Of a DNA stretch of 64,000 nt, positions 1-64,000 are shown in pieces. The DNA comes from Nitrospirales bacterium (GTDB lineage: Bacteria; Nitrospirota; Nitrospiria; Nitrospirales; UBA8639): contig JAJDBP010000035.1 of NCBI GenBank assembly GCA_029261295.1, positions 1-64,000 of the forward strand, in the 5' to 3' direction. Below the pieces are notes generated by a model. That model made no database searches. It was given only the letters and a program-made list of their open reading frames with translations, and was not told the origin of the DNA. The translations under genes and the position numbers were made by a program. Within the stretch, counting starts at the first letter, position 1, and every line of letters begins with the position of its first letter.

Positions 1-2
1 GA

Positions 3-134
3 ATTGATTTATCCGTGTATACGCAAGCCCAGTTGAATAGAGTAGCTCGGCAGTTGAACGAACGTCCGAGGAAAACATTACAATACGAAACACCAGCCGA
101 GAAATTTCAGGCCTGTGTTGCAACGACCAGTTGA
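3..134 (+). CDS. IS30-family transposase, C-terminal fragment (cut by the left edge)
   Basis: The reading frame is open from the window edge and ends at TGA 132-134. The last 43 residues contain QLNRVARQLNERPRKTL followed by ETPAEKF, the typical C-terminus of IS30-family DDE integrases (established family knowledge). The rest of the element lies left of the window, so completeness and activity cannot be judged. The IS end should fall shortly after the stop codon, but the terminal inverted repeat cannot be verified without the other end. It is transcribed towards the convergent lipoprotein gene at 224-583. Confidence 0.85.
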   Translation: MDLSVYTQAQLNRVARQLNERPRKTLQYETPAEKFQACVATTS

Positions 135-223
135 ACTCACAGTCGATTTGCGACGAACAGGATGAAAAATATAATGTCCGCTTTTCCACAATTAGGCTGA
201 AGAAAAAATAACTTCGAAGTCTC

Positions 224-583
224 TTAGGCGGGATCTTCGTAGAAGATATAGGGCGTGGAATAGTCACTGAACTCGAAATAGACTTGTTGCTCCCCTGGGT
301 CTTTTTGGCCATTGAGGTTAGCGTCTAAGACTCCATAGCCAAATCGGTATGGGCGAGGGCGGTCATCATTCGTTCCCATGGCCGTGGTGAGTTTGTCGAT
401 TTCCATGAAGCGTTTGATAAGTTTTTCTCCGGCATAGATTTCTAGGACTCCATTGGTTCCAGTCCAGTTTTGCACAGCGCGGCCCAGTTTATTTTGCGTC
501 TCTTGGGTACAGGCCGTAAAGAGCACGAACGATCCAATGATCAATCCTGCCTTGATTAGCGAATGTAGATGACGTTTTCTCAT
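224..583 (-). CDS. Small outer-membrane-type lipoprotein, function unknown
   Basis: This is a 119-residue protein from ATG 583. It starts with a basic n-region (MRKRHLHS) and a hydrophobic stretch ending in a lipobox-like LFTAC with Cys25, so it should be a lipoprotein processed by signal peptidase II. The mature part has no domain I recognise. It is mixed-charge and contains DANLNGQKDPGEQ, which resembles a short calcium-loop or dockerin-like Asp/Asn segment but is a single copy. A longer reading to 619 is possible, but its first residues (MERVGVRV) are only translation of a dispersed palindromic repeat at 598-634, so I reject it. There is no strong Shine-Dalgarno. Downstream on the same strand lies only the IS30 remnant. 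Confidence 0.65.
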   Translation of the reverse strand: MRKRHLHSLIKAGLIIGSFVLFTACTQETQNKLGRAVQNWTGTNGVLEIYAGEKLIKRFMEIDKLTTAMGTNDDRPRPYRFGYGVLDANLNGQKDPGEQQVYFEFSDYSTPYIFYEDPA

Positions 584-597
584 TGAAATAGTCTTTA

Positions 598-634
598 CCC
601 TCACCCCAACCCTCTCCATTAAAGGGCGAGGGAG
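598..634. repeat. Dispersed REP-like palindromic repeat, copy 1
   Basis: The core is CCCTCACCCCAACCCTCTCC followed, after a short spacer, by GGGCGAGGGAG. The same arms occur at 22059-22094 with a slightly different spacer. The two halves can fold into an imperfect hairpin. Such C-rich/G-rich intergenic palindromes are common in many Gram-negative genomes. This copy lies between two minus-strand genes. Confidence 0.75.
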
Positions 635-662
635 TAAAACAATCTCTCGGTAACGAAATTTT

Positions 663-1457
663 CTAATTTCTTTCGGCTAACCGTTGATAGCTTTCTCGGA
701 TCAGATCTTTGCCATAGGTTCGTTCTAAGCGGCGCACAATAAAATGTCCTCGCGCCATATTTTGAAAGTGATCCATAAAGAGCAAATTAATGGTCGCACC
801 ACCTGCTGCCCCCAATACTGGGATGGCTTGCGCCGCGGCCTTTTCGGATACTTGAATACTATAGCGGGAAGCAATTTTAGACAAAAATCGCACCAAGACA
901 GGAGCTCCAGTATTGGCTAACCCTTGCTCAGCTAAATACTTGGCCGCTTCAGTCATCGCGCCGGCTAAGGCTGCCCTCACCGCAAAGTATCCTGTATCCA
1001 CTCCATCATCTCCCTCTTTCGTTCCACCCAATGCAAAGACTTCCAAACAAGCCAATTTGGTGGTGGCATCGGAAAGTGGTTCCCCTTCACTTCTGGCAAT
1101 ATCAGCAATTGACCGCAACATGATCGTGGTAGAAATGGGCAGCTCCACGGTCAATGCCAACAACCCAAAGGCACCTCCCACCGCTCCACTGACTGACGTT
1201 AAAAACCGATGGGCGCCATCTGCTGATTCACCTCGATACCGTTCATCCAAGGTAGAAACCGCCAAGTCCATGGCTTTTGTCAGTGCTTTTTGCGTGGTGT
1301 TGACCATCGCATCAGATACGCCCTCAGGCAACATCGTAATGGCTTTTTCAATTGGACCTCCAATGAGATTGGTCACTTTGGCCGCATAGGATGGATTTTC
1401 GAGAAGATCTACTGCTCGCTCTAACTCTTGGTGATCAGAAGGATTGAGAGTAGTCAT
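663..1457 (-). CDS. EcsC family protein
   Basis: The protein has 264 residues from ATG 1457. That start is preferred over the in-frame ATG at 1475 because GAGGG lies just upstream of it, inside the six extra codons. It resembles the EcsC family (PF12787): an N-terminal helical part, a glycine/alanine-rich hydrophobic centre (VSGAVGGAFGLLALTVELP), an ALGG segment, and a C-terminal Ala/Gly-rich region (AIPVLGAAGGATINLLFMDHF) followed by a basic helix ending in Arg/Glu-rich sequence. EcsC members are membrane-associated and often sit near transport or secretion genes; their biochemical role is not established. It stands alone between ribD and the small lipoprotein, with no operon partner of obvious relevance. 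Confidence 0.75.
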   Translation of the reverse strand: MTTLNPSDHQELERAVDLLENPSYAAKVTNLIGGPIEKAITMLPEGVSDAMVNTTQKALTKAMDLAVSTLDERYRGESADGAHRFLTSVSGAVGGAFGLLALTVELPISTTIMLRSIADIARSEGEPLSDATTKLACLEVFALGGTKEGDDGVDTGYFAVRAALAGAMTEAAKYLAEQGLANTGAPVLVRFLSKIASRYSIQVSEKAAAQAIPVLGAAGGATINLLFMDHFQNMARGHFIVRRLERTYGKDLIRESYQRLAERN

Positions 1458-1562
1458 AGATTCTTGCCCTCGCAATGGATCGCATAAGGTTCATCGTCAA
1501 TTGATATTGTATTCTTCTTTTATCAAAAATGGCTAATGACGCAGAAGTCATGGAATTTCTTA

Positions 1563-2696
1563 TTATTTTCGAGGTGCCAGATTTCCCACGATCAGCCAAT
1601 CTTGTCCTATTTTTTTGTATTCGGCATTGGTCAAGGCCAGGGCTTGATCAATGGTCTTAGGAGAGGCTCCTCCAATCCAGCTTTTTGCGTCTTGCCCCCC
1701 AAGTAATTTTGGAGCCACATATAATCGAACCTGATTCACCAGGCCTTCTTGAAGAGCCGAGGCATTGAGGCTACTCCCCCCTTCTATCAGGACCGTGGAG
1801 ATACCAATCTTGCCAAGTTTCCCTAAGGTCGCTTTTAAGGAGACCATGCCTTTCTTTTTTGGGAGAACCCAAACCTGAGCCCCTCGATCTGTCAGACCTT
1901 TCATTTTATGTTTTGAGGCCGGTGCGGTCGTACAGATAATCGTAGGTTGTTCATGTATCCAGGTTAAGACCTTGGCCTTCACAGGAATTCGCAAGTGGCT
2001 ATCTAATACAATTCGTACCGGCTGCCGACCGACCCGCTGTCTCATTGCATGCTTTATTCCTCTTGCCGAGAGATCCGGGTTATCGGCCAGAATGGTCCCT
2101 AGGCCTACCATTACCGCATCCACCTGGCTTCGAACACGATGAACGTCTCGTCGAGATTGTTCACCCGTAATCCATTTCGATTGTCCAGTTTTTGTCGCAA
2201 TTTTCCCATCTAACGTCATCGCCCCTTTCAGGGTGACAAAGGGTCGCCCTGTACGAATCCAATGCCGATAAACTTCATTCAATTGTTGAGCTTCTTGTTC
2301 CATCACACCAACCACGACTTGGATACCTGCTTTTTTGAGGCGCTGGAGGCCCTCTCCGCTCACGTGGGGGTTGGGATCGGGCATTGCCACACACACTCGG
2401 GTAAGACCCGACTGAATGAGGAGGGGCACACAGGGCGGAGTTCGTTTGTCTAGGTGGCAGCAAGGTTCTAACGTGACATAAAGCACGCCACCCCTTGCTC
2501 GAGGGCCAGCCTTATGAAGAGCTAAGATTTCAGCATGCGGCTTACCAGCCTGTTGATGATAGGCTTGGCCAACAATGCGCCCTTGATTCACGATCACCGC
2601 ACCCACCATGGGATTTGGGGTCGTCTTCCCTATTCCTCGAGCGGCCAAGGAAAGGGCACGTTTCATGTAAAAATGATCTGATGAGACGGAGGTCAC
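1563..2696 (-). CDS. ribD: Bifunctional riboflavin biosynthesis deaminase/reductase RibD
   Basis: RibD deaminates 2,5-diamino-6-ribosylamino-4(3H)-pyrimidinone 5'-phosphate and then reduces the ribosyl side chain, two early steps of cytosolic riboflavin synthesis. The 377-residue length is normal. The N-terminal deaminase (about 1-145) shows the zinc-site HAE at 54-56 and LEPCC...RTPPC with Cys79 and Cys89. The spacing between these cysteines is one residue longer than the common PCSHxGRTPPC form. The reductase domain (about 150-370) begins VTLKGAMTLDGKIAT and includes VLIEGGSSLN, a typical NADPH-binding segment. The start is GTG, and GTGA overlaps the ppdK stop by four bases, which implies translational coupling. 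No other rib genes are in the window. Confidence 0.95.
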   Translation of the reverse strand: MTSVSSDHFYMKRALSLAARGIGKTTPNPMVGAVIVNQGRIVGQAYHQQAGKPHAEILALHKAGPRARGGVLYVTLEPCCHLDKRTPPCVPLLIQSGLTRVCVAMPDPNPHVSGEGLQRLKKAGIQVVVGVMEQEAQQLNEVYRHWIRTGRPFVTLKGAMTLDGKIATKTGQSKWITGEQSRRDVHRVRSQVDAVMVGLGTILADNPDLSARGIKHAMRQRVGRQPVRIVLDSHLRIPVKAKVLTWIHEQPTIICTTAPASKHKMKGLTDRGAQVWVLPKKKGMVSLKATLGKLGKIGISTVLIEGGSSLNASALQEGLVNQVRLYVAPKLLGGQDAKSWIGGASPKTIDQALALTNAEYKKIGQDWLIVGNLAPRK

Positions 2697-5600
2697 CGTC
2701 GTTTTGATGAGGTCATGGATTTCTTACGAGACGTAGATTTCGCGACGGCCTTTTTTCTGACGACTGTTTTTTTTGCACGAACCTTTTTCGGTGTTGATTT
2801 TTTAGAACTCACCTTCTTTTTTGCGATCGTCTTTTTGGCTTTTGTGGTCGCGACCTGTTTTTTTCTTGTCGTTGGCTTTTTGGTCGCACTCTTACTCTCT
2901 TCACGTTCTAACACCGCGACCGCAGCTTGCGCTGCAGCCAGTCTGGCAATCGGCACGCGATACGGTGAACAACTGACATAATTTAATCCAAGCTCATGAC
3001 AGAACGCGACAGAACTGGGTTCCCCGCCATGCTCACCACATATCCCAAGCTTAATTCCTGGCCTGGATTTTCGACCTTCCTGAATCGCCCACTTCATCAA
3101 CGCTCCAACACCCTCTTGATCTAAGACCGCAAAAGGGTCGGCCGGCATTATATTTTCCGCCTTTTTGTCAATGGTCGCCTTACACATTCGGCACACCATT
3201 TTTTTCCAATCCACATTGCTACGCTGACAGACCGGGCATCGATCCTGACGATCTAAATAAAATCCAATATAGGGTCCAGCATCATCACGTGAAAAGCCAT
3301 ATGTGGTTTGGGTTAAATCATTGGTTCCAAATGAAAAGAATTCTGCATCCTCGGCAATGCGTGCAGCGGTCACTGCGGCACGAGGCAGCTCAATCATCGT
3401 GCCAACCAAGTAATTCAATTTCACGCCATATTGTCCCATGGTCTGTTGAGCGACATCACGAATAAGTTCCTTTTGAGCTTTCATCTCTGAAGCCATGCCC
3501 ACCAAGGGAATCATAATCTCCGGTACAATTTTCTTACCTTCTCGAGCCACTTCGCAGGCCGCTTCAAAAATAGCTTGTACCTGCATTCGGGTAATTTCTG
3601 GCATCGTAATACCCAAGCGACACCCACGAAGACCTAGCATGGGATTAAATTCATGCAGTTCTTCAACACGATTTAAGATTTTTTGTTTTTCTTTGATAAC
3701 GGTCGGATCTCCGTTGGTCACCTCAAGTTTGGCTAATTCCACCAGCAAATGTTCTCGCTTGGGAAGAAATTCATGCAATGGTGGATCTAGCAAGCGAATC
3801 GTGACAGGAAATCCCTTCATCTCCCGGTAGAGTCCAATAAAGTCCTGACGTTGCAACGGAAGTAGTTGTTGCAAATAGAGTTCGCGTTCTTCACGAGAGG
3901 AAGCCAAGATCATTTGCTGCATGATCGCGACACGATCTTCGGCAAAAAACATATGCTCTGTGCGGCAGAGACCAATTCCTTCGGCACCAAACCCTCTCGC
4001 AATTTGGGCCTGATCTGGAACATCGGCATTGGAACGAACGCGCAAAGTTCGAAACGCATCAGCCCACTTCAAGATCGTCGAAAAATATCCATACTTTTCG
4101 GATTGTTTGGCATCCATTCGACCTTGAATCACTTGGATGACTTCAGAATCGACCACCGGAATATCTCCTGCATACACTTTTCCGGTGAATCCATTCAAAG
4201 AAATATACTCTCCTTCATTCAACACCAAATTACCAAATCGGACTTGGCCATTAGGCAAAACATCCACCTCATCACAACCGGCAATACAGACCTTTCCCAT
4301 TTGCCGTGCAACGACGGCTGCATGAGAAGTCATCCCCCCTTTGGCCGTTAAAAACCCTTCCGCAGCATGCATGCCATGGATATCGTCTGGACTGGTCTCA
4401 TGACGAACCAGGACAGCACGCTCGCCTTTGGCTTTTAATTCCACCGCACGATCTGGAGTCAACGCTATCTGCCCCGCTGCTGCACCTGGCCCTGCTGGCA
4501 ACCCTTTACCAACGGCTTGAAAATTCGCTTCATCGCTGCTTTCAAAAATGGGATAGAGGTATTGCGACAGTTGTTCCGGAGCGACCCGCTTCACGGCCTC
4601 TCTTCGGTCAATAAGACCTTGTCGTACCATGTCTACCGCAATGCGAACCGCCGCGATTCCAGTACGTTTCCCCACACGCGTTTGCAGCATGTATAACTTA
4701 CCTTCTTGAATCGTGAACTCTAAATCCAGCATATCGCGATAATGCTTTTCAAGAATACGTTGCGTTTTAATGAGATCTTTATACGCCCCTGGCAACGTCT
4801 CTTGTAATGAGACGACGGGCAAAGGAGTACGAATTCCGGCTACGACATCTTCCCCTTGCGCATTTAATAAGCATTCGCCAAAAAAGGTCGATACACCATT
4901 GGCTGGGTTTCTGGTAAACGCGACACCGGTTCCGCTCGTATCTCCCATATTGCCAAAGACCATCGCTTGCACATTCACGGCCGTACCCCATTCATCAGGA
5001 ATATCGTAGAGTCGTCGATACGTCACTGCTCGATCGCCAAACCAGGAATCAAAAACGGCATTAATGGACATTCGCAATTGCTCAAAAGGATCTTGAGGGA
5101 AATCTGAACCGGTCTCATTTTTCACGAGCACTAAATATTGTTCGACCAAACGACCTAACGCCTGCGCGGTTAAATCCGTGTCATGCGTGGCCCCTTCGGC
5201 CTCTTTGAGAACATCAAGCGCTTTCTCGAAACCTTCACGAGACATCCCCATCACCACGTTTGCAAACATCGTGATAAAGCGCCGATATGCATCAACCGCA
5301 AAGCGTGGATTATTGGTTTTCTTCGCCAGACCCTGAACCGTGTGTTGGTTGAGCCCCAGGTTCAAGACGGTATCCATCATGCCAGGCATAGAGGCACGAG
5401 CACCCGATCTGACGGAAACTAGCAACGGACGATCAGGGTCTCCTAACCGAGCTTTCATACTATGTTCGACCTGTCGAAGCCCTTTCAGCGCTTGATCCCA
5501 CATCGTGCCTGGATAGCGTTTCTTGGAGTGGAAATATTCCACGCAGGCTTCAGTGGTGATGGTCAACCCAGAGGGCACCGAAATCTTTAAGTTCGTCATC

Positions 5601-5701
5601 TCCGCTAAACCAGATCCCTTACCACCCAAGAGTTCTCTCATTTTGCCTGTTCCTTCAGCCTTGCCCCCGCCAAAGAAATAGACATATTTTTTTTGCCGCA
5701 T
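2693..5701 (-). CDS. ppdK: Pyruvate, phosphate dikinase with a lysine-rich C-terminal tail
   Basis: PPDK interconverts pyruvate, ATP and phosphate with PEP, AMP and pyrophosphate in the cytosol. The start is ATG 5701, eight bases after AAAGGAG; the frame stays open to 5731 (GTG), but that reading would swallow the ribosome site. Visible are the N-terminal ATP-grasp part (FGGGKAEGTGKMRELLGGKG), the phosphohistidine loop GGMTSHAAVVAR with His460, and the C-terminal TIM barrel with the catalytic Cys888 in GICGEHGGEP. The family usually ends near residue 935. Here about 68 more residues follow, with 23 Lys and 6 Arg and only one acidic residue, in repeated KKT/KKS/RKK units like the tail of histone H1. 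ribD overlaps the stop codon. Confidence 0.96.
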   Translation of the reverse strand: MRQKKYVYFFGGGKAEGTGKMRELLGGKGSGLAEMTNLKISVPSGLTITTEACVEYFHSKKRYPGTMWDQALKGLRQVEHSMKARLGDPDRPLLVSVRSGARASMPGMMDTVLNLGLNQHTVQGLAKKTNNPRFAVDAYRRFITMFANVVMGMSREGFEKALDVLKEAEGATHDTDLTAQALGRLVEQYLVLVKNETGSDFPQDPFEQLRMSINAVFDSWFGDRAVTYRRLYDIPDEWGTAVNVQAMVFGNMGDTSGTGVAFTRNPANGVSTFFGECLLNAQGEDVVAGIRTPLPVVSLQETLPGAYKDLIKTQRILEKHYRDMLDLEFTIQEGKLYMLQTRVGKRTGIAAVRIAVDMVRQGLIDRREAVKRVAPEQLSQYLYPIFESSDEANFQAVGKGLPAGPGAAAGQIALTPDRAVELKAKGERAVLVRHETSPDDIHGMHAAEGFLTAKGGMTSHAAVVARQMGKVCIAGCDEVDVLPNGQVRFGNLVLNEGEYISLNGFTGKVYAGDIPVVDSEVIQVIQGRMDAKQSEKYGYFSTILKWADAFRTLRVRSNADVPDQAQIARGFGAEGIGLCRTEHMFFAEDRVAIMQQMILASSREERELYLQQLLPLQRQDFIGLYREMKGFPVTIRLLDPPLHEFLPKREHLLVELAKLEVTNGDPTVIKEKQKILNRVEELHEFNPMLGLRGCRLGITMPEITRMQVQAIFEAACEVAREGKKIVPEIMIPLVGMASEMKAQKELIRDVAQQTMGQYGVKLNYLVGTMIELPRAAVTAARIAEDAEFFSFGTNDLTQTTYGFSRDDAGPYIGFYLDRQDRCPVCQRSNVDWKKMVCRMCKATIDKKAENIMPADPFAVLDQEGVGALMKWAIQEGRKSRPGIKLGICGEHGGEPSSVAFCHELGLNYVSCSPYRVPIARLAAAQAAVAVLEREESKSATKKPTTRKKQVATTKAKKTIAKKKVSSKKSTPKKVRAKKTVVRKKAVAKSTSRKKSMTSSKRR

Positions 5702-5937
5702 GAATCGCTCTCCTTTACCCGACAAAGACACCTAGATAGGAAAAAGACGTAGATATGTTCAACTCGGAATTACGCCGGCATAGTGGCCAATTCAACCGAT
5801 GAGAATACCCCTGAAAGGCCAATAGCCAGGCTCCAAGCGCTAATTGGATGCTCCATGGCCTTCCGGAAAATTGTAATGACGTGAGACTTGTGAAAACGAG
5901 ATGTGAAGGTATCACAGCTGGTGAGTAGCCCCGGCAC

Positions 5938-6423
5938 TCATGTCGAACGATGATCAAAATATTGTAGACGAATTTGATATTGGGCAATTAATTTTCGTTT
6001 CACCCACATTCCAAATGCCATAACCACTATCGCAAAAATCATCAGGGCAATCAATCGATAATTTTCGGTTGATTGCCCGGAAAAATAGAGATTCCCGTCT
6101 GCTCCCATCGCTAATGGCTTTCCTGGAGTCAAAGTATGGGTTTGGCCCGTAATGTCTGAAAAGTCTATCCATTCGGTACAGACTTTCACCAAACCCTCGG
6201 CACCAGCCACCTTAGCCCATTGTACGCCAACACAATCGCCATTTGTTGGATCATAGAGTTCGGGTTTGGCCAAGGCTGACTCTAGATCCACGCCACTTAC
6301 CCACAGTCCGAGAAAAAGCAAGCCATTACAGCCAATAATAAGGCTAATGGTCACCACGTGAGTAAATCGTCGGAGCCTTCGAGTCGTCTCAGATTCCTCA
6401 AGAAAAGGCCGTTCGGTACTCAT
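5938..6423 (-). CDS. Two-TM membrane protein of unknown function
   Basis: The protein has 161 residues. After a charged N-terminus (ESETTRRLRR) there is one membrane segment (about 24-46, VVTISLIIGCNGLLFLGLWV). A periplasmic-looking domain of about 70 residues follows, with two cysteines (NGDCVGV and VKVCTEW). A second membrane segment (about 123-140, LIALMIFAIVVMAFGMWV) and a basic tail end the protein. The topology suggests both termini in the cytoplasm, and the two cysteines could form a disulfide. I do not recognise the family. It lies between glyS and ppdK on the same strand with gaps of about 50 and 235 bases. Confidence 0.6.
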   Translation of the reverse strand: MSTERPFLEESETTRRLRRFTHVVTISLIIGCNGLLFLGLWVSGVDLESALAKPELYDPTNGDCVGVQWAKVAGAEGLVKVCTEWIDFSDITGQTHTLTPGKPLAMGADGNLYFSGQSTENYRLIALMIFAIVVMAFGMWVKRKLIAQYQIRLQYFDHRST

Positions 6424-6477
6424 ACCACTTTGAGTTCTTTGTCCTTGAATCCTGGTGGTTACAACCCTGTCTCACTA

Positions 6478-8673
6478 TTATCCTACATCAGTGCTCGCTG
6501 ATTGAATACATGAAAAATCCGCAATATTGAGAAATAACCTATCAATTGCGGTCAGGAGTGACAGCCGATTTTCTCGAATGGCGCTCTCGGGGTCATTGAC
6601 CAATACCGTCGCAAAAAACTCATCAATGGCTGATTTGAAAGTCAATAAGCTTTTGAGGACTCCAGCGTAATCTCCCGTAGCAACTCCATGACTTACTTCT
6701 TGTTGGGCCTTTTCAAACACCTGGAAAAGCCGTGATTCGGATTCATGTTGAAATCGTTCGGGGTTCACGCCTGTTTGATTCCATCTCTCCTTTTCGACAA
6801 TTCTGTGGGCTCGCTTAAATCCCACCATGAGGGTTTCAAAGTCATCAAGGCCAACCATACTTTGCACGGCTCTCATGCGAGATAATAGATCTCCAACATC
6901 AGCAGTACCATGGGGTCGAACACGGATCACAGCCTCCATCACATCATCTCGTAATCCCATCGTGGTCCTACCATAAAACCTCAGCCGATCCATAATGAAA
7001 CCCATAATCTCTGAAACAGTTTGTGGGTGCCCCTGACCTACCCCTTGTTTTGTCAAAATCTGAATCATCTGCTCGAACATTTCGACCAAATTCAGACGAA
7101 GTGCGGTCTCACTGACAATGCGAACGAGACCATAGGCCGCTCGTCGTAATCCTAAGGGATCTTCCGACCCAGTTGGCACCATTCCAACCGAAAAAAATGA
7201 GGCAATAGAATCACATCGATCAGCACAAGCCACCAAGAGACCTGGGGAGCTCGTCGGCAAAGAATCGTCAGGAAATCGTGGCAAATAATGTTCCCCTATT
7301 GCCAAGCAAACTTCTTGAGGTTCCCCATCATGCCGGGCATACTCCTCTCCCATTACACCCTGCAAGCTAGGAAACTCTCCTACCATCCCAGTTGTCAGGT
7401 CAGCTTTAGATAGTAATCCAGCCCGATGGCACAGGTCAGAAATATTATTCTGGCCAAGCCTCAATGCCATCCACCCGGCCAATTCTTGAACACGTTCCAC
7501 CTTCTGTCGCATGGTCCCTAATTTATGATGAAAAATTATTCCCTCTAAGGCCTGGACTCGCTCATGAAGTGGCTGCTTTTGATCTTCAAGAAAGAAATAT
7601 TGTGCATCTTTGAGACGAGCCGACAACACACGTTCATTCCCCTTGGTTATTAATTTGGTATTTCCCCATGGTGTATTGGTTATCGCAATAAATTTCGGCA
7701 ACAGCCCACCGTCATTCCCAACAAGTGAAAGAAAACCTTGGTGCTCTTTCATAGAAGAGATTAAGACGGGCTTCGGCAAGGTTAAAAATTCTTTCTGAAA
7801 GGTTCCGAGAATAGCATGGGGATGTTCAACACCCCACACAGCTTCATCAATCAGTTCCTGCCGATACAGAGGATCAATCTCGCCTTTTCCCAATTTGGCC
7901 AATTTGCCAATTTGGCTTGTGATTTCTGCCCGTCGTTCATCGGGATCAACCAACACACCCAATTTCTTCATGGTGGCAATGTAATTGGCAGCATTGGACA
8001 AGGAAACATTCTGTGCCCCTTTTTTCCCCTTGATCCGAAAATAACGATGCCCCCAAGTCACTCCTCCAGAAATAAGCCCCGCAAACTCAATTTTCAGCAC
8101 TTGATGCCCCAAGATGACCGCTATCCAGCGGATCGGGCGGGCAAACTTTGTTTGAGAATTATTCCAGCGCATGGCTTTAGAAAAGATCAGCTTCGCTAAA
8201 TACACAGGAAGACTGGAGGTGAGCACTTTTTTGGCTGATTCACCCCGTTGATATTTTTCTGCAGTCAGATAGAGGCCCTTAGGGGTTTCCTTGAGGGTCA
8301 GTTCTTCAACTGACACTCCTTGAGATTTAGCAAAACCTTGAGCTGCTTTAGTGGGAGAACCCGATGCATCAAAGGCAGCTGACTTTGGTGGACCAGTAAT
8401 TTGTTGAGAAAGAGATAGTTGCTTGGATTGAACTCCATCAACCATTAACGCTAACCGCCGGGATGTCCCGATTGTCCGTATTTGTTTATAGTTCAAACGA
8501 CAATCACTGAAGAGGGCTTCGCTAAGAAGGGCTAAATCCTGAAGGGCTTGAGGGAGAAGCGTGGTGGGAATTTCTTCGGTACCAATTTCTACCAACAAAG
8601 GTAGAGAGGCAACTTGTCCTTTTCTAGAAGAAGCGGCATTCAACTTTTTTGTTGTTTTTTGGGGAGGGGCCAT
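6478..8673 (-). CDS. glyS: Glycyl-tRNA synthetase beta subunit
   Basis: GlyS is the large subunit of the bacterial alpha2beta2 glycyl-tRNA synthetase and contributes tRNA recognition. The sequence has LLVEIGTEEIPTTLLPQAL near the N-terminus, RWNNSQTKFARPIRWIAVILG, and an HD-like segment with GMVGEFPSLQGVMGEEYA and ADRCDSIASFF, all hallmarks of GlyS. At 731 residues it is slightly longer than usual. The extra length is a 25-residue basic N-terminal extension (MAPPQKTTKKLNAASSRKGQ) before the normal start. It is the second gene of a glyQ-glyS operon, with 28 bases separating the two. Confidence 0.96.
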   Translation of the reverse strand: MAPPQKTTKKLNAASSRKGQVASLPLLVEIGTEEIPTTLLPQALQDLALLSEALFSDCRLNYKQIRTIGTSRRLALMVDGVQSKQLSLSQQITGPPKSAAFDASGSPTKAAQGFAKSQGVSVEELTLKETPKGLYLTAEKYQRGESAKKVLTSSLPVYLAKLIFSKAMRWNNSQTKFARPIRWIAVILGHQVLKIEFAGLISGGVTWGHRYFRIKGKKGAQNVSLSNAANYIATMKKLGVLVDPDERRAEITSQIGKLAKLGKGEIDPLYRQELIDEAVWGVEHPHAILGTFQKEFLTLPKPVLISSMKEHQGFLSLVGNDGGLLPKFIAITNTPWGNTKLITKGNERVLSARLKDAQYFFLEDQKQPLHERVQALEGIIFHHKLGTMRQKVERVQELAGWMALRLGQNNISDLCHRAGLLSKADLTTGMVGEFPSLQGVMGEEYARHDGEPQEVCLAIGEHYLPRFPDDSLPTSSPGLLVACADRCDSIASFFSVGMVPTGSEDPLGLRRAAYGLVRIVSETALRLNLVEMFEQMIQILTKQGVGQGHPQTVSEIMGFIMDRLRFYGRTTMGLRDDVMEAVIRVRPHGTADVGDLLSRMRAVQSMVGLDDFETLMVGFKRAHRIVEKERWNQTGVNPERFQHESESRLFQVFEKAQQEVSHGVATGDYAGVLKSLLTFKSAIDEFFATVLVNDPESAIRENRLSLLTAIDRLFLNIADFSCIQSASTDVG

Positions 8674-8701
8674 AACACAAAAACCCTAAAAATAATTTCC
8701 G

Positions 8702-9616
8702 CTAACGCTTTTTCCGTACTTTCGCTCTTGGGGATTGATTCTTCTTGTGTAGCAAGGGGAAACCCATCCCCTCCCGTTGCTCGAAATAGGCCTGGGCGCA
8801 CTTTCTGGCCAAATTGCGCACACGGCCAATATACCCCGTGCGTTGAGCGACACTAATGGCTCCTCTGGCATCTAACACATTGAAGAAGTGCGAACACTTC
8901 ATACAACAATCATAGGCTGGAAGAACCAGGCCCCGGGGATGCTCCAGCAACTGCTGACATTCTTGTTCATAGCGATCAAAGGAACTTTGCAACAAATTGA
9001 TGTCCGCAACCTCAAAATTATAGATTGACCATTGCACCTCTGACTCATGATACAACTCACCATAGCGAACATTCTCTGTCCACAATAAATCATAAACCGA
9101 ATCAACCTCTTGCAAATACATCGCGATTCGCTCAAGGCCATACGTGAGTTCCACTGTGACAGGATTCATTTCCAAACTGCCGACTTCTTGGAAGTACGTG
9201 AATTGGGTAATTTCCATTCCATCTAGACGCACCTCCCAACCCAGCCCCCAGGCTCCTAATGTCGGAGATTCCCAATCATCTTGAAGAAATTGAATATCAT
9301 GTTGATAGGGATCTAAGCCTAAGTGGGAAAGACTTTGGAGGTACAGATCTTGGGGATCGGCAGGGGCAGGCTTCAAGACAACTTGATACTGAAAATAATG
9401 TTGAAGACGATTGGGATTGTCCCCATACCGACCATCAGTTGGCCTTCGACATGGTTCAATATAAGCCGAACGCCAGGGCTCTGGACCAATAGCCCGCAAA
9501 AAGGTCGCAGGATTAAATGTTCCCGCCCCTTTTTCCGTATCATACGGCTGGGAAATGATGCAGTCGTGGGACTTCCAAAATTGTTGAAGGGAGAGAATGA
9601 TCTCTTGAAAGGTCAC
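8702..9616 (-). CDS. glyQ: Glycyl-tRNA synthetase alpha subunit
   Basis: GlyQ carries the class II catalytic site that activates glycine with ATP. The 304-residue protein begins [18 protein letters not shown] and has [32 protein letters not shown], and [22 protein letters not shown], all diagnostic of the alpha subunit. The start is GTG at 9616, fitting the family N-terminus. The C-terminus is basic ([10 protein letters not shown]) and slightly extended. It heads the glyQ-glyS pair. A TATATA element lies upstream on the minus strand near 9650, but I see no clear -35 and no T-box. Confidence 0.96.
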
Positions 9617-9812
9617 AACACTCGACTTTTGGCCAGAAGAGGCCTTATATACCCATGATCACGCATCAAAACCGGGACATCATGTTCTGACAACACTTGT
9701 AATAGCCTAAGTTTTTTAACCTAGCAACAAGCCTTTGTGCAGTCAAGAAATCCTCATCTCAATTCATCCATGTCTTCTTCGGAGAAAATATTTAACCAAA
9801 TATGGATTCAAC

Positions 9813-9842
9813 TTGTTTTTTATAGCCTTTCTCACGTATATT
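9813..9842 (+). promoter_or_regulatory. Possible sigma70-type promoter for the 9880 lipoprotein
   Basis: TTGTTT (9813-9818), an 18-base spacer and TATATT (9837-9842) lie about 38 bases before the start codon of the small lipoprotein. The -10 is good (5/6) and the -35 weak (3/6). The position between divergent genes supports a promoter here. Confidence 0.35.
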
Positions 9843-9879
9843 TGTCCCCCAGTTTATCTTTTGAGGAGGGGCGTAACCA

Positions 9880-10191
9880 ATGAAACCATTTGCTCAATTG
9901 TTCCTATGGACCACAATCGGTCTCGCAACCTTAACTATGGGATGCGCTGAAATGCAGGGCGGATCAACTGCCGGAAGCGGTTCAGCAACTCCTGCGGCAT
10001 CTAGCGCCGGAACCAGTGCAGTGAACACAGGGCCTGGGCGTGTATCTCAAGGAACACAAGGTGATTCCTTAAGCGCCTGTTTAGCTCGCATTCCAAGTGA
10101 CTCATCTGCTGGTCAACGGATGGTTGCAGAACAAACATGCCGACGGAATGCAGATAACCAGGCTCCAATCATGGCGGTTCCTGGCCAATAA
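9880..10191 (+). CDS. Small Ser/Ala/Gly-rich lipoprotein, function unknown
   Basis: This is a 103-residue protein with a strong ribosome site (GAGGAGGGG) before ATG 9880. The signal peptide ends in LTMGC with Cys22, giving a predicted lipoprotein. A low-complexity linker (GGSTAGSGSATPAASSAGTS) leads to a short C-terminal part of about 45 residues with two cysteines (LSACLARIP and EQTCRRNAD), which may pair. The layout suggests a tethered small periplasmic or outer-membrane peptide. No family is recognised. It is transcribed away from glyQ; an 11-bp inverted repeat lies downstream. Confidence 0.75.
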   Translation: MKPFAQLFLWTTIGLATLTMGCAEMQGGSTAGSGSATPAASSAGTSAVNTGPGRVSQGTQGDSLSACLARIPSDSSAGQRMVAEQTCRRNADNQAPIMAVPGQ

Positions 10192-10208
10192 TCAGGCATT
10201 GACTCTCT

Positions 10209-10243
10209 TAGGTTCGCTGGCCAATGGATGGACAGCGAACCTA
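10209..10243 (+). other. Perfect 11-bp inverted repeat (hairpin)
   Basis: TAGGTTCGCTG at 10209-10219 pairs with CAGCGAACCTA at 10233-10243 around a 13-base loop. It sits 17 bases after the lipoprotein stop codon and before the folB fusion. No T-tract follows, so it is not a classical intrinsic terminator. It may stabilise the mRNA end, act with Rho, or bind a protein. Confidence 0.6.
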
Positions 10244-10356
10244 CTTGCACTCCCTACCAACATTCTTACGGCATTAAATCTTTGGAGTTGGGGGACCTCT
10301 ATCCTTCCCAGCCTCCCTCAATCACCTTTTCAGAATCGCGCTCGATAGGTAGATTC

Positions 10357-11286
10357 ATGCCCTCCTCAATCATTATCAGAGAAATTCAACTCCAGGCTCT
10401 CTGTGGCGTTACCGAAATTGAACGCTCTCAACCCCAGCCCATTTTAGTCGATCTGTCCGTCCGATGCGCCAATGAAACCGCATTTCAAAGCGACGAGCTA
10501 TCCGACACTCTAGATTATGGAGCGATGACAGATTGCATACGAGACATTGGCGAACGCCAACAATATTGTCTCCTCGAAAAACTCGCTGAAGAACTTTGCC
10601 AAGGCCTATTCCAACACTTTCCTCTGACTCAGTTAAATATTTGGGTTAGAAAAATTCGTGCTCCCATTAAAAACTTTTCGGGATCAGTTGGAATTCGTTT
10701 GAGTCGATCACGACTAGATTTCCTCCAGGCCCGACATGATCATCCTTCTCGCTTTCTGGTGGCCCAACTTCCTCGTTTGCCCCGAGGAAAAGCTTTAGAT
10801 GTAGCCACCGGGCGTGGCCGTCATGCGCGTTTTCTAGCTACCAATGGCTTTGAGGTTCATGGGATTGACCGCAATCAAGAGGCCCTCGATTTTGTTCACG
10901 CTCAGGCCGCTGAGATCGGGGGACTTCCTATTACCACTGAATGTATAGATTTAGAGACCAATGATCTGAGCCCCCCAGATCTGGGAACAGAATCCTACCA
11001 TGTCATTATGATATTCTTTTACCTACATCGCCCCCTTTTCCCTCAATTCATCAAAGCCGTGAAACCAGGGGGGGTCATCTTGTGCGAAACATTTCTTCTT
11101 GAAAACCATCTTCAACGAAATCATCCCCGTCGGAAAGAATTTTGCCTGGAATCCAATGAATTACTAAGCCTTCTTCCTGGTTTTCAAATTCTCCACTATG
11201 ATGAAGCCGATCACCAGCAAGGATCCTCTCAATCAGAACGAGCTTTCACAGCTCGTATCTTAGCCCGCAAACCCTCATCTCTATAA
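10357..11286 (+). CDS. folB: Dihydroneopterin aldolase fused to a class I SAM-dependent methyltransferase
   Basis: The 309-residue protein from ATG 10357 has two domains. Residues 1 to about 118 match FolB, which converts dihydroneopterin to hydroxymethyl-dihydropterin in folate synthesis. Seen are LQALCGVTEIER with the conserved Glu, TLDYGAMTD, LLEKLAEEL, WVRKIRAPI with the conserved Lys, and the usual end SVGIRLSRSR. Residues about 130-309 are a TehB/UbiG-like methyltransferase with motif I ALDVATGRGRHARFLA, acidic VHGID, and KPGGVILCETFL. There is no stop or frame change between the parts. In-frame codons extend back to 10228, but they match nothing in FolB. The methyltransferase substrate is unknown. 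Confidence 0.85.
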   Translation: MPSSIIIREIQLQALCGVTEIERSQPQPILVDLSVRCANETAFQSDELSDTLDYGAMTDCIRDIGERQQYCLLEKLAEELCQGLFQHFPLTQLNIWVRKIRAPIKNFSGSVGIRLSRSRLDFLQARHDHPSRFLVAQLPRLPRGKALDVATGRGRHARFLATNGFEVHGIDRNQEALDFVHAQAAEIGGLPITTECIDLETNDLSPPDLGTESYHVIMIFFYLHRPLFPQFIKAVKPGGVILCETFLLENHLQRNHPRRKEFCLESNELLSLLPGFQILHYDEADHQQGSSQSERAFTARILARKPSSL

Positions 11287-11293
11287 ATTATTT

Positions 11294-12139
11294 ATGAACC
11301 GGATTGACCTTCATACCCATACTTCATTTTCGGATGGAAGCCACTCTCCAACTGCTTTGATTACCCTGGCCACTCAACAAGGCATTGATGTGCTAGCCAT
11401 CACCGATCATGACACCACAGAAGGGTTACCTGAAGCTCTGGAAGCCACCAAAGACCTTTCACTTGAATTAATTCCTGCTATTGAATTGAGCTCCCAATTC
11501 CAAAATCGTGAAATGCATATCTTGGGCTATTTCATCAATCTGAGCGATTCTCAATTTCAAACCAGGCTAAAAACTCTACGTTCCACACGAATCGATCGTA
11601 TTGTCTCTATACTGGAACGTTTGCATTCCCTTGGAATCGACATTTCGCTGGAAGACGTCCAAAAGGCATCAGAAACTGGCACAATCGGGCGTCCTCATAT
11701 TGCGCAAGTCTTGATTGCCAGAAATTTTGTAAAGAATATAAAAGAAGCCTTTGAAAAATTTCTCGGTTCACGTGGAAAAGCCTACGTTCAACGACCCGTT
11801 CCTGAAGCCCAGGAAATTATGGAATGGATTACTGATGCAGGGGGCATCCCAATACTGGCGCACCCTTATTGGGAAGGATTTAATAAAGAAGACAGCGCTA
11901 AGGCTTGTCAGACATTAGTCGACCAAGGGCTACAAGGTCTCGAGGTATTTTATGGCACTTTTTCAGCTCGCCACATCTCTTTTAACTTGGGACTCGCACG
12001 CCGTTTCGATTTACTGATGACCGGTGGCAGTGATTTTCATGGGACATTGAAACCCGATATTGCCCTAGGAAAAGGACGAGGTTCCTTACATGTTCCACCA
12101 AAAGTTGTAGAAAAATTACGGGCGGCGGCGGGGTATTGA
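11294..12139 (+). CDS. PHP-domain phosphoesterase (RNase AM/YciV-like)
   Basis: The protein has 281 residues and PHP-family metal motifs: RIDLHTHTSFSDG at the N-terminus, ITDHDTTEG, PAIELSS, ILGYF, LAHPYW, and SDFHG near the C-terminus. These supply the His/Asp/Glu ligands for a trinuclear metal site. The length and order match the TrpH/YciV group, whose characterised members are 5'-3' exonucleases acting on short RNA or on 3',5'-nucleotide bisphosphates. The start lies only 7 bases after the folB-methyltransferase fusion, so the two are probably co-transcribed. Confidence 0.88.
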   Translation: MNRIDLHTHTSFSDGSHSPTALITLATQQGIDVLAITDHDTTEGLPEALEATKDLSLELIPAIELSSQFQNREMHILGYFINLSDSQFQTRLKTLRSTRIDRIVSILERLHSLGIDISLEDVQKASETGTIGRPHIAQVLIARNFVKNIKEAFEKFLGSRGKAYVQRPVPEAQEIMEWITDAGGIPILAHPYWEGFNKEDSAKACQTLVDQGLQGLEVFYGTFSARHISFNLGLARRFDLLMTGGSDFHGTLKPDIALGKGRGSLHVPPKVVEKLRAAAGY

Positions 12140-12191
12140 ACGATGAGAGATGTCTACCAAACTCAATCCAAATTACACATCCCTATTCCGC

Positions 12192-13205
12192 TCAATTATC
12201 TGGTGCTTCCACAATATGATTTTCAAATCGTGTGCACCCCTCTGCAAGAAGGCGATTAGTCAACATTTCTCCCGGCCATTCAATAGGTAAATCCGCAGTA
12301 AAAACCCATACATCCGGAGAAGTCCAAATCGGCCCATGTTCCTCGGGAAGTTCAGGGTCGAATAAATCAGTCCATACTGGCATATACACTCCATTTCCGC
12401 ATTGGGTATGGAGGTGAACGACCGTTCGACTGCGGACGGGTCCCTCTAAATCATGCCAGACCGCGGCAGTTTCATCTGCTAATCGATGAAGACGGACGGC
12501 ATTTTGAGCATCAAATAATGCGTAAGCGGCATAGTTTGGCGCCTCAAGCATTTGGGGGGCTTTGGCCACTTCCGGACACTGAGCCACAAGGCCATCCATA
12601 ATGGCCTGGCAATCAGTGTCTGACAAAGATTCAGGTAATGTCGTATCGGTCACCCCAAGAATTTCAAAAAACAAGAAAGCCGTTGCTTCTACGGGAGGAT
12701 GCAGTCTGGCGGCCACTGCATGTCGACGCTGTCCTTCGGCCAGGTTAGAAATGTGTTCATGAACTTTTTCTAAATTCAAATAGTCCAACGTGGTATCAGT
12801 CAATAAACGAGGCTCAACGGTGATAACCGCACCTTTAGGCATATGCAAATGCCGACGAAGCAAGTCAGCCGTTTCTATTGGATCAATTTTTAATTTTAAG
12901 GGATATTCTAAATTCGCTTGAAGTGGCAATTCAAAAGAGGCCAGAACGGCATACGTTTCTGCATCTTCTTGTTCTGCATCCATCACACAACAACTGGCTG
13001 CTTCAGCTAATAAATCAAATAACCACTCCGCCATATTCTCATCTAAGGCAGCCAGCACAGTCAGAACTTCATGCTCACGATCCTGGTCCAATAAAGCTTG
13101 CAGCACTTCAATGGCTAAACTGGGGTCACCATGTTCATGTCGACGGGCATTAATGAGATGAATAAGATCACGCGTGAGAGGATCAGGTCGGTACCAACTG
13201 GGCAT
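12192..13205 (-). CDS. Acidic cytoplasmic protein of unknown function
   Basis: The protein has 337 residues and no signal peptide or membrane segment. The first 100 residues look like helical repeats (LAIEVLQALLDQDREHEVLTVLAAL, AEWLFDLLAEAASC). The C-terminal half has VRSRTVVHLHTQCGNGVYMPVW and YAAYALFDAQNAVRLHRLAD, which suggests an alpha/beta core. It is rich in Asp/Glu, with isolated cysteines but no CxxC pair. I do not recognise a family. AAGGTAG sits 11 bases before ATG 13205. It is convergent with the PHP gene and on the same strand as the YjbQ gene behind it. Confidence 0.7.
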   Translation of the reverse strand: MPSWYRPDPLTRDLIHLINARRHEHGDPSLAIEVLQALLDQDREHEVLTVLAALDENMAEWLFDLLAEAASCCVMDAEQEDAETYAVLASFELPLQANLEYPLKLKIDPIETADLLRRHLHMPKGAVITVEPRLLTDTTLDYLNLEKVHEHISNLAEGQRRHAVAARLHPPVEATAFLFFEILGVTDTTLPESLSDTDCQAIMDGLVAQCPEVAKAPQMLEAPNYAAYALFDAQNAVRLHRLADETAAVWHDLEGPVRSRTVVHLHTQCGNGVYMPVWTDLFDPELPEEHGPIWTSPDVWVFTADLPIEWPGEMLTNRLLAEGCTRFENHIVEAPDN

Positions 13206-13265
13206 TACGGTTATCTACCTTTTTAAAACAAAGAAAAGATGATTGTCACAAAACCTTCATGCAAG

Positions 13266-13282
13266 GCGGTTTCCCCAACCGC
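13266..13282. other. Short GC-rich hairpin between two minus-strand genes
   Basis: GCGGTT (13266-13271) and AACCGC (13277-13282) form a 6-bp stem with a 5-base loop, in the gap between the YjbQ gene and the 12192-13205 gene. On the plus strand it is followed by ATTTT; on the minus strand there is no T-tract. It is a weak terminator candidate at best. Confidence 0.3.
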
Positions 13283-13316
13283 ATTTTCCCATTACTAGAA
13301 CCTATTTGCCAACTTC

Positions 13317-13730
13317 TTATTCTCCGATGACTTTCACCAGGACTCGTTTACGACGACGCCCGTCAAACTCCGCATAGAAAATTTGTTCCCATGGGCCAAA
13401 ATCCAAGTCACCATTGGTAATAGCTACCACGACCTCCCGCCCCATAATTTGACGTTTAATGTGAGCATCCCCATTATCTTCCCCTGTCAGATTATGTTGA
13501 TAGTCAGCAGAATGAGGAGCCAGTCGTTCAAGAAACTGCTCATAGTCTTTGAGTAATCCCGATTCATCATCGTTAATATACACACTGGCGGTGATGTGCA
13601 TAGCATTGACCAAGACCATTCCTTCTTGTATTCCACTACATTGAACCACCCGCTCCACTTGAGGAGTAATATTCACATACTCCCGACGCGATTGGGTATG
13701 AAACCAAAGTTCTTCTCGATAGGATTTCAT
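13317..13730 (-). CDS. YjbQ/UPF0047 family protein (secondary thiamine-phosphate synthase-like)
   Basis: The protein has 137 residues from ATG 13730, directly after GGGAGGGTCGTG; the longer reading to 13781 adds only a basic, non-family N-terminus. Diagnostic UPF0047 features are visible: [39 protein letters not shown], and [28 protein letters not shown]. The first two carry the conserved His and Asp. Members have weak thiamine-phosphate synthase activity in E. coli complementation, but their true role is unclear. There are no thiamine genes nearby. Confidence 0.9.
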
Positions 13731-13989
13731 CACGACCCTCCCGCTTACTCTTTTTCTACCAGATTTTCTCTTACCCCACATGCCATTGCAAGTATAGCCA
13801 ATCTCTACCCAACCTTACCTTTTTACAATCCGACCAAGCCTCCCAACATTTGACAGGACTTGGATGGGGTGTTAAGAAAGTTAACTATTGAAATCTTTCT
13901 CTACTCAATACTTTTCTTGAACCAGTTCCAATATCTAGACACGAGCATTCAAGCACGTGCCGTATTTCCTTGAAAAGGAGATCAAGGTT

Positions 13990-14496
13990 ATGACCCCTAC
14001 CATGGCCACCATATTTCCCATAGAAATCCCCTCGCGATGGAATGTTTTTTTTGCGGAGGAATCTGACAGAGATTTGGATTTTGATGAAGGGTTTGAAGAA
14101 GACGAACTCCAACACTCAAAACCACCCTCTCGCCGTCCATTGTTATGGATTTTTCTCCTGCTCCTAGTCGGGGGAATAACGTATTGGGCAATCAATGGAC
14201 CATCTTTACAAATGCCAAAAACAGCTGAAATTGAATTTGAGAAGGATGCAACAGAACTATCAACTCCCCTTTTCACTGAAGGCCAAACAGTCGTCCTGGT
14301 AGAGGAAACAGGAATATCTATGCTCATGGGGGATGCTACTAATTCTCAGCCCGGCCCAATGGTCAAAAACGGAGAGACGTTGACTATCGTGGATGGCCTC
14401 AATCAAATAACCGGGTGGGTCTATCTCGTCAAAACGGGATCAGGAAAAACAGGATGGATTTCTGAGGAGAAACTTAAAAAGCCACGCAAAACTTGA
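13990..14496 (+). CDS. Single-pass membrane protein with SH3-like C-terminal domain
   Basis: The protein has 168 residues from ATG 13990, which follows AAGGAG at a good distance; a GTG start at 13957 would include that ribosome site. The N-terminal cytoplasmic part (about 55 residues) is acidic (FAEESDRDLDFDEGFEEDEL). One membrane helix follows (RRPLLWIFLLLLVGGITYWAI). The last 70 residues resemble a bacterial SH3 (SH3b) domain, with LTIVDGLNQITGWVYLVKTGSGKTGWI ending in a Trp-Ile strand. Such domains often bind cell-wall peptides or act as protein-protein modules in the periplasm. A TTGACA (13850-13855) lies upstream, with only a weak -10. Confidence 0.72.
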   Translation: MTPTMATIFPIEIPSRWNVFFAEESDRDLDFDEGFEEDELQHSKPPSRRPLLWIFLLLLVGGITYWAINGPSLQMPKTAEIEFEKDATELSTPLFTEGQTVVLVEETGISMLMGDATNSQPGPMVKNGETLTIVDGLNQITGWVYLVKTGSGKTGWISEEKLKKPRKT

Positions 14497-14721
14497 GTAC
14501 TACCTAGGGTCCTTACAGAAAATAATTAACAGTCTAAAAATAGACTCTACACCGTTTTCTTTATCCCCATCTAAGCCCTTACTCATCGCTACTTTTTTCT
14601 GTTTCAATGGGACCCAGCCTCATCGGAATTGAATCAACTAGCCTATCCTTGCTAGTGTAATTTGTTCCAAGCACAGCCTTTGATACGCTAACCAGCGCCT
14701 TCTGGATCCTACTGAGGATGA

Positions 14722-15612
14722 ATGACAACAATATCCCCAACTGACGCACAAGAGTTCTGTACCACTTATACAAAAGAAAGTGGTAGCAATTTTTATTATT
14801 CCTTCCTCTTTCTTCCTCGACCCCGGCGAGAAGCCATGTATACCATTTACGCGCTTTGTCGAATGGTGGACAACGCAGTTGACGATCCCCCGCCCGGTGG
14901 CAAGCCTTTAGAAATTTTGAACACTTGGAGGCAAGAGGTCTCTGCAGCCTACAAGGGAGCCCCAACACTCCCCGTGACCATTAGTTTAGCCGCCCACCTA
15001 AAGGAGTTCGATATTCCTGAAAAGCTGATCCAAGAATTAATCACTGGGATGGAAATGGATTTGACCATCAATCGGTATGCCACGTTTTCCGATTTGTATC
15101 CCTACTGTTATCGTGTGGCCTCCGTAGTCGGACTCATTTGTCTCAAAGTTTTTAAAACGAAATCACCCAAAGCCGAAGACTATGCGGTGAATTTAGGGAT
15201 AGCCTTCCAATTAACCAATATGCTGCGTGATTTGTATAGCGATGCCCAAGAAAATCGTATTTACCTGCCCCAGGTAGATTTTCAACGGTTTGGCTATTCC
15301 GTGGAATCCTTACTCAACAAAGAAACATCTCCCGCCCTGATTGAATTTATGAAATTCGAGTGTGCCCGAGCTCGCTCTTACTATCAACAAGCGCATGATA
15401 TTCTTCAGACACTTCCCGTTTCCGATCAAAAAGCTCTAGTTGTCGCAGAAATTATGCGAGGGGTCTATAGCACCATTCTGCAGAAAATTGAGGCCAAGAA
15501 TTATCCTGTTTTTGGCCCTCGGACCAGGGTTTCATCCTTCCATCGGTTGAGTATTGCTTCCGGCATTTGGTTTCGATCCCTTTTCACTCGACCTGTTGCG
15601 CCATCCATGTGA
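14722..15612 (+). CDS. hpnD: Presqualene diphosphate synthase HpnD (squalene/phytoene synthase family)
   Basis: HpnD condenses two farnesyl diphosphates to presqualene diphosphate in the HpnCDE route to squalene and hopanoids. The 296-residue protein has the first Asp-rich motif in CRMVDNAVDD (Asp50, Asp54) and the second in LRDLYSDAQENRIYLP (Asp170, Asp174), both binding Mg-diphosphate. AFQLTNMLRD precedes the second motif as usual. The next gene, hpnE, starts with a GTGA overlap, which argues for coupling. hpnC is not in the window. The HpnD assignment over phytoene synthase rests on this neighbour and on the RIYLP form. Confidence 0.85.
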   Translation: MTTISPTDAQEFCTTYTKESGSNFYYSFLFLPRPRREAMYTIYALCRMVDNAVDDPPPGGKPLEILNTWRQEVSAAYKGAPTLPVTISLAAHLKEFDIPEKLIQELITGMEMDLTINRYATFSDLYPYCYRVASVVGLICLKVFKTKSPKAEDYAVNLGIAFQLTNMLRDLYSDAQENRIYLPQVDFQRFGYSVESLLNKETSPALIEFMKFECARARSYYQQAHDILQTLPVSDQKALVVAEIMRGVYSTILQKIEAKNYPVFGPRTRVSSFHRLSIASGIWFRSLFTRPVAPSM

Positions 15613-16994
15613 CACGCCACGTTCTTATTATCGGTCATAATCTCACTGCTTTAGTCACGGCTTACCGACTCCTGCACCGTGGCTTCCATATCAGCATTGC
15701 TGACACTTCACAGAAGCTCCCACTTTCAGGCAATTCAATTACCACTCAGGCCAGTGGCATCGTATCCGAGTCCCAAATTTCTTCTACTGACCAAAATCAC
15801 TCAGTTCCTCTCATACTTCACGGATTTTATCGCGCCACCTGGGTTCTGCTCCAGGAATTGTCTATTGTCTGGCCAATTTCACAGACCCAATCGGTTGACC
15901 TTAAATTTGGCACTGGAGGGGATCAGACCATTGCACTCCCTAAACCCTCCCAACTTTCGTGGGCACACCCTCTCGCTCGATTAACATTTTTTAAAGCGCT
16001 CCCCTGGACCGACCGCTGGAATATCATCAATTTCATTGAAAAAGAATGGGAAGAAAATCGCCTCCGCCAGCCCAACTCCGATACCGACAGCGCCGAATCT
16101 TTTCTCATTGCAACCAAGCAGTCAGACCATAGCCGTTCCCATTTCTGGAATCCCCTTTCCCGTTTCTTTTTACAGTGTGATTTGCCAGAAGCGTCACTGG
16201 CTGCTTTCCATGAAGTTCTCTCTCGATACTGGTTTAAACAAGCATCAAATGCCACAAATTTTCTAACTCCTGGGCAGTATCTAAATACACTGAAAGCCGA
16301 ACTCCTGAAAAGGCTGCTCGACAAAGGCGTAAAAGTTTACCATCCCAATGCAACCCTCCTTCTCCATACAAAGGCAGAGAGGATTCAATCCGTTCAGCTC
16401 GGAAACGACCAGATTACTGCCCAAGCTTATGTCTCAACCTTGGGACCTCACAATCTTGTTTCTCTGCTCCCGGAACGGGAGTTAGCTCGCAATGCCTATT
16501 TTTCAGATTTAGCCCATATTCAAGAACACTATGGCCTCGCCATTCAATTCACGCTTCATGATATCCACTTTCCACCTCGGATTATTCTCCATGCGGGCCT
16601 GTTTGACTGGATCACAAATCAGACCAACTCAGATTCTCACAAAAAAGAGACCGTGATTACCTGCATGACTCTACGAAACACAATTATCCAGGAACACTCA
16701 GAAGACTCCCTGATCAGCCAAGCTTGGGCATGCATACAAAACATTTTCAACCTGCGTCCAACCCAAACGCAACAATCTAGTGACATTCATATTCTTCGCC
16801 GAGTAGGACCTTATTTTCCAAGTTATCGAGGCATTCGGGGCCATCGGCCTCTTCCAACTACACCTATCGCCAATCTTTTCCTCGCTTGTCCCTGGACAGC
16901 CAACAACCTTCCACCTTCCCTAGAAACGGAGATTACTAGCGCCAATGCCTGCGCCTCTGCCCTTGCAGAGACCTTCCACGCAAACTTAAATTGA
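15609..16994 (+). CDS. hpnE: HpnE-like FAD-dependent squalene-associated oxidoreductase (divergent)
   Basis: The protein has 461 residues from GTG 15609, overlapping the hpnD stop by four bases. The N-terminal VLIIGHNLTALVTAYRLLHRGF sits where the FAD-binding GxGxxG motif belongs, but the second and third glycines are replaced (G-H-N-L-T-A). AYVSTLGPHNLVSLLP and the C-terminal FLACPWTANNLPPSLETEI, with an acidic residue near the end, fit the amine-oxidase/HpnE fold. HpnE reduces and dehydroxylates hydroxysqualene to squalene. The assignment leans on position after hpnD. The altered dinucleotide motif leaves open weaker FAD binding or a changed reaction. Confidence 0.65.
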   Translation: MTRHVLIIGHNLTALVTAYRLLHRGFHISIADTSQKLPLSGNSITTQASGIVSESQISSTDQNHSVPLILHGFYRATWVLLQELSIVWPISQTQSVDLKFGTGGDQTIALPKPSQLSWAHPLARLTFFKALPWTDRWNIINFIEKEWEENRLRQPNSDTDSAESFLIATKQSDHSRSHFWNPLSRFFLQCDLPEASLAAFHEVLSRYWFKQASNATNFLTPGQYLNTLKAELLKRLLDKGVKVYHPNATLLLHTKAERIQSVQLGNDQITAQAYVSTLGPHNLVSLLPERELARNAYFSDLAHIQEHYGLAIQFTLHDIHFPPRIILHAGLFDWITNQTNSDSHKKETVITCMTLRNTIIQEHSEDSLISQAWACIQNIFNLRPTQTQQSSDIHILRRVGPYFPSYRGIRGHRPLPTTPIANLFLACPWTANNLPPSLETEITSANACASALAETFHANLN

Positions 16995-17027
16995 CATCTC
17001 TTCCCCTCAATCTTAAGATCCTGGCCT

Positions 17028-17684
17028 ATGGAATTGCTCCAACTCAATGACTCACTACGAGATTGCCAACGCTGTCAGCTCTCGAAAGGCCGAACTCAAG
17101 TCGTCTTTGGCACTGGGAATCCCAAGGCCTCCATCATGTTCGTCGGGGAAGCTCCAGGATTTTATGAAGACCGGCAGGGTGAACCATTTGTGGGTGCAGC
17201 AGGGCAATTACTTACAGAACTACTACAATCAATTGGACTGGAACGAGCTGACATTTATATTGCCAATGTCATTAAATGCCGTCCGCCAAACAACCGAGAC
17301 CCCTTGCCTGATGAAATTGACACCTGCAAACCGTTTCTCTTACAACAGATTCAACTAATTCAACCGAAGATAGTGTGTACCTTAGGAAACTTTTCCACCC
17401 AGACCCTCTTGGAAAGAAAGGTCGGTATTACCAAAGTTCGGGGACAAGTCATTCAATTAGAACACTTTGTCGTCTTCCCACTTTTTCACCCCGCCGCCGC
17501 ACTCCATCAGAACAATCTACGAGTACCCCTCAAAGAAGATTTCCAAAAGCTAAAACTGGTCTTAGAAAAAATAACGAATACCCCTACCCTACCCAACACT
17601 TTTTCACCACCAACCCTTTCAAAATCAACAACCCTATCAACGGAAACTCCGACCGAACCCCCAACCCAAATGAACCTGTTCTAA
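17028..17684 (+). CDS. Family 4 uracil-DNA glycosylase with clamp-binding-like C-terminus
   Basis: This enzyme removes uracil from DNA at the start of base excision repair. The 218-residue protein has the four Fe-S cysteines in order (Cys13, Cys16, Cys84, Cys100), the catalytic-loop motif GEAPG (40-44), EPFVGAAGQLL, NVIKCRPPNNRDP, and HPAAAL, all hallmarks of UDG family 4. After the catalytic core comes a linker of about 30 residues rich in Pro, Thr and Ser, ending in QMNLF at residues 214-218. That pentapeptide fits the beta-sliding-clamp binding consensus (QLxLF type) and is placed at the very end, as in many clamp partners. The gene lies 33 bases after hpnE but is functionally unrelated. 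Confidence 0.92.
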   Translation: MELLQLNDSLRDCQRCQLSKGRTQVVFGTGNPKASIMFVGEAPGFYEDRQGEPFVGAAGQLLTELLQSIGLERADIYIANVIKCRPPNNRDPLPDEIDTCKPFLLQQIQLIQPKIVCTLGNFSTQTLLERKVGITKVRGQVIQLEHFVVFPLFHPAAALHQNNLRVPLKEDFQKLKLVLEKITNTPTLPNTFSPPTLSKSTTLSTETPTEPPTQMNLF

Positions 17685-18323
17685 CAAATTCATTTCCCTT
17701 GCCAAGCATGACAGCTGAATAAGTTTGAGTTCGATGTCTTTTCTCCATGTCTGAATAAATCAGAACTTTGTTCTACTCTTCCTTTACATATGGCTAATTT
17801 CAACCGAGAATAAACGAATGAACCAATGAGCTGAACTCTACATTACCAATTGGAGGTCCCATGGACACAGGTTATCCAGCCCTAATTGCCGATCTCCCCG
17901 ACAAACAAAATGACACCGAGCGATCTACCATCACGGGCGCAGCAAACTCCAAGGAACCGGCACTCACTCCCACCACCACCAACCCTATTGACACTCCACC
18001 CATCATTCAGCACGCACCCTAAGACCATTCACTCTTACCCTTCGCCCTCAAGGCCTTGCCCTCTCTGTGCGGAGCATGCTTTTTCAATATCTCCATAAAT
18101 AGGGTCAGACTCGATAAAGCACAGCCCTTAATCAAACGACTATTCATTAGCATACTTCTCAAGAAACAAAGCACCCCCTCTTGAGATGACAATGTCCCCA
18201 GGTTACCATGAAACACACGGCGCACATTCCAACACTTATGGCAATTACGACTAGCAGTCAATTAATTATCTGGCCACTTTCCCAATCTCCCTTTCCCTTT
18301 TTTATTTCCCCTCATACACCATC
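17685..18323. other. Intergenic region between udg and ydbH, mostly unassigned
   Basis: Apart from the short ORF at 17861-18022, nothing in these roughly 640 bases can be assigned. The sequence just before ydbH (18270-18322) is pyrimidine-rich and lacks a Shine-Dalgarno. TAGGGTCAGACTC around 18095 resembles a common mobile-element-derived intergenic string, but no element can be traced. Confidence 0.4.
17861..18022 (+). CDS. Possible 53-residue small protein
   Basis: ATG 17861 follows GGAGG with a 4-base gap. The 53-codon frame ends at TAA 18022. The product is Pro/Thr-rich in its second half (PALTPTTTNPIDTPPII) and has no signal or membrane segment. It lies alone in a 640-base gap. Support is only the strong ribosome site; the composition resembles the Pro/Thr linker of the neighbouring glycosylase and could be chance. 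Confidence 0.3.
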   Translation: MDTGYPALIADLPDKQNDTERSTITGAANSKEPALTPTTTNPIDTPPIIQHAP

Positions 18324-21143
18324 ATGAAATTTTTCAAATTCCTAGGATGGTCCGTCATCGGGCTTATTTTGCTTACGAGTTTAGCCTATGGATTCCTTCC
18401 CTCTATTGGCAACTTGCTCATCACACAAGGCCTAAGCAACCGCGGCTTTACCAACATCAGCATCAACATGACTCGCCCCACGCTCCAGACTCTCACAATT
18501 CCATCCTTAATATTTCACACACCCACAGAGTCTGGCTCCGCAGCCATTTATATTCACGACACCACCATTACCTACTCACTAGACTCTCTCCTCGGAAACA
18601 TAGTCGAGGCTGTAAATATTGAACATATCAAGATCGAATGGGATTCCTCCTTCCTAAATACACCTAAGAATCCATCCTCGGCATCACAAGTCCCACAAGA
18701 AGATTCTCGGAATATTTTTACGTCTTTCGGTTCTGAAGGTTTCCTCCCTCTCCTACCTTTCCAACATCTGGTCGTTAAAAAAATGGATATTTTCAACCCC
18801 TCGGCTCCTCCAACCCTTCAAGAAATTTCGCTCAGCGCAAAAATGGACGCACAGCAGGAGAAATATGAAGGCTCAATTCACCTTGAAGGTAAGGAACTCC
18901 TCATAAATTTCATCACGCTCTCCCTTTCACAAGATGGCCAGCTATCGTTTTCCGGAATGCATTCAAGCACACCAGAAGACCTCGCACTAGAATTGAAGAC
19001 TTCAGTGAAAAGCACCGGTTCTTCCCTGAAACTTCAAGGGAAAACCACACTCAAGCTTCACCCCATCATTCACACACTCTCCGCTTTGTTTCCTCTTCCA
19101 ACTGAATTTCAGAACATAACAGGGGAATTTTCAGGAACATGGGAAGGTTCTATACGTGAACAATCAGCATCGGTCGATTCCCCCATTGGAACTATCAGGG
19201 GAAATTTTTCATTGGATGCTCGCATGCCATCATTAGATCCTATTGCCAAAGATATTCAGCTTCTCACCAATGGAACATTGTCTACGGATGGGCGCACACT
19301 TACCATGGCTTTACTACCGTCATCCTCAGGGAGTGTGAACCTCTCCTTAGATCCCTTTACCCATTCAGCACTCGCTCCGTTCGTCTCCCATCATGGCCCC
19401 CGGTTGTTAACATGGAAGATTCAGGAACCCATTCATGTAGTTGCGCCCCTCAACTCAAATCCCGAAGGTGCTCAAATTCAAACAGGAAAATTCCACTTCG
19501 CCATACACAACACCGCAGAACAGATCGAAGTAGTCCTGTCTCCCAACAATCTTCGTTGGCAAAAATCAAGTGGCCTGATAGGAAAAGGCGAGGCAAGAAT
19601 CTTTTCAGAAATTCGACCGAAAGCAACACCTTCTTTGAGTCTTGCAAACTTGGAGCTAGAGACACATGCCTCCTTTTCATTGGCTACAAATCAGATTGCG
19701 GTTAGGCTTCATCCATCCTCTCTGTTACGCATTTCAAAGCTAAAGAATGAGACTATTTCTATTCAAACCATTGAGGCCATATTTCCCAAAGGGCTCTCCT
19801 GGAATTTTGATACTCCGTCGAAATCATGGAAGTTGATCGCCCCAACCTCAATATTCACTCTCCCGTCGTTGGCCTTCCAAGGTAAGCAATGGGAACTGGG
19901 AAAGATTCTCACGAAGGGTCTCATGATAACGACAACCCCAGTCAATTGGGAGGTAACCGGAGAAACCACTTTTCAACGGTTATTGCCGCCCAAAATGTCA
20001 TTAGAAATTCCCCCTTCTGCCTGGCAAACCCAATATTTGCTCAAGTCTACATCTGCATCCATTAAGTTTAACGGCCAACTGCTTGCCCATCCCCTCAATG
20101 TTGGAGGACAGGTCAGATTTAACTTTCTGACAGGTGCAGGATCGGGGACTCTCGTGCTGAACCCCATTCGGTTCGAACCTCAAACCCTCGTATTGAGCCA
20201 ACTGATTCAACCTTGGCCCGATCCAGAAATAGACCTGACGCACGGAACGATCTCAGCTTCGGCTGAAATCACATTCGGAAAAGCCACCAGAAAATCGAGC
20301 CATTCCATAGATCTCAAACGGCTGCATGGCATTATCGATTTCAAGAAAGTTGGTGGGTTTTTGACCCCGACTATTATGCAAGGGCTCTCGACGCGCTTGG
20401 AAATCATTGGAGAAAATGAAACGCTCCGGATTCCACCGACTCCTCTTCGAATCAACACAATTCAATCTGCCGTAGAACTCAGCAACACCTCCCTTCTTCT
20501 CTCCACTGAATCTTTCTCTTTTAACTCGGTTCCTACTTTATCAATTAGGAATATGAGGACACACTTATTAGGAGGAACGATTGCTCTAGACAAGGCCGCA
20601 CTTGACCTATCATCCGAAACTCATGAGGTGATGCTCCAAGTTAGAGGACTAGACTTGAATGAAGTGTTACGCTTAGAGCAACAAGAAACCGTGAAAGGGA
20701 CCGGCACACTCGATGGCGCCCTTCCCCTTTCCATCTCAGGGAAAGAAGTCACAGTCAAACAGGGCTCGATTCAAGGGCGATCGCCAGGAGGGACGCTTCA
20801 TTTCGAGGTAGATAAAGAAACCGCCACTGCCTGGGCGGAAAGCCAACCCAATCTGGATCTTCTCGTCAAAAGTTTAGAAAATTATCACTATTCAAAATTA
20901 GCGGTTGATGTCGATTATGGTGAAAATGGTATCCTCAAACTGGACACGAGATTAGAAGGGAAAAATCCAGACTTCCGAAATGGTGTACCCGTTCACTTCA
21001 ATCTAAATATCGAAGAAAATATCCCAGCCCTCTTGAAAAGCCTATCCCTCGTAAAAGATCTAGAAAATAAGATTGAAACGATGATGACCGGAAAGGGAAA
21101 GGCCTCAAACAAGAACACCTTCAATCCCTCAGCCGGCCCATAA
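18324..21143 (+). CDS. ydbH: YdbH-like AsmA-superfamily intermembrane lipid transport protein
   Basis: The protein has 939 residues with an N-terminal membrane anchor (FLGWSVIGLILLTSLAYGFL) and a long periplasmic beta-rich region with many alternating hydrophobic strands, as in AsmA-like bridges. The C-terminal part is characteristic of YdbH: GSIQGRSPGGTLHFEVDKE, LENYHYSKLAVDVDYGENG, LKLDTRLEGKNPDF, and NGVPVHFNLNIEENIPALLKSL. In E. coli YdbH acts redundantly with TamB and YhdP to move phospholipids to the outer membrane. The two following genes are its usual partners YnbE and YdbL, which makes the assignment secure. The start at 18324 has no clear ribosome site. Confidence 0.9.
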   Translation: MKFFKFLGWSVIGLILLTSLAYGFLPSIGNLLITQGLSNRGFTNISINMTRPTLQTLTIPSLIFHTPTESGSAAIYIHDTTITYSLDSLLGNIVEAVNIEHIKIEWDSSFLNTPKNPSSASQVPQEDSRNIFTSFGSEGFLPLLPFQHLVVKKMDIFNPSAPPTLQEISLSAKMDAQQEKYEGSIHLEGKELLINFITLSLSQDGQLSFSGMHSSTPEDLALELKTSVKSTGSSLKLQGKTTLKLHPIIHTLSALFPLPTEFQNITGEFSGTWEGSIREQSASVDSPIGTIRGNFSLDARMPSLDPIAKDIQLLTNGTLSTDGRTLTMALLPSSSGSVNLSLDPFTHSALAPFVSHHGPRLLTWKIQEPIHVVAPLNSNPEGAQIQTGKFHFAIHNTAEQIEVVLSPNNLRWQKSSGLIGKGEARIFSEIRPKATPSLSLANLELETHASFSLATNQIAVRLHPSSLLRISKLKNETISIQTIEAIFPKGLSWNFDTPSKSWKLIAPTSIFTLPSLAFQGKQWELGKILTKGLMITTTPVNWEVTGETTFQRLLPPKMSLEIPPSAWQTQYLLKSTSASIKFNGQLLAHPLNVGGQVRFNFLTGAGSGTLVLNPIRFEPQTLVLSQLIQPWPDPEIDLTHGTISASAEITFGKATRKSSHSIDLKRLHGIIDFKKVGGFLTPTIMQGLSTRLEIIGENETLRIPPTPLRINTIQSAVELSNTSLLLSTESFSFNSVPTLSIRNMRTHLLGGTIALDKAALDLSSETHEVMLQVRGLDLNEVLRLEQQETVKGTGTLDGALPLSISGKEVTVKQGSIQGRSPGGTLHFEVDKETATAWAESQPNLDLLVKSLENYHYSKLAVDVDYGENGILKLDTRLEGKNPDFRNGVPVHFNLNIEENIPALLKSLSLVKDLENKIETMMTGKGKASNKNTFNPSAGP

Positions 21144-21188
21144 CAAATAATGTCGCCAATGCCCATCTACTCCACAGAAGGGGAACGT

Positions 21189-21392
21189 ATGATTCAACGA
21201 ATTCGAAATCTCACCATGCTATTGGTACTTCTGACTGCCCTGCTACTTGTAGGTTGCACCCCACGGGTGGAAGTCGCAGTTCCAGAGAAACCTATCACCA
21301 TCAATCTGAATGTCAAAATCGACCATGAAATTCGCGTCAAAGTTGAAAAAGATTTAGATAACGTCTTTACTGACCAAAGCGGACTCTTCTAA
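21189..21392 (+). CDS. ynbE: YnbE-like lipoprotein
   Basis: The protein has 67 residues from ATG 21189 (GAAGGGGAACGT upstream); an in-frame ATG at 21150 would add only a poor n-region. The signal peptide ends in LLVGC with Cys23. The mature part RVEVAVPEKPITINLNVKI followed by DHEIRVKVEKDLDNVF closely follows the YnbE family pattern. YnbE is an outer-membrane lipoprotein reported to form a beta-strand continuation with the YdbH C-terminus. The gap to ydbH is short. Confidence 0.9.
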   Translation: MIQRIRNLTMLLVLLTALLLVGCTPRVEVAVPEKPITINLNVKIDHEIRVKVEKDLDNVFTDQSGLF

Positions 21393-21410
21393 GAAACACG
21401 AGGGACAATC

Positions 21411-21767
21411 ATGAGAACATCACACACTCATTCAACATTCATTGCTATAACCATTACCTGTCTACTGTTTTTCTGTATACCCCTAGTAGCCTTTGGAATC
21501 ACTCTTGACCAAGCCAAACAACAAGGCTTGTTAGGTGAACGTCCTGACGGATACCTGGGGCTCGCAAAACCATCAGCTTCACCAGATACTGTTAACCTAA
21601 TGAAAGAAATCAACCGGAAACGACGAGACGTATATAGGAAAATCGCAGCAAAGGATGGCACCACACTACCAGTCGTGGAGGCTCTAGCTGGCAAAAAAGC
21701 CATCCAAAAAACGTCCCCTGGTCAACTCATCATGAAACCCAACGGAACCTGGACCCCAAAACCATAG
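21411..21767 (+). CDS. ydbL: YdbL family (DUF1318) periplasmic protein
   Basis: The protein has 118 residues with an N-terminal signal peptide (about 1-29, ending near VAFG). The mature part has ITLDQAKQQGLLGERPDGYLGL, VNLMKEINRKRRDVYRKIA, and KTSPGQLIMKPNGTW, matching the YdbL/DUF1318 pattern from end to end. YdbL is thought to keep YdbH and YnbE in the correct assembly state. It is 18 bases after ynbE and completes the ydbH-ynbE-ydbL operon. Confidence 0.9.
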   Translation: MRTSHTHSTFIAITITCLLFFCIPLVAFGITLDQAKQQGLLGERPDGYLGLAKPSASPDTVNLMKEINRKRRDVYRKIAAKDGTTLPVVEALAGKKAIQKTSPGQLIMKPNGTWTPKP

Positions 21768-22250
21768 CCTTCACTAGTCCACTCCTTTCTTCTGTTGGCT
21801 GTGGCGGGATCAAGAGTCTTTATAAATCTGAAAAAAAATCGGCGAGCACTTGTCTGAGCGCTGCGGGTTGTGCCGCCCCAGGACTTGGCAAGGCTCTCTG
21901 TATTTTCAGAGTCTGCGCGGGCAACAATGTTTTGGGTCCTTTTCCCAAAAGAAAAGGATCTAGTCCGCCCGGACGTGACCCAGCAAAACTTCAATAGAGT
22001 GTACCCCTACATTTACCCTTTTGAATCAGCAGTAGGTAACTCATTCAAAAAATATTCACCCTCACCCCAACCCTCTCCCTGGAAGGGCGAGGGAGTTTTT
22101 GAAAGTTATAATTGAAAGTCAAAACCTTATTTCTTTAGTAGATTTTCATGATGAAAACCCGCTTTCGACTGTGGGTAGGAGGGCGGAAAAGGATAGGAGG
22201 AGGAGGAGAGAGATACATAATCTGTCGGTGTCCAAAAGGGTAAGTTCAGC
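21768..22250. other. Intergenic region with repeat and possible degenerate sequence
   Basis: The stretch separates the converging ydbL and acyltransferase genes. It contains the second REP-like copy (22059-22094). The 21780-22010 part has open frames in several phases on both strands and a more GC-rich look, but no convincing start, ribosome site or family match. It may be a dispersed or decayed intergenic element. No gene is called. Confidence 0.4.
22059..22094. repeat. Dispersed REP-like palindromic repeat, copy 2
   Basis: CCCTCACCCCAACCCTCTCC, a short spacer, then GGGCGAGGGAG: the same arms as copy 1 at 598-634, in the same orientation. Here it lies in the gap between two convergent genes, where such palindromes are common. 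Confidence 0.75.
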
Positions 22251-22952
22251 TTAGAGAGTTACCGAAAGAATACCTTCCCGCAATACTTCAATTTGCTTCA
22301 TGATTTCTTTTGTGCAGGATTGCATGCATTCCTTACTAGGCTTAGATTCTTGAGGGAATCGCAGAGGCTCCCCATATCGAATCACTGCCTTACTGGGAAT
22401 AAACAGGGTTTTCAGTATGGACGTCACCGAATGAGGTCCTTCCCAAACAATGGAAGCTGGAATCACCGGTGCTCCTGATTTAATCGCCAGATATCCAATA
22501 CCTGGATGCCCTTCATCCAAACGATGCCGATCTAATCCACCTTCAGGAAACAAACCAATTACTTCTTGTGCTGCTAGTCCATCCAACATCGTCCTGATCG
22601 CTTTGACATCTCGCTTTCCTCGTTGAACGGGAATACAACCCATTGCATCAAACGACCATTGGATAAATGGTTGGGCATAAATTTCTGCGGCCATGAGAAA
22701 TCGAACTGGCCGTCCTGCTGTAGCTAAGAGTACTAACGGATCACCTAAGGCGGTATGATCACACACAATGAGAGCGGGGCCTTTTGATGGAACGGGAGAT
22801 TCCTCAAAGGCCTGGACTCGATACATCAGTCGACAGACCAAAGCATTTAACTGATTAAGAAATGTATAGATGAGGCCTTGTGGCTTAGCTGGTACTGACA
22901 CAGTTCGAGTGGAGAAAGGTAGATGGGTTGCTTCTAGGTGATGTTTCCCCAT
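22251..22952 (-). CDS. PlsC-family 1-acylglycerol-3-phosphate O-acyltransferase
   Basis: The protein has 233 residues. It has the HX4D catalytic motif as CDHTALGD (His66, Asp71), the acyl-acceptor motif FPEGG followed by LDRHRLDEGH, and GAPVIPASIVWEG, the order typical of PlsC-type acyltransferases in phospholipid synthesis. The FPEGGLDR form departs from the common FPEGTRS. This may mean another acceptor, such as a lipid A or ornithine-lipid intermediate; that is inference. It is the last gene of a minus-strand run with tldD and pmbA. The ribosome site before 22952 is poor, so the start is uncertain. Confidence 0.82.
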   Translation of the reverse strand: MGKHHLEATHLPFSTRTVSVPAKPQGLIYTFLNQLNALVCRLMYRVQAFEESPVPSKGPALIVCDHTALGDPLVLLATAGRPVRFLMAAEIYAQPFIQWSFDAMGCIPVQRGKRDVKAIRTMLDGLAAQEVIGLFPEGGLDRHRLDEGHPGIGYLAIKSGAPVIPASIVWEGPHSVTSILKTLFIPSKAVIRYGEPLRFPQESKPSKECMQSCTKEIMKQIEVLREGILSVTL

Positions 22953-23009
22953 CCTAAAACTTTCGGACAGGGACGGCCTGGACCTGAGATGTGGTCGTCG
23001 GAAAACCGA

Positions 23010-23513
23010 TTAGGAAGAGGGAGTTTTCTCGTGTTCAGAGTTTGATGTATCGGTGGATGCATCTTCTCCAGATACAGCTTCAGAATCCTCAGAGGATTCA
23101 GCATCATCCCCTTCTTCCCCCTCTTCGCTCTCTTCTTCTGGCTCTTCAAACCAATTCACGAGCATGTCATCCCACCACGCCATGTCGACTTCTTCCCCTG
23201 GGTCTTGTCCCAAAAGTTCGACATTTTCTTTCGTAAACTCAGGGTCGATAACGGTGGGCTTAAACAGGGCACGATCAATGACTTCTTTAGTGCCAAACCC
23301 TCCAACAATCCAGGAGTGGGCATCCGCACGACGTGATTTATAGGCTTGCAACCCAATTTTGAGATACAGAAATATTTTCCGCTGGGCCTCATCATTGAAA
23401 CCCGATGGTGGCAAACTCAGAGTTTTTTCTATTTTCTTTCGCCATTCCCGTTGATTGTATCGGGAGGTGATCAACTGAAGGGCTTTGGCCCCATCTTCTA
23501 GCTCAAGAGGCAT
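23010..23513 (-). CDS. Unknown protein with an acidic disordered C-terminal tail
   Basis: The protein has 167 residues with GGAG in front of ATG 23513. Residues 1-120 appear folded (QREWRKKIEKTLSLPPSGF, KIFLYLKIGLQAYKSRRAD, AWWDDMLVNWFEEPEEES). The last 50 residues are almost entirely Glu, Asp, Ser and Thr, so they are probably disordered and strongly negative. No family is recognised. It lies 53 bases downstream of pmbA and 57 bases upstream of the acyltransferase, on the same strand, so it is likely co-transcribed with tldD-pmbA. Confidence 0.65.
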   Translation of the reverse strand: MPLELEDGAKALQLITSRYNQREWRKKIEKTLSLPPSGFNDEAQRKIFLYLKIGLQAYKSRRADAHSWIVGGFGTKEVIDRALFKPTVIDPEFTKENVELLGQDPGEEVDMAWWDDMLVNWFEEPEEESEEGEEGDDAESSEDSEAVSGEDASTDTSNSEHEKTPSS

Positions 23514-23566
23514 ATCATTTCTCCATCACACTTTATTCTGATTGAATATCATTCTGTCCTGTTTAC

Positions 23567-24937
23567 TCAATGCCCAGCAACCATCATTTTTCGAATTTTG
23601 ACCGTTGGGCTTGCCGTTCTCCCTCGAAATACCAAGTCATTTCCAATCATTTCTATATCATTAAATATATTTTTTAAATTGCCAGCAATCGTAACCTCTT
23701 CCACCGGATGGACGATTTCACCGTTTTCTATCCAAAACCCCACCGCTCCACGCGAATAATCACCCGTGACCATGTTCACACCAAACCCAATCAGCTCGGT
23801 CACGAGAAGACCTCGTTTGGTGGACTTGAGAATTTCCTCTGGTGAGCTGGTACCCGGAGAAAGAAATAAGTTCGTTGTCCCTACCGTAGGGTTTTCACCA
23901 ACCGATCTGGAAGCATTTCCAGTCGATTCCATCCCTAATTTTCTTCCAGAGTAGGTATCTAATAGATAACTGGTGAGGACTCCCTTATCAACAACCACAT
24001 TTCTTCTGGTCGGCAATCCTTCACCATCAAACGGTCGAGAACCCAGGCCGTTGGGAAGCCGGCCGTCATCAACTACGGTGACCGATTCAGCCGCAATCTT
24101 TTTCCCTAATTGCCCCATCAGAAACGACGCGCCTTTATAGAGCGAATACCCTGATGCCGCCGATGCAATATGCCCCAATAACCCCTTCGCGATTTCTGGA
24201 TCAAAAATGACGGGAACTTCCTGTGTAGAAATAGACCGACTTCCTAATCGCCTCACGGTTCGCCGTGCAGCTTCTTGTCCAACGTGTTCAGGACTCTCTA
24301 ATGCTTGGAATTTTCTATTTACCGAATACCAATAATCTCGCTGCATGCCCCCATTCCCACTATCGGCCGCAATAGGAGACACGGACAGAGAATAGGAGGA
24401 ACTCGTATATGATCCGACAAAGCCGTGAGAATTTGCCAACAAAATCGACCCGTAGCCTGCTGAGCATTCGGCTCCTTCAGAATTGGTAATGCGTGAGTCG
24501 GCGGAAAACGCTGATTGTTCCGTCCGCTTGGCCAAGTCTATTTCTTCATCAACGGTTAATTGGCGACTATCTTTCATATCCATGTCTGGAATATCGACCG
24601 TCATCTGATCCGAGGCAGGCAATCCTGAAGTTTGATCTTCAACTACTGCTTTCGCCAGACTACAGGTATCACTCACCAAACGATCCAACGAGGCTTCGGA
24701 AAAATCTGAGGTCGAGGAACTGGCTGACCTTTTACCAAAAAAAACTCTGATTCCCAATACTTTCTCCCTAGCTTTCGAAAGTCGATCCACTTCTGACATC
24801 CGTACTTGGACGGAGACTGAATCTCCTTCAGCTACGAGCAGGTCCGCTTCAGTGGCACCCAAGGTGGTAGCACGTTTGAGGACCGCTTCCGCTAACTCGG
24901 GGAAATGGTCTCCATGTGTCGCAGGATTATTTGTCAT
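23567..24937 (-). CDS. pmbA: PmbA/TldE metalloprotease partner subunit
   Basis: The protein has 456 residues and belongs to the TldD/PmbA family. TldE (PmbA) lacks the metal site but pairs with TldD to form the active protease, which unfolds and cleaves peptides such as microcin precursors and CcdA. Seen are EADLLVAEGDSVSVQVRMSE, VPVIFDPEIAKGLLGHIASA, in which the HExxxH of TldD is absent, and LPTRRNVVVDKGVLTSYLLD and GFWIENGEIVHPVEEVTIAGNL, which are typical. It follows tldD after 37 bases. Confidence 0.93.
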   Translation of the reverse strand: MTNNPATHGDHFPELAEAVLKRATTLGATEADLLVAEGDSVSVQVRMSEVDRLSKAREKVLGIRVFFGKRSASSSTSDFSEASLDRLVSDTCSLAKAVVEDQTSGLPASDQMTVDIPDMDMKDSRQLTVDEEIDLAKRTEQSAFSADSRITNSEGAECSAGYGSILLANSHGFVGSYTSSSYSLSVSPIAADSGNGGMQRDYWYSVNRKFQALESPEHVGQEAARRTVRRLGSRSISTQEVPVIFDPEIAKGLLGHIASAASGYSLYKGASFLMGQLGKKIAAESVTVVDDGRLPNGLGSRPFDGEGLPTRRNVVVDKGVLTSYLLDTYSGRKLGMESTGNASRSVGENPTVGTTNLFLSPGTSSPEEILKSTKRGLLVTELIGFGVNMVTGDYSRGAVGFWIENGEIVHPVEEVTIAGNLKNIFNDIEMIGNDLVFRGRTASPTVKIRKMMVAGH

Positions 24938-24974
24938 GATTGTCTAGGAATCAACAAAACAGGAGGAGGCTCCA

Positions 24975-26402
24975 TCAGCCCATAGCCGTTCCACCAACGG
25001 TCATTTCATCAACTTTAATGGTTGGAAGCCCTACACCGACAGGAACCGACTGCCCTTCTTTGCCACACGTCCCGATTCCTTCATCAAGTTTCATATCATG
25101 TCCCACCATCGAAACTTTCTTGAGCACATCAGGACCATTCCCAATTAAGGTCGCGCCTTTGACAGGCTTCGTGATCTTGCCATCTTCAATGAGATACGCC
25201 TCGCTGGCTGAGAACACAAATTTTCCACTGGTAATATCTACTTGCCCTCCACCAAAGGATGCCGCATATAAACCCTTTTTGACAGAGCCAATGATGTCTT
25301 GCGGCTCTGACTCTCCAGCCAACATAAAGGTATTGGTCATGCGAGGGAGAACAACGCTCCGAAAATCTTCACGACGACCATTACCAGTCAGTGGAATCCC
25401 CATTAAGCGCGCATTGAGCCGATCCGTAATATATCCACGCAACACGCCTTTTTCTATGAGCATGGTACGTGAAGTTGGAGTCCCCTCATCATCAATATTC
25501 ATAGAGCCACGACGAAACGGCAGTGTGCCATCATCCACAATCGTACAAAGCTCGGAAGCCACTGACTGCCCAATAAGGTCACTAAAGGCAGATGTTTTCC
25601 TTCGATTAAAATCAGCTTCTAATCCGTGCCCAATCGCTTCATGCAGCAAAATCCCTGGCCAGCCCCCGCCTAACACCACTGGCATGGTTCCAGCCGGCGC
25701 ATCCACCGCGTCTAGATTCACAATGGCTTGGCGGGCTGCTTCCCTGGCGAAATCTAAAGCTCGTCCATTTTCGACAAAAAAGGAAAATCCGACTCGGCCC
25801 CCGCCCCCATAGCTTCCAACCTGGCGATTGGTTCCATCTTCAGCAATACAGGTGACCTGAAGACGGGCCAGTGGCTGGACATCCCCTATCAGTTGGCCTT
25901 CAGAATTCATGACCAAGAATATCTTTTGTTCAGTATTAAACGACGCCATGACTTTGGCAATGCGAGGGTCATATTTTCTGGCTTCCACATCAATTTGATT
26001 CAAAAGGTCCACCCGAGCTTCTGTCGTAATATCCGTTAAGGGTTGCTGCAGAGGATACAGATTTTTGGAAGGACCTGACCGATGAGTCACCGATAGAGTT
26101 TTATCACCCTGTGGAGACTCGGCGATATATCTGGCCGTTTCCGCTGCTTGCACTAAATCCTTGACGGAAAGGTCGTCAGAATAAGCAAACCCTGTTCGCT
26201 CTCCCGCCACCGCCCGAATTCCCGCACCCTGTGCGACACTTTTTACGGCCCGTTTGACCAAGCTTTCTTCCATAGAAACCGAGTCCGTGACCGAAGACTC
26301 CAGGTACATGTCGGCATAGTCTACATCTCGGGTCTTCGCCTTATTCAAGGCCTGAAGAATTTCCTGTTCTTGAAGAGCAAAGTCTGACGGGCTGGGAGTC
26401 AT
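24975..26402 (-). CDS. tldD: TldD metalloprotease subunit
   Basis: The protein has 475 residues from ATG 26402; the frame extends to 26468, but those codons look like untranslated sequence. The zinc motif HEAIGH (His254, Glu255, His259) lies in GGGWPGILLHEAIGHGLEADF. GSMNIDDEGTPTSRTMLIEKG and FSASEAYLIEDGKITKPVKGATLIG are the usual C-terminal signatures. With PmbA it forms the TldD/E protease that acts on unstructured peptides. It is the first gene of the minus-strand run tldD, pmbA, acidic protein, acyltransferase. Confidence 0.95.
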   Translation of the reverse strand: MTPSPSDFALQEQEILQALNKAKTRDVDYADMYLESSVTDSVSMEESLVKRAVKSVAQGAGIRAVAGERTGFAYSDDLSVKDLVQAAETARYIAESPQGDKTLSVTHRSGPSKNLYPLQQPLTDITTEARVDLLNQIDVEARKYDPRIAKVMASFNTEQKIFLVMNSEGQLIGDVQPLARLQVTCIAEDGTNRQVGSYGGGGRVGFSFFVENGRALDFAREAARQAIVNLDAVDAPAGTMPVVLGGGWPGILLHEAIGHGLEADFNRRKTSAFSDLIGQSVASELCTIVDDGTLPFRRGSMNIDDEGTPTSRTMLIEKGVLRGYITDRLNARLMGIPLTGNGRREDFRSVVLPRMTNTFMLAGESEPQDIIGSVKKGLYAASFGGGQVDITSGKFVFSASEAYLIEDGKITKPVKGATLIGNGPDVLKKVSMVGHDMKLDEGIGTCGKEGQSVPVGVGLPTIKVDEMTVGGTAMG

Positions 26403-26518
26403 AACACTTGGCTTTGAAATTTGGGAGAATAAACTAAAAGATGGACGAAGCGAGTGAGTATAGCCCATCTCCTAGGTGGGCGCAATTTCAGGGAACGAAA
26501 CGAGGGCCCTCATCTAAT

Positions 26519-26547
26519 TTGACAAGAATCTGTTTCATTATTAGACT
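26519..26547 (+). promoter_or_regulatory. Likely sigma70-type promoter of the uppS-proS operon
   Basis: A perfect TTGACA (26519-26524), a 17-base spacer and TAGACT (26542-26547, 4/6) lie about 90 bases upstream of the uppS start and point towards it. It is the best consensus match seen in the window and is in the right place to drive uppS, cdsA, dxr, rseP and proS. Confidence 0.6.
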
Positions 26548-26640
26548 AAATTGTGGTTCACACATTTCTTCTTTTTGTAGATGTTTTGCGCTAGAGCCAC
26601 TCACCGGTTTTAGCTCTCATTTCAATACTCAGCGTTATTC

Positions 26641-27426
26641 ATGGATGAATTACAGGCAATAGAACCCCGACACGTTGCTGAAGAAGAATTACAGGACAGC
26701 CTCGATATAGGGTCCCTTCCTCAACATATCGCCGTTATTATGGATGGTAACGGTCGATGGGCCGCCCAACGAGGTCTCCCACGCATTGCTGGCCACAAGG
26801 AAGGCCTCCTCGCCCTTCAAGATGTCATGGACATCGGATATGAACTGAATATTCCCTATCTGACCATCTATGCCTTTTCCCAAGAGAACTGGAATCGGCC
26901 TGCGGCTGAAATTCGCCTTCTTATGGGGTTATTAGAACAGTACTTGAATAAAGAACGGCAACGCTTTCATGATCGCAAAGTACGATTTCTTCCCATTGGA
27001 CGCCTAGAGCAACTCCCTGCTCAAGTCCACGCCTTAGTAACTGAGGTCGCAGAAGATACGTGCCATTATGCCACTCGAACTCTGGCCGTCGCTCTGAGTT
27101 ATGGAGGGCGCGCAGAAATTATTGACGCCGTGCAACAATTGGCACTCGAAGTCCAAATGGGCTCCCTTTCCCCAGATCAAATTGATGAAGCGCTCTTTGA
27201 ACAACATCTCTCTACCTACGGAATCCCGGACCCTGATTTACTCATTCGTACATCTGGAGAAGCCCGCATTAGCAATTTTCTTCCTTGGCAAATCGCCTAC
27301 ACAGAACTCTATTTCACCCGAACCCTTTGGCCGGATTTCCGTCGCTGCGAAACGTTACTCGCCCTGTTGGATTACCAGAAACGTGAGCGCCGGTTTGGCC
27401 GAGTCACTCAAGCGATGTCTTCCTAG
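26641..27426 (+). CDS. uppS: Undecaprenyl diphosphate synthase (isoprenyl transferase)
   Basis: UppS elongates farnesyl diphosphate with isopentenyl units to the C55 carrier lipid for peptidoglycan and polysaccharide synthesis. The 261-residue protein has the cis-prenyltransferase signatures IAVIMDGNGRWAAQRG (Asp35 binds diphosphate-Mg), HKEGLLAL, LTIYAFSQENWNRP, LSYGGRAEI, and PDLLIRTSGEARISNFLPWQ. A roughly 25-residue acidic N-terminal extension precedes the core. It is first in the run to cdsA, dxr, rseP and proS. Confidence 0.96.
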   Translation: MDELQAIEPRHVAEEELQDSLDIGSLPQHIAVIMDGNGRWAAQRGLPRIAGHKEGLLALQDVMDIGYELNIPYLTIYAFSQENWNRPAAEIRLLMGLLEQYLNKERQRFHDRKVRFLPIGRLEQLPAQVHALVTEVAEDTCHYATRTLAVALSYGGRAEIIDAVQQLALEVQMGSLSPDQIDEALFEQHLSTYGIPDPDLLIRTSGEARISNFLPWQIAYTELYFTRTLWPDFRRCETLLALLDYQKRERRFGRVTQAMSS

Positions 27427-27503
27427 TGATTAACACCCGTATCCCTGCTATTCTTCTTTATTGATAGTAGCGGCCACTCTACGTTCCTACTCTTTCGCCC
27501 ACT

Positions 27504-28316
27504 ATGGATCCTCGCCGGTTGTATTCTGCTTTGGTTTTTATCCCCTTGTTATATCTGGGGATTCGCTACTCTCCTTCCTGGCTGTTTTCTCTGCTAATAG
27601 GTACTGTCGCATTATTCGCTCTTTGGGAGTTTTTATTATTATATTTTCCCGATACGACAGCTAACACTACAAAAATTCTTTCATGCCTATGCGCAGCCTT
27701 ACTTCTTCTCGCTATGCAGAGAGGACTTCCCCAAATAGCACTCATTGTGCTGCTTGGAATTGTTTCTATTATAATCGTAGGATTTCTTATTTCCCCTACG
27801 ATCACAAGGCAACGGCTTCCTCGTTGGCTTTCCTATATCTTTGGGGTGTTATATGTCGGACTCTTATTGGGTCACTATTCCATTTTACGAAATTTAGATC
27901 ATGGAGTGGCCCTCGTTTTTTTTGTCATTATTGTTACGTGGTTATCAGATACGGGTGGGTTTTTTATTGGAAAATCTTTGGGGAAGCACCCTCTCGCACC
28001 AACGCTAAGCCCAAAGAAAACCATCGAAGGGTTACTAGGCGGGGTCTTGTTTTCGGTAATTGGAGCGATCATTTGCCAAATCACCTTTGCTCCTTTTTTC
28101 TCCCTCGGCCAATCCGCAACGCTCGGCGTAGCTTTAGCTCTTCTAGGGGCAATGGGGGATTTAGCCGAATCCGCGATTAAACGTAGCGTGAATGTCAAAG
28201 ATTCTGGCACAATCATACCGGGGCACGGTGGAGTTCTTGATCGAGTGGATAGCCTCCTGTTCACTGGACCTGCCATGTATTACTATGTCATGTTTTCTCT
28301 TTCCGCTTCCTCCTAG
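27504..28316 (+). CDS. cdsA: Phosphatidate cytidylyltransferase
   Basis: CdsA makes CDP-diacylglycerol from phosphatidate and CTP in the inner membrane. The 270-residue protein has about eight hydrophobic segments and the CDS family signature near the C-terminus: GAMGDLAESAIKRSVNVKDSG followed by PGHGGVLDRVDSLLFTGP. WLSDTGGFFIGKSLGKHPLAPTLSPKKT is also typical. The start at 27504 lacks a visible ribosome site. It lies between uppS and dxr, the common bacterial order. Confidence 0.95.
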   Translation: MDPRRLYSALVFIPLLYLGIRYSPSWLFSLLIGTVALFALWEFLLLYFPDTTANTTKILSCLCAALLLLAMQRGLPQIALIVLLGIVSIIIVGFLISPTITRQRLPRWLSYIFGVLYVGLLLGHYSILRNLDHGVALVFFVIIVTWLSDTGGFFIGKSLGKHPLAPTLSPKKTIEGLLGGVLFSVIGAIICQITFAPFFSLGQSATLGVALALLGAMGDLAESAIKRSVNVKDSGTIIPGHGGVLDRVDSLLFTGPAMYYYVMFSLSASS

Positions 28317-28346
28317 ATCTACAAGAAGAACAAGGACATCAAGTTT

Positions 28347-29513
28347 GTGAAACGCATTGTTATTTTGGGATCTACCGGCTCAATCGGAGCCAGCACCCTG
28401 GATGTGGTGTCAAAATTCCCTGACCGTTTTGAAATCGTGGGATTAGCGGCAGGAAGAAATGATCAAATATTGGAAGAGCAGATTCGACAGTTTCATCCTA
28501 AAGTTGCGGCATTGTCTTGTCCTGATGCCGCTAAAAGATTGCGTACAAGAGTCGATACAGCACAAGTTGATATATTACATGGCGAATCAGGGCTTTGTGA
28601 GGTCGCGAGCTTTCCAGACTGTGATTTAGTCATTTCTGCCATCGTTGGGGGAGCGGGCCTCAAGCCAACGCTCTCGGCTATTCAAGCCGGTCGGCAAGTC
28701 GCTTTAGCCAATAAGGAACCCATGGTCATGGCCGGGCAACTGATGCAACGGGAAGCCCACAAACATGGCGTCACCATCTTTCCCATAGATAGCGAACATA
28801 GTGCGATCTTTCAATCTATGGAAGGTCACCGGAAAATAGATATTCGTCGGGTTGTTCTTACGGCTTCTGGTGGTCCCTTTTGGGACTGGCCTGACACCAC
28901 ACTGGAACACGTCACCCCCAAACAGGCTCTCAAGCATCCAAATTGGGAAATGGGGGATAAAATTACCATTGACTCCGCCACGTTGATGAATAAAGGGCTT
29001 GAGGTGATTGAAGCCCGCTGGTTATTTGACATCCCCATGGAACAACTTGATGTCGTCATTCACCGGGAAAGCATTATTCATTCTTTGGTAGAATATTGTG
29101 ATGGATCAGTCATATCTCAATTAGGGCACCCTGATATGCGCACACCCATTTCTTATGCGATGAATTACCCCGAGCGAGTTCCCCTTCACCCCCCTATCCT
29201 GGATTTAGGAAAAATAGGAAAACTTACGTTTTTCCCTCCAAATACCGAAAAGTTTCCTTGTCTACAGTTGGCCTATGACGCCTTAGCTGGGGAAACCGGA
29301 CTTCCCCCAACACTCAATGCAGCCAATGAAGTGGCAGTCCACGCGTTTTTAAAAAATCAAATTGGCTTTTTGGATATTCCAAAAGTGATTCAAGAAACCA
29401 TGATGGCCTATTCTCCAACTCCTTTATTAACGATTGAGGATGTCCTGGAGGTTGACCAATGGGCTCGACGAACTGCCGAAGAACTTTTGAAAACATGTGT
29501 CGCCCCGGTATAA
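28347..29513 (+). CDS. dxr: 1-deoxy-D-xylulose 5-phosphate reductoisomerase
   Basis: Dxr makes 2-C-methylerythritol 4-phosphate, the first committed step of the MEP isoprenoid route. The 388-residue protein starts at GTG 28347, after AAGGA, with the NADPH motif GSTGSIGASTLDV (Gly8-Gly14). ALANKEPMVMAGQLM, PIDSEHSAIFQSMEG, LTASGGPFWDWP, and NPERVPLHP-like NYPERVPLHPP are all present, and cover the metal and substrate sites. The product feeds the nearby uppS and the hpnD/hpnE enzymes. Confidence 0.97.
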   Translation: MKRIVILGSTGSIGASTLDVVSKFPDRFEIVGLAAGRNDQILEEQIRQFHPKVAALSCPDAAKRLRTRVDTAQVDILHGESGLCEVASFPDCDLVISAIVGGAGLKPTLSAIQAGRQVALANKEPMVMAGQLMQREAHKHGVTIFPIDSEHSAIFQSMEGHRKIDIRRVVLTASGGPFWDWPDTTLEHVTPKQALKHPNWEMGDKITIDSATLMNKGLEVIEARWLFDIPMEQLDVVIHRESIIHSLVEYCDGSVISQLGHPDMRTPISYAMNYPERVPLHPPILDLGKIGKLTFFPPNTEKFPCLQLAYDALAGETGLPPTLNAANEVAVHAFLKNQIGFLDIPKVIQETMMAYSPTPLLTIEDVLEVDQWARRTAEELLKTCVAPV

Positions 29514-29547
29514 GCTATGAAAAGACTTCCTATTCAAAGAGCATGAT

Positions 29548-30942
29548 ATGAACAGCCTTTTCTTATTCTCCCCAGACGCCATTTTCATCTTTGGACAAAA
29601 ACTGTGGTGGTTCTTGATCGTCCTTGGCGTATTGGTCACATTCCATGAATACGGACATTACCTTGCCGCTCGATGGGTTGGAGTAAAAGTTCTCAAGTTT
29701 TCTGTGGGGTTCGGCCCTCGATTAGTGGGCCGGCAAGTTGGCGATACGGAATTTGTTGTATCGGCGATTCCCCTAGGAGGCTTTGTCAAAATGTTCGGGG
29801 AAGAAGGCGGGGAAACCGTTTCTGCTGAAGATCAAAAAGTCTCTTTCATGCATCAATCGCTCCCTCACAAAATGCTAATTGTGGCGGCTGGTCCAGGATT
29901 TAACTTTATCCTCAGCTATTTAATTTTTACCGGCATGTTGGCCATGGGCTCGCCTATCGTTGTCCCCATCATTGAAAAAATGCTCCCCATTGTTGAAGCG
30001 ATAAGTCCAGAATCCCCTGCCGCACTCTCGGGCCTGGAAATTGGGGATCGTATCATTCGAGCTAACGAACAAGATATTTCCACATTGCCAGAGCTCTATC
30101 AAATTCTCAATAAAACACATGGACGCCCATTAACCCTCGATATCATGCGAGGAAACATCCCTAAGACTTTCATTGTTTCCCCCACCACCCAAGTCAATAC
30201 AAACAATCCTGATGGGGATCCAATCTATCAACTTGGCATTGAAGATCGTCCGCCCATTGTAGGGTCAGTGAGGCCAAACACGCCTGCGATGGCCTCCGGG
30301 CTTCAAGCTGAGGACCGAATTATTCAAATACACGAGACTCCAATTGCAACGTGGTCTCAAATGACCGAAATCGTCAAAAAGAGTGCGGGAGTGCCACTCG
30401 AATTGCAAGTCCAGCGGAAAGGGAGGACTCTCACCCTATCCATTATTCCCGAGGCCCGTACCGTGACTGGTCCTGATGGGGAAACTCTCTCCATTGGACA
30501 AATTGGCATTCAGAGTTCAGGAAAAGTAAATTTAATAAGCAGTCCCAGTTGGTATCAAGCACCATGGGAGGGATTAAAAGCCACCTGGGATTGGTGCGAA
30601 CTCACCGTAATAGGCATTGCGAAGTTGGTGACGGGTGAAATTTCGTCGAAAAATATTGGCGGGCCTCTCATGATTGCCAATGTCTCTGGAGAGCATGCCG
30701 AACAAGGCCTTGGGGCGATCATGTGGCTTATTGCCATTCTCAGTATTAATCTCGGGATTTTAAACCTGTTGCCCATCCCCGTTTTAGATGGTGGCCATCT
30801 CTTCTTTTTTGCCTGCGAGGCCATCTTAGGGCGCCCCTTGCGGGAACGCTCAAGAGAAATAGCTCAACAAGCTGGAATCCTCGTCCTATTTTGTCTCATG
30901 GGTTATGCCTTCTGGAATGATATCAATCGCCTCCTTCAATAA
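29548..30942 (+). CDS. rseP: Site-2 intramembrane zinc metalloprotease RseP
   Basis: RseP cleaves membrane-bound anti-sigma factors and remnant signal peptides within the inner membrane. The 464-residue protein has the zinc motif HEYGH (His33-His37) in its first membrane segment and the third ligand region NLLPIPVLDGGHLFFF near the C-terminus. Two periplasmic PDZ domains lie between (about 140-220 and 230-320; PESPAALSGLEIGDRI and PNTPAMASGLQAEDRI). About four membrane helices fit the family. It continues the uppS-cdsA-dxr run. Confidence 0.95.
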   Translation: MNSLFLFSPDAIFIFGQKLWWFLIVLGVLVTFHEYGHYLAARWVGVKVLKFSVGFGPRLVGRQVGDTEFVVSAIPLGGFVKMFGEEGGETVSAEDQKVSFMHQSLPHKMLIVAAGPGFNFILSYLIFTGMLAMGSPIVVPIIEKMLPIVEAISPESPAALSGLEIGDRIIRANEQDISTLPELYQILNKTHGRPLTLDIMRGNIPKTFIVSPTTQVNTNNPDGDPIYQLGIEDRPPIVGSVRPNTPAMASGLQAEDRIIQIHETPIATWSQMTEIVKKSAGVPLELQVQRKGRTLTLSIIPEARTVTGPDGETLSIGQIGIQSSGKVNLISSPSWYQAPWEGLKATWDWCELTVIGIAKLVTGEISSKNIGGPLMIANVSGEHAEQGLGAIMWLIAILSINLGILNLLPIPVLDGGHLFFFACEAILGRPLRERSREIAQQAGILVLFCLMGYAFWNDINRLLQ

Positions 30943-31015
30943 ATCTCGCCTGATTTCATACGCATTTATGATTCCTACAATCCGTGTTATTTCGGTCTTT
31001 TAAATAGGGGTAATG

Positions 31016-32737
<1,722 letters not shown>

Positions 32738-32904
32738 CGAGAAAAATCAGTCAACTATTCATCATGGTCATCTTTGAATGACAAATTTCAGGCAGACGAT
32801 CTTTAACCTCTCCTCATACCTACTTTGATGGTGTATACTAGCTTTTACAAAGAAACCTCTTTTATTAATGGTCTTCTCATAAAAGAGACAACTCCTTATT
32901 TTTA

Positions 32905-32934
32905 TTGACTATTCAGGCAACTGAATGGTATTTT
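32905..32934 (+). promoter_or_regulatory. Possible sigma70-type promoter for the nuclease pair
   Basis: TTGACT (32905-32910, 5/6), an 18-base spacer and TATTTT (32929-32934, 4/6) lie 50 bases before the first bifunctional-nuclease gene, in a 246-base gap after proS. Confidence 0.35.
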
Positions 32935-32983
32935 TCAAGGTTGGATTTTCCAACTAAACTTTTTTACGTAGTATTTTTGGCCC

Positions 32984-33439
32984 ATGTTAAATCAAATGAA
33001 CGTACGGGGACTTCTCTTTGACCCCTATAATAATGCCTATATTGTCATCCTTCGTGATGAACAACATTCTGACATGCTGCCTATTTGGGTAGGAAAGTCT
33101 GAGGCAAGTGCTATTAGCTTTGCTCTGGAAAACATTGCTCCTCCCAGGCCGATGACACATGACCTTATGAAAACACTCTTGGATAATATGGATGCCAAAG
33201 TTATTAGTACAGTCATCACTGACTTAAAAGAAAATACCTACTTCGCCAAAATACACCTACTCTTTGGTGATTCAGAATTCACCGTTGACTCACGACCGAG
33301 CGATGCCATTGCCGTTGCACTTCGCACCGAAGCCCCAATTTTTGCCTCTGGGGAGGTATTACACAAGCAGAATTCCGAGGAATTGGAGCGCTGGCTGGAA
33401 AATCTCAAACCTGAAGACTTTGGGAAACCAGATGCATAA
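32984..33439 (+). CDS. Bifunctional nuclease family protein (DUF151), first copy
   Basis: The protein has 151 residues and is of the BFN_dom family (PF02577). The core is MNVRGLLFDPYNNAYIVILRDEQ, DMLPIWVGKSEASAISFALENI, PRPMTHDLMKTLLDNM, and [21 protein letters not shown], closing with a small acidic C-terminal part. Related plant and bacterial proteins have been reported to have RNase and DNase activity, but the true role of the bacterial ones is unclear. The next gene is a paralogue with the same domain, 57 bases downstream. Confidence 0.9.
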   Translation: MLNQMNVRGLLFDPYNNAYIVILRDEQHSDMLPIWVGKSEASAISFALENIAPPRPMTHDLMKTLLDNMDAKVISTVITDLKENTYFAKIHLLFGDSEFTVDSRPSDAIAVALRTEAPIFASGEVLHKQNSEELERWLENLKPEDFGKPDA

Positions 33440-33496
33440 GAATGTTCTAGTGTTTTTACTCTCTTTACGGATTATTTACTGACGAGCTCGTTTGTG

Positions 33497-33967
33497 ATGG
33501 CCGAAACTAATACCCTTATTCCCTTGAAAGTGCATGGAGTCTTAGTCGACCCCAACACTGATACTCAAATTGTTGTCCTACGAGATGAGCAAAACTCTGA
33601 AGTATTACCTATTTGGGTAGGAACGGCCGAAGGCACTTCCATTCGGCTCGCCCTGGAAAATGTGATTCCCCCAAGACCGATGAGCCATGATCTGATCTGT
33701 AGCTTTGCCGCACATCTTGGGTTTTCTCTTAACAGGGTAGTCATTACTGAAGTTAAAAATAACACCTATTTTTCGACCCTATTCTTAACAAAAGATGGCC
33801 TAGAAAAACCTGTGGACTCACGGCCTAGCGATGCAATTGCCTTAGCAGTTCGCTGCCAATGTCCAATATATGTTACCCCTGAAGTTCTCGAACAACGCGG
33901 TGGGGAAGATTTAGACACATGGCTTTCCAAGCTTGACCAAAAGGGATCCGAGCAGCCAGAAGCCTAA
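33497..33967 (+). CDS. Bifunctional nuclease family protein (DUF151), second copy
   Basis: The protein has 156 residues from ATG 33497 (a GTG immediately precedes it). It aligns with the previous gene along its whole length: [55 protein letters not shown], and [20 protein letters not shown]. The two differ in roughly half of positions, so this is an old duplication. In this copy cysteines replace some residues (CQCP near the end of the core). Both were probably transcribed into the rplM-rpsI region. Confidence 0.9.
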
Positions 33968-34017
33968 GCCTTTACCGCAAAGAATTTACTGACCGCTGGA
34001 AAGGAAATTTGATTCTC

Positions 34018-34446
34018 ATGAAATCATTTCAAGCTAAACCTCTAGAGGTTGAACGAAAATGGTTTGTCGTGGATGCCAAGGGAAAAACTGTTGGCCGTCT
34101 TGCGACCCAAGTCGCCTCAATCCTCCGAGGAAAGCATAAACCAATTTTCACCCCTAATGTAGACACAGGCGATCACGTCGTGATTATTAATTCAAGCGAA
34201 ATTCAATTTACCCGCAATAAATTTCGTGACAAAATTTATTATCATCACACTGGCTACCCTGGTGGGATCAAATCCATATCAGCAGAGCAACTACATGCAA
34301 AAAAACCAACAGAAGTTTTATCAAAAGCTATTAAAGGGATGTTGCCTAAATGCACATTGGGGAAACAGATGGCCAGAAAGCTTCGGATTTATAGCGGAGC
34401 TGAACATTGCCACCAAGCACAAAACCCAACTCCATTGTCCCTTTAA
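34018..34446 (+). CDS. rplM: 50S ribosomal protein L13
   Basis: L13 is an early-assembly protein of the large ribosomal subunit. The 142-residue protein from ATG 34018 begins [20 protein letters not shown] and has [49 protein letters not shown], and [22 protein letters not shown], all L13 signatures. The TTG at 34009 is in frame but less likely. rpsI follows 46 bases later, the universal bacterial pair. Confidence 0.97.
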
Positions 34447-34492
34447 ATTGTATTCCGTAATTCTTTAGCGAAAAAGGAGAAACAGCCCCATT

Positions 34493-34885
34493 ATGGTCGA
34501 CACCATTCAATATGCAACTGGTAAAAAGAAATATGCTATTGCTCGGGCCTGGATAGAACCTGGGCAAGGAAATATTCAAGTGAATTCTCGGACATTAGAG
34601 GACTATTTCCCCAGGCTAACGCACCAAATCCAAGTTCAAACTCCCTTTGAAGTAACCAAAACAGAAGGACAATTCAATGTCAAAGCAACCCTTACTGGGG
34701 GGGGAATCTCAGGGCAAGCTGGAGCCCTTCGTCATGCTATTGCTAAAGCCTTAGCTTTACATACTGCAGCCCTCCGAGACCCTCTCAAAAAACAGGGGTT
34801 ACTCACACGAGATTCTCGTGTAAAGGAACGCAAGAAGTATGGTCAAAAAGGAGCCAGAGCTAAATTCCAATACTCCAAACGGTAA
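34493..34885 (+). CDS. rpsI: 30S ribosomal protein S9
   Basis: S9 sits in the head of the small subunit, and its C-terminal tail reaches the P-site tRNA. The 130-residue protein has YATGKKKYAIARAWI, GGGISGQAGALRHAIAKAL, and the end KKYGQKGARAKFQYSKR with the usual terminal Lys-Arg. AAAGGAGA precedes the ATG. A strong intrinsic terminator follows at 34928. Confidence 0.97.
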   Translation: MVDTIQYATGKKKYAIARAWIEPGQGNIQVNSRTLEDYFPRLTHQIQVQTPFEVTKTEGQFNVKATLTGGGISGQAGALRHAIAKALALHTAALRDPLKKQGLLTRDSRVKERKKYGQKGARAKFQYSKR

Positions 34886-34927
34886 TTATTGCCATCTACT
34901 AGGAAAACGTTAAGGTAGGAATTGGGA

Positions 34928-34957
34928 GGGGAGGTTCTAGAGAACCTCCCCTTTTTT
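34928..34957 (+). terminator. Intrinsic terminator of the rplM-rpsI operon
   Basis: An 11-bp perfect stem, GGGGAGGTTCT (34928-34938) with AGAACCTCCCC (34941-34951), is followed at once by TTTTTT. It lies 43 bases after the rpsI stop codon. It is the cleanest Rho-independent terminator in the window. Confidence 0.93.
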
Positions 34958-35089
34958 CTTTCAGATCCAATCGTTATAGATAAATTATTGTTTAGCGACA
35001 ACAAATACACATCTAAACGGTAGTTTTTCTCATAATGATTCCCAAAATACATATTCTTTTGTGATTAAAACTTACATGGCGAGAAACCG

Positions 35090-36163
35090 ATGACGGCACA
35101 GCTTCGTATCGCAGTAATAGGTGCAACGGGATATACGGGCGGAGAATTACTTCGCCTACTCAGCCTTCACCCCAAGGTCAAAATTTGTCAGGTCGTCGCT
35201 TCAAATAAATCAGAAGGGATGACTGTGTCGTCCCTCCTTCCCAATCTGTCAAAAATCATTGATACTCAATTATTACCCCTCGACATCCCAAGTATTGCCA
35301 AAGAAGTCGATCTTGTTTTTCTCTCTCTCCCTCACACTCAATCCCTGAAGCCTGTCGCTGATCTCGTCTCCCATAAAAAACTGGTCATTGATTTAAGCGC
35401 TGATTACCGACTACAAAATTTTGAAGTTTATGAAAAATGGTATCAAACGCCACATCCTTACCCTCACTTACTCGAAAAAGCTGTTTATGGATTACCTGAA
35501 TTGCACCGAGCAGCCATTAGTAAAAGTGAATTAATTGCAGTTCCTGGTTGTTATCCCACCGTCGCCATTTTGCAGTTAGCCCCATTTGTAGCCCAAGGCC
35601 TCATCGACCCAAGTTCCATCATTATCGATGCGAAGTCTGGAGTGTCTGGAGCAGGTCGTTCACCTGCACTTAATTTCCATTTTCCAGAAGCTAATGAGGC
35701 CATTCATGCTTATAAAATAGCGTCTCACCGACATCTGCCAGAAATTGAACAAGGACTTGACCTTCTCCTTTCTTCCAATACCACGACAATCTCTCCGCCC
35801 ATATCCCTAATGTTTACTCCCCATTTAATCCCCATTAACAGGGGAATATTAAGTACAGCATACGCCAAACTCAGATCTGATATGGACTCCCCAGATATTG
35901 AAAATATCTATACCAATTTTTATCAAGACGAGCCATTTATTCGGGTATTTCCCCAGGCCGAACGAGTCAATCCTCGAAATCTCCAAGGGGCCAATTTTTG
36001 TGATTTAAGTTGCACCTATGATCCTCGAACACGACACATCATTAGTAGCGGGGCGATTGATAATTTAGTTAAAGGGGCTGCGGGGCAAGCCATTCAATGC
36101 ATGAATCTCATGGTTGGGTTTGAAGAAAGCTTGGGGTTAACCAGTCCAGGACTTTTCCCCTAA
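35090..36163 (+). CDS. argC: N-acetyl-gamma-glutamyl-phosphate reductase
   Basis: ArgC reduces N-acetylglutamyl phosphate to the semialdehyde with NADPH in arginine synthesis. The 357-residue protein has IGATGYTGGELLRLLSLHPKV at the N-terminus, VDLVFLSLPH, LIDLSADYRL-like VIDLSADYRL, and the active-site Cys154 in VPGCYPTVAILQL, with HRHLPEIEQ providing the conserved His. It is followed by argJ after 42 bases, so the two form an arginine operon; the next genes of the pathway are not in the window. Confidence 0.96.
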   Translation: MTAQLRIAVIGATGYTGGELLRLLSLHPKVKICQVVASNKSEGMTVSSLLPNLSKIIDTQLLPLDIPSIAKEVDLVFLSLPHTQSLKPVADLVSHKKLVIDLSADYRLQNFEVYEKWYQTPHPYPHLLEKAVYGLPELHRAAISKSELIAVPGCYPTVAILQLAPFVAQGLIDPSSIIIDAKSGVSGAGRSPALNFHFPEANEAIHAYKIASHRHLPEIEQGLDLLLSSNTTTISPPISLMFTPHLIPINRGILSTAYAKLRSDMDSPDIENIYTNFYQDEPFIRVFPQAERVNPRNLQGANFCDLSCTYDPRTRHIISSGAIDNLVKGAAGQAIQCMNLMVGFEESLGLTSPGLFP

Positions 36164-36205
36164 TTCTTTTTTCTGTCCTCTTATTCAACAAATTAGTCTT
36201 AACCC

Positions 36206-37414
36206 ATGGTCAAACGATTGAAGAGTGGTATTACAGCACCGAAGGGATTTCTTGCAGCAGGAATCCACTCAGGCATTAAACAAACAGGGCAATTAGACCT
36301 TGCACTTGTGACCTCAGAACATCCAGGTTCTATTTCCGGAGTGTTTACTAAAAATACCATCCCTGCAGCTCCAGTCATTATTGGCCGCCAACAACTTAAA
36401 AAAGGTGTTGGACAAGCCATTATCATTAACAGCGGCAACGCCAACGCATTCACAGGATCAGAAGGACTGGAACATGCCCGAGAAACCATTCAGCTCCTTG
36501 CCAAACAATTGGCCATGCCGAAGAATCGAATTTTTATTGGGTCTACCGGTGTTATTGGCGTTCCACTTCCTATGTTGGCATTGAGGAAAGGAATTCCCGT
36601 TCTTGTCTCTAAATTAAGAAAAGCAGGGGCTCAAGAGGCAGCACAAGCGATTCTGACCACCGACACACGAATAAAGACTATTGCCATACAACAACCTATC
36701 GGAGGGAAAATAGTCACTGTTGGTGGAATGGCCAAAGGATCTGGAATGATCCACCCAAACATGGCCACTATGTTGGCCTACCTCACGACGGATGTAGCCA
36801 TCGATCAGAAAACCTTACAAAAAATGTTTCATACCGTGGTAAATCAAACATTCAATTGCATTTCAATCGATGGAGAAACGAGCACAAATGATACAGTCCT
36901 GTGTCTTGCGAATGGGATGGCAGGAAATGCCAAGATTCGTCACTTAGGCTTGGCTCATTCTCAATTCCAAGAACTCTTATACCAAGCCTGTCATTCCCTA
37001 GCCATGGACATTTGCCGTGATGGGGAAGGAGCTACAAAGGTCATCGAGTTCCACATTCAGGAAGCAGCCAGTCATAAGGCCGCTCGACGATTCGCGGAAA
37101 CTTTAGTAACGTCTCCATTAGTAAAAACAGCCATTTTTGGGGCCGACCCTAATTGGGGCCGTATTATTGCAGCACTGGGAAGAGCCGGAAGTTCCCTTCG
37201 CCCAAACCGCATCATAATCAAATTCAACCATATTACCCTGGTGAAAAACGGAAAAGGCTTAGGGCCACACATTGAACAACAAGTTCAAAGGATTATGCAG
37301 CGCCCTACCTATTCTATTTCAATATCGTTGGGAATGGGTAATGGAACTGCCACCAAATGGACAACAGATTTAACCTACGACTACGTGAAGATAAATGCGT
37401 CCTACAGGTCCTAG
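36206..37414 (+). CDS. argJ: Bifunctional glutamate N-acetyltransferase/ornithine acetyltransferase ArgJ
   Basis: ArgJ recycles the acetyl group from acetylornithine to glutamate and may also use acetyl-CoA. The protein is an autoprocessing Ntn hydrolase, 402 residues here. The cleavage site is HPNMATMLAYLTTD with the nucleophile Thr188 exposed by self-cleavage. GVFTKNTIPAAPV, IINSGNANAFTG, and the end TYDYVKINASYRS are typical; the last matches the usual YVxINAxYRT/S terminus. It is convergent with prsR, with only 34 bases between them. Confidence 0.96.
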   Translation: MVKRLKSGITAPKGFLAAGIHSGIKQTGQLDLALVTSEHPGSISGVFTKNTIPAAPVIIGRQQLKKGVGQAIIINSGNANAFTGSEGLEHARETIQLLAKQLAMPKNRIFIGSTGVIGVPLPMLALRKGIPVLVSKLRKAGAQEAAQAILTTDTRIKTIAIQQPIGGKIVTVGGMAKGSGMIHPNMATMLAYLTTDVAIDQKTLQKMFHTVVNQTFNCISIDGETSTNDTVLCLANGMAGNAKIRHLGLAHSQFQELLYQACHSLAMDICRDGEGATKVIEFHIQEAASHKAARRFAETLVTSPLVKTAIFGADPNWGRIIAALGRAGSSLRPNRIIIKFNHITLVKNGKGLGPHIEQQVQRIMQRPTYSISISLGMGNGTATKWTTDLTYDYVKINASYRS

Positions 37415-37448
37415 GTAAGTCCCCCGCACACCACAGTGTTAAGAACGT

Positions 37449-38831
37449 TTACCTTTTGATATCGTGCCTGGAAATCAGATCATGAAGGGTAGGACGGCTC
37501 ACAGCTAGAATCGTAGCCGCTTTGGTAATATTTCCACCAGTTTTGGCAAGGGTTTGCTCAATAACCCGTTTTTCTACCATATCTCGAGCCTCCTTTAATG
37601 TAGGACCTGCTTGAACATCTTTAGGCTCATCAAGATCCAAATCTCCCGGGGCAATTCGAGGATTATCTGATAACGTCACAGCTCGACGAATTCGATTTTC
37701 TAATTCTCGAACATTCCCAGGCCAATGGTATTGCTCAAGCGATAAAAGAGCTTCGCGAGAGAATCCAACCACCTTTTTTTTTGCCTCATCCGAAAAGCGC
37801 TGCAGGAGGACCTTAGCCAACATGGCAATATCAGCTCCTCGTTCGCGCAATGGAGGAACGGGAATAGTGACGGTATTTAAACGATAGTAGAGATCCTCAC
37901 GAAAACGACCATCTTTCATCGCTATCTGTAAATCTATATTAGTGGCAGCTAAAACTCGTGTATCCACAGGAATTTCAACTCGTCCACCAACCCGTTCGAT
38001 AGATCGCTCCTGCAAAACTCTTAATAATTTGACTTGCAACGCGGGAGATATCTCTCCAATTTCATCTAGAAAAAGTGTGCCTCCTTCAGCCGATTCTATA
38101 CGTCCAGGACGTTGCATATGAGCCCCGGTAAAGGCACCTTTTTCATGGCCAAATAATTCAGATTCCAAAAGAGTTTCTGGAATTGCTCCACAATTTATGG
38201 CGATAAAGGGACCATCTTTTCTATGGCTTTGTTTATGAATGGCCCGCGCAACTAACTCTTTTCCGGTCCCACTATCACCAACTACCAACACCGAGATGTC
38301 CGAACCTGCTACCCGTCGAATCGTATCGAACACCTTGGCCATGACTGGACTGGTGCCGATAATATCAGGATGTCCGCGCTTTTCCTCACGCTCAACTAAT
38401 TTTAGATTTTCTTTCTCAAGCCCGTGTAAGTAGTTCGCTCTCTGAAGTACGGTTTTTAACACCTCTAGATCTACGGGCTTATCCATAAAATCATACGCAC
38501 CTAACTGAACAGCCTTTAAGGCATTTTCCCGATCTTGATTGCCCGTGATCACAACAACTTTTACAAGAGAATTCACACCCATTAATTGCTCTAGAGCACT
38601 TAAACCTTCTGATGCCCCATCCGCATCAGGGGGCAAACCTAAATCCAAAGTAATCAAAGCCATCTTCTCCCGTTGTAAAATTTCAACGGCTTGTTCACGG
38701 TTATCTGCCTCAAAAATGTGATAGTGAGGTTTCAAACCCCATTTCATTTGCTCTCGAATTTCTTGACTATCATCGACGAGGAGAAGGGCCGGAAGTGCTG
38801 GAGAGTTCTGCGTAGATTCTATTTTTGTCAT
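37449..38831 (-). CDS. prsR: PrsR: sigma54-dependent response regulator of the exosortase (PEP-CTERM) system
   Basis: The protein has 460 residues from ATG 38831 (an in-frame TTG precedes it at 38840). The receiver domain has acidic residues Asp20-Asp21 and phosphoacceptor Asp63 in LITLDLGLPPDADG. The AAA+ domain has the Walker A GDSGTGKE and the sigma54 loop GAFTGA, then GGTLFLDEIGE and the Arg-finger region. A Fis-type helix-turn-helix ends the protein (GNITKAATILAVSRPTLHDLI). The tight link to prsK, epsI and the exosortase marks it as PrsR, which activates sigma54 promoters of the export-sorting programme. I found no convincing -24/-12 site in the window. Confidence 0.9.
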   Translation of the reverse strand: MTKIESTQNSPALPALLLVDDSQEIREQMKWGLKPHYHIFEADNREQAVEILQREKMALITLDLGLPPDADGASEGLSALEQLMGVNSLVKVVVITGNQDRENALKAVQLGAYDFMDKPVDLEVLKTVLQRANYLHGLEKENLKLVEREEKRGHPDIIGTSPVMAKVFDTIRRVAGSDISVLVVGDSGTGKELVARAIHKQSHRKDGPFIAINCGAIPETLLESELFGHEKGAFTGAHMQRPGRIESAEGGTLFLDEIGEISPALQVKLLRVLQERSIERVGGRVEIPVDTRVLAATNIDLQIAMKDGRFREDLYYRLNTVTIPVPPLRERGADIAMLAKVLLQRFSDEAKKKVVGFSREALLSLEQYHWPGNVRELENRIRRAVTLSDNPRIAPGDLDLDEPKDVQAGPTLKEARDMVEKRVIEQTLAKTGGNITKAATILAVSRPTLHDLISRHDIKR

Positions 38832-38891
38832 ATTAATCAAAATTTTTCTAAAAAAAGCTCATTCTGGAAAAATTTTCTTGTATCCTATATT

Positions 38892-40982
38892 TTACGTATC
38901 GGTAATTAGGGCAGGAAATGTAAGGGTAACTTTTGTTCCATGCCCTTCTTGGCTTTCAATACGAATTTGCCCATGATTATCTTCCACCATTTGCTTACAT
39001 TGAAATAATCCAACACCCAGGCCTGTCTTCTTAGAACTTTTAAAAGGATGGAATAAACTCTCCAACCGGTCTAGGGGGATTCCAGGTCCGGTATCCACAA
39101 CTTCTATCTTCAAGTCCTGCCCATCAGAAACCGTGACAATATCAATGGAGCCTTTTCCCTCCATAGCCTGACGCGCATTCAAAATTAGATTCAACAATAC
39201 CTGCTTAATTGGTTCAACTTGCACTTGCCCTTTGGGAATATCTGTTCCAGGGTGAAACGTTGGACGACATCCCGATCCGTTAAGAGATTCCAGAGTTTCT
39301 TGAATCAATTCATTCATATCAACCGCTTGAATCTGGCTCTCCTTTTCAGCTTCCAGACCCTTTGATTGGCTCGCTAACTTTGCCATGAGATCCATCATTC
39401 GTTGAGAAGTCGTTCGCACCGTCCGCATAGCGGAGGCCTGAAAGTCAGGATCTTGTCCATACAGTTCGGCATTCTGAACAACCATTGATAGACTCGAAGC
39501 CAAGTTTTTTAAATCATGAAGGTAAAACCCTGAAAACCTGTGCACCGCTTCCCATTTAGCCGTCACGCTCCGTTCTTCCACCAATTGAAATTGAATAAGG
39601 AGCATTGTAACATGATGAGCAATTGCACGAAGAAGATCAAAATCATCATGGTCATAACTTCGATCATGGAGTTCCTTGCTTAAAGTGCAAAACCCGAGTA
39701 CATCTTCTTCAGGTGTTACCAGAGGAATACAGATATGGGCCTTGGTTCCCTGAAGAAAATCCCGTAGACCCTCATTTTCACCTCCCTCGTCCCCAATAAC
39801 AAATGGTTCTTTATTGATAAGCATACGTTGAATTAATGGGTGCTTGTCCTGAATTGGTTGAGGGGGATCTTCTGAATTGACCGTTCGAATTTGATGAAAT
39901 TTTCCATCAACCTCAAACTTCTTCCAAATGGTGACTCGCGGAGCTCCAAACGTCCGTCCCAACCATTCAAGATAACGATCCCAAATCTGTTGGCTATCAT
40001 CACAGGCAGAAAAGGCCTTAGTCACCTCTAACCATTTTTGCCGATAATCATATTTTGTGCGAAAAAAATGTCTCGATATAAATTGTTGAAGTTCCGCTCG
40101 AGCTTGGCGAGATACAATCACTATTACTAGCCCAATTCCGGCAACAAAGATAACCAGAGCACCAAGGGCTTCTCCTATTTGCCACCCTGTTTCTTTTATG
40201 ACTTCTGCCACTATTCCAACCAGAATCATATAGCCTCCGACAAATAAGAACGTCAGGGAGGTATATAAGGCCTGATGACTGACTTGTACTTTTTGACTCA
40301 AATCATGGAGACGCCAACGCACCAAACCAAAAGCAATCAGGGCAAGGGAAATACAGGCTGCAATCCCCCCAACCCACCTATTTGTTTGAGACCAAACAGG
40401 CAATAGGAGCAACTGGCTAGCTTGCGCAATGGAAATACCCGCCAAACCACCCAACCCAATCAACACGAATTTCATTTGAAATCGAAGGGGGTCCCGAGTA
40501 GCACGAAGAATCTGTTCCAATTGAGATAATCCAACCACTAAGCTCAAAAGAATAAAACTCCACATAACCAACCCAACAGATCGAGAAAATACCACTTCTC
40601 CCTTATTAGTTTGCTGCATGAGGGATTCAGGCCAGACAAAGAGGCACAGACTCAATATAGCTGCACCCATTCCAATCCATAGGATATTTTTGTGGGTTCT
40701 CTGAATCGAAGTTGGCGAGAAATGCCGAAGAAACGTTGCGTTCACAAAACAAAGCCCGACGGGGAAAGCCATCTCACCAAAGAAAATTAATTGTTTGCCG
40801 AAAAATGAATTCCCAGAAGAGAGTGCACTCCAAGCAGTAAGACCATGGATCAAGGCTAATATGCCCATGACCAAGGCCAAGGGACCGAAAATAGGGTTAC
40901 GGCCTCTCTTACTAAAAAGGATAGCTCCAAGAAGTAGAGCCGCTCCAGCGCTCATAATACAAGGAATCACCCACATGCTCAT
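38892..40982 (-). CDS. prsK: PrsK: membrane histidine kinase of the exosortase (PEP-CTERM) system
   Basis: The protein has 696 residues. Around nine to ten hydrophobic segments fill the first 300 residues. A GAF domain follows (about 330-470; FGAPRVTIWKKFEV to LLIQFQLVEE). The phosphoacceptor His489 lies in FYLHDLKNLASSLS, followed by a HATPase domain with LLNLILNARQAMEG, VDTGPGIP, and TGLGVGLFQCKQMVEDN. This arrangement is PrsK, the partner of PrsR. It lies between epsI and prsR on one strand; 31 bases separate it from epsI. Confidence 0.92.
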   Translation of the reverse strand: MSMWVIPCIMSAGAALLLGAILFSKRGRNPIFGPLALVMGILALIHGLTAWSALSSGNSFFGKQLIFFGEMAFPVGLCFVNATFLRHFSPTSIQRTHKNILWIGMGAAILSLCLFVWPESLMQQTNKGEVVFSRSVGLVMWSFILLSLVVGLSQLEQILRATRDPLRFQMKFVLIGLGGLAGISIAQASQLLLLPVWSQTNRWVGGIAACISLALIAFGLVRWRLHDLSQKVQVSHQALYTSLTFLFVGGYMILVGIVAEVIKETGWQIGEALGALVIFVAGIGLVIVIVSRQARAELQQFISRHFFRTKYDYRQKWLEVTKAFSACDDSQQIWDRYLEWLGRTFGAPRVTIWKKFEVDGKFHQIRTVNSEDPPQPIQDKHPLIQRMLINKEPFVIGDEGGENEGLRDFLQGTKAHICIPLVTPEEDVLGFCTLSKELHDRSYDHDDFDLLRAIAHHVTMLLIQFQLVEERSVTAKWEAVHRFSGFYLHDLKNLASSLSMVVQNAELYGQDPDFQASAMRTVRTTSQRMMDLMAKLASQSKGLEAEKESQIQAVDMNELIQETLESLNGSGCRPTFHPGTDIPKGQVQVEPIKQVLLNLILNARQAMEGKGSIDIVTVSDGQDLKIEVVDTGPGIPLDRLESLFHPFKSSKKTGLGVGLFQCKQMVEDNHGQIRIESQEGHGTKVTLTFPALITDT

Positions 40983-41013
40983 TCGAACCTTTGGGAATTA
41001 TTTAGGAGGAAGT

Positions 41014-41736
41014 TTAAATCAAGGAATGATCAGGCATGTGTTGAAGCAATGTCGGCCAGAGGTCATGTAAAAATCCCACTCCTTGATGGAAGGCCTCTTC
41101 CACATTTCCGTCGTTGACAGGAATAGATATACGAACAAGAGAGCCATCAGTCCTATTTTTCGTCATGGCGTCCCATACGAGGTATATCTTCGCCCAATAT
41201 TCACTGGCAATGATACGTCCCCGATCATGGTACCAATATAAAATTACCTGTTTTTCAACACCCTTCTGAATCAGCACATTATTCACTGTAATTTTTGCTC
41301 CATCGGGCATAGTCAGGGTACTATAGTCAGATGTCATAAATTGCCAACCCGCTCCAGGCAAACAGTTTTTTGGGGAATGATAGGTAGCCCCAGTCCGTTG
41401 GCTCTGGTAAAAACCCACGTAAAGCCAAACCGGTAGATAAGATTCCATTCGAGCCAATTGTGTCTTGGAGCCCTCTCCCTCAGAAACTGCTTTTTCCTCT
41501 CCGCCTTGTGCAATAACTGGTGCATACACACGCATCATATAATCACTCAGCTTGAGGACATCCAAAACCTCGTCCTCTATACCTAGCTCCCTCCCCTTCC
41601 AGTCTCCTGCAAGATCCAAGGGAAACTGCGAAAAAGCTTTATTGCTAATAAGCAGTTCGTTTGTTGAAAATGATTTGATGAGCCCAAAAGTCACCAAAAT
41701 CAGGAGTAAAGCAACTCCAAAAGGCCATTTTTTCAT
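41014..41736 (-). CDS. epsI: Exosortase-associated EpsI family protein
   Basis: The protein has 240 residues with an N-terminal membrane anchor (WPFGVALLLILVTFGLI). The core LDLAGDWKGRELGIEDEVLDVLKLSDYMMR, VGFYQSQRTGATYHSPKNCLPGAGW, and VILYWYHDRGRI is typical of the EpsI/DUF3485 family that accompanies exosortases in exopolysaccharide loci. In some bacteria the two are fused; here they are separate, 42 bases apart. Its precise role is unknown, but it is required for EPS in Methylobacillus (established for that organism). Confidence 0.9.
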   Translation of the reverse strand: MKKWPFGVALLLILVTFGLIKSFSTNELLISNKAFSQFPLDLAGDWKGRELGIEDEVLDVLKLSDYMMRVYAPVIAQGGEEKAVSEGEGSKTQLARMESYLPVWLYVGFYQSQRTGATYHSPKNCLPGAGWQFMTSDYSTLTMPDGAKITVNNVLIQKGVEKQVILYWYHDRGRIIASEYWAKIYLVWDAMTKNRTDGSLVRISIPVNDGNVEEAFHQGVGFLHDLWPTLLQHMPDHSLI

Positions 41737-41778
41737 GAAAGTATTACCAATTTAACCATCGTGTTATAAAAATAATCT

Positions 41779-42648
41779 TTAAGATGCTGGAGAAGGCCGC
41801 CCAATTTTCCCCAACACTATCCCACAGACAAATAGCAAAATAAACGCCACAACAAAGACGAGCCATCCTTCAAAAGTGTGGTAAAAACCCTCCGCTGCTT
41901 CGTCCCCAAAATAATGAGCTAAAATACCAGTCCCACTCACACGAGCTGCATTCGCAATAATGGCAATGGGAATTGAAAGGCCGACCAACATCCAACGCTT
42001 CCAAAGGACATTTTGCGAAAAATATCCATACACTGTTCCTAGAGCCAATAAGGACAGTAAGGACCGAAGACCACTACAAGCCTCAGCAACCTCTAAAGTT
42101 GTTGAAGCAAGCATAATAAGATTGCCCTCTCGAAGAACCGGAATACCCAAGGAAAACAAACAAAATGTGGCTGTTTGTGCCGCAAATAATTGCAAGGGAA
42201 ACGCAATAGTATTCACGATAATCGCAGGTAATGGGATCATAAAAATCAAAAACGCAATCGGAAGACTCAACAGCCATAAGTATTTCCATCCTAGAATCAA
42301 CAAAACGAGGCCAGATATCACAACAATTAATGACATCCGTTGCACATAAAGCTCTGCACCAATTAGACCAACCACAAGGGAAAATAATCCAAGTGATAGA
42401 AGCCCAATCCCCCAAATACTTGGAATTGGCAACTCCTCACTTAAGTCATTCCAGCGTTCCCAAATAAAAAATACGGAAAGAAATGGCACCAAAAAACCGT
42501 GAGAATAATCTGGGTTATTATTCCAATCGCTACCTAAACCCCATAAAACCTCTTGATAGAGGAATATGACTAAACCCGCTAGCAAAACGGTTCCCCCGAT
42601 TACCCAGGTCTCATTCAGAGGGTTTTTTGGAATAATTTTATTGTCCAT
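41779..42648 (-). CDS. xrtA: Exosortase (transpeptidase-type sorting enzyme)
   Basis: Exosortases are polytopic inner-membrane cysteine enzymes that cleave C-terminal PEP-CTERM signals and help to move proteins or link them to the surface. The 289-residue protein has about eight membrane segments and the catalytic triad Cys191 (EVAEACSGLRSLL), Arg236 (NAARVSGTG) and His257 (GFYHTFEGW). DYSHGFLVPFLSVFFIWERW is the usual N-terminal signature. The start ATG 42648 has a weak ribosome site. The XrtA subtype is inferred from PrsK/PrsR and EpsI; no PEP-CTERM substrate was found in the window. Confidence 0.93.
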   Translation of the reverse strand: MDNKIIPKNPLNETWVIGGTVLLAGLVIFLYQEVLWGLGSDWNNNPDYSHGFLVPFLSVFFIWERWNDLSEELPIPSIWGIGLLSLGLFSLVVGLIGAELYVQRMSLIVVISGLVLLILGWKYLWLLSLPIAFLIFMIPLPAIIVNTIAFPLQLFAAQTATFCLFSLGIPVLREGNLIMLASTTLEVAEACSGLRSLLSLLALGTVYGYFSQNVLWKRWMLVGLSIPIAIIANAARVSGTGILAHYFGDEAAEGFYHTFEGWLVFVVAFILLFVCGIVLGKIGRPSPAS

Positions 42649-42977
42649 AGCAAAAAATACCTGAAATCAAGAAAAATAGGAAATTTTTAAACTTTTAAGT
42701 TATCCACAGAAATTAACTAGAGAACATAGCTTTCTCTCAATTTTTTTTCGGATAATGTTATTCTAAACTAAAGGAAAAGACTCTTTCACTAATTGAGTAA
42801 TCAAAGTTTCCTTAATAAAAATAAAGAAACTAGGAAGGCCCCCTGCTCCCCTAACCCTTCTAACGCTATTTACCTCTGCTCTAAGAAAAACTAAGGAAAG
42901 ACTTTGGGGAAAATATTCTAAATTCCGGTGAACCAGAAGCCTGAATCCCTTGCTAATGGCACTAGAAAAATAAAGAT
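42649..42977. other. AT-rich intergenic region upstream of the exosortase
   Basis: This 329-base gap between the exosortase start and the response regulator stop probably holds the exosortase-operon promoter. I see no clear sigma70 or sigma54 elements, riboswitch or terminator. The frame on the minus strand over part of it lacks a ribosome site and any protein-like character. Confidence 0.4.
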
Positions 42978-44360
42978 TCAATAACGCGGAGAGTTGTCAG
43001 TGGACCGATCAGAAGGATGAAGCCCATACTTTTTCAATAACTTGTAAAAATCAGCCCTGTATCGACCCGCAATCTGCGAGGCACGAGAGATGTTTCCCTG
43101 TGTCGTACGTAGCAAACCTTGAAGATAATCTCGTTCAAAAGCTTCTTTAGCTTCTGTTAAAGGCTGCAAACTCCCTGGCTGGCCTTTCTCTTGAGTGGAA
43201 AGCGGAATAAATTCGGAGGTGATGGTCTCTTGTGGAGACATCACGACCGACCGTTCAATCATATTTTCCAACTCTCTGACATTCCCTGGCCAGCCATAGG
43301 TCAGAAGACTTTGCATAGCTTCTGGCGCAAAACCTTTTACAACTTTTTTATGGTGTTCAGCATGTCTTTTTAAGAAAAACTGGGCCAATGAAGGAATGTC
43401 CTCTCGCCTTTCGCGTAAAGGGGGAAGATGGAGGGGAACAACATGGATTCGATAATACAGATCTTCGCGAAATCGACCTTCACGCACAGCTTGCTCTAAA
43501 TCTTTATTTGTTGCTGCCAGTATCCTTACATCAATTTTAATGGGAACCTGACCTCCTACGGGAAGGATTTCTCGATTTTGAATAGCTCGCAGTAACTTCC
43601 CTTGTAGAGATAGGGGCATTTCCCCAATCTCATCTAAAAAAAGAGTCCCTTTATCGGCACTATGAATAAGTCCACGCTTATTTTGATGTGCACCAGTAAA
43701 GGATCCTTTGAGGTGTCCGAATAATTCGCTTTCGAACAGGGTCTCGGGTATCGCTGCACAATTCACAGCCATAAACGGTTTGGATACCCTTGGGCTATTA
43801 CAGTGAATAACCCGAGCGATGACTTCTTTTCCTGTCCCCGTTTCTCCAGAAATGCAAACAGTAGTATCAGTTTTTGCCACACGAGCGACCTGTTGAAGAA
43901 CGGCATGCATCTGAGGACTTCGAGCAACCACATTGTCTAGCCCGTACAATTCATTCACTAACAATTGCAACCGATGTATTTCCTGACTCATCCGCTTGGT
44001 CGTTAAAGCCTTATCTATACTCTCCTGTAATTCTTTATCATCAAAGGGCTTGGTTAAATAGCCATAGGCCCCCTTTTTCATTGCTTGGACAGCATTAGGA
44101 ATACACCCATGGGCAGTCAAAATCAGTACAGGAAGATTACTGTGGCTCTGATGTAATTCCTCCATAAGATCGAGACCGTCCACATCTGGCAACCGGAGGT
44201 CAAGAATCGCGAAATCATAAGAATCTTCCTGAGCAAGATTTCGTGCATCTTCACCTGATCCACAAGCCGTGACCGTAAACCCCATGGAGCGCAAACGCAT
44301 TTTCAACAAGGTTAATAAACTTGGATCATCATCGACTACCAAAATTCGCTCGTCAGGCAT
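42978..44360 (-). CDS. GlrR/QseF-like sigma54-dependent response regulator
   Basis: The protein has 460 residues with AAAGGAG before ATG 44360. The receiver domain has Asp10-Asp12 and phosphoacceptor Asp54 in FAILDLRLPDVDGL. The AAA+ domain has GETGTGKE, GSFTGA (a variant of GAFTGA with Ser in second place), and GTLFLDEIGE. The C-terminal helix-turn-helix ends GNISRASQIAGRYRADFYKLLKKYGL, very like GlrR. The upstream lipoprotein and kinase complete a QseE-QseG-QseF-like trio. GlrR controls glmY in enterobacteria; the targets here are unknown. The GSFTGA loop may affect sigma54 contact. Confidence 0.88.
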   Translation of the reverse strand: MPDERILVVDDDPSLLTLLKMRLRSMGFTVTACGSGEDARNLAQEDSYDFAILDLRLPDVDGLDLMEELHQSHSNLPVLILTAHGCIPNAVQAMKKGAYGYLTKPFDDKELQESIDKALTTKRMSQEIHRLQLLVNELYGLDNVVARSPQMHAVLQQVARVAKTDTTVCISGETGTGKEVIARVIHCNSPRVSKPFMAVNCAAIPETLFESELFGHLKGSFTGAHQNKRGLIHSADKGTLFLDEIGEMPLSLQGKLLRAIQNREILPVGGQVPIKIDVRILAATNKDLEQAVREGRFREDLYYRIHVVPLHLPPLRERREDIPSLAQFFLKRHAEHHKKVVKGFAPEAMQSLLTYGWPGNVRELENMIERSVVMSPQETITSEFIPLSTQEKGQPGSLQPLTEAKEAFERDYLQGLLRTTQGNISRASQIAGRYRADFYKLLKKYGLHPSDRSTDNSPRY

Positions 44361-44371
44361 AGGGAACTCCT

Positions 44372-45190
44372 TTAGGGTTGGCTTGGTTGAGGAATGGCCT
44401 CTTTACTCTCTACCGGCTGTTCAACCTCTGTACTGGGGGTCATTTTTTCGGAAGGACGGGTTGGAGGAACTTTATCTCGAATTTCTTGATCAATTCGACG
44501 TAAGGCTTCTAATTGATTTGTCAATTCTTCCACCTTTTTCTCACTTGCTTTGAGAGCCTGTCGTACCTCTTGATCCATTGCTTGCTCTTTTTTAGCCAAC
44601 TCAAGTTGTTTCGCTAAATTTGCCAAAGCCTGATTTGATTTTTTTACGACTCCATCACGAGCAGCTAACTGCTTTCTAAGCCCATCGACTGAAGAGTTTT
44701 CCAATTTCTGGCTCAATTCATGTATGGATAATTCTTTACCAACCACTTCACGGGCCAATTTTTTGATCAATTCCGCCGAGGATAGACCGGCATTATTTGG
44801 TGTATTCAATACATCTAAAAACCATAACCAAAATCGACTTTCTCCTGCTAGCAAACTATTTGGTCTCGATGCTACAACTTTTCGAAAATGCAAAGCCGCC
44901 AATTCCCTGTTCTCATATAAAGCTGACAGTGCTCTCAGAAAATGGGCCGCTCGACACGCACTATCATCTTTGCATAGCCCCAATTGCTTTTCCTGATCTT
45001 CTGCAATAACTTTGAAAAATGGGGCATCTTCCGGCTCAACATCGAAAACAGAGCCAAGGTTACCTGAATAATCACTCGCGAGAGTGACTGGATTATGGTC
45101 ATTCCATTGTGGCCCTGTACAGGAAAAGAATCCACAGAACAAAAGCACGATAAGAATTTTAAGTAAAAAGTCATGGAATAATATGGTCAT
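44372..45190 (-). CDS. QseG/YfhG-like lipoprotein
   Basis: The protein has 272 residues. The signal peptide ends in LLFCGFFSC with Cys24, a slightly unusual lipobox. Residues 60-130 include ACRAAHFLRALSALYENRELAALHFRKVV, which resembles a TPR-like helical hairpin. Then comes a long coiled coil (about 170-240; QLAARDGVVKKSNQALANLA, ASEKKVEELTNQLEALRRID) and a Pro/Glu-rich tail. QseG interacts with the QseE kinase in enterobacteria. The gene sits between kinase and regulator with 11-base gaps on each side. Confidence 0.78.
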   Translation of the reverse strand: MTILFHDFLLKILIVLLFCGFFSCTGPQWNDHNPVTLASDYSGNLGSVFDVEPEDAPFFKVIAEDQEKQLGLCKDDSACRAAHFLRALSALYENRELAALHFRKVVASRPNSLLAGESRFWLWFLDVLNTPNNAGLSSAELIKKLAREVVGKELSIHELSQKLENSSVDGLRKQLAARDGVVKKSNQALANLAKQLELAKKEQAMDQEVRQALKASEKKVEELTNQLEALRRIDQEIRDKVPPTRPSEKMTPSTEVEQPVESKEAIPQPSQP

Positions 45191-45201
45191 ATTAGTTCAA
45201 G

Positions 45202-46686
45202 TCAATGAAGAATTATCTCTTTTTCCTGTGGGGCCAGAATAAAATGTAGGGCTGTCCCTTTTCCCAACGTGCTTTCGGCCCAAATTTTCCCACCATGATC
45301 CTCAATGACCCGCTTAGCGAGGGCTAAACCAATGCCACTTCCCACATAAGCACGGCCTTCTTGAGTCTTTCCCTGATAAAATCGTTCAAAGACATGAGGC
45401 AAGTCTTCCTTAAGAATACCCGGGCCAGTATCCTCAACAATAAAATGAATTCCCTTATCATTAGAATCAGGTCTGGATCGTATTGAAATGGTTGAGCCCT
45501 TAGGGCTAAATTTAATGGCATTCGAGAGGAAATTTTCGAAAACTTGCTCCATCCGTTGACCGTCAACCTCCTGAATTTTTACCTTTTCTTGAACCAAATC
45601 TATATCCATATGAATATTTTTTCTATCAGCGAGAAACTTTACTTTTTCAGTAGATCGCACAGCCAAACGGTTTAAGTCAGTGGGGCTTAAATTATATGCC
45701 ACCATATCAGCTTCCATACGTGAAAGATCTAAAAGATTGCCAATCAAATGATTCAGCCGTTGACTGCTATCAGAAATAATGAAGAGTGTTTCTCGTTGAT
45801 CTTTAGTCAATTCTCCTGGAATTCCATCGAGCAGTAATTGAGAACCTTCTCTAATTGAGGTAAGCGGAGTACGTAATTCATGTGAAATATTAGCTAAAAA
45901 TTCAGACTTCATTTCATCAAGCTTTTTAAGTTTTTCTCCCATCCAATTTACCTGATCCACCAGGTCTCGTAACTCCTGTGGAACCGCATGAGAAATGGTT
46001 CCTCCGAATTGTCCCTGCCCAATTCGGCGAATTTGCGCTTTTACCCTACGCAATGGACGAAGAATACTATAGCTAGCAATTCCGGCCAAGCCAAGGCCCA
46101 GGACTAGAGCCATCATGAGTAATTGTTGGGTAATTTCTTGAGCCTGAACCGACCGGAGATGAGAATCTCGCAAAATCGCCCCGACACTGGCTTCTTGGGA
46201 CGTAATATAAGCATTAATAGCCTTTGTCATTGCATCAATAAGGATATCTCTGGTGCGTTCGTAGTTGGCAATGGCAGAGGGAGATCGATCAGCTTGCTCC
46301 ACCCCCACATTTAGGAATAAAGTATGGAATTCTTCATGATGAGCTTTAACTTTCTGAAGGGCTTCGTGGCTAGCTCTTCCTTGCTCTTGGTCTCCAAGAG
46401 CTTTTAGGGTTTTTCGAAAATTTTCGGCTTCCTGCAAAAAATCTTTTAAAAGGGTGGTATCCCTTAAAACTAAATATTGTTTATCACTTTTTAATTGAGC
46501 GTACAAACTGGTGATTAACTGCTTAGCGGTTTCCACAGCTGGAAAATGATGTGTGGCCAGCTCTGCCCCCAAATCAGTTAATGCCCGAAATTGATTCAAG
46601 ATGTAGAGGTTGACTCCTATGACTAGGGCCAGAATCGTTACATACCCAAGGGCCAACCGCCAAAATATTGAAAGTCGAGAAAGCAT
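45202..46686 (-). CDS. GlrK/QseE-like sensor histidine kinase
   Basis: The protein has 494 residues. One N-terminal membrane helix (about 10-30) and a second near residue 190-212 flank a helical periplasmic domain with ITSLYAQLKSDKQYLVLRD and EEFHTLFLNVGVEQAD. A HAMP domain follows (LRRVKAQIRRIGQGQFG), then the phosphoacceptor His269 in FLANISHELRTPLTSI, and a HATPase with NFLSNAIKFSPKG, VEDTGPGI, and GSGIGLALAKRVIEDHGG. The periplasmic and catalytic parts resemble QseE/GlrK, a kinase for GlrR-type regulators. It is first in the three-gene run. Confidence 0.88.
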   Translation of the reverse strand: MLSRLSIFWRLALGYVTILALVIGVNLYILNQFRALTDLGAELATHHFPAVETAKQLITSLYAQLKSDKQYLVLRDTTLLKDFLQEAENFRKTLKALGDQEQGRASHEALQKVKAHHEEFHTLFLNVGVEQADRSPSAIANYERTRDILIDAMTKAINAYITSQEASVGAILRDSHLRSVQAQEITQQLLMMALVLGLGLAGIASYSILRPLRRVKAQIRRIGQGQFGGTISHAVPQELRDLVDQVNWMGEKLKKLDEMKSEFLANISHELRTPLTSIREGSQLLLDGIPGELTKDQRETLFIISDSSQRLNHLIGNLLDLSRMEADMVAYNLSPTDLNRLAVRSTEKVKFLADRKNIHMDIDLVQEKVKIQEVDGQRMEQVFENFLSNAIKFSPKGSTISIRSRPDSNDKGIHFIVEDTGPGILKEDLPHVFERFYQGKTQEGRAYVGSGIGLALAKRVIEDHGGKIWAESTLGKGTALHFILAPQEKEIILH

Positions 46687-47380
46687 ATTTAAGAATTTAA
46701 CAGAAACTAAAGGAGATTAGCCGAACAAATGAACATGAAAAATGTTTAGCAAAGTTCTCACTCAATTCAAAATTCCTTTAGGTTGAAATTTACTATCAAT
46801 TGCATAAGTGAGAGGATTCCTCATGAAATCACAATTATTTGAGTAATACAAACAATAGAACGATGTATATGGAAATACCAGGATGGACAGAAATTTAGGG
46901 AAGGGCACATGTTCCTTCTTTCATGCCGGCCACGATCAGAACAAAATTAACCTCAATTGGTTCCCCTTCTTAAATATACCCACTCCCCTCTATCATTCCA
47001 GAGAATTTGATCTCGGTCTTACTCGCATTTGGTTATCACTTTCTTCTTCACTGAATCTTCGTAATCCATATAATAGACTCAACCTGGGAAACCTTCCTTC
47101 ATTTGATGCAGAATTTGCCTTAATATGGATAGAATCGCTTTTATTTTCAAAAAACACATTTTGACCCTATAAGCATTCAAAATTTTGATTATCCATCAAA
47201 TTTGAGACTGGTACGACCTTCAAGAGAATTGAAGACCCTCCTTACTTGAGTTTCGATATGATTTTGACGAAAAAACCTTATTAATAGATCAGGGCATAAA
47301 ACCTTCTAGTTTCTCCAATACAAATATTCCGTAACTATTTTCATACCCTCTATCATTTATTTTAAAAACAATAATGAACC
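46687..47380. other. Long AT-rich intergenic region between the divergent glrK-like and flippase genes
   Basis: About 690 bases separate the glrK-like start from the flippase start. A frame at 46883-47164 exists on the plus strand but lacks a ribosome site and recognisable features. There is no clear promoter, riboswitch or terminator. This gap marks the change from moderate G+C to AT-rich sequence. Confidence 0.4.
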
Positions 47381-48922
47381 ATGAGCAGTAAAACCACCAT
47401 CTTAAAGAACGCATCAAGTAATTTAGCAGGCTATTTTGTCAACTTAACCGTTGGACTCCTTTTATCGCCATTTGTGGTTCATGCATTAGGAGATTCCCTT
47501 TTTGGACTCTGGACCCTTATCCGGTCAATGACCGGTTACTATGGGATATTTGATTTAGGGATTTTTAGTGCAGTGAGCCATTACGTTACCAGGTATGTAA
47601 CTAAAAATAATATTGACGGTGTCAATCGAACAATGAGTACAGCCATCGTGATCTTATGTGTAGTGGCTCTATGCACCATTCTGCTCACTATCGTTCTCAC
47701 CTATCTTTCTCCAACCTGGTTTTCCATCGAAGGTACTCATTCCTATGATTTACAACTAGCCTTACTCCTAACAGGAGTTACAGTATCGTTAAATTTTCCC
47801 TTACTCCTATTTAAGGCCATTCCTTACAGTCTTCAGCGCCTAGAATTATTGAATATCATTGGAGTATCCACCAAACTATTTGAAGCTGGGCTCACTGTCT
47901 TCGCCTTAAATGCAGGCTATGGAATATTGGGAATTACCATAGTGTACTTGTCATCAAGTATATTAGGGTGGGTTGCCCATATATATCTGGCCTATCGTTT
48001 TTATCCAAACCTAAAAATTTCTATAAAGTATTTCACTAAGGATTCATTAAATGAAATATTTGGCTATGGCATATGGTCAACCATTATTACGACTGCAGAA
48101 AAAACAGTATTTTTTGCTGACTCAATAGTCATTGGCTTTTTCCTGACTGTTGAAGCCATTACCTTTTATGCTATTGGGGCCAATTTAGTCCCCTATTACC
48201 TCGCCCTGATTCAGTCAATCACCTGGGCAATTACACCTTTTGCCACAGCACAAAATACCCAGGGCAACCAACAAGCCCTAAAGCAGGTTTTATTATCGGG
48301 AACTCGTGGCACGGTAGCGATAGGCGCAATAATTGGTGGGGGAATAATCTTCTTAGGGCAAGACTTCTTAAGTCTATGGATGGGGGGAAAATATGTATCG
48401 GGCGAAACCTACACCTCAAGCGCTACCATATTATCTATTCTCACAATTGCTACTTTTTTTAGAATTACCCAGAGTTGCGGTTTTCAAATTCTCTATGGAA
48501 TGGGGAGAGTAAAATATTTAGCGTTTATGGCAATAGCGGAAGTCACTTTGAATTTCATTTTGAGTATTATTTTGCTTCAATATTATGGAATTATTGGTGT
48601 AGCCTATGGAACACTAATCCCCACTTTATTAATTCGGGGGATTCTGCAACCTTTATACTTAATAAAAATAACCGAGATCCCCATAAAAGCTTACTATTCA
48701 AAAATCCTTATTGCTTTCTGCCCGATTTTTGGAATCATGCTTATTATAAATGAGGCAATTAGTCACTCTTACCCAGTAACCTCCTGGACTGATTTAATTA
48801 TTCATGGTCTTATTCTCACAATACCCGCTATGTTGACAGCATATTTTTGTGGAATATCTCAAGAGGATAGAAAGAATATTCTTGGGTTTCTATATGAAAA
48901 AAGATTGGCCTTTCGACAATAA
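47381..48922 (+). CDS. Wzx-type polysaccharide flippase (oligosaccharide repeat-unit transporter)
   Basis: The protein has 513 residues with about 12-14 membrane helices. It begins KNASSNLAGYFVNLTVGLLLSPFVVHALGD, the usual start of MOP-superfamily flippases. LGIFSAVSHYVTRYV and DSLFGLWTLIRSMTGYYGI in the first helices, and NIIGVSTKLFEAGLTVFALNAGYGILGI later, are typical. It probably flips undecaprenol-linked sugar units across the inner membrane, using the lipid made by UppS. It opens the AT-rich surface-polysaccharide region. Confidence 0.88.
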   Translation: MSSKTTILKNASSNLAGYFVNLTVGLLLSPFVVHALGDSLFGLWTLIRSMTGYYGIFDLGIFSAVSHYVTRYVTKNNIDGVNRTMSTAIVILCVVALCTILLTIVLTYLSPTWFSIEGTHSYDLQLALLLTGVTVSLNFPLLLFKAIPYSLQRLELLNIIGVSTKLFEAGLTVFALNAGYGILGITIVYLSSSILGWVAHIYLAYRFYPNLKISIKYFTKDSLNEIFGYGIWSTIITTAEKTVFFADSIVIGFFLTVEAITFYAIGANLVPYYLALIQSITWAITPFATAQNTQGNQQALKQVLLSGTRGTVAIGAIIGGGIIFLGQDFLSLWMGGKYVSGETYTSSATILSILTIATFFRITQSCGFQILYGMGRVKYLAFMAIAEVTLNFILSIILLQYYGIIGVAYGTLIPTLLIRGILQPLYLIKITEIPIKAYYSKILIAFCPIFGIMLIINEAISHSYPVTSWTDLIIHGLILTIPAMLTAYFCGISQEDRKNILGFLYEKRLAFRQ

Positions 48923-49095
48923 TACAACCTAAACACCATGTCCCATAAATTCCAATTTCTCCTCTATTCTTTTCTATTTTTTTCCTGGCCTAACACACAA
49001 TTACAAGGCAACTATCAATGAAATTTTTTAAAATGAATTTCATCTTACTCATCTTACATTCGATTTCTTAATTCCATTTCTCCTAAGAATATTCC

Positions 49096-50118
49096 ATGTT
49101 GAAATCAAAGAACAAGCTCAAAAATTATTCAATGGCCTTGACCATAACAATGGGCATGTTTATGGGATTAACCTTTTTTCTAAATATTCTGGTAGATCCA
49201 CTTTGGTTTATCGGAGGAACAAAAATAGGAAAGAAAAATTTTGCTTTTAACGAAAGACTTTCAAAAGTAAATTTATTCTTGAACAACCAACAAAATTACG
49301 ATTGCATCGTATTTGGAAGCTCAAGAACTACACTATTAAATGCTCAAAAAATACTAGGAAATTCGTGCTTTAACTTTTCATTTTCAGGGGGAAGAATTGA
49401 GGAATTTATCGAATATGGAAAATATATAAAAAGGTTCGGCACACATCCTAAACTTGTTGTGGTAGGGGTAGATGAATTTAATTTTTCTGAAACTCGAGAG
49501 ACACCACCCATTCCCTTCATCACAAATTTCACGACCCCACCTAATATTATTGAAAAATATTTATCTATAGATGTCCTCTGGTTTTCTCTGAAAAGTCTCG
49601 CCAATGCTAACCCCCTTCTACGGTACTATTCCGAAAATTTTGAAGCAAGACAGGAAAATAATCTCCCTCGGTATCAGCCCAATAGAGAAAATAATAAATG
49701 GGAAAATTTCACAATTCAAAAAGACAATATTTCTGGCTATCAGGAGCTTAAAGAAATTTTCCCCGATGCATACTTTTTGGGTTTTAGCAACCCAATTAGT
49801 TCATGGGAACTGTTAGAAATAGAGAGAAAAGGGCAATTGACTCTCTATTTAAAAACTCTTTCTAGAGTTTCAAAAAACTTTGATGGATTTTGGGATTTCA
49901 GCTTCCCATCTAAGCAAACCCAAAGGCTTGATAACACATTTGATGGAACACATTACAATCTCCCAACTTATGATCGAATTGCGACTGTCCTGAATGGGGA
50001 TCAAACAAATATGGGAATTAGTCTCATTGGGATGTCTGAAGCAGATTATATCACCCAGTTTAAAAGGGAATTGACAAAATTCAAGTTAAAACTTGCAGCA
50101 AGTTCTCCGCCTAAATGA
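49096..50118 (+). CDS. SGNH/AlgX-like O-acetylation partner, membrane anchored
   Basis: The protein has 340 residues with one N-terminal membrane helix (about 13-33). The periplasmic part has IVFGSSRTTLL (Ser75/Ser76) and DGTHYN with Asp283 and His286, the usual Ser...Asp-His of SGNH esterase-like proteins. Such proteins work with MBOAT acyltransferases to acetylate polysaccharides. The neighbouring MBOAT gene at 50184-51743 lies in the opposite orientation, with 65 bases between the two stop codons. The function as a glycan acetylation partner is inference from motif and neighbour. Confidence 0.68.
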   Translation: MLKSKNKLKNYSMALTITMGMFMGLTFFLNILVDPLWFIGGTKIGKKNFAFNERLSKVNLFLNNQQNYDCIVFGSSRTTLLNAQKILGNSCFNFSFSGGRIEEFIEYGKYIKRFGTHPKLVVVGVDEFNFSETRETPPIPFITNFTTPPNIIEKYLSIDVLWFSLKSLANANPLLRYYSENFEARQENNLPRYQPNRENNKWENFTIQKDNISGYQELKEIFPDAYFLGFSNPISSWELLEIERKGQLTLYLKTLSRVSKNFDGFWDFSFPSKQTQRLDNTFDGTHYNLPTYDRIATVLNGDQTNMGISLIGMSEADYITQFKRELTKFKLKLAASSPPK

Positions 50119-50183
50119 ATAAAGCTCAAATCCAAAAACGTTTCTTAAACATTTTTTTTTGTAGGTACAATTATTCAATCCGA

Positions 50184-51743
50184 TTAAAATTGAAAATAGA
50201 GAAATTCCGAAGTCCGAGATAGACTGAGTAGGGCAACCGCCGCCAACAAACCAATATAGATCCCCCATAGAATCCCCGGGTCCCAAGTCACTTGAAGCCC
50301 TTTCACTGGGAGATCCTTTAATGCTGAAGATCCTACATTATTAGAATCAAAAGCTGGCTTGTATTGCCTAAATAACTCTTGCGTATTGGGCATAAACCAC
50401 AAAAAACCTAGCCAAAAAATAAGCCACACGACTGAAAGGATATTATTTTCTGAGATCCACGGGCCTGTAAAAGAAAATCCTATACCCTCTAGTAAATAAG
50501 CCAAGGACTCATATTTCTCAGAAATAGTATATGGTAAATTCATCATTCCTTTGAAGATATGAGATGCTCCAGCAAAAGTCTCTGCCCGAAAGAAAACCCA
50601 ACCTAATGCAATACAAAGGATTGTCACCATCCTCGAAAGCAGGATGGACCACCATGAGTTGATTTTCCTTCTCCAGATATTATTCCATGCATGGTTCACT
50701 ATTAAAAACCCCCCATGCAAAGCCCCCCAAAAAACAAAGGTCCAGCCTGCGCCATGCCAAAATCCGGCAATGGTCATTGTCAGAAATAAATTTAAAAATT
50801 TCCTCGTCCTTCCATTCTTACTTCCTCCTAAGGGGATATAAAGAAAGTCCTTCAGGAAACGTGAAAGCGTTATATGCCAACATCGCCAGAATTCAATAAT
50901 ATTGAATGCCTTATAAGGAGAATTAAAGTTTAGAGGAACTTTGATTCCAAAACATTTCCCCAACCCAATTGCCATATCTGCATACCCAGAAAAATCAAAA
51001 TATAGTTGAAACGTGTATCCAAAAGTTGCCCCCCATGCTGAGAAAAAATCCAATACCTCCCCTTGTTCTGCACGGGAGAAAACTGGAGAAACCATTTCAG
51101 ATAAACTGTCGGCAATCACAACTTTTTTAAATAAACCAATAACAAAAATACTCAGACCAACCAGGATATTTTCAGCCCACTCATGGGCCAAAATGGATTT
51201 CTTAATTTGAGGAATAATTTCCTCCGGCCTCACAATAGGACCAGCAATTAATTGGGGGAAAAATGAAACGAAGCAAGAATAAACGAGGAAATTGCCTTCA
51301 ACAAATAAACCTCCATAGGCCTCGACTAAATAAACAATTTGTTGGAATGTAAAAAAAGATATTCCCAAGGGAATTTGAACGGAGTGAAGCTGAAACTGGT
51401 CATTGACGACCCCACTTAAAATACTTTTAAAGAATATCGCATACTTAAAATACCCTAACAAACCCAAGTTAATACTGATGCCCATAATTAACAGACCAAG
51501 GGAAATACTCCTCTGCTTCAGGCCAGAATTCTTATAGAGAATAATCCCCAGGCTATAATTAAAGATTATTGAAAATGCAAGAACAGGCAAAAAGTTGGGA
51601 TTCCACCAAGAATAGAAAAATATCGATGTGCCGACCAACCACAGCAATTTATAATGAATCTTCTCTTTTCGGGCTAATAGAAAATAGATTCCAAGAGTAA
51701 TAGGAAGAAAAATCCCGATGAATTCCCAAGAATTAAAAAGCAT
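50184..51743 (-). CDS. MBOAT family O-acyltransferase (AlgI-like)
   Basis: The protein has 519 residues and about 12 membrane helices. MLFNSWEFIGIFLPITLGIY and FFSWWNP-like FFYSWWNPNFLPVL mark the N-terminus. The catalytic His330 lies in IAGFWHGAGWTFVFWGALHGG, with a further conserved His 10 residues on. FDFSGYADMAIGLGKCFGI and WRCWHITLSRFLKDFLYIPLGGSKNGR are AlgI signatures. It moves acyl (probably acetyl) groups across the inner membrane for polysaccharide O-acetylation, probably with the SGNH protein that faces it. Confidence 0.93.
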   Translation of the reverse strand: MLFNSWEFIGIFLPITLGIYFLLARKEKIHYKLLWLVGTSIFFYSWWNPNFLPVLAFSIIFNYSLGIILYKNSGLKQRSISLGLLIMGISINLGLLGYFKYAIFFKSILSGVVNDQFQLHSVQIPLGISFFTFQQIVYLVEAYGGLFVEGNFLVYSCFVSFFPQLIAGPIVRPEEIIPQIKKSILAHEWAENILVGLSIFVIGLFKKVVIADSLSEMVSPVFSRAEQGEVLDFFSAWGATFGYTFQLYFDFSGYADMAIGLGKCFGIKVPLNFNSPYKAFNIIEFWRCWHITLSRFLKDFLYIPLGGSKNGRTRKFLNLFLTMTIAGFWHGAGWTFVFWGALHGGFLIVNHAWNNIWRRKINSWWSILLSRMVTILCIALGWVFFRAETFAGASHIFKGMMNLPYTISEKYESLAYLLEGIGFSFTGPWISENNILSVVWLIFWLGFLWFMPNTQELFRQYKPAFDSNNVGSSALKDLPVKGLQVTWDPGILWGIYIGLLAAVALLSLSRTSEFLYFQF

Positions 51744-51980
51744 CGTTTATTGGATAATGGAGCAAAAAAAATTAAGTACAGGCAACATGATTACACCTAT
51801 CTCTAGGCAATGAGACAGATAGATCATGATGAAAGGAAAGAAATCGATTGAAAATGAATCAAGAAATGATTGCAAGTCTTGATAGAAAAGGATAAGAAAA
51901 AATGTTGGCCCTGAGAAAAACAACCAAATGCAGTAGCGAGTTAAGAATTTTTCACTTCTCAAAATTTCGCAAAGAAATAT

Positions 51981-52772
51981 TTATTCCTTTCGAACGTAAC
52001 GCTTAAAAACCCAATGTGTATTTTGAACTGGCAATAACTTTTCAGATAGAAGGTTGATAGCTCCACAAACTATCGTGGTCAGACTCCGGGGAGATGAGGG
52101 AAAAGATTCGTTTCCACACTCCGGGCAGGCCATACCGTTCACCCAATTCCATCGGTTTCCATACTGTTGATTGACTTTCAGCACTAGCTTGTTCATATAT
52201 GGATGCCGAACCCCGAAATATTCCGTTTTTTCAATCTGGAAATTTGAAAACATTTCATCGAGAAATGAATTAGTAAACGAACGCAAATGACCCCAGATAT
52301 TAAAAACACATTCACAAGCTGGACATTTTGCATTTCCTCTATCAAGATCTTCCTTAAAAGGAACAGAAATTAATATGTACTGGCCTGCGACACGTTGAAT
52401 TTCTTCCAAGGTTGACCAAAACATCGATTCAGGAAAATGCTCAAGAACTTCGCAACACATCACAAGATCGACTGAATGGTCACCAAAGGGAAGATTCAAA
52501 GAACTTCCGCAAATTCCATGGGGACCAAAATTTTTTGCCGACAATTTTGAAAAATCTATTCCGAATGATTGATATTCACCTTCTAATGACTTGACGATTC
52601 TTCCATCACCACACCCTACATCAAGAACTGAGGTCACGTTTCCTGGGATTAAGGTTCCAACTTTAGTGATTCTCCCTTTTTCTCTTTCCGATATATCCGA
52701 TAGACTCGATCCTTCATGAGAACCAAAAAAGTCGCCTTCCTTTCTTGGCACAGCTAATGATGAAGTTTGCAT
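51981..52772 (-). CDS. Class I SAM-dependent methyltransferase with zinc-finger-like cysteines
   Basis: The protein has 263 residues. Motif I is SVLDVGCGDGRIVKSL, motif II/III CCEVLEHFPESMFWSTLEEIQR, and YILISVPF fits. The C-terminal part has two cysteine pairs, CPACECVFNIWGHLRSF and CPECGN, which could bind zinc. It probably acts on a sugar nucleotide or a glycan terminus, given the neighbours; the substrate is unknown. The adjoining SDR and oxidoreductase lie on the same strand, with a 79-base gap. Confidence 0.85.
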   Translation of the reverse strand: MQTSSLAVPRKEGDFFGSHEGSSLSDISEREKGRITKVGTLIPGNVTSVLDVGCGDGRIVKSLEGEYQSFGIDFSKLSAKNFGPHGICGSSLNLPFGDHSVDLVMCCEVLEHFPESMFWSTLEEIQRVAGQYILISVPFKEDLDRGNAKCPACECVFNIWGHLRSFTNSFLDEMFSNFQIEKTEYFGVRHPYMNKLVLKVNQQYGNRWNWVNGMACPECGNESFPSSPRSLTTIVCGAINLLSEKLLPVQNTHWVFKRYVRKE

Positions 52773-52851
52773 TCGAAAATCAGCTAGAGAATTTAAAGGA
52801 TCAGCTCAAGATTCTTATTAGGTGTTAATTCTTTCACAAAGAAAAACAATT

Positions 52852-54036
52852 TCAACTGACCTCTAACTCCTTTAAGAGGTTCCAAGGGACTTCATCATCA
52901 CCATGCATATCGTGGTACCAGTTGCAAAAGTTCTTTACACTTAATTGAAAATCTATAATCGGAGTATATCCAATTTTTTCAGAGGCCAATTGATGAAGAT
53001 GAAGAACTTTTCTCCGCTGCTGTGAAATTAATCGCACATTATATTTTTGCCCCAATGACACTTTGGGAACCTGGATTTTCCCACCAAGTTCATTTCGCAA
53101 TTTATCTTCCAAAGCAGGCATCCTTTTTATAGCCTGTCGCACTCCTAGAATTAACCCCTCAAATCCCGGGTCCCCCAATAAGGCTCCCCTCACCTCATCC
53201 GAGAAAAGATGCTTAAAACTTTTCACTAAAGAACGCTTGGGGGGCCGGGTAGGAGAAAGCATCCCTGAAAATTCTTGCACATCTAAATAGTGAAGATTAG
53301 ATTGTACCTTGAACGCCTCATGAAAACTGTTCACGAAGTCATACCATGTCACTGCCTCTCCATCGGTGATAAAATACCGCCCACCGTCTACACGTTCAGC
53401 AGTTAATGCTAATTCCATGGCATGAACTAAATTGGCGACATCCACCAGATTGACGGGACTCCCCCCATTATCAAGTAAGGCGAAAGTTCCTTTCTGTATA
53501 CCTTTCAGAATGTCCAAAGCAAAATAGGAATAGGGTCCGGTTATATTAGGAGGACATAAAATGATACTCGACAGGCCTTCTTTGTGGGCCTTTTGTACAA
53601 TCTCGTCCTGCTGCAATTTAATCCATCCATAACTACCTATTTCTGGTTTAGTTTCAGCATGTTCATGTTCACTTTCCAGGGGAGGCGGATCCCCATATAC
53701 AGCCACACTGCTAAGATGTACAAACCGTTTAATTTTCTTTTCTCGACATATTTTCAAAAGGTTTTTCAACCCATCTAACATCAATTCCTCAGAGCCTCTA
53801 GTGCAATTAATCACATGGGTCGCACCCGAAATAGCCTCTCGTATCGAATCTAAAGAAAGAAGATCCGCACTCTTGAGTTCCATCCCATACCGAGCCAATC
53901 TCCAAGCACTCCCACTGGAATGAACTATGGGTATAACTTCCATTTTAGTGGAAGGAGCCTTGCAACCCAATCCCATTACCTGCTCAACAAAGGCTGAACC
54001 AACCAGCCCGGACGCTCCAAATATGGCCACTTTCAT
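52852..54036 (-). CDS. NAD-dependent epimerase/dehydratase (extended SDR)
   Basis: The protein has 394 residues. The Rossmann motif GASGLVG at the N-terminus, HVINCTRGSEE, LSSVAVYGDPPP, and active-site YGWIK (YxxxK) mark an extended SDR. PPNITGPYSYFALDI and VNLVDVANLVHAMELAL fit sugar-nucleotide enzymes. A C-terminal extension beyond residue 300 (KRMPALEDKLRNELGGKIQ and beyond) is longer than usual and not recognised. It starts 3 bases after the stop of the Gfo/Idh/MocA gene, so the two are translationally coupled and likely act on the same sugar. Confidence 0.85.
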   Translation of the reverse strand: MKVAIFGASGLVGSAFVEQVMGLGCKAPSTKMEVIPIVHSSGSAWRLARYGMELKSADLLSLDSIREAISGATHVINCTRGSEELMLDGLKNLLKICREKKIKRFVHLSSVAVYGDPPPLESEHEHAETKPEIGSYGWIKLQQDEIVQKAHKEGLSSIILCPPNITGPYSYFALDILKGIQKGTFALLDNGGSPVNLVDVANLVHAMELALTAERVDGGRYFITDGEAVTWYDFVNSFHEAFKVQSNLHYLDVQEFSGMLSPTRPPKRSLVKSFKHLFSDEVRGALLGDPGFEGLILGVRQAIKRMPALEDKLRNELGGKIQVPKVSLGQKYNVRLISQQRRKVLHLHQLASEKIGYTPIIDFQLSVKNFCNWYHDMHGDDEVPWNLLKELEVS

Positions 54037-54038
54037 GA

Positions 54039-55079
54039 TTAAAATACCTTATCCAGCATGGGTTGACCTACCATATCCATTGGCATTTTTTTTTGATACA
54101 GGGCTTGCATTAATTCCAAGGATTGGACTCCTTCTTCTGCGGATACCTTCGGTTTCGTTCCATTGCGGCAAGCATCGACATAGTCCCTCAACTGCCGCTG
54201 AAAAACATTTAAATCCATACTCCCGGAATCATCGTTCTCATTTGAAAAAACTTGCAATTTGACCTGGGGCTGGTCTTTCGGAAAAAACATGAGAGGATCA
54301 TCATCAGTTTCCTGTAAAATAAGTTTCCCCTTTGTCGTCTGGATAACCAATCCCCCCGGAAGTCGAACTGTTTTTGAAAATCGAGCAGCCCCCTTCAAGG
54401 CATGCGTAAGGGAAGAAAAATTGGCTTCAAATTTTGCATTGGCTTCAGGTCCACCCTGAGAATCATCCCAATACGAAAAACCTTGCGGGTATCCAAAAAA
54501 GTGCAGCATTCTATCAATAAAATGGGACCCAGAGACCATTAAGACTCCTCCCCCAGCTGAACCCGCATTTAGATGATAGCCGGAATATGAGGCCCAACCA
54601 CCTGGGGTTCCAAACTGATAAGCAAACCCCGTAACTTTTCCAAAATATTCATTCTCAATGACACTTTTTGTCAAAATGACATTCTCCCGAAACCTAGTAC
54701 AATAGCCAACGGCTGCAACTAATCCATTGGCGTTAGCTACTTCAACAATTCTTTTTCCCTCTTCAACATTTACTGCAATAGGTTTTTCAATCAGCACATG
54801 AATTCCTTGTTGAAGGCAATAGGTAGCAATAGGGCAATGTGTATGATTTGGAGTAGCAATGATTACTCCATCAAGTTCAGCACAAACGTCTTTAACGTCT
54901 GGGACTATTTTGGCTTCAATCCCAAACATGCTCAGATCTTGCCTTGCTCGTTCAACCGCAGGATCGATAAAGGCTACGACTTTGATATCTGGAAAACTTA
55001 GAGCGGCAGGAATATGGGATTGAAGGCTGATTAGACCGACTCCTACAATTCCAATCCGAAATTGGTTTATCTCTCCCAT
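54039..55079 (-). CDS. Gfo/Idh/MocA family sugar oxidoreductase
   Basis: The protein has 346 residues with AAGGGG before ATG 55079. The N-terminal Rossmann part has RIGIVGVGLISLQSHIPAAL and GVIIATPNHTHCPIATYCL. The family signature EKPIAVNVEEGKRIVE follows, then a C-terminal alpha/beta domain. GGGVLMVSGSHFIDRMLHFF holds the expected His of the catalytic region. It oxidises or reduces a sugar with NAD(P). The next gene in the run is an SDR. Confidence 0.9.
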   Translation of the reverse strand: MGEINQFRIGIVGVGLISLQSHIPAALSFPDIKVVAFIDPAVERARQDLSMFGIEAKIVPDVKDVCAELDGVIIATPNHTHCPIATYCLQQGIHVLIEKPIAVNVEEGKRIVEVANANGLVAAVGYCTRFRENVILTKSVIENEYFGKVTGFAYQFGTPGGWASYSGYHLNAGSAGGGVLMVSGSHFIDRMLHFFGYPQGFSYWDDSQGGPEANAKFEANFSSLTHALKGAARFSKTVRLPGGLVIQTTKGKLILQETDDDPLMFFPKDQPQVKLQVFSNENDDSGSMDLNVFQRQLRDYVDACRNGTKPKVSAEEGVQSLELMQALYQKKMPMDMVGQPMLDKVF

Positions 55080-55510
55080 TCTGAATCCCCTTGCATCAAT
55101 GTATTCTGAAAAATTGCCAACCAGTCCTTCTCATAACATAAAAAACTAAAGAAATTTTCTGAAAGTTGAAATTGAAAATTTTCCGCTTTTACGCCGTCAA
55201 AGAAATGCAATTGGATCGAACTTTAGAAAAAGGCACCCGAATGTCCCCACAACCAAAATCACCAAATTATTCTGGTTACAGAATGTATCGGAATCTTTTC
55301 GCACAAAATAAAAGAAAGTTTCCTTGGTTTCGATTCAACATACTTTTACCAATCCATCTACACAACTTATATCTTTAGAATCATTTTTCTCAAAATAACC
55401 CTAATAAGAAATACCGAAATTTTCAAGAATCTACGAGTTCTGGAATATTAACAGTTTTCAATGAACCAATATTCCTTTTCTCCCTTTCCTTTTAAATAGG
55501 ACAGTCACGG
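55080..55510. other. AT-rich intergenic region
   Basis: The divergent gap between the Gfo/Idh/MocA start (minus) and the short ORF before the beta-barrel (plus). Promoters for both directions should lie here, but I see no clear consensus boxes, riboswitch core or terminator. Open frames in the gap have no ribosome sites. Confidence 0.4.
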
Positions 55511-55678
55511 ATGAAAAAAATAATTTCACTTTCCACCGACATTCCAGATGGGCAGAATTTTCCGAGCATATTATTTAATTTAACCGAAACACATCTTTAT
55601 GGTAATCTTTTTAGATCTAGGCGCACTTATTCAAAATCTCCTGAGGTTTATCCAACTAATATTAGGTATGAGGGGTAA
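55511..55678 (+). CDS. Possible 55-residue leader ORF
   Basis: ATG 55511 opens a 55-codon frame that ends TAA right before the ATG of the beta-barrel gene (TAAATG). The sequence MKKIISLSTDIPDGQNFPS has no signal peptide or domain. Its last codons (GAGGGG) supply the ribosome site of the next gene. This would allow coupling or control by a leader, or the frame may be chance; its own ribosome site is weak. Confidence 0.35.
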   Translation: MKKIISLSTDIPDGQNFPSILFNLTETHLYGNLFRSRRTYSKSPEVYPTNIRYEG

Positions 55679-56983
55679 ATGAAAAAGACTTTCGTGGCCA
55701 CCATTGCAATGATAGTAAGTTTATCGATCGTGGAGAATGCATTAGCCATATTTACTGTAGAATCTGGGTTTTTTGTTACGGAAACCTATACGGATAACCT
55801 TTTCTTTTCTGATGAACAAAAAGAAGATGACTTCGGGACATATTTGGGTCCCATTTTAAACATGAAATTTGAAAACCCCGATATAATCATCGGAGCAGAA
55901 TATCGTGGCACCGTCCAATTATGGGTTAATAACTCACAAGCCAATACCTACTCCCAAAACTCCAATATTACTCTTGACCTTCCTTTTTTAGAAAAACGAT
56001 ATAGAGGGTTGTCAGTTCAAGTGATTGAAAATTTCAGTTTCACTCCCCAACTGGATGCATTTTCACTTTCGTTAGCTGATGAAAATAACACTGGGGCCAT
56101 AGATACTCAAGCAAGTCAAAATAGTGATGATCCAGGTACGCAAGGGGCTTTTACAAGTCGCGCGAATGTCTTTCAAAATCTAGCAGGACTTCGTTTAGGC
56201 TATGATTGGACCGCTCGATTAACATCAACCCTATCTTATCAAAATCAATATACTCATTTCTTTTCGACTGGATTTCAAGATTCTATGACACATACGGGAT
56301 CGGGATCGGCAAATTACCAACTCACGAACGAAGCCAATGTCGGAGTGTCATATTCCTTCAGTCAAACCGATTATAAAAAAAATACCCTGCGGACTCGAGG
56401 ACAAATAGACCGCTCAAGAACGCATCGTGCTACTCTCAGTTTATTCTACCAATTTAGTCCTTCCCTAACAGGGAGTCTAAGTGGAGGACCAGCGATTACC
56501 ACAATGAATGGAACGGCAGTAGTCTTTGAAGACCCAGACACTGGGGAAGTCACCATTGAGCGAGTAACCAATGAAAAACTGGTTACCGCACTCATTAATG
56601 CAGCCCTAACCAAAACCTACCAACAGGGTCAAGTCGGCCTTAGTTACGTTCAAAATATTGGAAATGGTGGTGGGTTACTGAATCAACCATTAGAATCAAA
56701 AACCGTAACGTCAAGATGGTCACACTCTCTTTCTCGACGGCTAGGGAGTTTCATATCTTTTGCATGGGCCAAAAGCAAATCACTATCGGGAGGTTCATTA
56801 AATACAACATCATATCGTATTCAAGCGGGACTTAATCAAAACTTTGCCTCATGGCTTACCGGAAATTTTAGCTACTCTTACATTAATCAGAATTCAGATG
56901 GAGCTGCTGCAAGAGATGCAATTGTCAATCAATTCTTTTTAGGTCTCACGGCTAATGCTCCTCCCTGGAGATTATGGGATTAA
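55679..56983 (+). CDS. Outer-membrane beta-barrel protein of the PEP-CTERM-associated type
   Basis: The protein has 434 residues with a signal peptide cleaved after NALA (about residue 23). The mature chain has many alternating amphipathic strands (FTVESGFFVTETYTDNLFFSD, NAGYSF-like NVGVSYSFSQTDYKKN, RIQAGLNQNFASWLTGNFSYSY) and ends on a strand with aromatic residues. This pattern, TYTDNLFFS near the N-terminus included, resembles the TIGR03016 group found next to exosortase loci. A role as an outer-membrane pore or barrel for polysaccharide is plausible, not shown. An intrinsic terminator follows at 57025. Confidence 0.78.
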   Translation: MKKTFVATIAMIVSLSIVENALAIFTVESGFFVTETYTDNLFFSDEQKEDDFGTYLGPILNMKFENPDIIIGAEYRGTVQLWVNNSQANTYSQNSNITLDLPFLEKRYRGLSVQVIENFSFTPQLDAFSLSLADENNTGAIDTQASQNSDDPGTQGAFTSRANVFQNLAGLRLGYDWTARLTSTLSYQNQYTHFFSTGFQDSMTHTGSGSANYQLTNEANVGVSYSFSQTDYKKNTLRTRGQIDRSRTHRATLSLFYQFSPSLTGSLSGGPAITTMNGTAVVFEDPDTGEVTIERVTNEKLVTALINAALTKTYQQGQVGLSYVQNIGNGGGLLNQPLESKTVTSRWSHSLSRRLGSFISFAWAKSKSLSGGSLNTTSYRIQAGLNQNFASWLTGNFSYSYINQNSDGAAARDAIVNQFFLGLTANAPPWRLWD

Positions 56984-57024
56984 TTCAATCAGACGTGTTT
57001 TGAATTCCCCATGAGAAGACGACC

Positions 57025-57053
57025 AAAGGCCCACCTCCAAAGGTGGGCCTTTT
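57025..57053 (+). terminator. Bidirectional intrinsic terminator
   Basis: AAAGGCCCACCT (57025-57036) pairs with AGGTGGGCCTTT (57041-57052) around a 4-base loop, with T-rich ends on both strands. It lies 42 bases after the barrel gene and 28 bases before the stop of the convergent exported protein, so it can serve both. Confidence 0.88.
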
Positions 57054-57080
57054 AGTAATCCCAAGAAAAAGCCCTACCTC

Positions 57081-59543
57081 TTATTGTGTTACCTGCAAAT
57101 TCTTGGGTGGAGCTGGTGGAAATTGGTCACTTGAAACTTGAGGATCCGCTATCTTTGCGCGAGAAATTATGAGGTCATCATACCAAGTAACCCCTGGAAG
57201 ATGATTCTGCTCCACCCCTTTTGAGGTATGGTAGGGAAGCAGCCAAATTTTTCCATATTTCACATTGGCATCTGCGTAACATGCCGTATCCCCGGGAGGA
57301 CAATTCACCAAGTCATATTGTGTCTTTTCCATCACCTTAACTGATGGTTGTCCCTCAGACCCTACCCACAATTCCACCGTACTATCTTGATGATAATTCT
57401 GGTCATTTCTATACCACGTTCCTATATGAACATGAACTTGAAATGTCATCCATTCGTTGGGCTTATACCCTACACACGGTCCATAAGGGGGAACAAACCG
57501 TTTATTCCACGGTTGCTCCGTATTAGACCACTTTAAGGTCCAATTGCATCCGGTAACATCTCCAGACTGCAAAGCCCAATCACTCCCAATTGGTTGTAGG
57601 GGAATCTCCAAGCCTTGATACTGGCCATCTTTATGCCCACAGCTATGGTACATCTGAGGAAATCCTTGTTGACTAGAATTTTGCACAACGAGTTCCATAG
57701 ACGTACAGGAACTTGTTATTTTCCCAGGGGAATCGCCCTCTCCAATAATGACCTGCTTCCAGCCACCAGCAATATTTTGAGCAGATGCTGGATCCATATA
57801 GTAAAGCGTATCAATAAATTCTGGCGAAAAACGTTGGCGCCATTGAATGTAAAAATCTTCTCCTTCTCCAAATTTCACTGAGTTATCATCCATAAAATTC
57901 AGCCAAAATAACCCGGAGGTATTTGCTGGACTATTTGAAGGAATATCAAATTTTAATGAGCCAGCTCCAGAAGACTTGACTACAGTATCAATCGTACCAA
58001 GCTTCACCCCATTGGTGAAATTTGGTGCCCACACATGTGGATCGGTTTCAGATTGAGAATCAAAGCTGAAACAGCGCACAACATTAAGATTACTGCATCG
58101 AGCGAGAAAATCAGATCCAGTTGTACTACCACCTTGGACTTCAATTGTGGCTTGAGAAGAAAGAGGCGACTTATTCCCTGCCGCATCAAAAGCTAAAACA
58201 GAAAATTGATAAAAACCAGGTCCAGGGATCGTACTATCAAAAAATGAATTCCCACCTGTTGAATTAATTTCAACACCATTTCGGAAAATAGTATATCCAG
58301 CGACCAATCGATCATCTGTGGAAGGTTGCCACTGAAGATAAATTTCTGATGGAGAAGTCGCATTCCCCTGCACAACAGAAGGAACCGTCGGCGGGGCCGT
58401 ATCTGGGATTAAAGGAGTTCCAGAACCTTGCTTATGTTTATAGAGAAACACTTTCGTTTGATCAAAGTAATATTTCAAATACATAACCACACCATAATTG
58501 CTGATCGGAGCACCAATCACATCGAACGCCCCAGGACCAAAGCTTGTGAGTAGGGGTTGGGAGTCTAATAACGTCCAAGTATCATTAGCTACATCATATT
58601 CATAGAAACCATTGTTAGAAGCATCAGATTGAAGTACAAGAAAGTTGCCACTGGGGTCTGGGGTAAAAACTGTTGAACCCACTCTGATGTTGAAAGGCGC
58701 ATTATTCAATTGCACAATAGATCCGTTAGCATCAACTTTATATAATGACCTTTTATCGTTGGATCCCCCACCAAAAATCACGACTTTATGCGTGGAGCTA
58801 TATCCAGAGACATGACTATGCGGGCCAAGATCTAAAGTGGTGGATAAGGTACTCCATTGATTCGTGGAGGGGTTGTAAAAGAAAAGGGAAGCCGGAGAGA
58901 ATCGTGCATCAGCAAACAACAACCCTCCCATTTCAGGAAAATATTGCACCATTCCAGCAACCTGAAATCCACCTTGTGGAGGAATTGGCAAATTCTCCCA
59001 GGTGTTTCCCACCACATTATATTTGAAGATTTTCCCAAAATTATATTGTCGATAATAATAGCTTCCGGACGCAGGATCCATTGTACTATGATCATAGCCA
59101 TGAGAAATACAGGCTGTGGAGGAAGTTTGTGGATCCTCTGCCATACAGGATTCTGGAAGGGGGCCCTCACGCCACGTATTGGTTATCGCGCTATATATCA
59201 CAAATTTTCCTGGATTATAATGGGGCGAACCGACAAAAAAGAATTGTTCTGTATTAGGATCCCAAGCAGCCTTATGAGACCACTGGGTCACAGCCTTTCC
59301 TGCTAAAACTGTTTCAAAAAAATGCCCTTGATTCATCCCCAAAGTTGGCAATTCTGCCCAAGTGCCAGGAGCCATTTGATTTGCTAAATCCCCTAAAACG
59401 GTAGCACTAGAGATTTGCGGTGATAGGGACATGACAAAAATAATGACCATAACTTTTACCCAAGGACGCCGACATTTCCTTGTAGGAACAAAAGACTGCA
59501 TATTCCCTATTTTTTGATAATAATTAAATAAATTACCTTCCAT
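57081..59543 (-). CDS. Large exported protein: beta-propeller, FN3 and lectin/lyase-like domain; c-di-GMP riboswitch leader
   Basis: The protein has 820 residues from ATG 59543, just after AAGGAGG; an in-frame TTG at 59558 is rejected for this reason. The hydrophobic part of the signal peptide is at about 29-41, with likely cleavage after SSA (47). Residues about 50-375 show Kelch-like repeats (FVIYSAITNTWREGPLP, IFKYNVVGNTWENLPIP, LFFYNPSTNQWSTLS, FYEYDVANDTWTLLD), i.e. a beta-propeller. About 385-475 is a fibronectin type III domain. About 480-800 is a cysteine-containing beta-rich domain (FYIQWRQRFSPEF, VHVHIGTWYRNDQ, TWYDDLIIS) that resembles a jelly-roll lectin or polysaccharide-lyase fold. 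The end PPAPPKNLQVTQ looks like the first strand of another FN3. The leader of about 340 bases contains a c-di-GMP-I riboswitch. Confidence 0.75.
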   Translation of the reverse strand: MEGNLFNYYQKIGNMQSFVPTRKCRRPWVKVMVIIFVMSLSPQISSATVLGDLANQMAPGTWAELPTLGMNQGHFFETVLAGKAVTQWSHKAAWDPNTEQFFFVGSPHYNPGKFVIYSAITNTWREGPLPESCMAEDPQTSSTACISHGYDHSTMDPASGSYYYRQYNFGKIFKYNVVGNTWENLPIPPQGGFQVAGMVQYFPEMGGLLFADARFSPASLFFYNPSTNQWSTLSTTLDLGPHSHVSGYSSTHKVVIFGGGSNDKRSLYKVDANGSIVQLNNAPFNIRVGSTVFTPDPSGNFLVLQSDASNNGFYEYDVANDTWTLLDSQPLLTSFGPGAFDVIGAPISNYGVVMYLKYYFDQTKVFLYKHKQGSGTPLIPDTAPPTVPSVVQGNATSPSEIYLQWQPSTDDRLVAGYTIFRNGVEINSTGGNSFFDSTIPGPGFYQFSVLAFDAAGNKSPLSSQATIEVQGGSTTGSDFLARCSNLNVVRCFSFDSQSETDPHVWAPNFTNGVKLGTIDTVVKSSGAGSLKFDIPSNSPANTSGLFWLNFMDDNSVKFGEGEDFYIQWRQRFSPEFIDTLYYMDPASAQNIAGGWKQVIIGEGDSPGKITSSCTSMELVVQNSSQQGFPQMYHSCGHKDGQYQGLEIPLQPIGSDWALQSGDVTGCNWTLKWSNTEQPWNKRFVPPYGPCVGYKPNEWMTFQVHVHIGTWYRNDQNYHQDSTVELWVGSEGQPSVKVMEKTQYDLVNCPPGDTACYADANVKYGKIWLLPYHTSKGVEQNHLPGVTWYDDLIISRAKIADPQVSSDQFPPAPPKNLQVTQ

Positions 59544-59588
59544 CTTATCCTCCTTCAAAGGGATTTCCTCAAATCCTGTATGTTAGAT

Positions 59589-59870
59589 TTAAAATAATAT
59601 CAGATCCACTTTACTTCTAATTAAATAGAATAGCTTCAATAAGCAAAGTGCTAAGCCTCTTCTTTTAAAAGAGAAAGAATTCTTAAAATACGTTGTAAAT
59701 TGGGGGAGATAAAAAGAAAGCAACGACACTAACCGGGGGGAAGGCTTACATAATTTCAGTATATCAAAAGAAATACCTGGTGCAAATGCAAATCCTGTCT
59801 TTGGGCAATCAGAAAAGAACAGAATAGGAATGAAACGTTCCACTGCCTCTACATTTGTTAGGTATTTCAC
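59589..59870 (-). CDS. Possible small ORF directly behind the c-di-GMP riboswitch
   Basis: AAAGGA lies immediately after the riboswitch, followed 7 bases later by GTG 59870 (a TTG in the same frame is 6 bases before). The 93-codon frame is rich in Leu, Phe and Ser, with a hydrophobic patch (LLSFYLPQFTTYF) and basic C-terminal segments. It ends 45 bases before ATG 59543 of the exported protein. It may be a real small protein, an unspecific frame in a leader, or part of the riboswitch expression platform. Confidence 0.25.
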   Translation of the reverse strand: MKYLTNVEAVERFIPILFFSDCPKTGFAFAPGISFDILKLCKPSPRLVSLLSFYLPQFTTYFKNSFSFKRRGLALCLLKLFYLIRSKVDLILF

Positions 59871-59883
59871 GAACAAATCCTTT

Positions 59884-59975
59884 CCCTGGCAACCAGGCTA
59901 TCAGAACATTTTTGGTAGAAATGTCTGACCCTTGGCTTTGCGTCCCTACCTCACGGTAGGTTTGCTATTAACAAG
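59884..59975 (-). promoter_or_regulatory. Cyclic-di-GMP-I (GEMM-I) riboswitch
   Basis: Read on the minus strand, the order is TAGCAAACC, a 6-bp stem CCTACC/GGTAGG capped by a GTGA (GNRA) tetraloop, then GGGACGCAAAGCC with the conserved ligand-binding and receptor bases. A second long hairpin follows (TCAGACATTT pairing with AAATG and TCTGA), then TAGCCTGGTTGCC, whose TTGC can pair with the opening GCAA to close P1. These are the fixed features of the c-di-GMP class I aptamer (GEMM, RF01051). It lies about 340 bases upstream of the exported propeller/FN3 gene. The expression platform is not clear; no terminator-like stem is obvious before the gene. Confidence 0.92.
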
Positions 59976-60173
59976 AATGGACCGAGTAATTCCTCTTCTT
60001 TAGTCCTTCTGCTAAGACCTCCCTCAGACACTGGGGTAAAAATTTCGCATCTCATTCATATCGGCTAGACTTTTAATTTTCTTTAGTTCACCTATCGGGC
60101 AATAAATTATTTTAAACCTCAGAAATAGTTCAATTTTTCAAAAATTCTGTATATTACACTAAAATCTTCCCAT

Positions 60174-62138
60174 TTATTTAAGGATAACCGCGTCAATGTC
60201 CCTTTCAAAATACGCCCGCAACCAAACCTCCGTGTTGAGCAATGGCCAAATTTGATGGGGCTCCCCCTTCCCCGATAGAAAATTTATCACTCGAGCCCGA
60301 AGCTTGCCTGGATCAACAAACTGAGCTAGCTTTGGCTCTCCACTGGCCAAAAGGCCCTCAACAACTGAACGCAGTGGTCCGAGCAACCATGAAGAACTTG
60401 GACCAGAAAAAGGTATTTTTTGGGGGTCTCCACTAATAATAGATGGCAAGGTGTCAGTCATAGCTTTTCGAAGAACTATTTTCGTAAGACCATTTTGAAT
60501 CTTTAAATGATTTGGAAGACCAAATCCATACTCAATAAGTCGATAATCCATAAAAGGTAGACGCGCTTCTAATGAATATGCCATAGAAATGCGGTCTTCA
60601 AATTGCAGCCAGGCAGGAAGCATTTTATGGAAAAAATCTAACCGTAAATGTTGATCAAGTCCAGAATGGCATTTGCCTAAATTTGGGCGTAAGCTTGCAT
60701 GCTTTTCAAGAAGGTCCCCATGAATTAAATTTTCTAATGACCATGTATCGCCTTTCCCTAAAAGATGTTTTATGGATCGAAGAATTCTGTATCGTAGCGT
60801 ACTAAAAGCCAATTCCCAATTCAAACCATGCATTTGTTTCATGGCATGAAGTTCTCCCCAAGCCCTTGTCCATTGCAAGCGAACGAGGGCATCTATCACA
60901 ACTTCAGGACAATAGTCATAGGGATATCCAGCATAAATCTCGTCCGAACCATGCCCATTCAAGAGCACTTTGACCTGCTCAGCTTGCGCGCGTCGCATGA
61001 GAAGGGCATGAACCAAAGGGACAGAATTATACCAAGGCATTTCCATTGAATAGGCAACACCTTTAAGTAAAAATTGAACATCCAATTCTTCTAAGGGGAA
61101 AACGGTATGTTTCGTCAGAGGTAATTGCTGACAAAGGGCATCCACTTTGACCGTTTCATCTATTTTTTCACCTGGGAAGCCGGCAGTAAAAGAATGTAAG
61201 GATTCACCTGTAACAGCCAGAGTTCCCGAATCGGAAGACATAAAACCCGCAACAATGGAAATAACACTTGTTGAATCAAGTCCGCCGCTCAGCATTGTGC
61301 CAACTTTTACATCAGAGCGAAGACGAAGATGAACAGAATCATTTAAGAGAAATTTAAGTTGAGTCGCAGCTTCCTCCAAATTATTGGTAATCGGCCATGG
61401 CTCAAGTGGCAACGTCCAATAACGTGTACTTTGAAAAGAGCCATCAGGGAAAAAAGTCAAACAGGTTCCCGGATCAACAGCCCAGATATCTTCAAAAAAA
61501 CTGGCCCCATTGGTCGGGGCGGTCCGCCGGGCTAAATAGCCAACAACCGAATCAACATCGGGACGACGAACAACCAAGGGACATTGGAGGATGGCCTTAA
61601 TTTCCGATGCAAAAAGCACTGCACCGTTTATTCTATGGTAATAAAGCGGTTTGATTCCGAATCGATCTCGACAAGCAACCAACTTACGCTCTTGATTATC
61701 CCAAATCAAAAGAGCCCACATACCATTAAAGCGTGAAAAACATTCTTGCCCCCATTGCATGAAAGCCGCCAAGACAACTTCCGTATCTGTGCCGGTTCTA
61801 AAATTATGACCAAGGCTTTTCAACTGTTCTTTCAGCTCAAGATAGTTAAAGATTTCACCATTATAGATCATCCAAAATCGACCATCTGGGGAGACGAAAG
61901 GTTGTCGTCCAGCATCTGACAAATCAAGGATGCTCAATCGTCGGTGCCCCATTCCAACGCCTTTTTTACCTTTTGGCATTAAGGGGTTATCTCGCCATTC
62001 CAAACTATTCCCAGGGCCAACAAAACAAAAACCAAAGTTATCTGGGCCACGATGCTCCAGCGCATGGGTCATTTTCGCAAGGAGTTTCGGATCTAAGACT
62101 TGTCCTGAGTAATTGTAAATTGCCGCGATACCACACAT
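60174..62138 (-). CDS. asnB: Asparagine synthase (glutamine-hydrolysing)-type amidotransferase
   Basis: The protein has 654 residues. Cys2 in MCGIAAIY is the glutaminase nucleophile; HRGPDNFGF, GHRRLSILDLSDAGRQP and NGEIFNY follow. The synthase domain has the PP-loop MLSGGLDSTSVIS. HGSDEIYAGYPYDY and SLEARLPFMDYRLIEYG are also typical. It could make asparagine, but AsnB-like enzymes are frequent in exosortase/exopolysaccharide loci and may amidate a sugar acid. The context supports the second possibility, but the sequence does not decide. It has no close upstream partner. Confidence 0.92.
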   Translation of the reverse strand: MCGIAAIYNYSGQVLDPKLLAKMTHALEHRGPDNFGFCFVGPGNSLEWRDNPLMPKGKKGVGMGHRRLSILDLSDAGRQPFVSPDGRFWMIYNGEIFNYLELKEQLKSLGHNFRTGTDTEVVLAAFMQWGQECFSRFNGMWALLIWDNQERKLVACRDRFGIKPLYYHRINGAVLFASEIKAILQCPLVVRRPDVDSVVGYLARRTAPTNGASFFEDIWAVDPGTCLTFFPDGSFQSTRYWTLPLEPWPITNNLEEAATQLKFLLNDSVHLRLRSDVKVGTMLSGGLDSTSVISIVAGFMSSDSGTLAVTGESLHSFTAGFPGEKIDETVKVDALCQQLPLTKHTVFPLEELDVQFLLKGVAYSMEMPWYNSVPLVHALLMRRAQAEQVKVLLNGHGSDEIYAGYPYDYCPEVVIDALVRLQWTRAWGELHAMKQMHGLNWELAFSTLRYRILRSIKHLLGKGDTWSLENLIHGDLLEKHASLRPNLGKCHSGLDQHLRLDFFHKMLPAWLQFEDRISMAYSLEARLPFMDYRLIEYGFGLPNHLKIQNGLTKIVLRKAMTDTLPSIISGDPQKIPFSGPSSSWLLGPLRSVVEGLLASGEPKLAQFVDPGKLRARVINFLSGKGEPHQIWPLLNTEVWLRAYFERDIDAVILK

Positions 62139-62466
62139 AATAAATTTATAGGAAATAAACCTTCCTTAAAACAAGAAAAACTTTGATTTGAAAATAATTT
62201 CTAGAAGGTAGTGCTTTAGGGGGAAAATTCTAAATTCTGGAAATTTTCATTTCTCCCAGCCAACTAAGATCATCATTTCCAATAAGGTGCAAAAGAAGAA
62301 ATCCTCTGCAAAGTAACTATCTAATGATTTCCGTTTCTTTTAAAAGAAATCTTTACATTCTGCATCCCCGAAAAATCCTATCTGGCCAAATTGAGAAAAA
62401 ACCCATAATACTTTAAGGCCAGAACGAAAGTTAATAGTTTACGTTCAAACTAGAAAGCCTTGAAAA
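62139..62466. other. AT-rich intergenic region
   Basis: The region between the AsnB start and the end of the TylF-like gene, both on the minus strand. A TATAAA lies 7-8 bases before the asnB start codon, with no convincing -35. No riboswitch, terminator or gene was seen. Confidence 0.4.
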
Positions 62467-63288
62467 CTAAACTGCAAATGGGGCAGCAGACCTATTTAAC
62501 TTGAAATCAGAAATAGCCCTCAGGTCATGTGCCACATACATCCTTGATAACCATAATCTATCATTGAAAACCGTTTCTCGTTGCACACCTCTCCATTTAT
62601 CAATTTTGACATTTGCATGCTTCTCATTAAATTCGGTAATAGCTAATAATTCTCCAGCAAACTTATGATTAAAAAAGAAATCCACATCGTCAAAATAAAG
62701 AATCACTCTATTAAGATTTTTTTGATTTTCTGAAAAAAGAACTTCCATGGCATCCACGGTTGAAGAATATAAATCCAAATCAAAAGAAACGAAGCCAATT
62801 GGTAAGTTATTCTTTGTTAAAAATTTCGGGACTGTTTCACGGACATTCCCAATGATCAACTCGGTTCTTTCACTTAGCCTTTTTTTCAAACTTTCCTCAT
62901 CCATTGGATAATCGCATTGACGCCATTGGTCAGGATGATCACGAAAATCAGGGAGAAGAGTTGGGAGACCTGACCCAGAGTCAAAACCCTTAACCCATAT
63001 TTTGACCCCAGTCTCTTTTTCAATTAACCCGGCATACTTATCTAAGCATACAAGACCATTCCCGGCGGCTACTCCAAACTCAATGGCAATAATCTCTTTA
63101 AGGCCCTGGGATTTCGCTTGGTCTGCAGCTTTCAATAAACCAGTGAGGTAATTGGGGCGATCAGCTGTTTCCCATTTGGCCTTTTGACGAAGTGAAGAGG
63201 AAAAATATTTGACAATTTTCTGAGCCAAAACTCGAAACGGAGGTTCTTCAGAAAACCTATTGAATAATTGAGAAATTCCACCAGACAT
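62467..63288 (-). CDS. TylF-like SAM-dependent methyltransferase
   Basis: The protein has 273 residues; AGAGGTG precedes ATG 63288. IIAIEFGVAAGNGLVCL sits at the SAM-binding motif I, with KGFDSGSGLP, ELIIGNVRETVPKFL, VSFDLDLYSST and LYFDDVDFFF after it. This order (EFGV, GFDSF/SxGLP, hDxDLY, DD near the end) is that of TylF/macrocin O-methyltransferase-like proteins, which methylate sugar or glycosylated acceptors with a metal. The substrate is unknown. It may belong with the thioesterase-containing gene upstream. Confidence 0.7.
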   Translation of the reverse strand: MSGGISQLFNRFSEEPPFRVLAQKIVKYFSSSLRQKAKWETADRPNYLTGLLKAADQAKSQGLKEIIAIEFGVAAGNGLVCLDKYAGLIEKETGVKIWVKGFDSGSGLPTLLPDFRDHPDQWRQCDYPMDEESLKKRLSERTELIIGNVRETVPKFLTKNNLPIGFVSFDLDLYSSTVDAMEVLFSENQKNLNRVILYFDDVDFFFNHKFAGELLAITEFNEKHANVKIDKWRGVQRETVFNDRLWLSRMYVAHDLRAISDFKLNRSAAPFAV

Positions 63289-63473
63289 ATAACACCTCTA
63301 TCGTTAAGGTTGTTTGTAATTGCTTCTTTTTGAAAATTCCAAAATAGCCTAGATATTTTCTTTTGAAACCTTTGGCTCTCGAAATTGACAAATTTAATCT
63401 ACCAGAATTTTCAACCAGATAAGAGTTCAATTCCTGAAAATAACAATCAACTCATCAAGACTTTTCTACTCAA

Positions 63474-63500
63474 CTCCTTAAAGAAGAATTTATTAAGGAG
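63474..63500. other. 8-bp inverted repeat downstream of the thioesterase gene
   Basis: CTCCTTAA (63474-63481) pairs with TTAAGGAG (63493-63500) around an 11-base loop, about 20 bases after the thioesterase stop codon. No T-tract follows in the direction of transcription, so termination is uncertain. Confidence 0.35.
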
Positions 63501-63521
63501 AAAAAATTAATCGTTTTTTTA

Positions 63522-64000
63522 TTAGATATTAATAAATGTAATCGTTTTTTTTAAATTTTCACGTGCAGGCTTCAGCCGTGATTCTAAGAAATTTCCAAAA
63601 TCTTCAGTATAGTCCACCAACCAAGACTTATGGTTCCCCGAAAGTTGATGTACACTTACTCCTTTCGTTGAAAAATCCCCCCACCCCATAGCTAAATCGA
63701 CATCCCATTCATGCCTATCCTCAATCGTTCGGGCTAGCACAATTTCCCCTTCAAATTTGCTTGTTGGCGCATAATTATCCATGGCCCGAAAAATGCGGTA
63801 TTCAATATATTCATGCTTCACAATTTCTATGAAGGTTCGAATATTCAAATCTGACATCCGCGCACGACTCAATAAAGCCTTCAGTTGGTTCAAAACTCTA
63901 AATGGGGCTGAACGACCAAAAACAGCTCCATTTGCATAATGTGGCGCTGGCGTAATCCATACAATGAGTTTAGCCACAGTTTCACCACGTCGCTGGAGCT
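63522..64000 (-). CDS. C-terminal part of a thioesterase (alpha/beta hydrolase) domain, cut by the right edge
   Basis: The frame stays open to the right edge without a stop: LQRRGETVAKLIVWITPAPH at the left end of the protein is the strand-helix region of a type I thioesterase. Then come YRIFRAMDNYAPTSKFEGEIVLARTIEDR, LAMGWGDFSTKGVSVHQLSGNHKSWL and a C-terminal helix. GWGDF...GVSVHQLSGNH is the usual end of thioesterase domains from NRPS or PKS modules, with the catalytic His in GNH. The catalytic Ser and any upstream modules are off the window. A GTG at 63977 is an in-frame codon, not a likely start. Confidence 0.75.
   Translation of the reverse strand, partial: LQRRGETVAKLIVWITPAPHYANGAVFGRSAPFRVLNQLKALLSRARMSDLNIRTFIEIVKHEYIEYRIFRAMDNYAPTSKFEGEIVLARTIEDRHEWDVDLAMGWGDFSTKGVSVHQLSGNHKSWLVDYTEDFGNFLESRLKPARENLKKTITFINI

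Follow-up and report, generated by a model that had tools for sequence, protein, structure and literature searches.

Nearly all members of the order Nitrospirales encode a protein in which a dihydroneopterin aldolase (FolB) is joined to a class I SAM-dependent methyltransferase, and this fusion is a real, long maintained trait of the order. The first-pass annotation had called such a covalent FolB-methyltransferase a non-standard architecture, and it is indeed absent from the FolB architectures in the literature that we found. FolB is known to be fused with FolK and FolP, according to the accessible portions of PMC4224340. In these FolB-FolK and FolB-FolK-FolP polypeptides (e.g., structure 2cg8), as in the protein described here, FolB occupies the N-terminus of a multi-enzyme chain; their other partners, however, are consecutive enzymes of the folate pathway, whereas the present partner is a methyltransferase without a known place in that pathway. 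Our literature search yielded no published account of a FolB-methyltransferase fusion, and the accessible portions of PMC4224340, PMC5041015 and PMC4921024 do not mention one. As far as these paper searches show, the domain architecture is new. Whereas the FolB fusions otherwise met join successive folate enzymes, this one has fixed a methyltransferase partner across an order of environmentally important nitrifiers. It provides a clean marker character for the Nitrospirales as well as a lead to the function of the TehB/Slr1183-like group of methyltransferases, for which structures exist.

The fused gene and its junction

In the window (i.e., the whole 64,000-nucleotide stretch of DNA analysed here), the fused gene extends from 10357 to 11286 on the + strand as an uninterrupted open frame of 309 codons plus a stop. 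Its FolB domain covers residues 5-115 (10369 to 10701, + strand) and matches PF02152 with 90 bits (Pfam cut-off 31.8) and TIGR00525 folB with 73.5 bits (NCBIfam cut-off 72.15), which places it within the FolB family. It is followed by a linker, approximately residues 119-132 (10711 to 10752, + strand), and by a methyltransferase domain that starts around residues 125-133 and spans about residues 125-307 (10753 to 11283, + strand), as delimited by profile and structure matches. Within this domain, residues 147-239 match PF13649 (Methyltransf_25; 35 bits, Pfam cut-off 27) and residues 143-283 match PF03848 (TehB; 36 bits, Pfam cut-off 20.4). The domain displays a motif I reading LDVATGRGRH, the acidic residue D171 and a C-terminal motif, ETFLLENH...HPRRKEFCL..NELL. 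These matches over both halves bear out the first-pass reading of a complete FolB and a complete SAM-methyltransferase with motif I in one frame. No FolK or FolP model from Pfam or NCBIfam matched the fused protein at E 0.1, which sets it apart from fusions of the FolB-FolK type. An in-frame ATG at 10228 offers an alternative start upstream. The true start is likely 10357, since FolB homology begins at residue 5 counted from there and since the congeneric loci L003 and L005 carry an in-frame stop two codons before the ATG equivalent to 10228.

An assembly or sequencing artefact, or the read-through of two genes, might produce such a frame, and the first-pass annotation had asked that the junction be checked for sequencing errors. 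None was found. Of 80 fused loci taken from separate named genome records, 79 can be aligned across both domains in one piece without a stop, and in the one exception (L100) the sole stop is terminal. Stops flagged in the congener matches are terminal in all three that were read, namely L100 and the unbroken proteins of 303 aa encoded at L003 and L005. Among the loci from named records the junction differs between members in both length and sequence and is always in frame. These stop-free alignments, together with the full-length matches found across the order (see below), refute an artefact, to which we assign a negligible probability. One order member, G220, was considered as a case of separate FolB and methyltransferase genes. 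Each piece sits at the end of a contig, and the same junction region is found on both; the split is therefore an assembly break and lends no weight to an artefactual fusion.

Distribution, origin and selection

A search for the same fusion in other genomes, as had been proposed, revealed full-length fused matches (E 1e-50 or better) in 220 of 235 Nitrospirales genomes, and in 150 of the 153 that are of good quality (completeness of 90% or more, contamination of 5% or less). With 220 of 235 genomes fused, the contrary case that the first-pass annotation had named, relatives in which a stop at the junction separates two genes, does not hold within the order. The 15 genomes without a full-length match comprise G220 with its assembly break, G399 (92% complete), twelve others that are 64-89% complete, and G290. 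The latter, an order member that is 99% complete in about 20 contigs, contains neither a FolB nor a methyltransferase-domain match, unlike nearly all of the order. FolB itself was matched in 222 of the 235 genomes, nearly each of which has one copy only. Among the FolB matches listed for the order (at least 150 by hand count), 147 lie in open frames of at least 304 aa and three in short frames: G378:C39 (166 aa), G429:C196 (205 aa) and G476:C506 (148 aa). The first of these, at G378:C39:6750-7076, is a second, free-standing FolB beside a fused copy in the same order member. The pattern scan of named genome records, from which the 80 fused loci were drawn, returned titles that almost all read Nitrospira, Nitrospirales, Nitrospirae or Nitrospirota; the odd names of L133 (Nitrospinota) and L135 (Nitrosospira) are taken to be labels. 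It is from these titles that the order receives its name here.

No fused form was detected outside the Nitrospirales in a phylum sample of 395 genomes, 143 of which are order members by hand count and about 252 of which lie outside the order. The best match outside the order, among the matches listed, reached 1.3e-44 and covered the methyltransferase half only. Phyla beyond Nitrospirota were covered solely through the pattern scan of named records. As far as sampled, the fusion is thus restricted to the Nitrospirales. The two genes were searched for in 44 genomes hand-picked, rather than drawn at random, from the phylum sample; 41 of them lie outside the order. Both genes are present in 21 of these 41, the methyltransferase alone in 10, FolB alone in 9 and neither in 1, so that the methyltransferase occurs without a detectable FolB in 10 of the 31 hand-picked genomes that possess it. 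Given the 21 genomes with both and the 9 with FolB alone in this set, the separate genes are not mutually exclusive. They are not close in any of these 21 genomes: in 19 they lie on separate contigs, and the other two carry both on a single contig, at distances of about 53 kb (G001) and about 216 kb (G183).

A tree was built from 21 fused methyltransferases and 23 free-standing ones; one branch, supported at 96/99, separates the fused sequences from the rest. To judge from this tree, the fusion arose once. Of the 29 free-standing loci L033-L061, 23 entered the tree and the alignment; the others (L040, L041, L045, L047, L050 and L051) were left out for lack of a clean frame from the simple gene caller. 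The FolB tree, which includes 29 of the 30 loci L062-L091 (L081, the broken fusion, was omitted), agrees with a single fused group apart from the free-standing L090, which has a very long branch and is placed within the fused sequences. Selection was assessed on the three pairs least saturated at silent sites; the remaining pairs, in which these sites approach or exceed saturation, were not used. The dN/dS values of FolB and the methyltransferase are respectively 0.094 and 0.163 for L101/L103, 0.132 and 0.153 for L103/L106, and 0.101 and 0.119 for L092/L093. This range of about 0.09-0.16 across both domains indicates that purifying selection acts on both halves of the protein. Values for the linker, which counts 14 codons only, are unstable and reveal no consistent constraint.

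The FolB and methyltransferase halves

The FolB half is the sole FolB of this genome. Residues E22, Y54, E74 and K99 are invariant throughout an alignment of 21 members and another of 47, and share columns with the solved active site of dihydroneopterin aldolase (DHNA), the catalytic residues of which in the S. aureus enzyme we take to be E22, Y54, E74 and K100. For the Y. pestis enzyme, Tyr53Phe and Lys98Ala variants appear in PDB titles, consistent with both positions being studied as catalytic. The predicted model superimposes on DHNA 1sql with a Z of 18.1 and an rmsd of 1.4 over 118 residues, i.e., it adopts the DHNA fold. The half therefore resembles FolB enzymes (PF02152, TIGR00525) over the whole domain, in its catalytic columns and in its fold. 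Among the matches, these enzymes are single-domain or, as in 2cg8, fused to another folate enzyme, while here the partner is a methyltransferase. Both folK (C2:241844) and folP (C35:152057) are present in the same genome. Being its only FolB and having invariant catalytic residues, the fused FolB very probably makes folate. From these residues, its single copy and the presence of folK and folP, we infer that it would act as the aldolase that splits 7,8-dihydroneopterin into 6-hydroxymethyl-7,8-dihydropterin and glycolaldehyde for folate synthesis.

The C-terminal half exhibits the features of class I SAM-methyltransferases, that is, a glycine-rich motif I, an acidic residue after strand 2 and the corresponding fold. 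Across 47 aligned members, the SAM-site residues L147, D148, G154, R155 and D171 are invariant and A150 and G152 nearly so. Residues E244, T245, F246, H256, P257, F262, C263, E268 and L269 of the C-terminal motif are likewise invariant. Most of the aligned free-standing relatives keep this motif as YETFLIDxH...PRRxEFC...NELL; families f32 and f34 are looser. An AlphaFold model of the fused protein has a mean pLDDT of 87.5 and a pTM of 0.64, from which each predicted domain appears sound while their mutual placement is uncertain. In structure searches, which also included Foldseek, the top match of this half was Slr1183 (3mer; Z 23.2, rmsd 1.8, 167 residues, 29% identity), and the TehB structures 2xvm and 3m70 scored a Z of about 22.5. 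On the basis of the predicted model, the half is nearest to Slr1183 and TehB. Slr1183-type methyltransferases (3mer, 2kw5) are its closest solved relatives, although Slr1183 is free-standing; with the tellurite methyltransferase TehB (PF03848; 2xvm, 3m70) it has the fold and the Pfam match in common and differs by being fused to FolB. Identity with the TehB equivalogs was rejected, the NCBIfam scores being 35.6 against 219.5 bits (TIGR00477), 34.8 against 218 bits (NF008405) and 39.2 against 303 bits (NF008992). No second copy of the methyltransferase domain was detected in this genome.

Possible functions and genomic context

We consider it fairly probable that an ancestral free-standing small-molecule methyltransferase was tethered to FolB to give a bifunctional protein of the Nitrospirales. 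The C-terminal half would then belong to the Slr1183/TehB-like group as a functional SAM-dependent methyltransferase. Free-standing in its ancestors, it would have been attached to the C-terminal end of FolB in a single event while retaining the small-molecule substrate that it had before. Since DHNA enzymes assemble as tetramers or octamers, four or eight methyltransferase domains would be arranged around a FolB core, fixing the two activities at a 1:1 ratio. A substrate independent of FolB is suggested by the conservation of the C-terminal motif and by the co-occurrence pattern in the hand-picked set. Yet a fusion that occurs order-wide points to a functional link more than to chance tethering, and such a link would favour a metabolite shared by the two halves, which counts against this explanation. 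The hand-picked genomes that have both genes (21) or FolB alone (9), the uncertain mutual placement of the domains and the position of L090 in the FolB tree also weigh against it.

A shared metabolite is what would be expected if the C-terminal half methylated the substrate or product of FolB, the fusion channelling the intermediate; the first-pass annotation had suggested that the methyltransferase might act on a pterin. Dihydroneopterin, 6-hydroxymethyldihydropterin or the released glycolaldehyde moiety would be its target, and either a methylated pterin would be made or folate flux diverted; if true, nitrite oxidisers would possess a new pterin. Besides the order-wide permanence of the fusion, it is favoured by the fact that fusions often unite enzymes with a common intermediate (PMC4921024, in its accessible part, treats fusions around unstable metabolites), by the known cases in which FolB is joined to the enzymes of the next steps (PMC4224340, likewise in its accessible part) and by the presence of heterocyclic-compound methyltransferases among the structural neighbours (7ndm, Z 18.6). 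However, the same C-terminal motif is found in free-standing relatives, 10 of whose 31 hand-picked genomes lack a detectable FolB; the two genes are distant in all 21 genomes that have both; no folate gene was recognised by eye beside the free-standing methyltransferases; and neither folK nor folP is on the contig of the fusion. We thus found no specific support for methylation of a pterin, which is possible but rather unlikely. The methyltransferase half could alternatively serve as a regulator or scaffold that binds SAM and, with no methyl transfer, tunes FolB and hence folate output to the methyl-donor pool. The invariant SAM-site residues fit this role, and one polypeptide would link the folate and SAM pools, but the conserved C-terminal motif lies outside the SAM site and is also present in relatives unattached to FolB, which points to catalysis and makes mere regulation improbable. 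The tethering of an older small-molecule methyltransferase to FolB is accordingly the reading we prefer.

The gene directly downstream of the fusion (11294 to 12139, + strand), separated from it by 7 bases, encodes a PHP-domain phosphoesterase of 281 aa (PF02811, 50 bits). The simple gene caller recognised the fusion in 77 of 81 sources, and in 71 of these 77 the PHP gene comes next on the same strand; in the four that the caller missed (L116, L127, L130 and L154), tblastn shows the fused gene to be present. The PHP protein does not reach the cut-offs of the NCBIfam models for 3',5'-nucleoside bisphosphate phosphatase and RNase RNM. As a speculative extension that we regard as improbable, the fusion and the PHP phosphoesterase might constitute a compact pterin module of the Nitrospirales, in which PHP would remove the last phosphate to yield dihydroneopterin, FolB would cleave it and the methyltransferase would produce a methylated pterin that is characteristic of these organisms and as yet undescribed. 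A PHP gene was also considered as a context shared with free-standing FolB or methyltransferase genes and rejected: among loci L032-L091 the only instance, L032, belongs to the order genome G220, and no PHP match was found beside those genes outside the order.

The free-standing methyltransferases have diverse neighbours, here assigned by eye. In family f21 (L033, L035, L036, L037 and L038) the gene follows or overlaps what is presumably a prmA-like gene; in family f7 (L043, L048, L049, L053 and L055) it adjoins a gene that we take to encode a ChaN-like lipoprotein, in some cases together with a presumed CrcB-like gene; and families f6 and f8 have presumably ferredoxin-like neighbours. No common pathway could be discerned among the neighbours of these four families. 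Upstream of the fusion, on the opposite strand, some loci (L119, L158, L171 and others) carry genes that by eye are moaC-, moaA-, accD- and folC-like. On the - strand of the window, a 337-aa protein encoded at 12192 to 13205 gave no Pfam or NCBIfam match; relatives occur near the fused gene in 62 of the 80 loci, and we regard it as a conserved unknown of the Nitrospirales.

Follow-up and report, generated by a model that had tools for sequence, protein, structure and literature searches.

A GEMM-I aptamer in the leader of an exported-protein gene

Which cyclic dinucleotide is read by the GEMM-I element at 59884-59975, and does the element control the gene behind it? We searched the whole stretch of DNA analysed here (64 kb, hereafter the window) against Rfam with cmscan, and its sole match was a complete GEMM-I aptamer of the c-di-GMP clan on the minus strand (59975-59884), the strand to which all coordinates of the aptamer, its leader and its target refer. 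The aptamer matched RF03167 (c-di-GMP-I-GGC) over its full length (model positions 1-80) with 63.1 bits and an E-value of 1.6e-12, above the gathering score of 59; a single lower-scoring overlapping match of the same clan was set aside. The initial annotation had proposed a minus-strand GEMM-I element with exactly this position and orientation and had named an RF01051 (c-di-GMP-I) search as a check. In a whole-genome search that model gave 68.3 bits on the aptamer (gathering score, 35), with both stems present. Neither model returned a match in 14 control genomes.

All of the motifs that had been listed for the element were indeed found in the sequence. GCAAACC is followed by the P2 hairpin CCTACC-GTGA-GGTAGG (59945-59960 in the model alignment and fold), whose GTGA loop is a GNRA tetraloop, and then by GGGACGCAAAGCC, the P3 hairpin and GGTTGCC. 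In the fold, P1 is extendable to ~11 pairs with one mismatch by pairing of GGTCCATTCTTG (5' arm, 59972-59983) with CAGGGAAAGGATT (3' arm, 59876-59888), the latter including a Shine-Dalgarno-like AAAGGA. Two conserved pocket bases are retained in the model alignment, namely A47 (59939; numbering by our own count against Vc2), the ligand-stacking base, and C92 (59889), which would make the Watson-Crick contact to a ligand G, a role taken from its equivalent C75 (PMC6274999). The third pocket base, position 20, is A rather than G. The window element taken alone is an ordinary, well-supported riboswitch of a known class.

The aptamer lies in the 5' leader of the gene 57081-59543, on the same strand and with its end 340 nt upstream of the ATG (59543); the gene has an AAGGAGG Shine-Dalgarno sequence at 59549-59555. 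The 820-aa product comprises an N-terminal hydrophobic segment, a kelch-repeat propeller (~aa 60-375, 58419-59366; Pfam PF13964, E 4.5e-08, and related families), a chitinase A1-like FN3 domain (~aa 384-470, 58134-58394; phmmer against PDB 1k85, E 1.8e-06, and an NCBIfam CbhB FN3 stretch) and a conserved C-terminal domain (aa 477-806, 57126-58115). Relatives of the target were not recovered by sequence search of the named genome collection; a further genome search found them, and the C-terminal domain shares 45-49% identity over its length with three relatives in the order. This domain had no match in Pfam, and its profile had none in PDB; an AlphaFold prediction from the single sequence reached a pLDDT of 33. 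One homologue of the domain showed a sub-threshold similarity to PF14099 (Polysacc_lyase, E 0.021), so that the domain is possibly a polysaccharide-lyase-like jelly roll. The earlier description of the product as carbohydrate-related is thus plausible.

The exosortase system noted in the same region is real and comprises an exosortase (41779-42648), an EpsI-type protein (41014-41736), PrsK and PrsR. However, the target carries no PEP-CTERM tail, its C-terminus being PPAPPKNLQVTQ, and we therefore regard the system as a neighbour and not as a demonstrated partner; the suggested link comes down to proximity. Condensation/adenylation-type NRPS-like open reading frames start at the end of the window (63522-63998; L020:13523-18943), upstream of an asparagine-synthase-like gene (60174-62138) and the exosortase region.

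GEMM-I elements of the genome and the genus

The genome holds seven GEMM-I elements, each with a gene behind it, and the 21 genomes of the genus hold 89. By sequence similarity and motif reading (the names are not curated annotation), the seven downstream genes encode a TadG-like protein, an Flp pilin, an FN3/CBM exported protein, an S8-peptidase-like exported protein, a FliA-type sigma factor, another exported protein and the window target. Across the genus, the 89 targets were FN3 exported proteins (37), FliA-type sigma factors (20), Flp pilins (15), single-domain response regulators (7), TadG-like proteins (2) and an S8 peptidase (1), and 7 had no family assigned. The window element is counted among the last seven, as its FN3 domain sits close to the distal limit of the examined stretch and the seeds did not pick it up.

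These counts bear on the proposal that a riboswitch in this setting with this target is new. No target is more frequent behind the GEMM-I elements of the genus than FN3 exported proteins (37 of 89), and a precedent exists in Geobacter sulfurreducens, in which a GEMM riboswitch lies upstream of the FNIII surface protein KN400_1971 (PMC13194489); the claim to novelty thus has to be given up. Our literature search for Nitrospira together with c-di-GMP riboswitches found no paper on such a system.

Two further features of these elements were observed. GEMM-I elements precede the FliA-type sigma factor at G000:C22:109900-109990 (L007, L013) and at equivalent loci in 20 of the 21 genus genomes; in the present genome, aptamer and gene are separated by a strong intrinsic terminator (CGCCCATTCCTCAGGAGTTGGGCG followed by nine T). 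Single-domain response regulators are preceded by GEMM-I elements in G001, G005, G011, G012, G013, G014 and G020 (for example, L088, L092, L095 and L102), and position 20 of these elements is G, A or C, varying by genome.

The aptamer-target link in related genomes

The assignment of the gene 57081-59543 as the target is backed by synteny in a sister genus. In three genomes of that genus, G261 (locus L318), G225 (L319) and G157 (L320), a GEMM-I aptamer stands before a same-strand run in which an FN3 gene comes first and a homologue of the kelch target second, the latter beginning ~50-260 nt beyond the FN3 gene. The homologue of the FN3 partner in the present genome is on contig C33 (43% identity over 420 aa), behind a GEMM-I element of its own. 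The two halves of the sister-genus run are thus at separate loci here, each behind its own aptamer. In both genera each half lies behind a GEMM-I aptamer, which supports functional control of the target. Within the genus, the pairing of aptamer and target found in the window was seen in this genome only. Of the three order relatives that share the C-terminal domain, G147 has a single GEMM-I element, which is on another contig, and G214 and G255 have none.

An A at a ligand-selectivity position

The base directly 5' of GCAAACC was overlooked in the initial annotation. When the element is aligned to the model and to the genome's six other elements, this base falls at position 20 (Vc2 numbering; 59966), a ligand-selectivity position (PMC9262584) that contacts the ligand. 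It is G in all six of the other elements and A in the window element. An A at this position is the hallmark of GEMM-Ib and is found at the equivalent site of the cGAMP riboswitch 4YAZ. The Cd1 aptamer of Clostridioides difficile is reported to have still bound c-di-GMP after mutation of the equivalent base; the same paper describes the position as a selectivity factor and not as a hard filter, and point changes at the lower P2 pair are also reported to alter selectivity (PMC9262584). This pair is G21-C46 in the window element and C15-G40 in 4YAZ.

A20 proved to be widespread. Counting the exact A20 pattern only, we found at least 120 such stretches in the named genome collection, and those listed span Clostridia, Pseudoalteromonas, Chloroflexi, Nitrospirota and others, which indicates that A20 is a common variation. 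Among the 89 elements of the genus, 10 are clearly A20, one is ambiguous and one is C20. A20 and G20 elements head the same gene families, with 31 G and 6 A before FN3 exported proteins and 3 G, 3 A and 1 C before response regulators. One pair of aptamers, G001:1139946 (A20) and G002:3740368 (G20), differs at position 20 and nowhere else, and both precede FN3 genes. At G001:C1:1139946 and 1143022 (L059, L033), two near-identical FN3 genes ~3 kb apart have an aptamer each, A20 in one case and G20 in the other; behind the A20 copy the gene ends early, at 179 codons.

We also read the cyclases. Hypr enzymes, which make cGAMP, have Ser at a GGDEF position that is Asp in the c-di-GMP type (PMC6456294, PMC8835794). 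Asp occupies this position in 7 of the 7 GGDEF domains of the genome, none of which is of the Hypr type, and in 52 of the 55 GGDEF loci read across the genus (own genome included; the other three were not parsed). A SMODS nucleotidyltransferase (DncV-like) was sought in the genome and not found.

Taken together, the Asp-type GGDEF domains, the lack of a SMODS match, the G-C lower P2 pair, the common occurrence of A20 and the sharing of gene families by A20 and G20 elements make c-di-GMP the likeliest ligand of the window aptamer. The substitution of G20 by A probably lowers affinity or selectivity while leaving the identity of the signal unchanged, and on sequence grounds the best reading of the element is a c-di-GMP riboswitch, perhaps a weaker or less selective one. 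The proposal of a c-di-GMP-class riboswitch before the kelch/FN3 gene accordingly stands on the covariance models and the sister-genus synteny, with its ligand restated as the likeliest one and the pocket change at A20 added.

The leader and its possible expression platform

The leader between aptamer and gene (59544-59883, 340 nt) is long; the aptamer-gene distance at the other elements of the genome is ~20-105 nt. A search for intrinsic terminators in it found none, whereas the pilin and sigma-factor elements of the genome have hairpin and T-run terminators. When the aptamer fold was forced in the modelled leader, the cost was 2.5 kcal/mol and the predicted openness of AAGGAGG was 0.40 with and without forcing. 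The same modelling at seven other loci gave little or no switch, except for the TadG-like gene (0.44 to 0.20). Four promoter-like matches were found in the region, a number within chance (2.4 +/- 1.7 expected).

Proposed mechanism and alternatives

We consider it likely that the c-di-GMP riboswitch aptamer in the 5' leader controls the kelch/FN3 exported-protein gene, with the change from G20 to A not altering the signal. The genome is predicted to make no cyclic dinucleotide of the GGDEF/DncV kind other than c-di-GMP. This ligand would bind the three-way junction and stabilise the extendable P1, which may in turn alter transcription or translation of the leader and thereby the amount of surface protein. 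The target would be co-controlled with the Flp pilin, the TadG-like protein, the FN3/CBM protein, the S8 peptidase, the FliA-type sigma factor and one more exported protein. Since most targets are surface proteins or pili, activation at high c-di-GMP is slightly favoured; the lean is weak because a sigma factor is among the GEMM-I genes. Counting against the proposed mechanism are the lack of a terminator, the unchanged modelled openness of the Shine-Dalgarno sequence, the long leader and the occurrence of the pairing in one genus member only.

The pocket change itself suggests a GEMM-Ib riboswitch for 3',3'-cGAMP, or for both dinucleotides, supplied with cGAMP by an unrecognised cyclase. Position 20 is a selectivity position, the G20A change in a GEMM-I riboswitch permits cGAMP binding, and A20, read with its preceding bases as AAUA, matches the A11-A12-U13-A14 contact run of 4YAZ. 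However, the genome offers neither a Hypr-type GGDEF domain nor a SMODS cyclase, the lower P2 pair is not that of 4YAZ, and A20 recurs in many phyla and alternates with G20 at the same gene families, so that we hold this reading to be unlikely. Its extension to the genus, in which the A20 elements would form a second group of GEMM-I receptors for 3',3'-cGAMP or both dinucleotides served by an unrecognised cyclase, is also rather improbable; if true, neighbouring copies of one gene family would be split between two signals.

The leader and the history of the locus allow two other readings. Most of the stretch from aptamer to gene is taken up by a 95-codon open frame (59589-59876), and the aptamer might control this short frame (starting at GTG 59870 or TTG 59876 and running to 59589), the main gene then being affected indirectly at most. 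AAAGGA precedes the GTG by 7 nt and lies within the extended P1, in whose 3' arm it would serve as a Shine-Dalgarno sequence, and shuffles of such a leader contain an open frame of 96 codons or more with a chance of ~0.7%. However, the codon usage of the frame scores -0.12 bits per codon, where the genes have a median of +0.18 and a 5th percentile of 0.00, and the frame has no Pfam match. The frame is unlikely to be a gene, its codon usage not being gene-like, and control through it is very unlikely. The element might instead be a decaying copy, whose altered pocket and long leader reflect control lost after the gene left its operon. The sister-genus order is not retained here, position 20 is altered and no platform was found; yet all helices are intact, the full model scores 63 bits, P1 has extra pairs, and A20 recurs in otherwise intact-looking elements, which leaves decay highly improbable. 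The preferred reading remains control of the kelch/FN3 gene by c-di-GMP.

Significance and comparison with known systems

With these elements, Nitrospirota joins the lineages with a visible c-di-GMP riboswitch regulon, here of pili, FN3 surface proteins, a FliA-type sigma factor and response regulators. The natural G20/A20 pairs, one of them differing at position 20 alone, could show whether this base varies by drift, tunes affinity or alters which ligand is bound.

The window element shares with RF01051 and RF03167 the whole P1-P2-P3 architecture, the GNRA loop, A47 and C92, and differs from both in having A at position 20; the consensus of RF03167, the GGC model, has G at position 47, where the window element has A. 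With the GEMM-Ib 3',3'-cGAMP riboswitch of Geobacter (Gm0970/4YAZ) it has in common A20 after AAU and a place upstream of surface-related genes. In contrast to that system, its lower P2 pair is G-C where that of 4YAZ is C-G, neither a Hypr GGDEF domain nor a SMODS cyclase was found in its genome, and its target is neither a cytochrome nor a pilus operon. The sister-genus loci belong to the same class, have FN3 exported targets and carry the same kelch-protein family in the run; they differ from the window locus in having G20 and in that an FN3 gene separates the kelch gene from the aptamer. The KN400_1971 riboswitch of Geobacter is likewise of the GEMM-I class and likewise precedes the gene of a surface protein with an FN3 domain, whereas the present element is in another phylum and its target also has a kelch propeller and an additional domain at the C-terminus.
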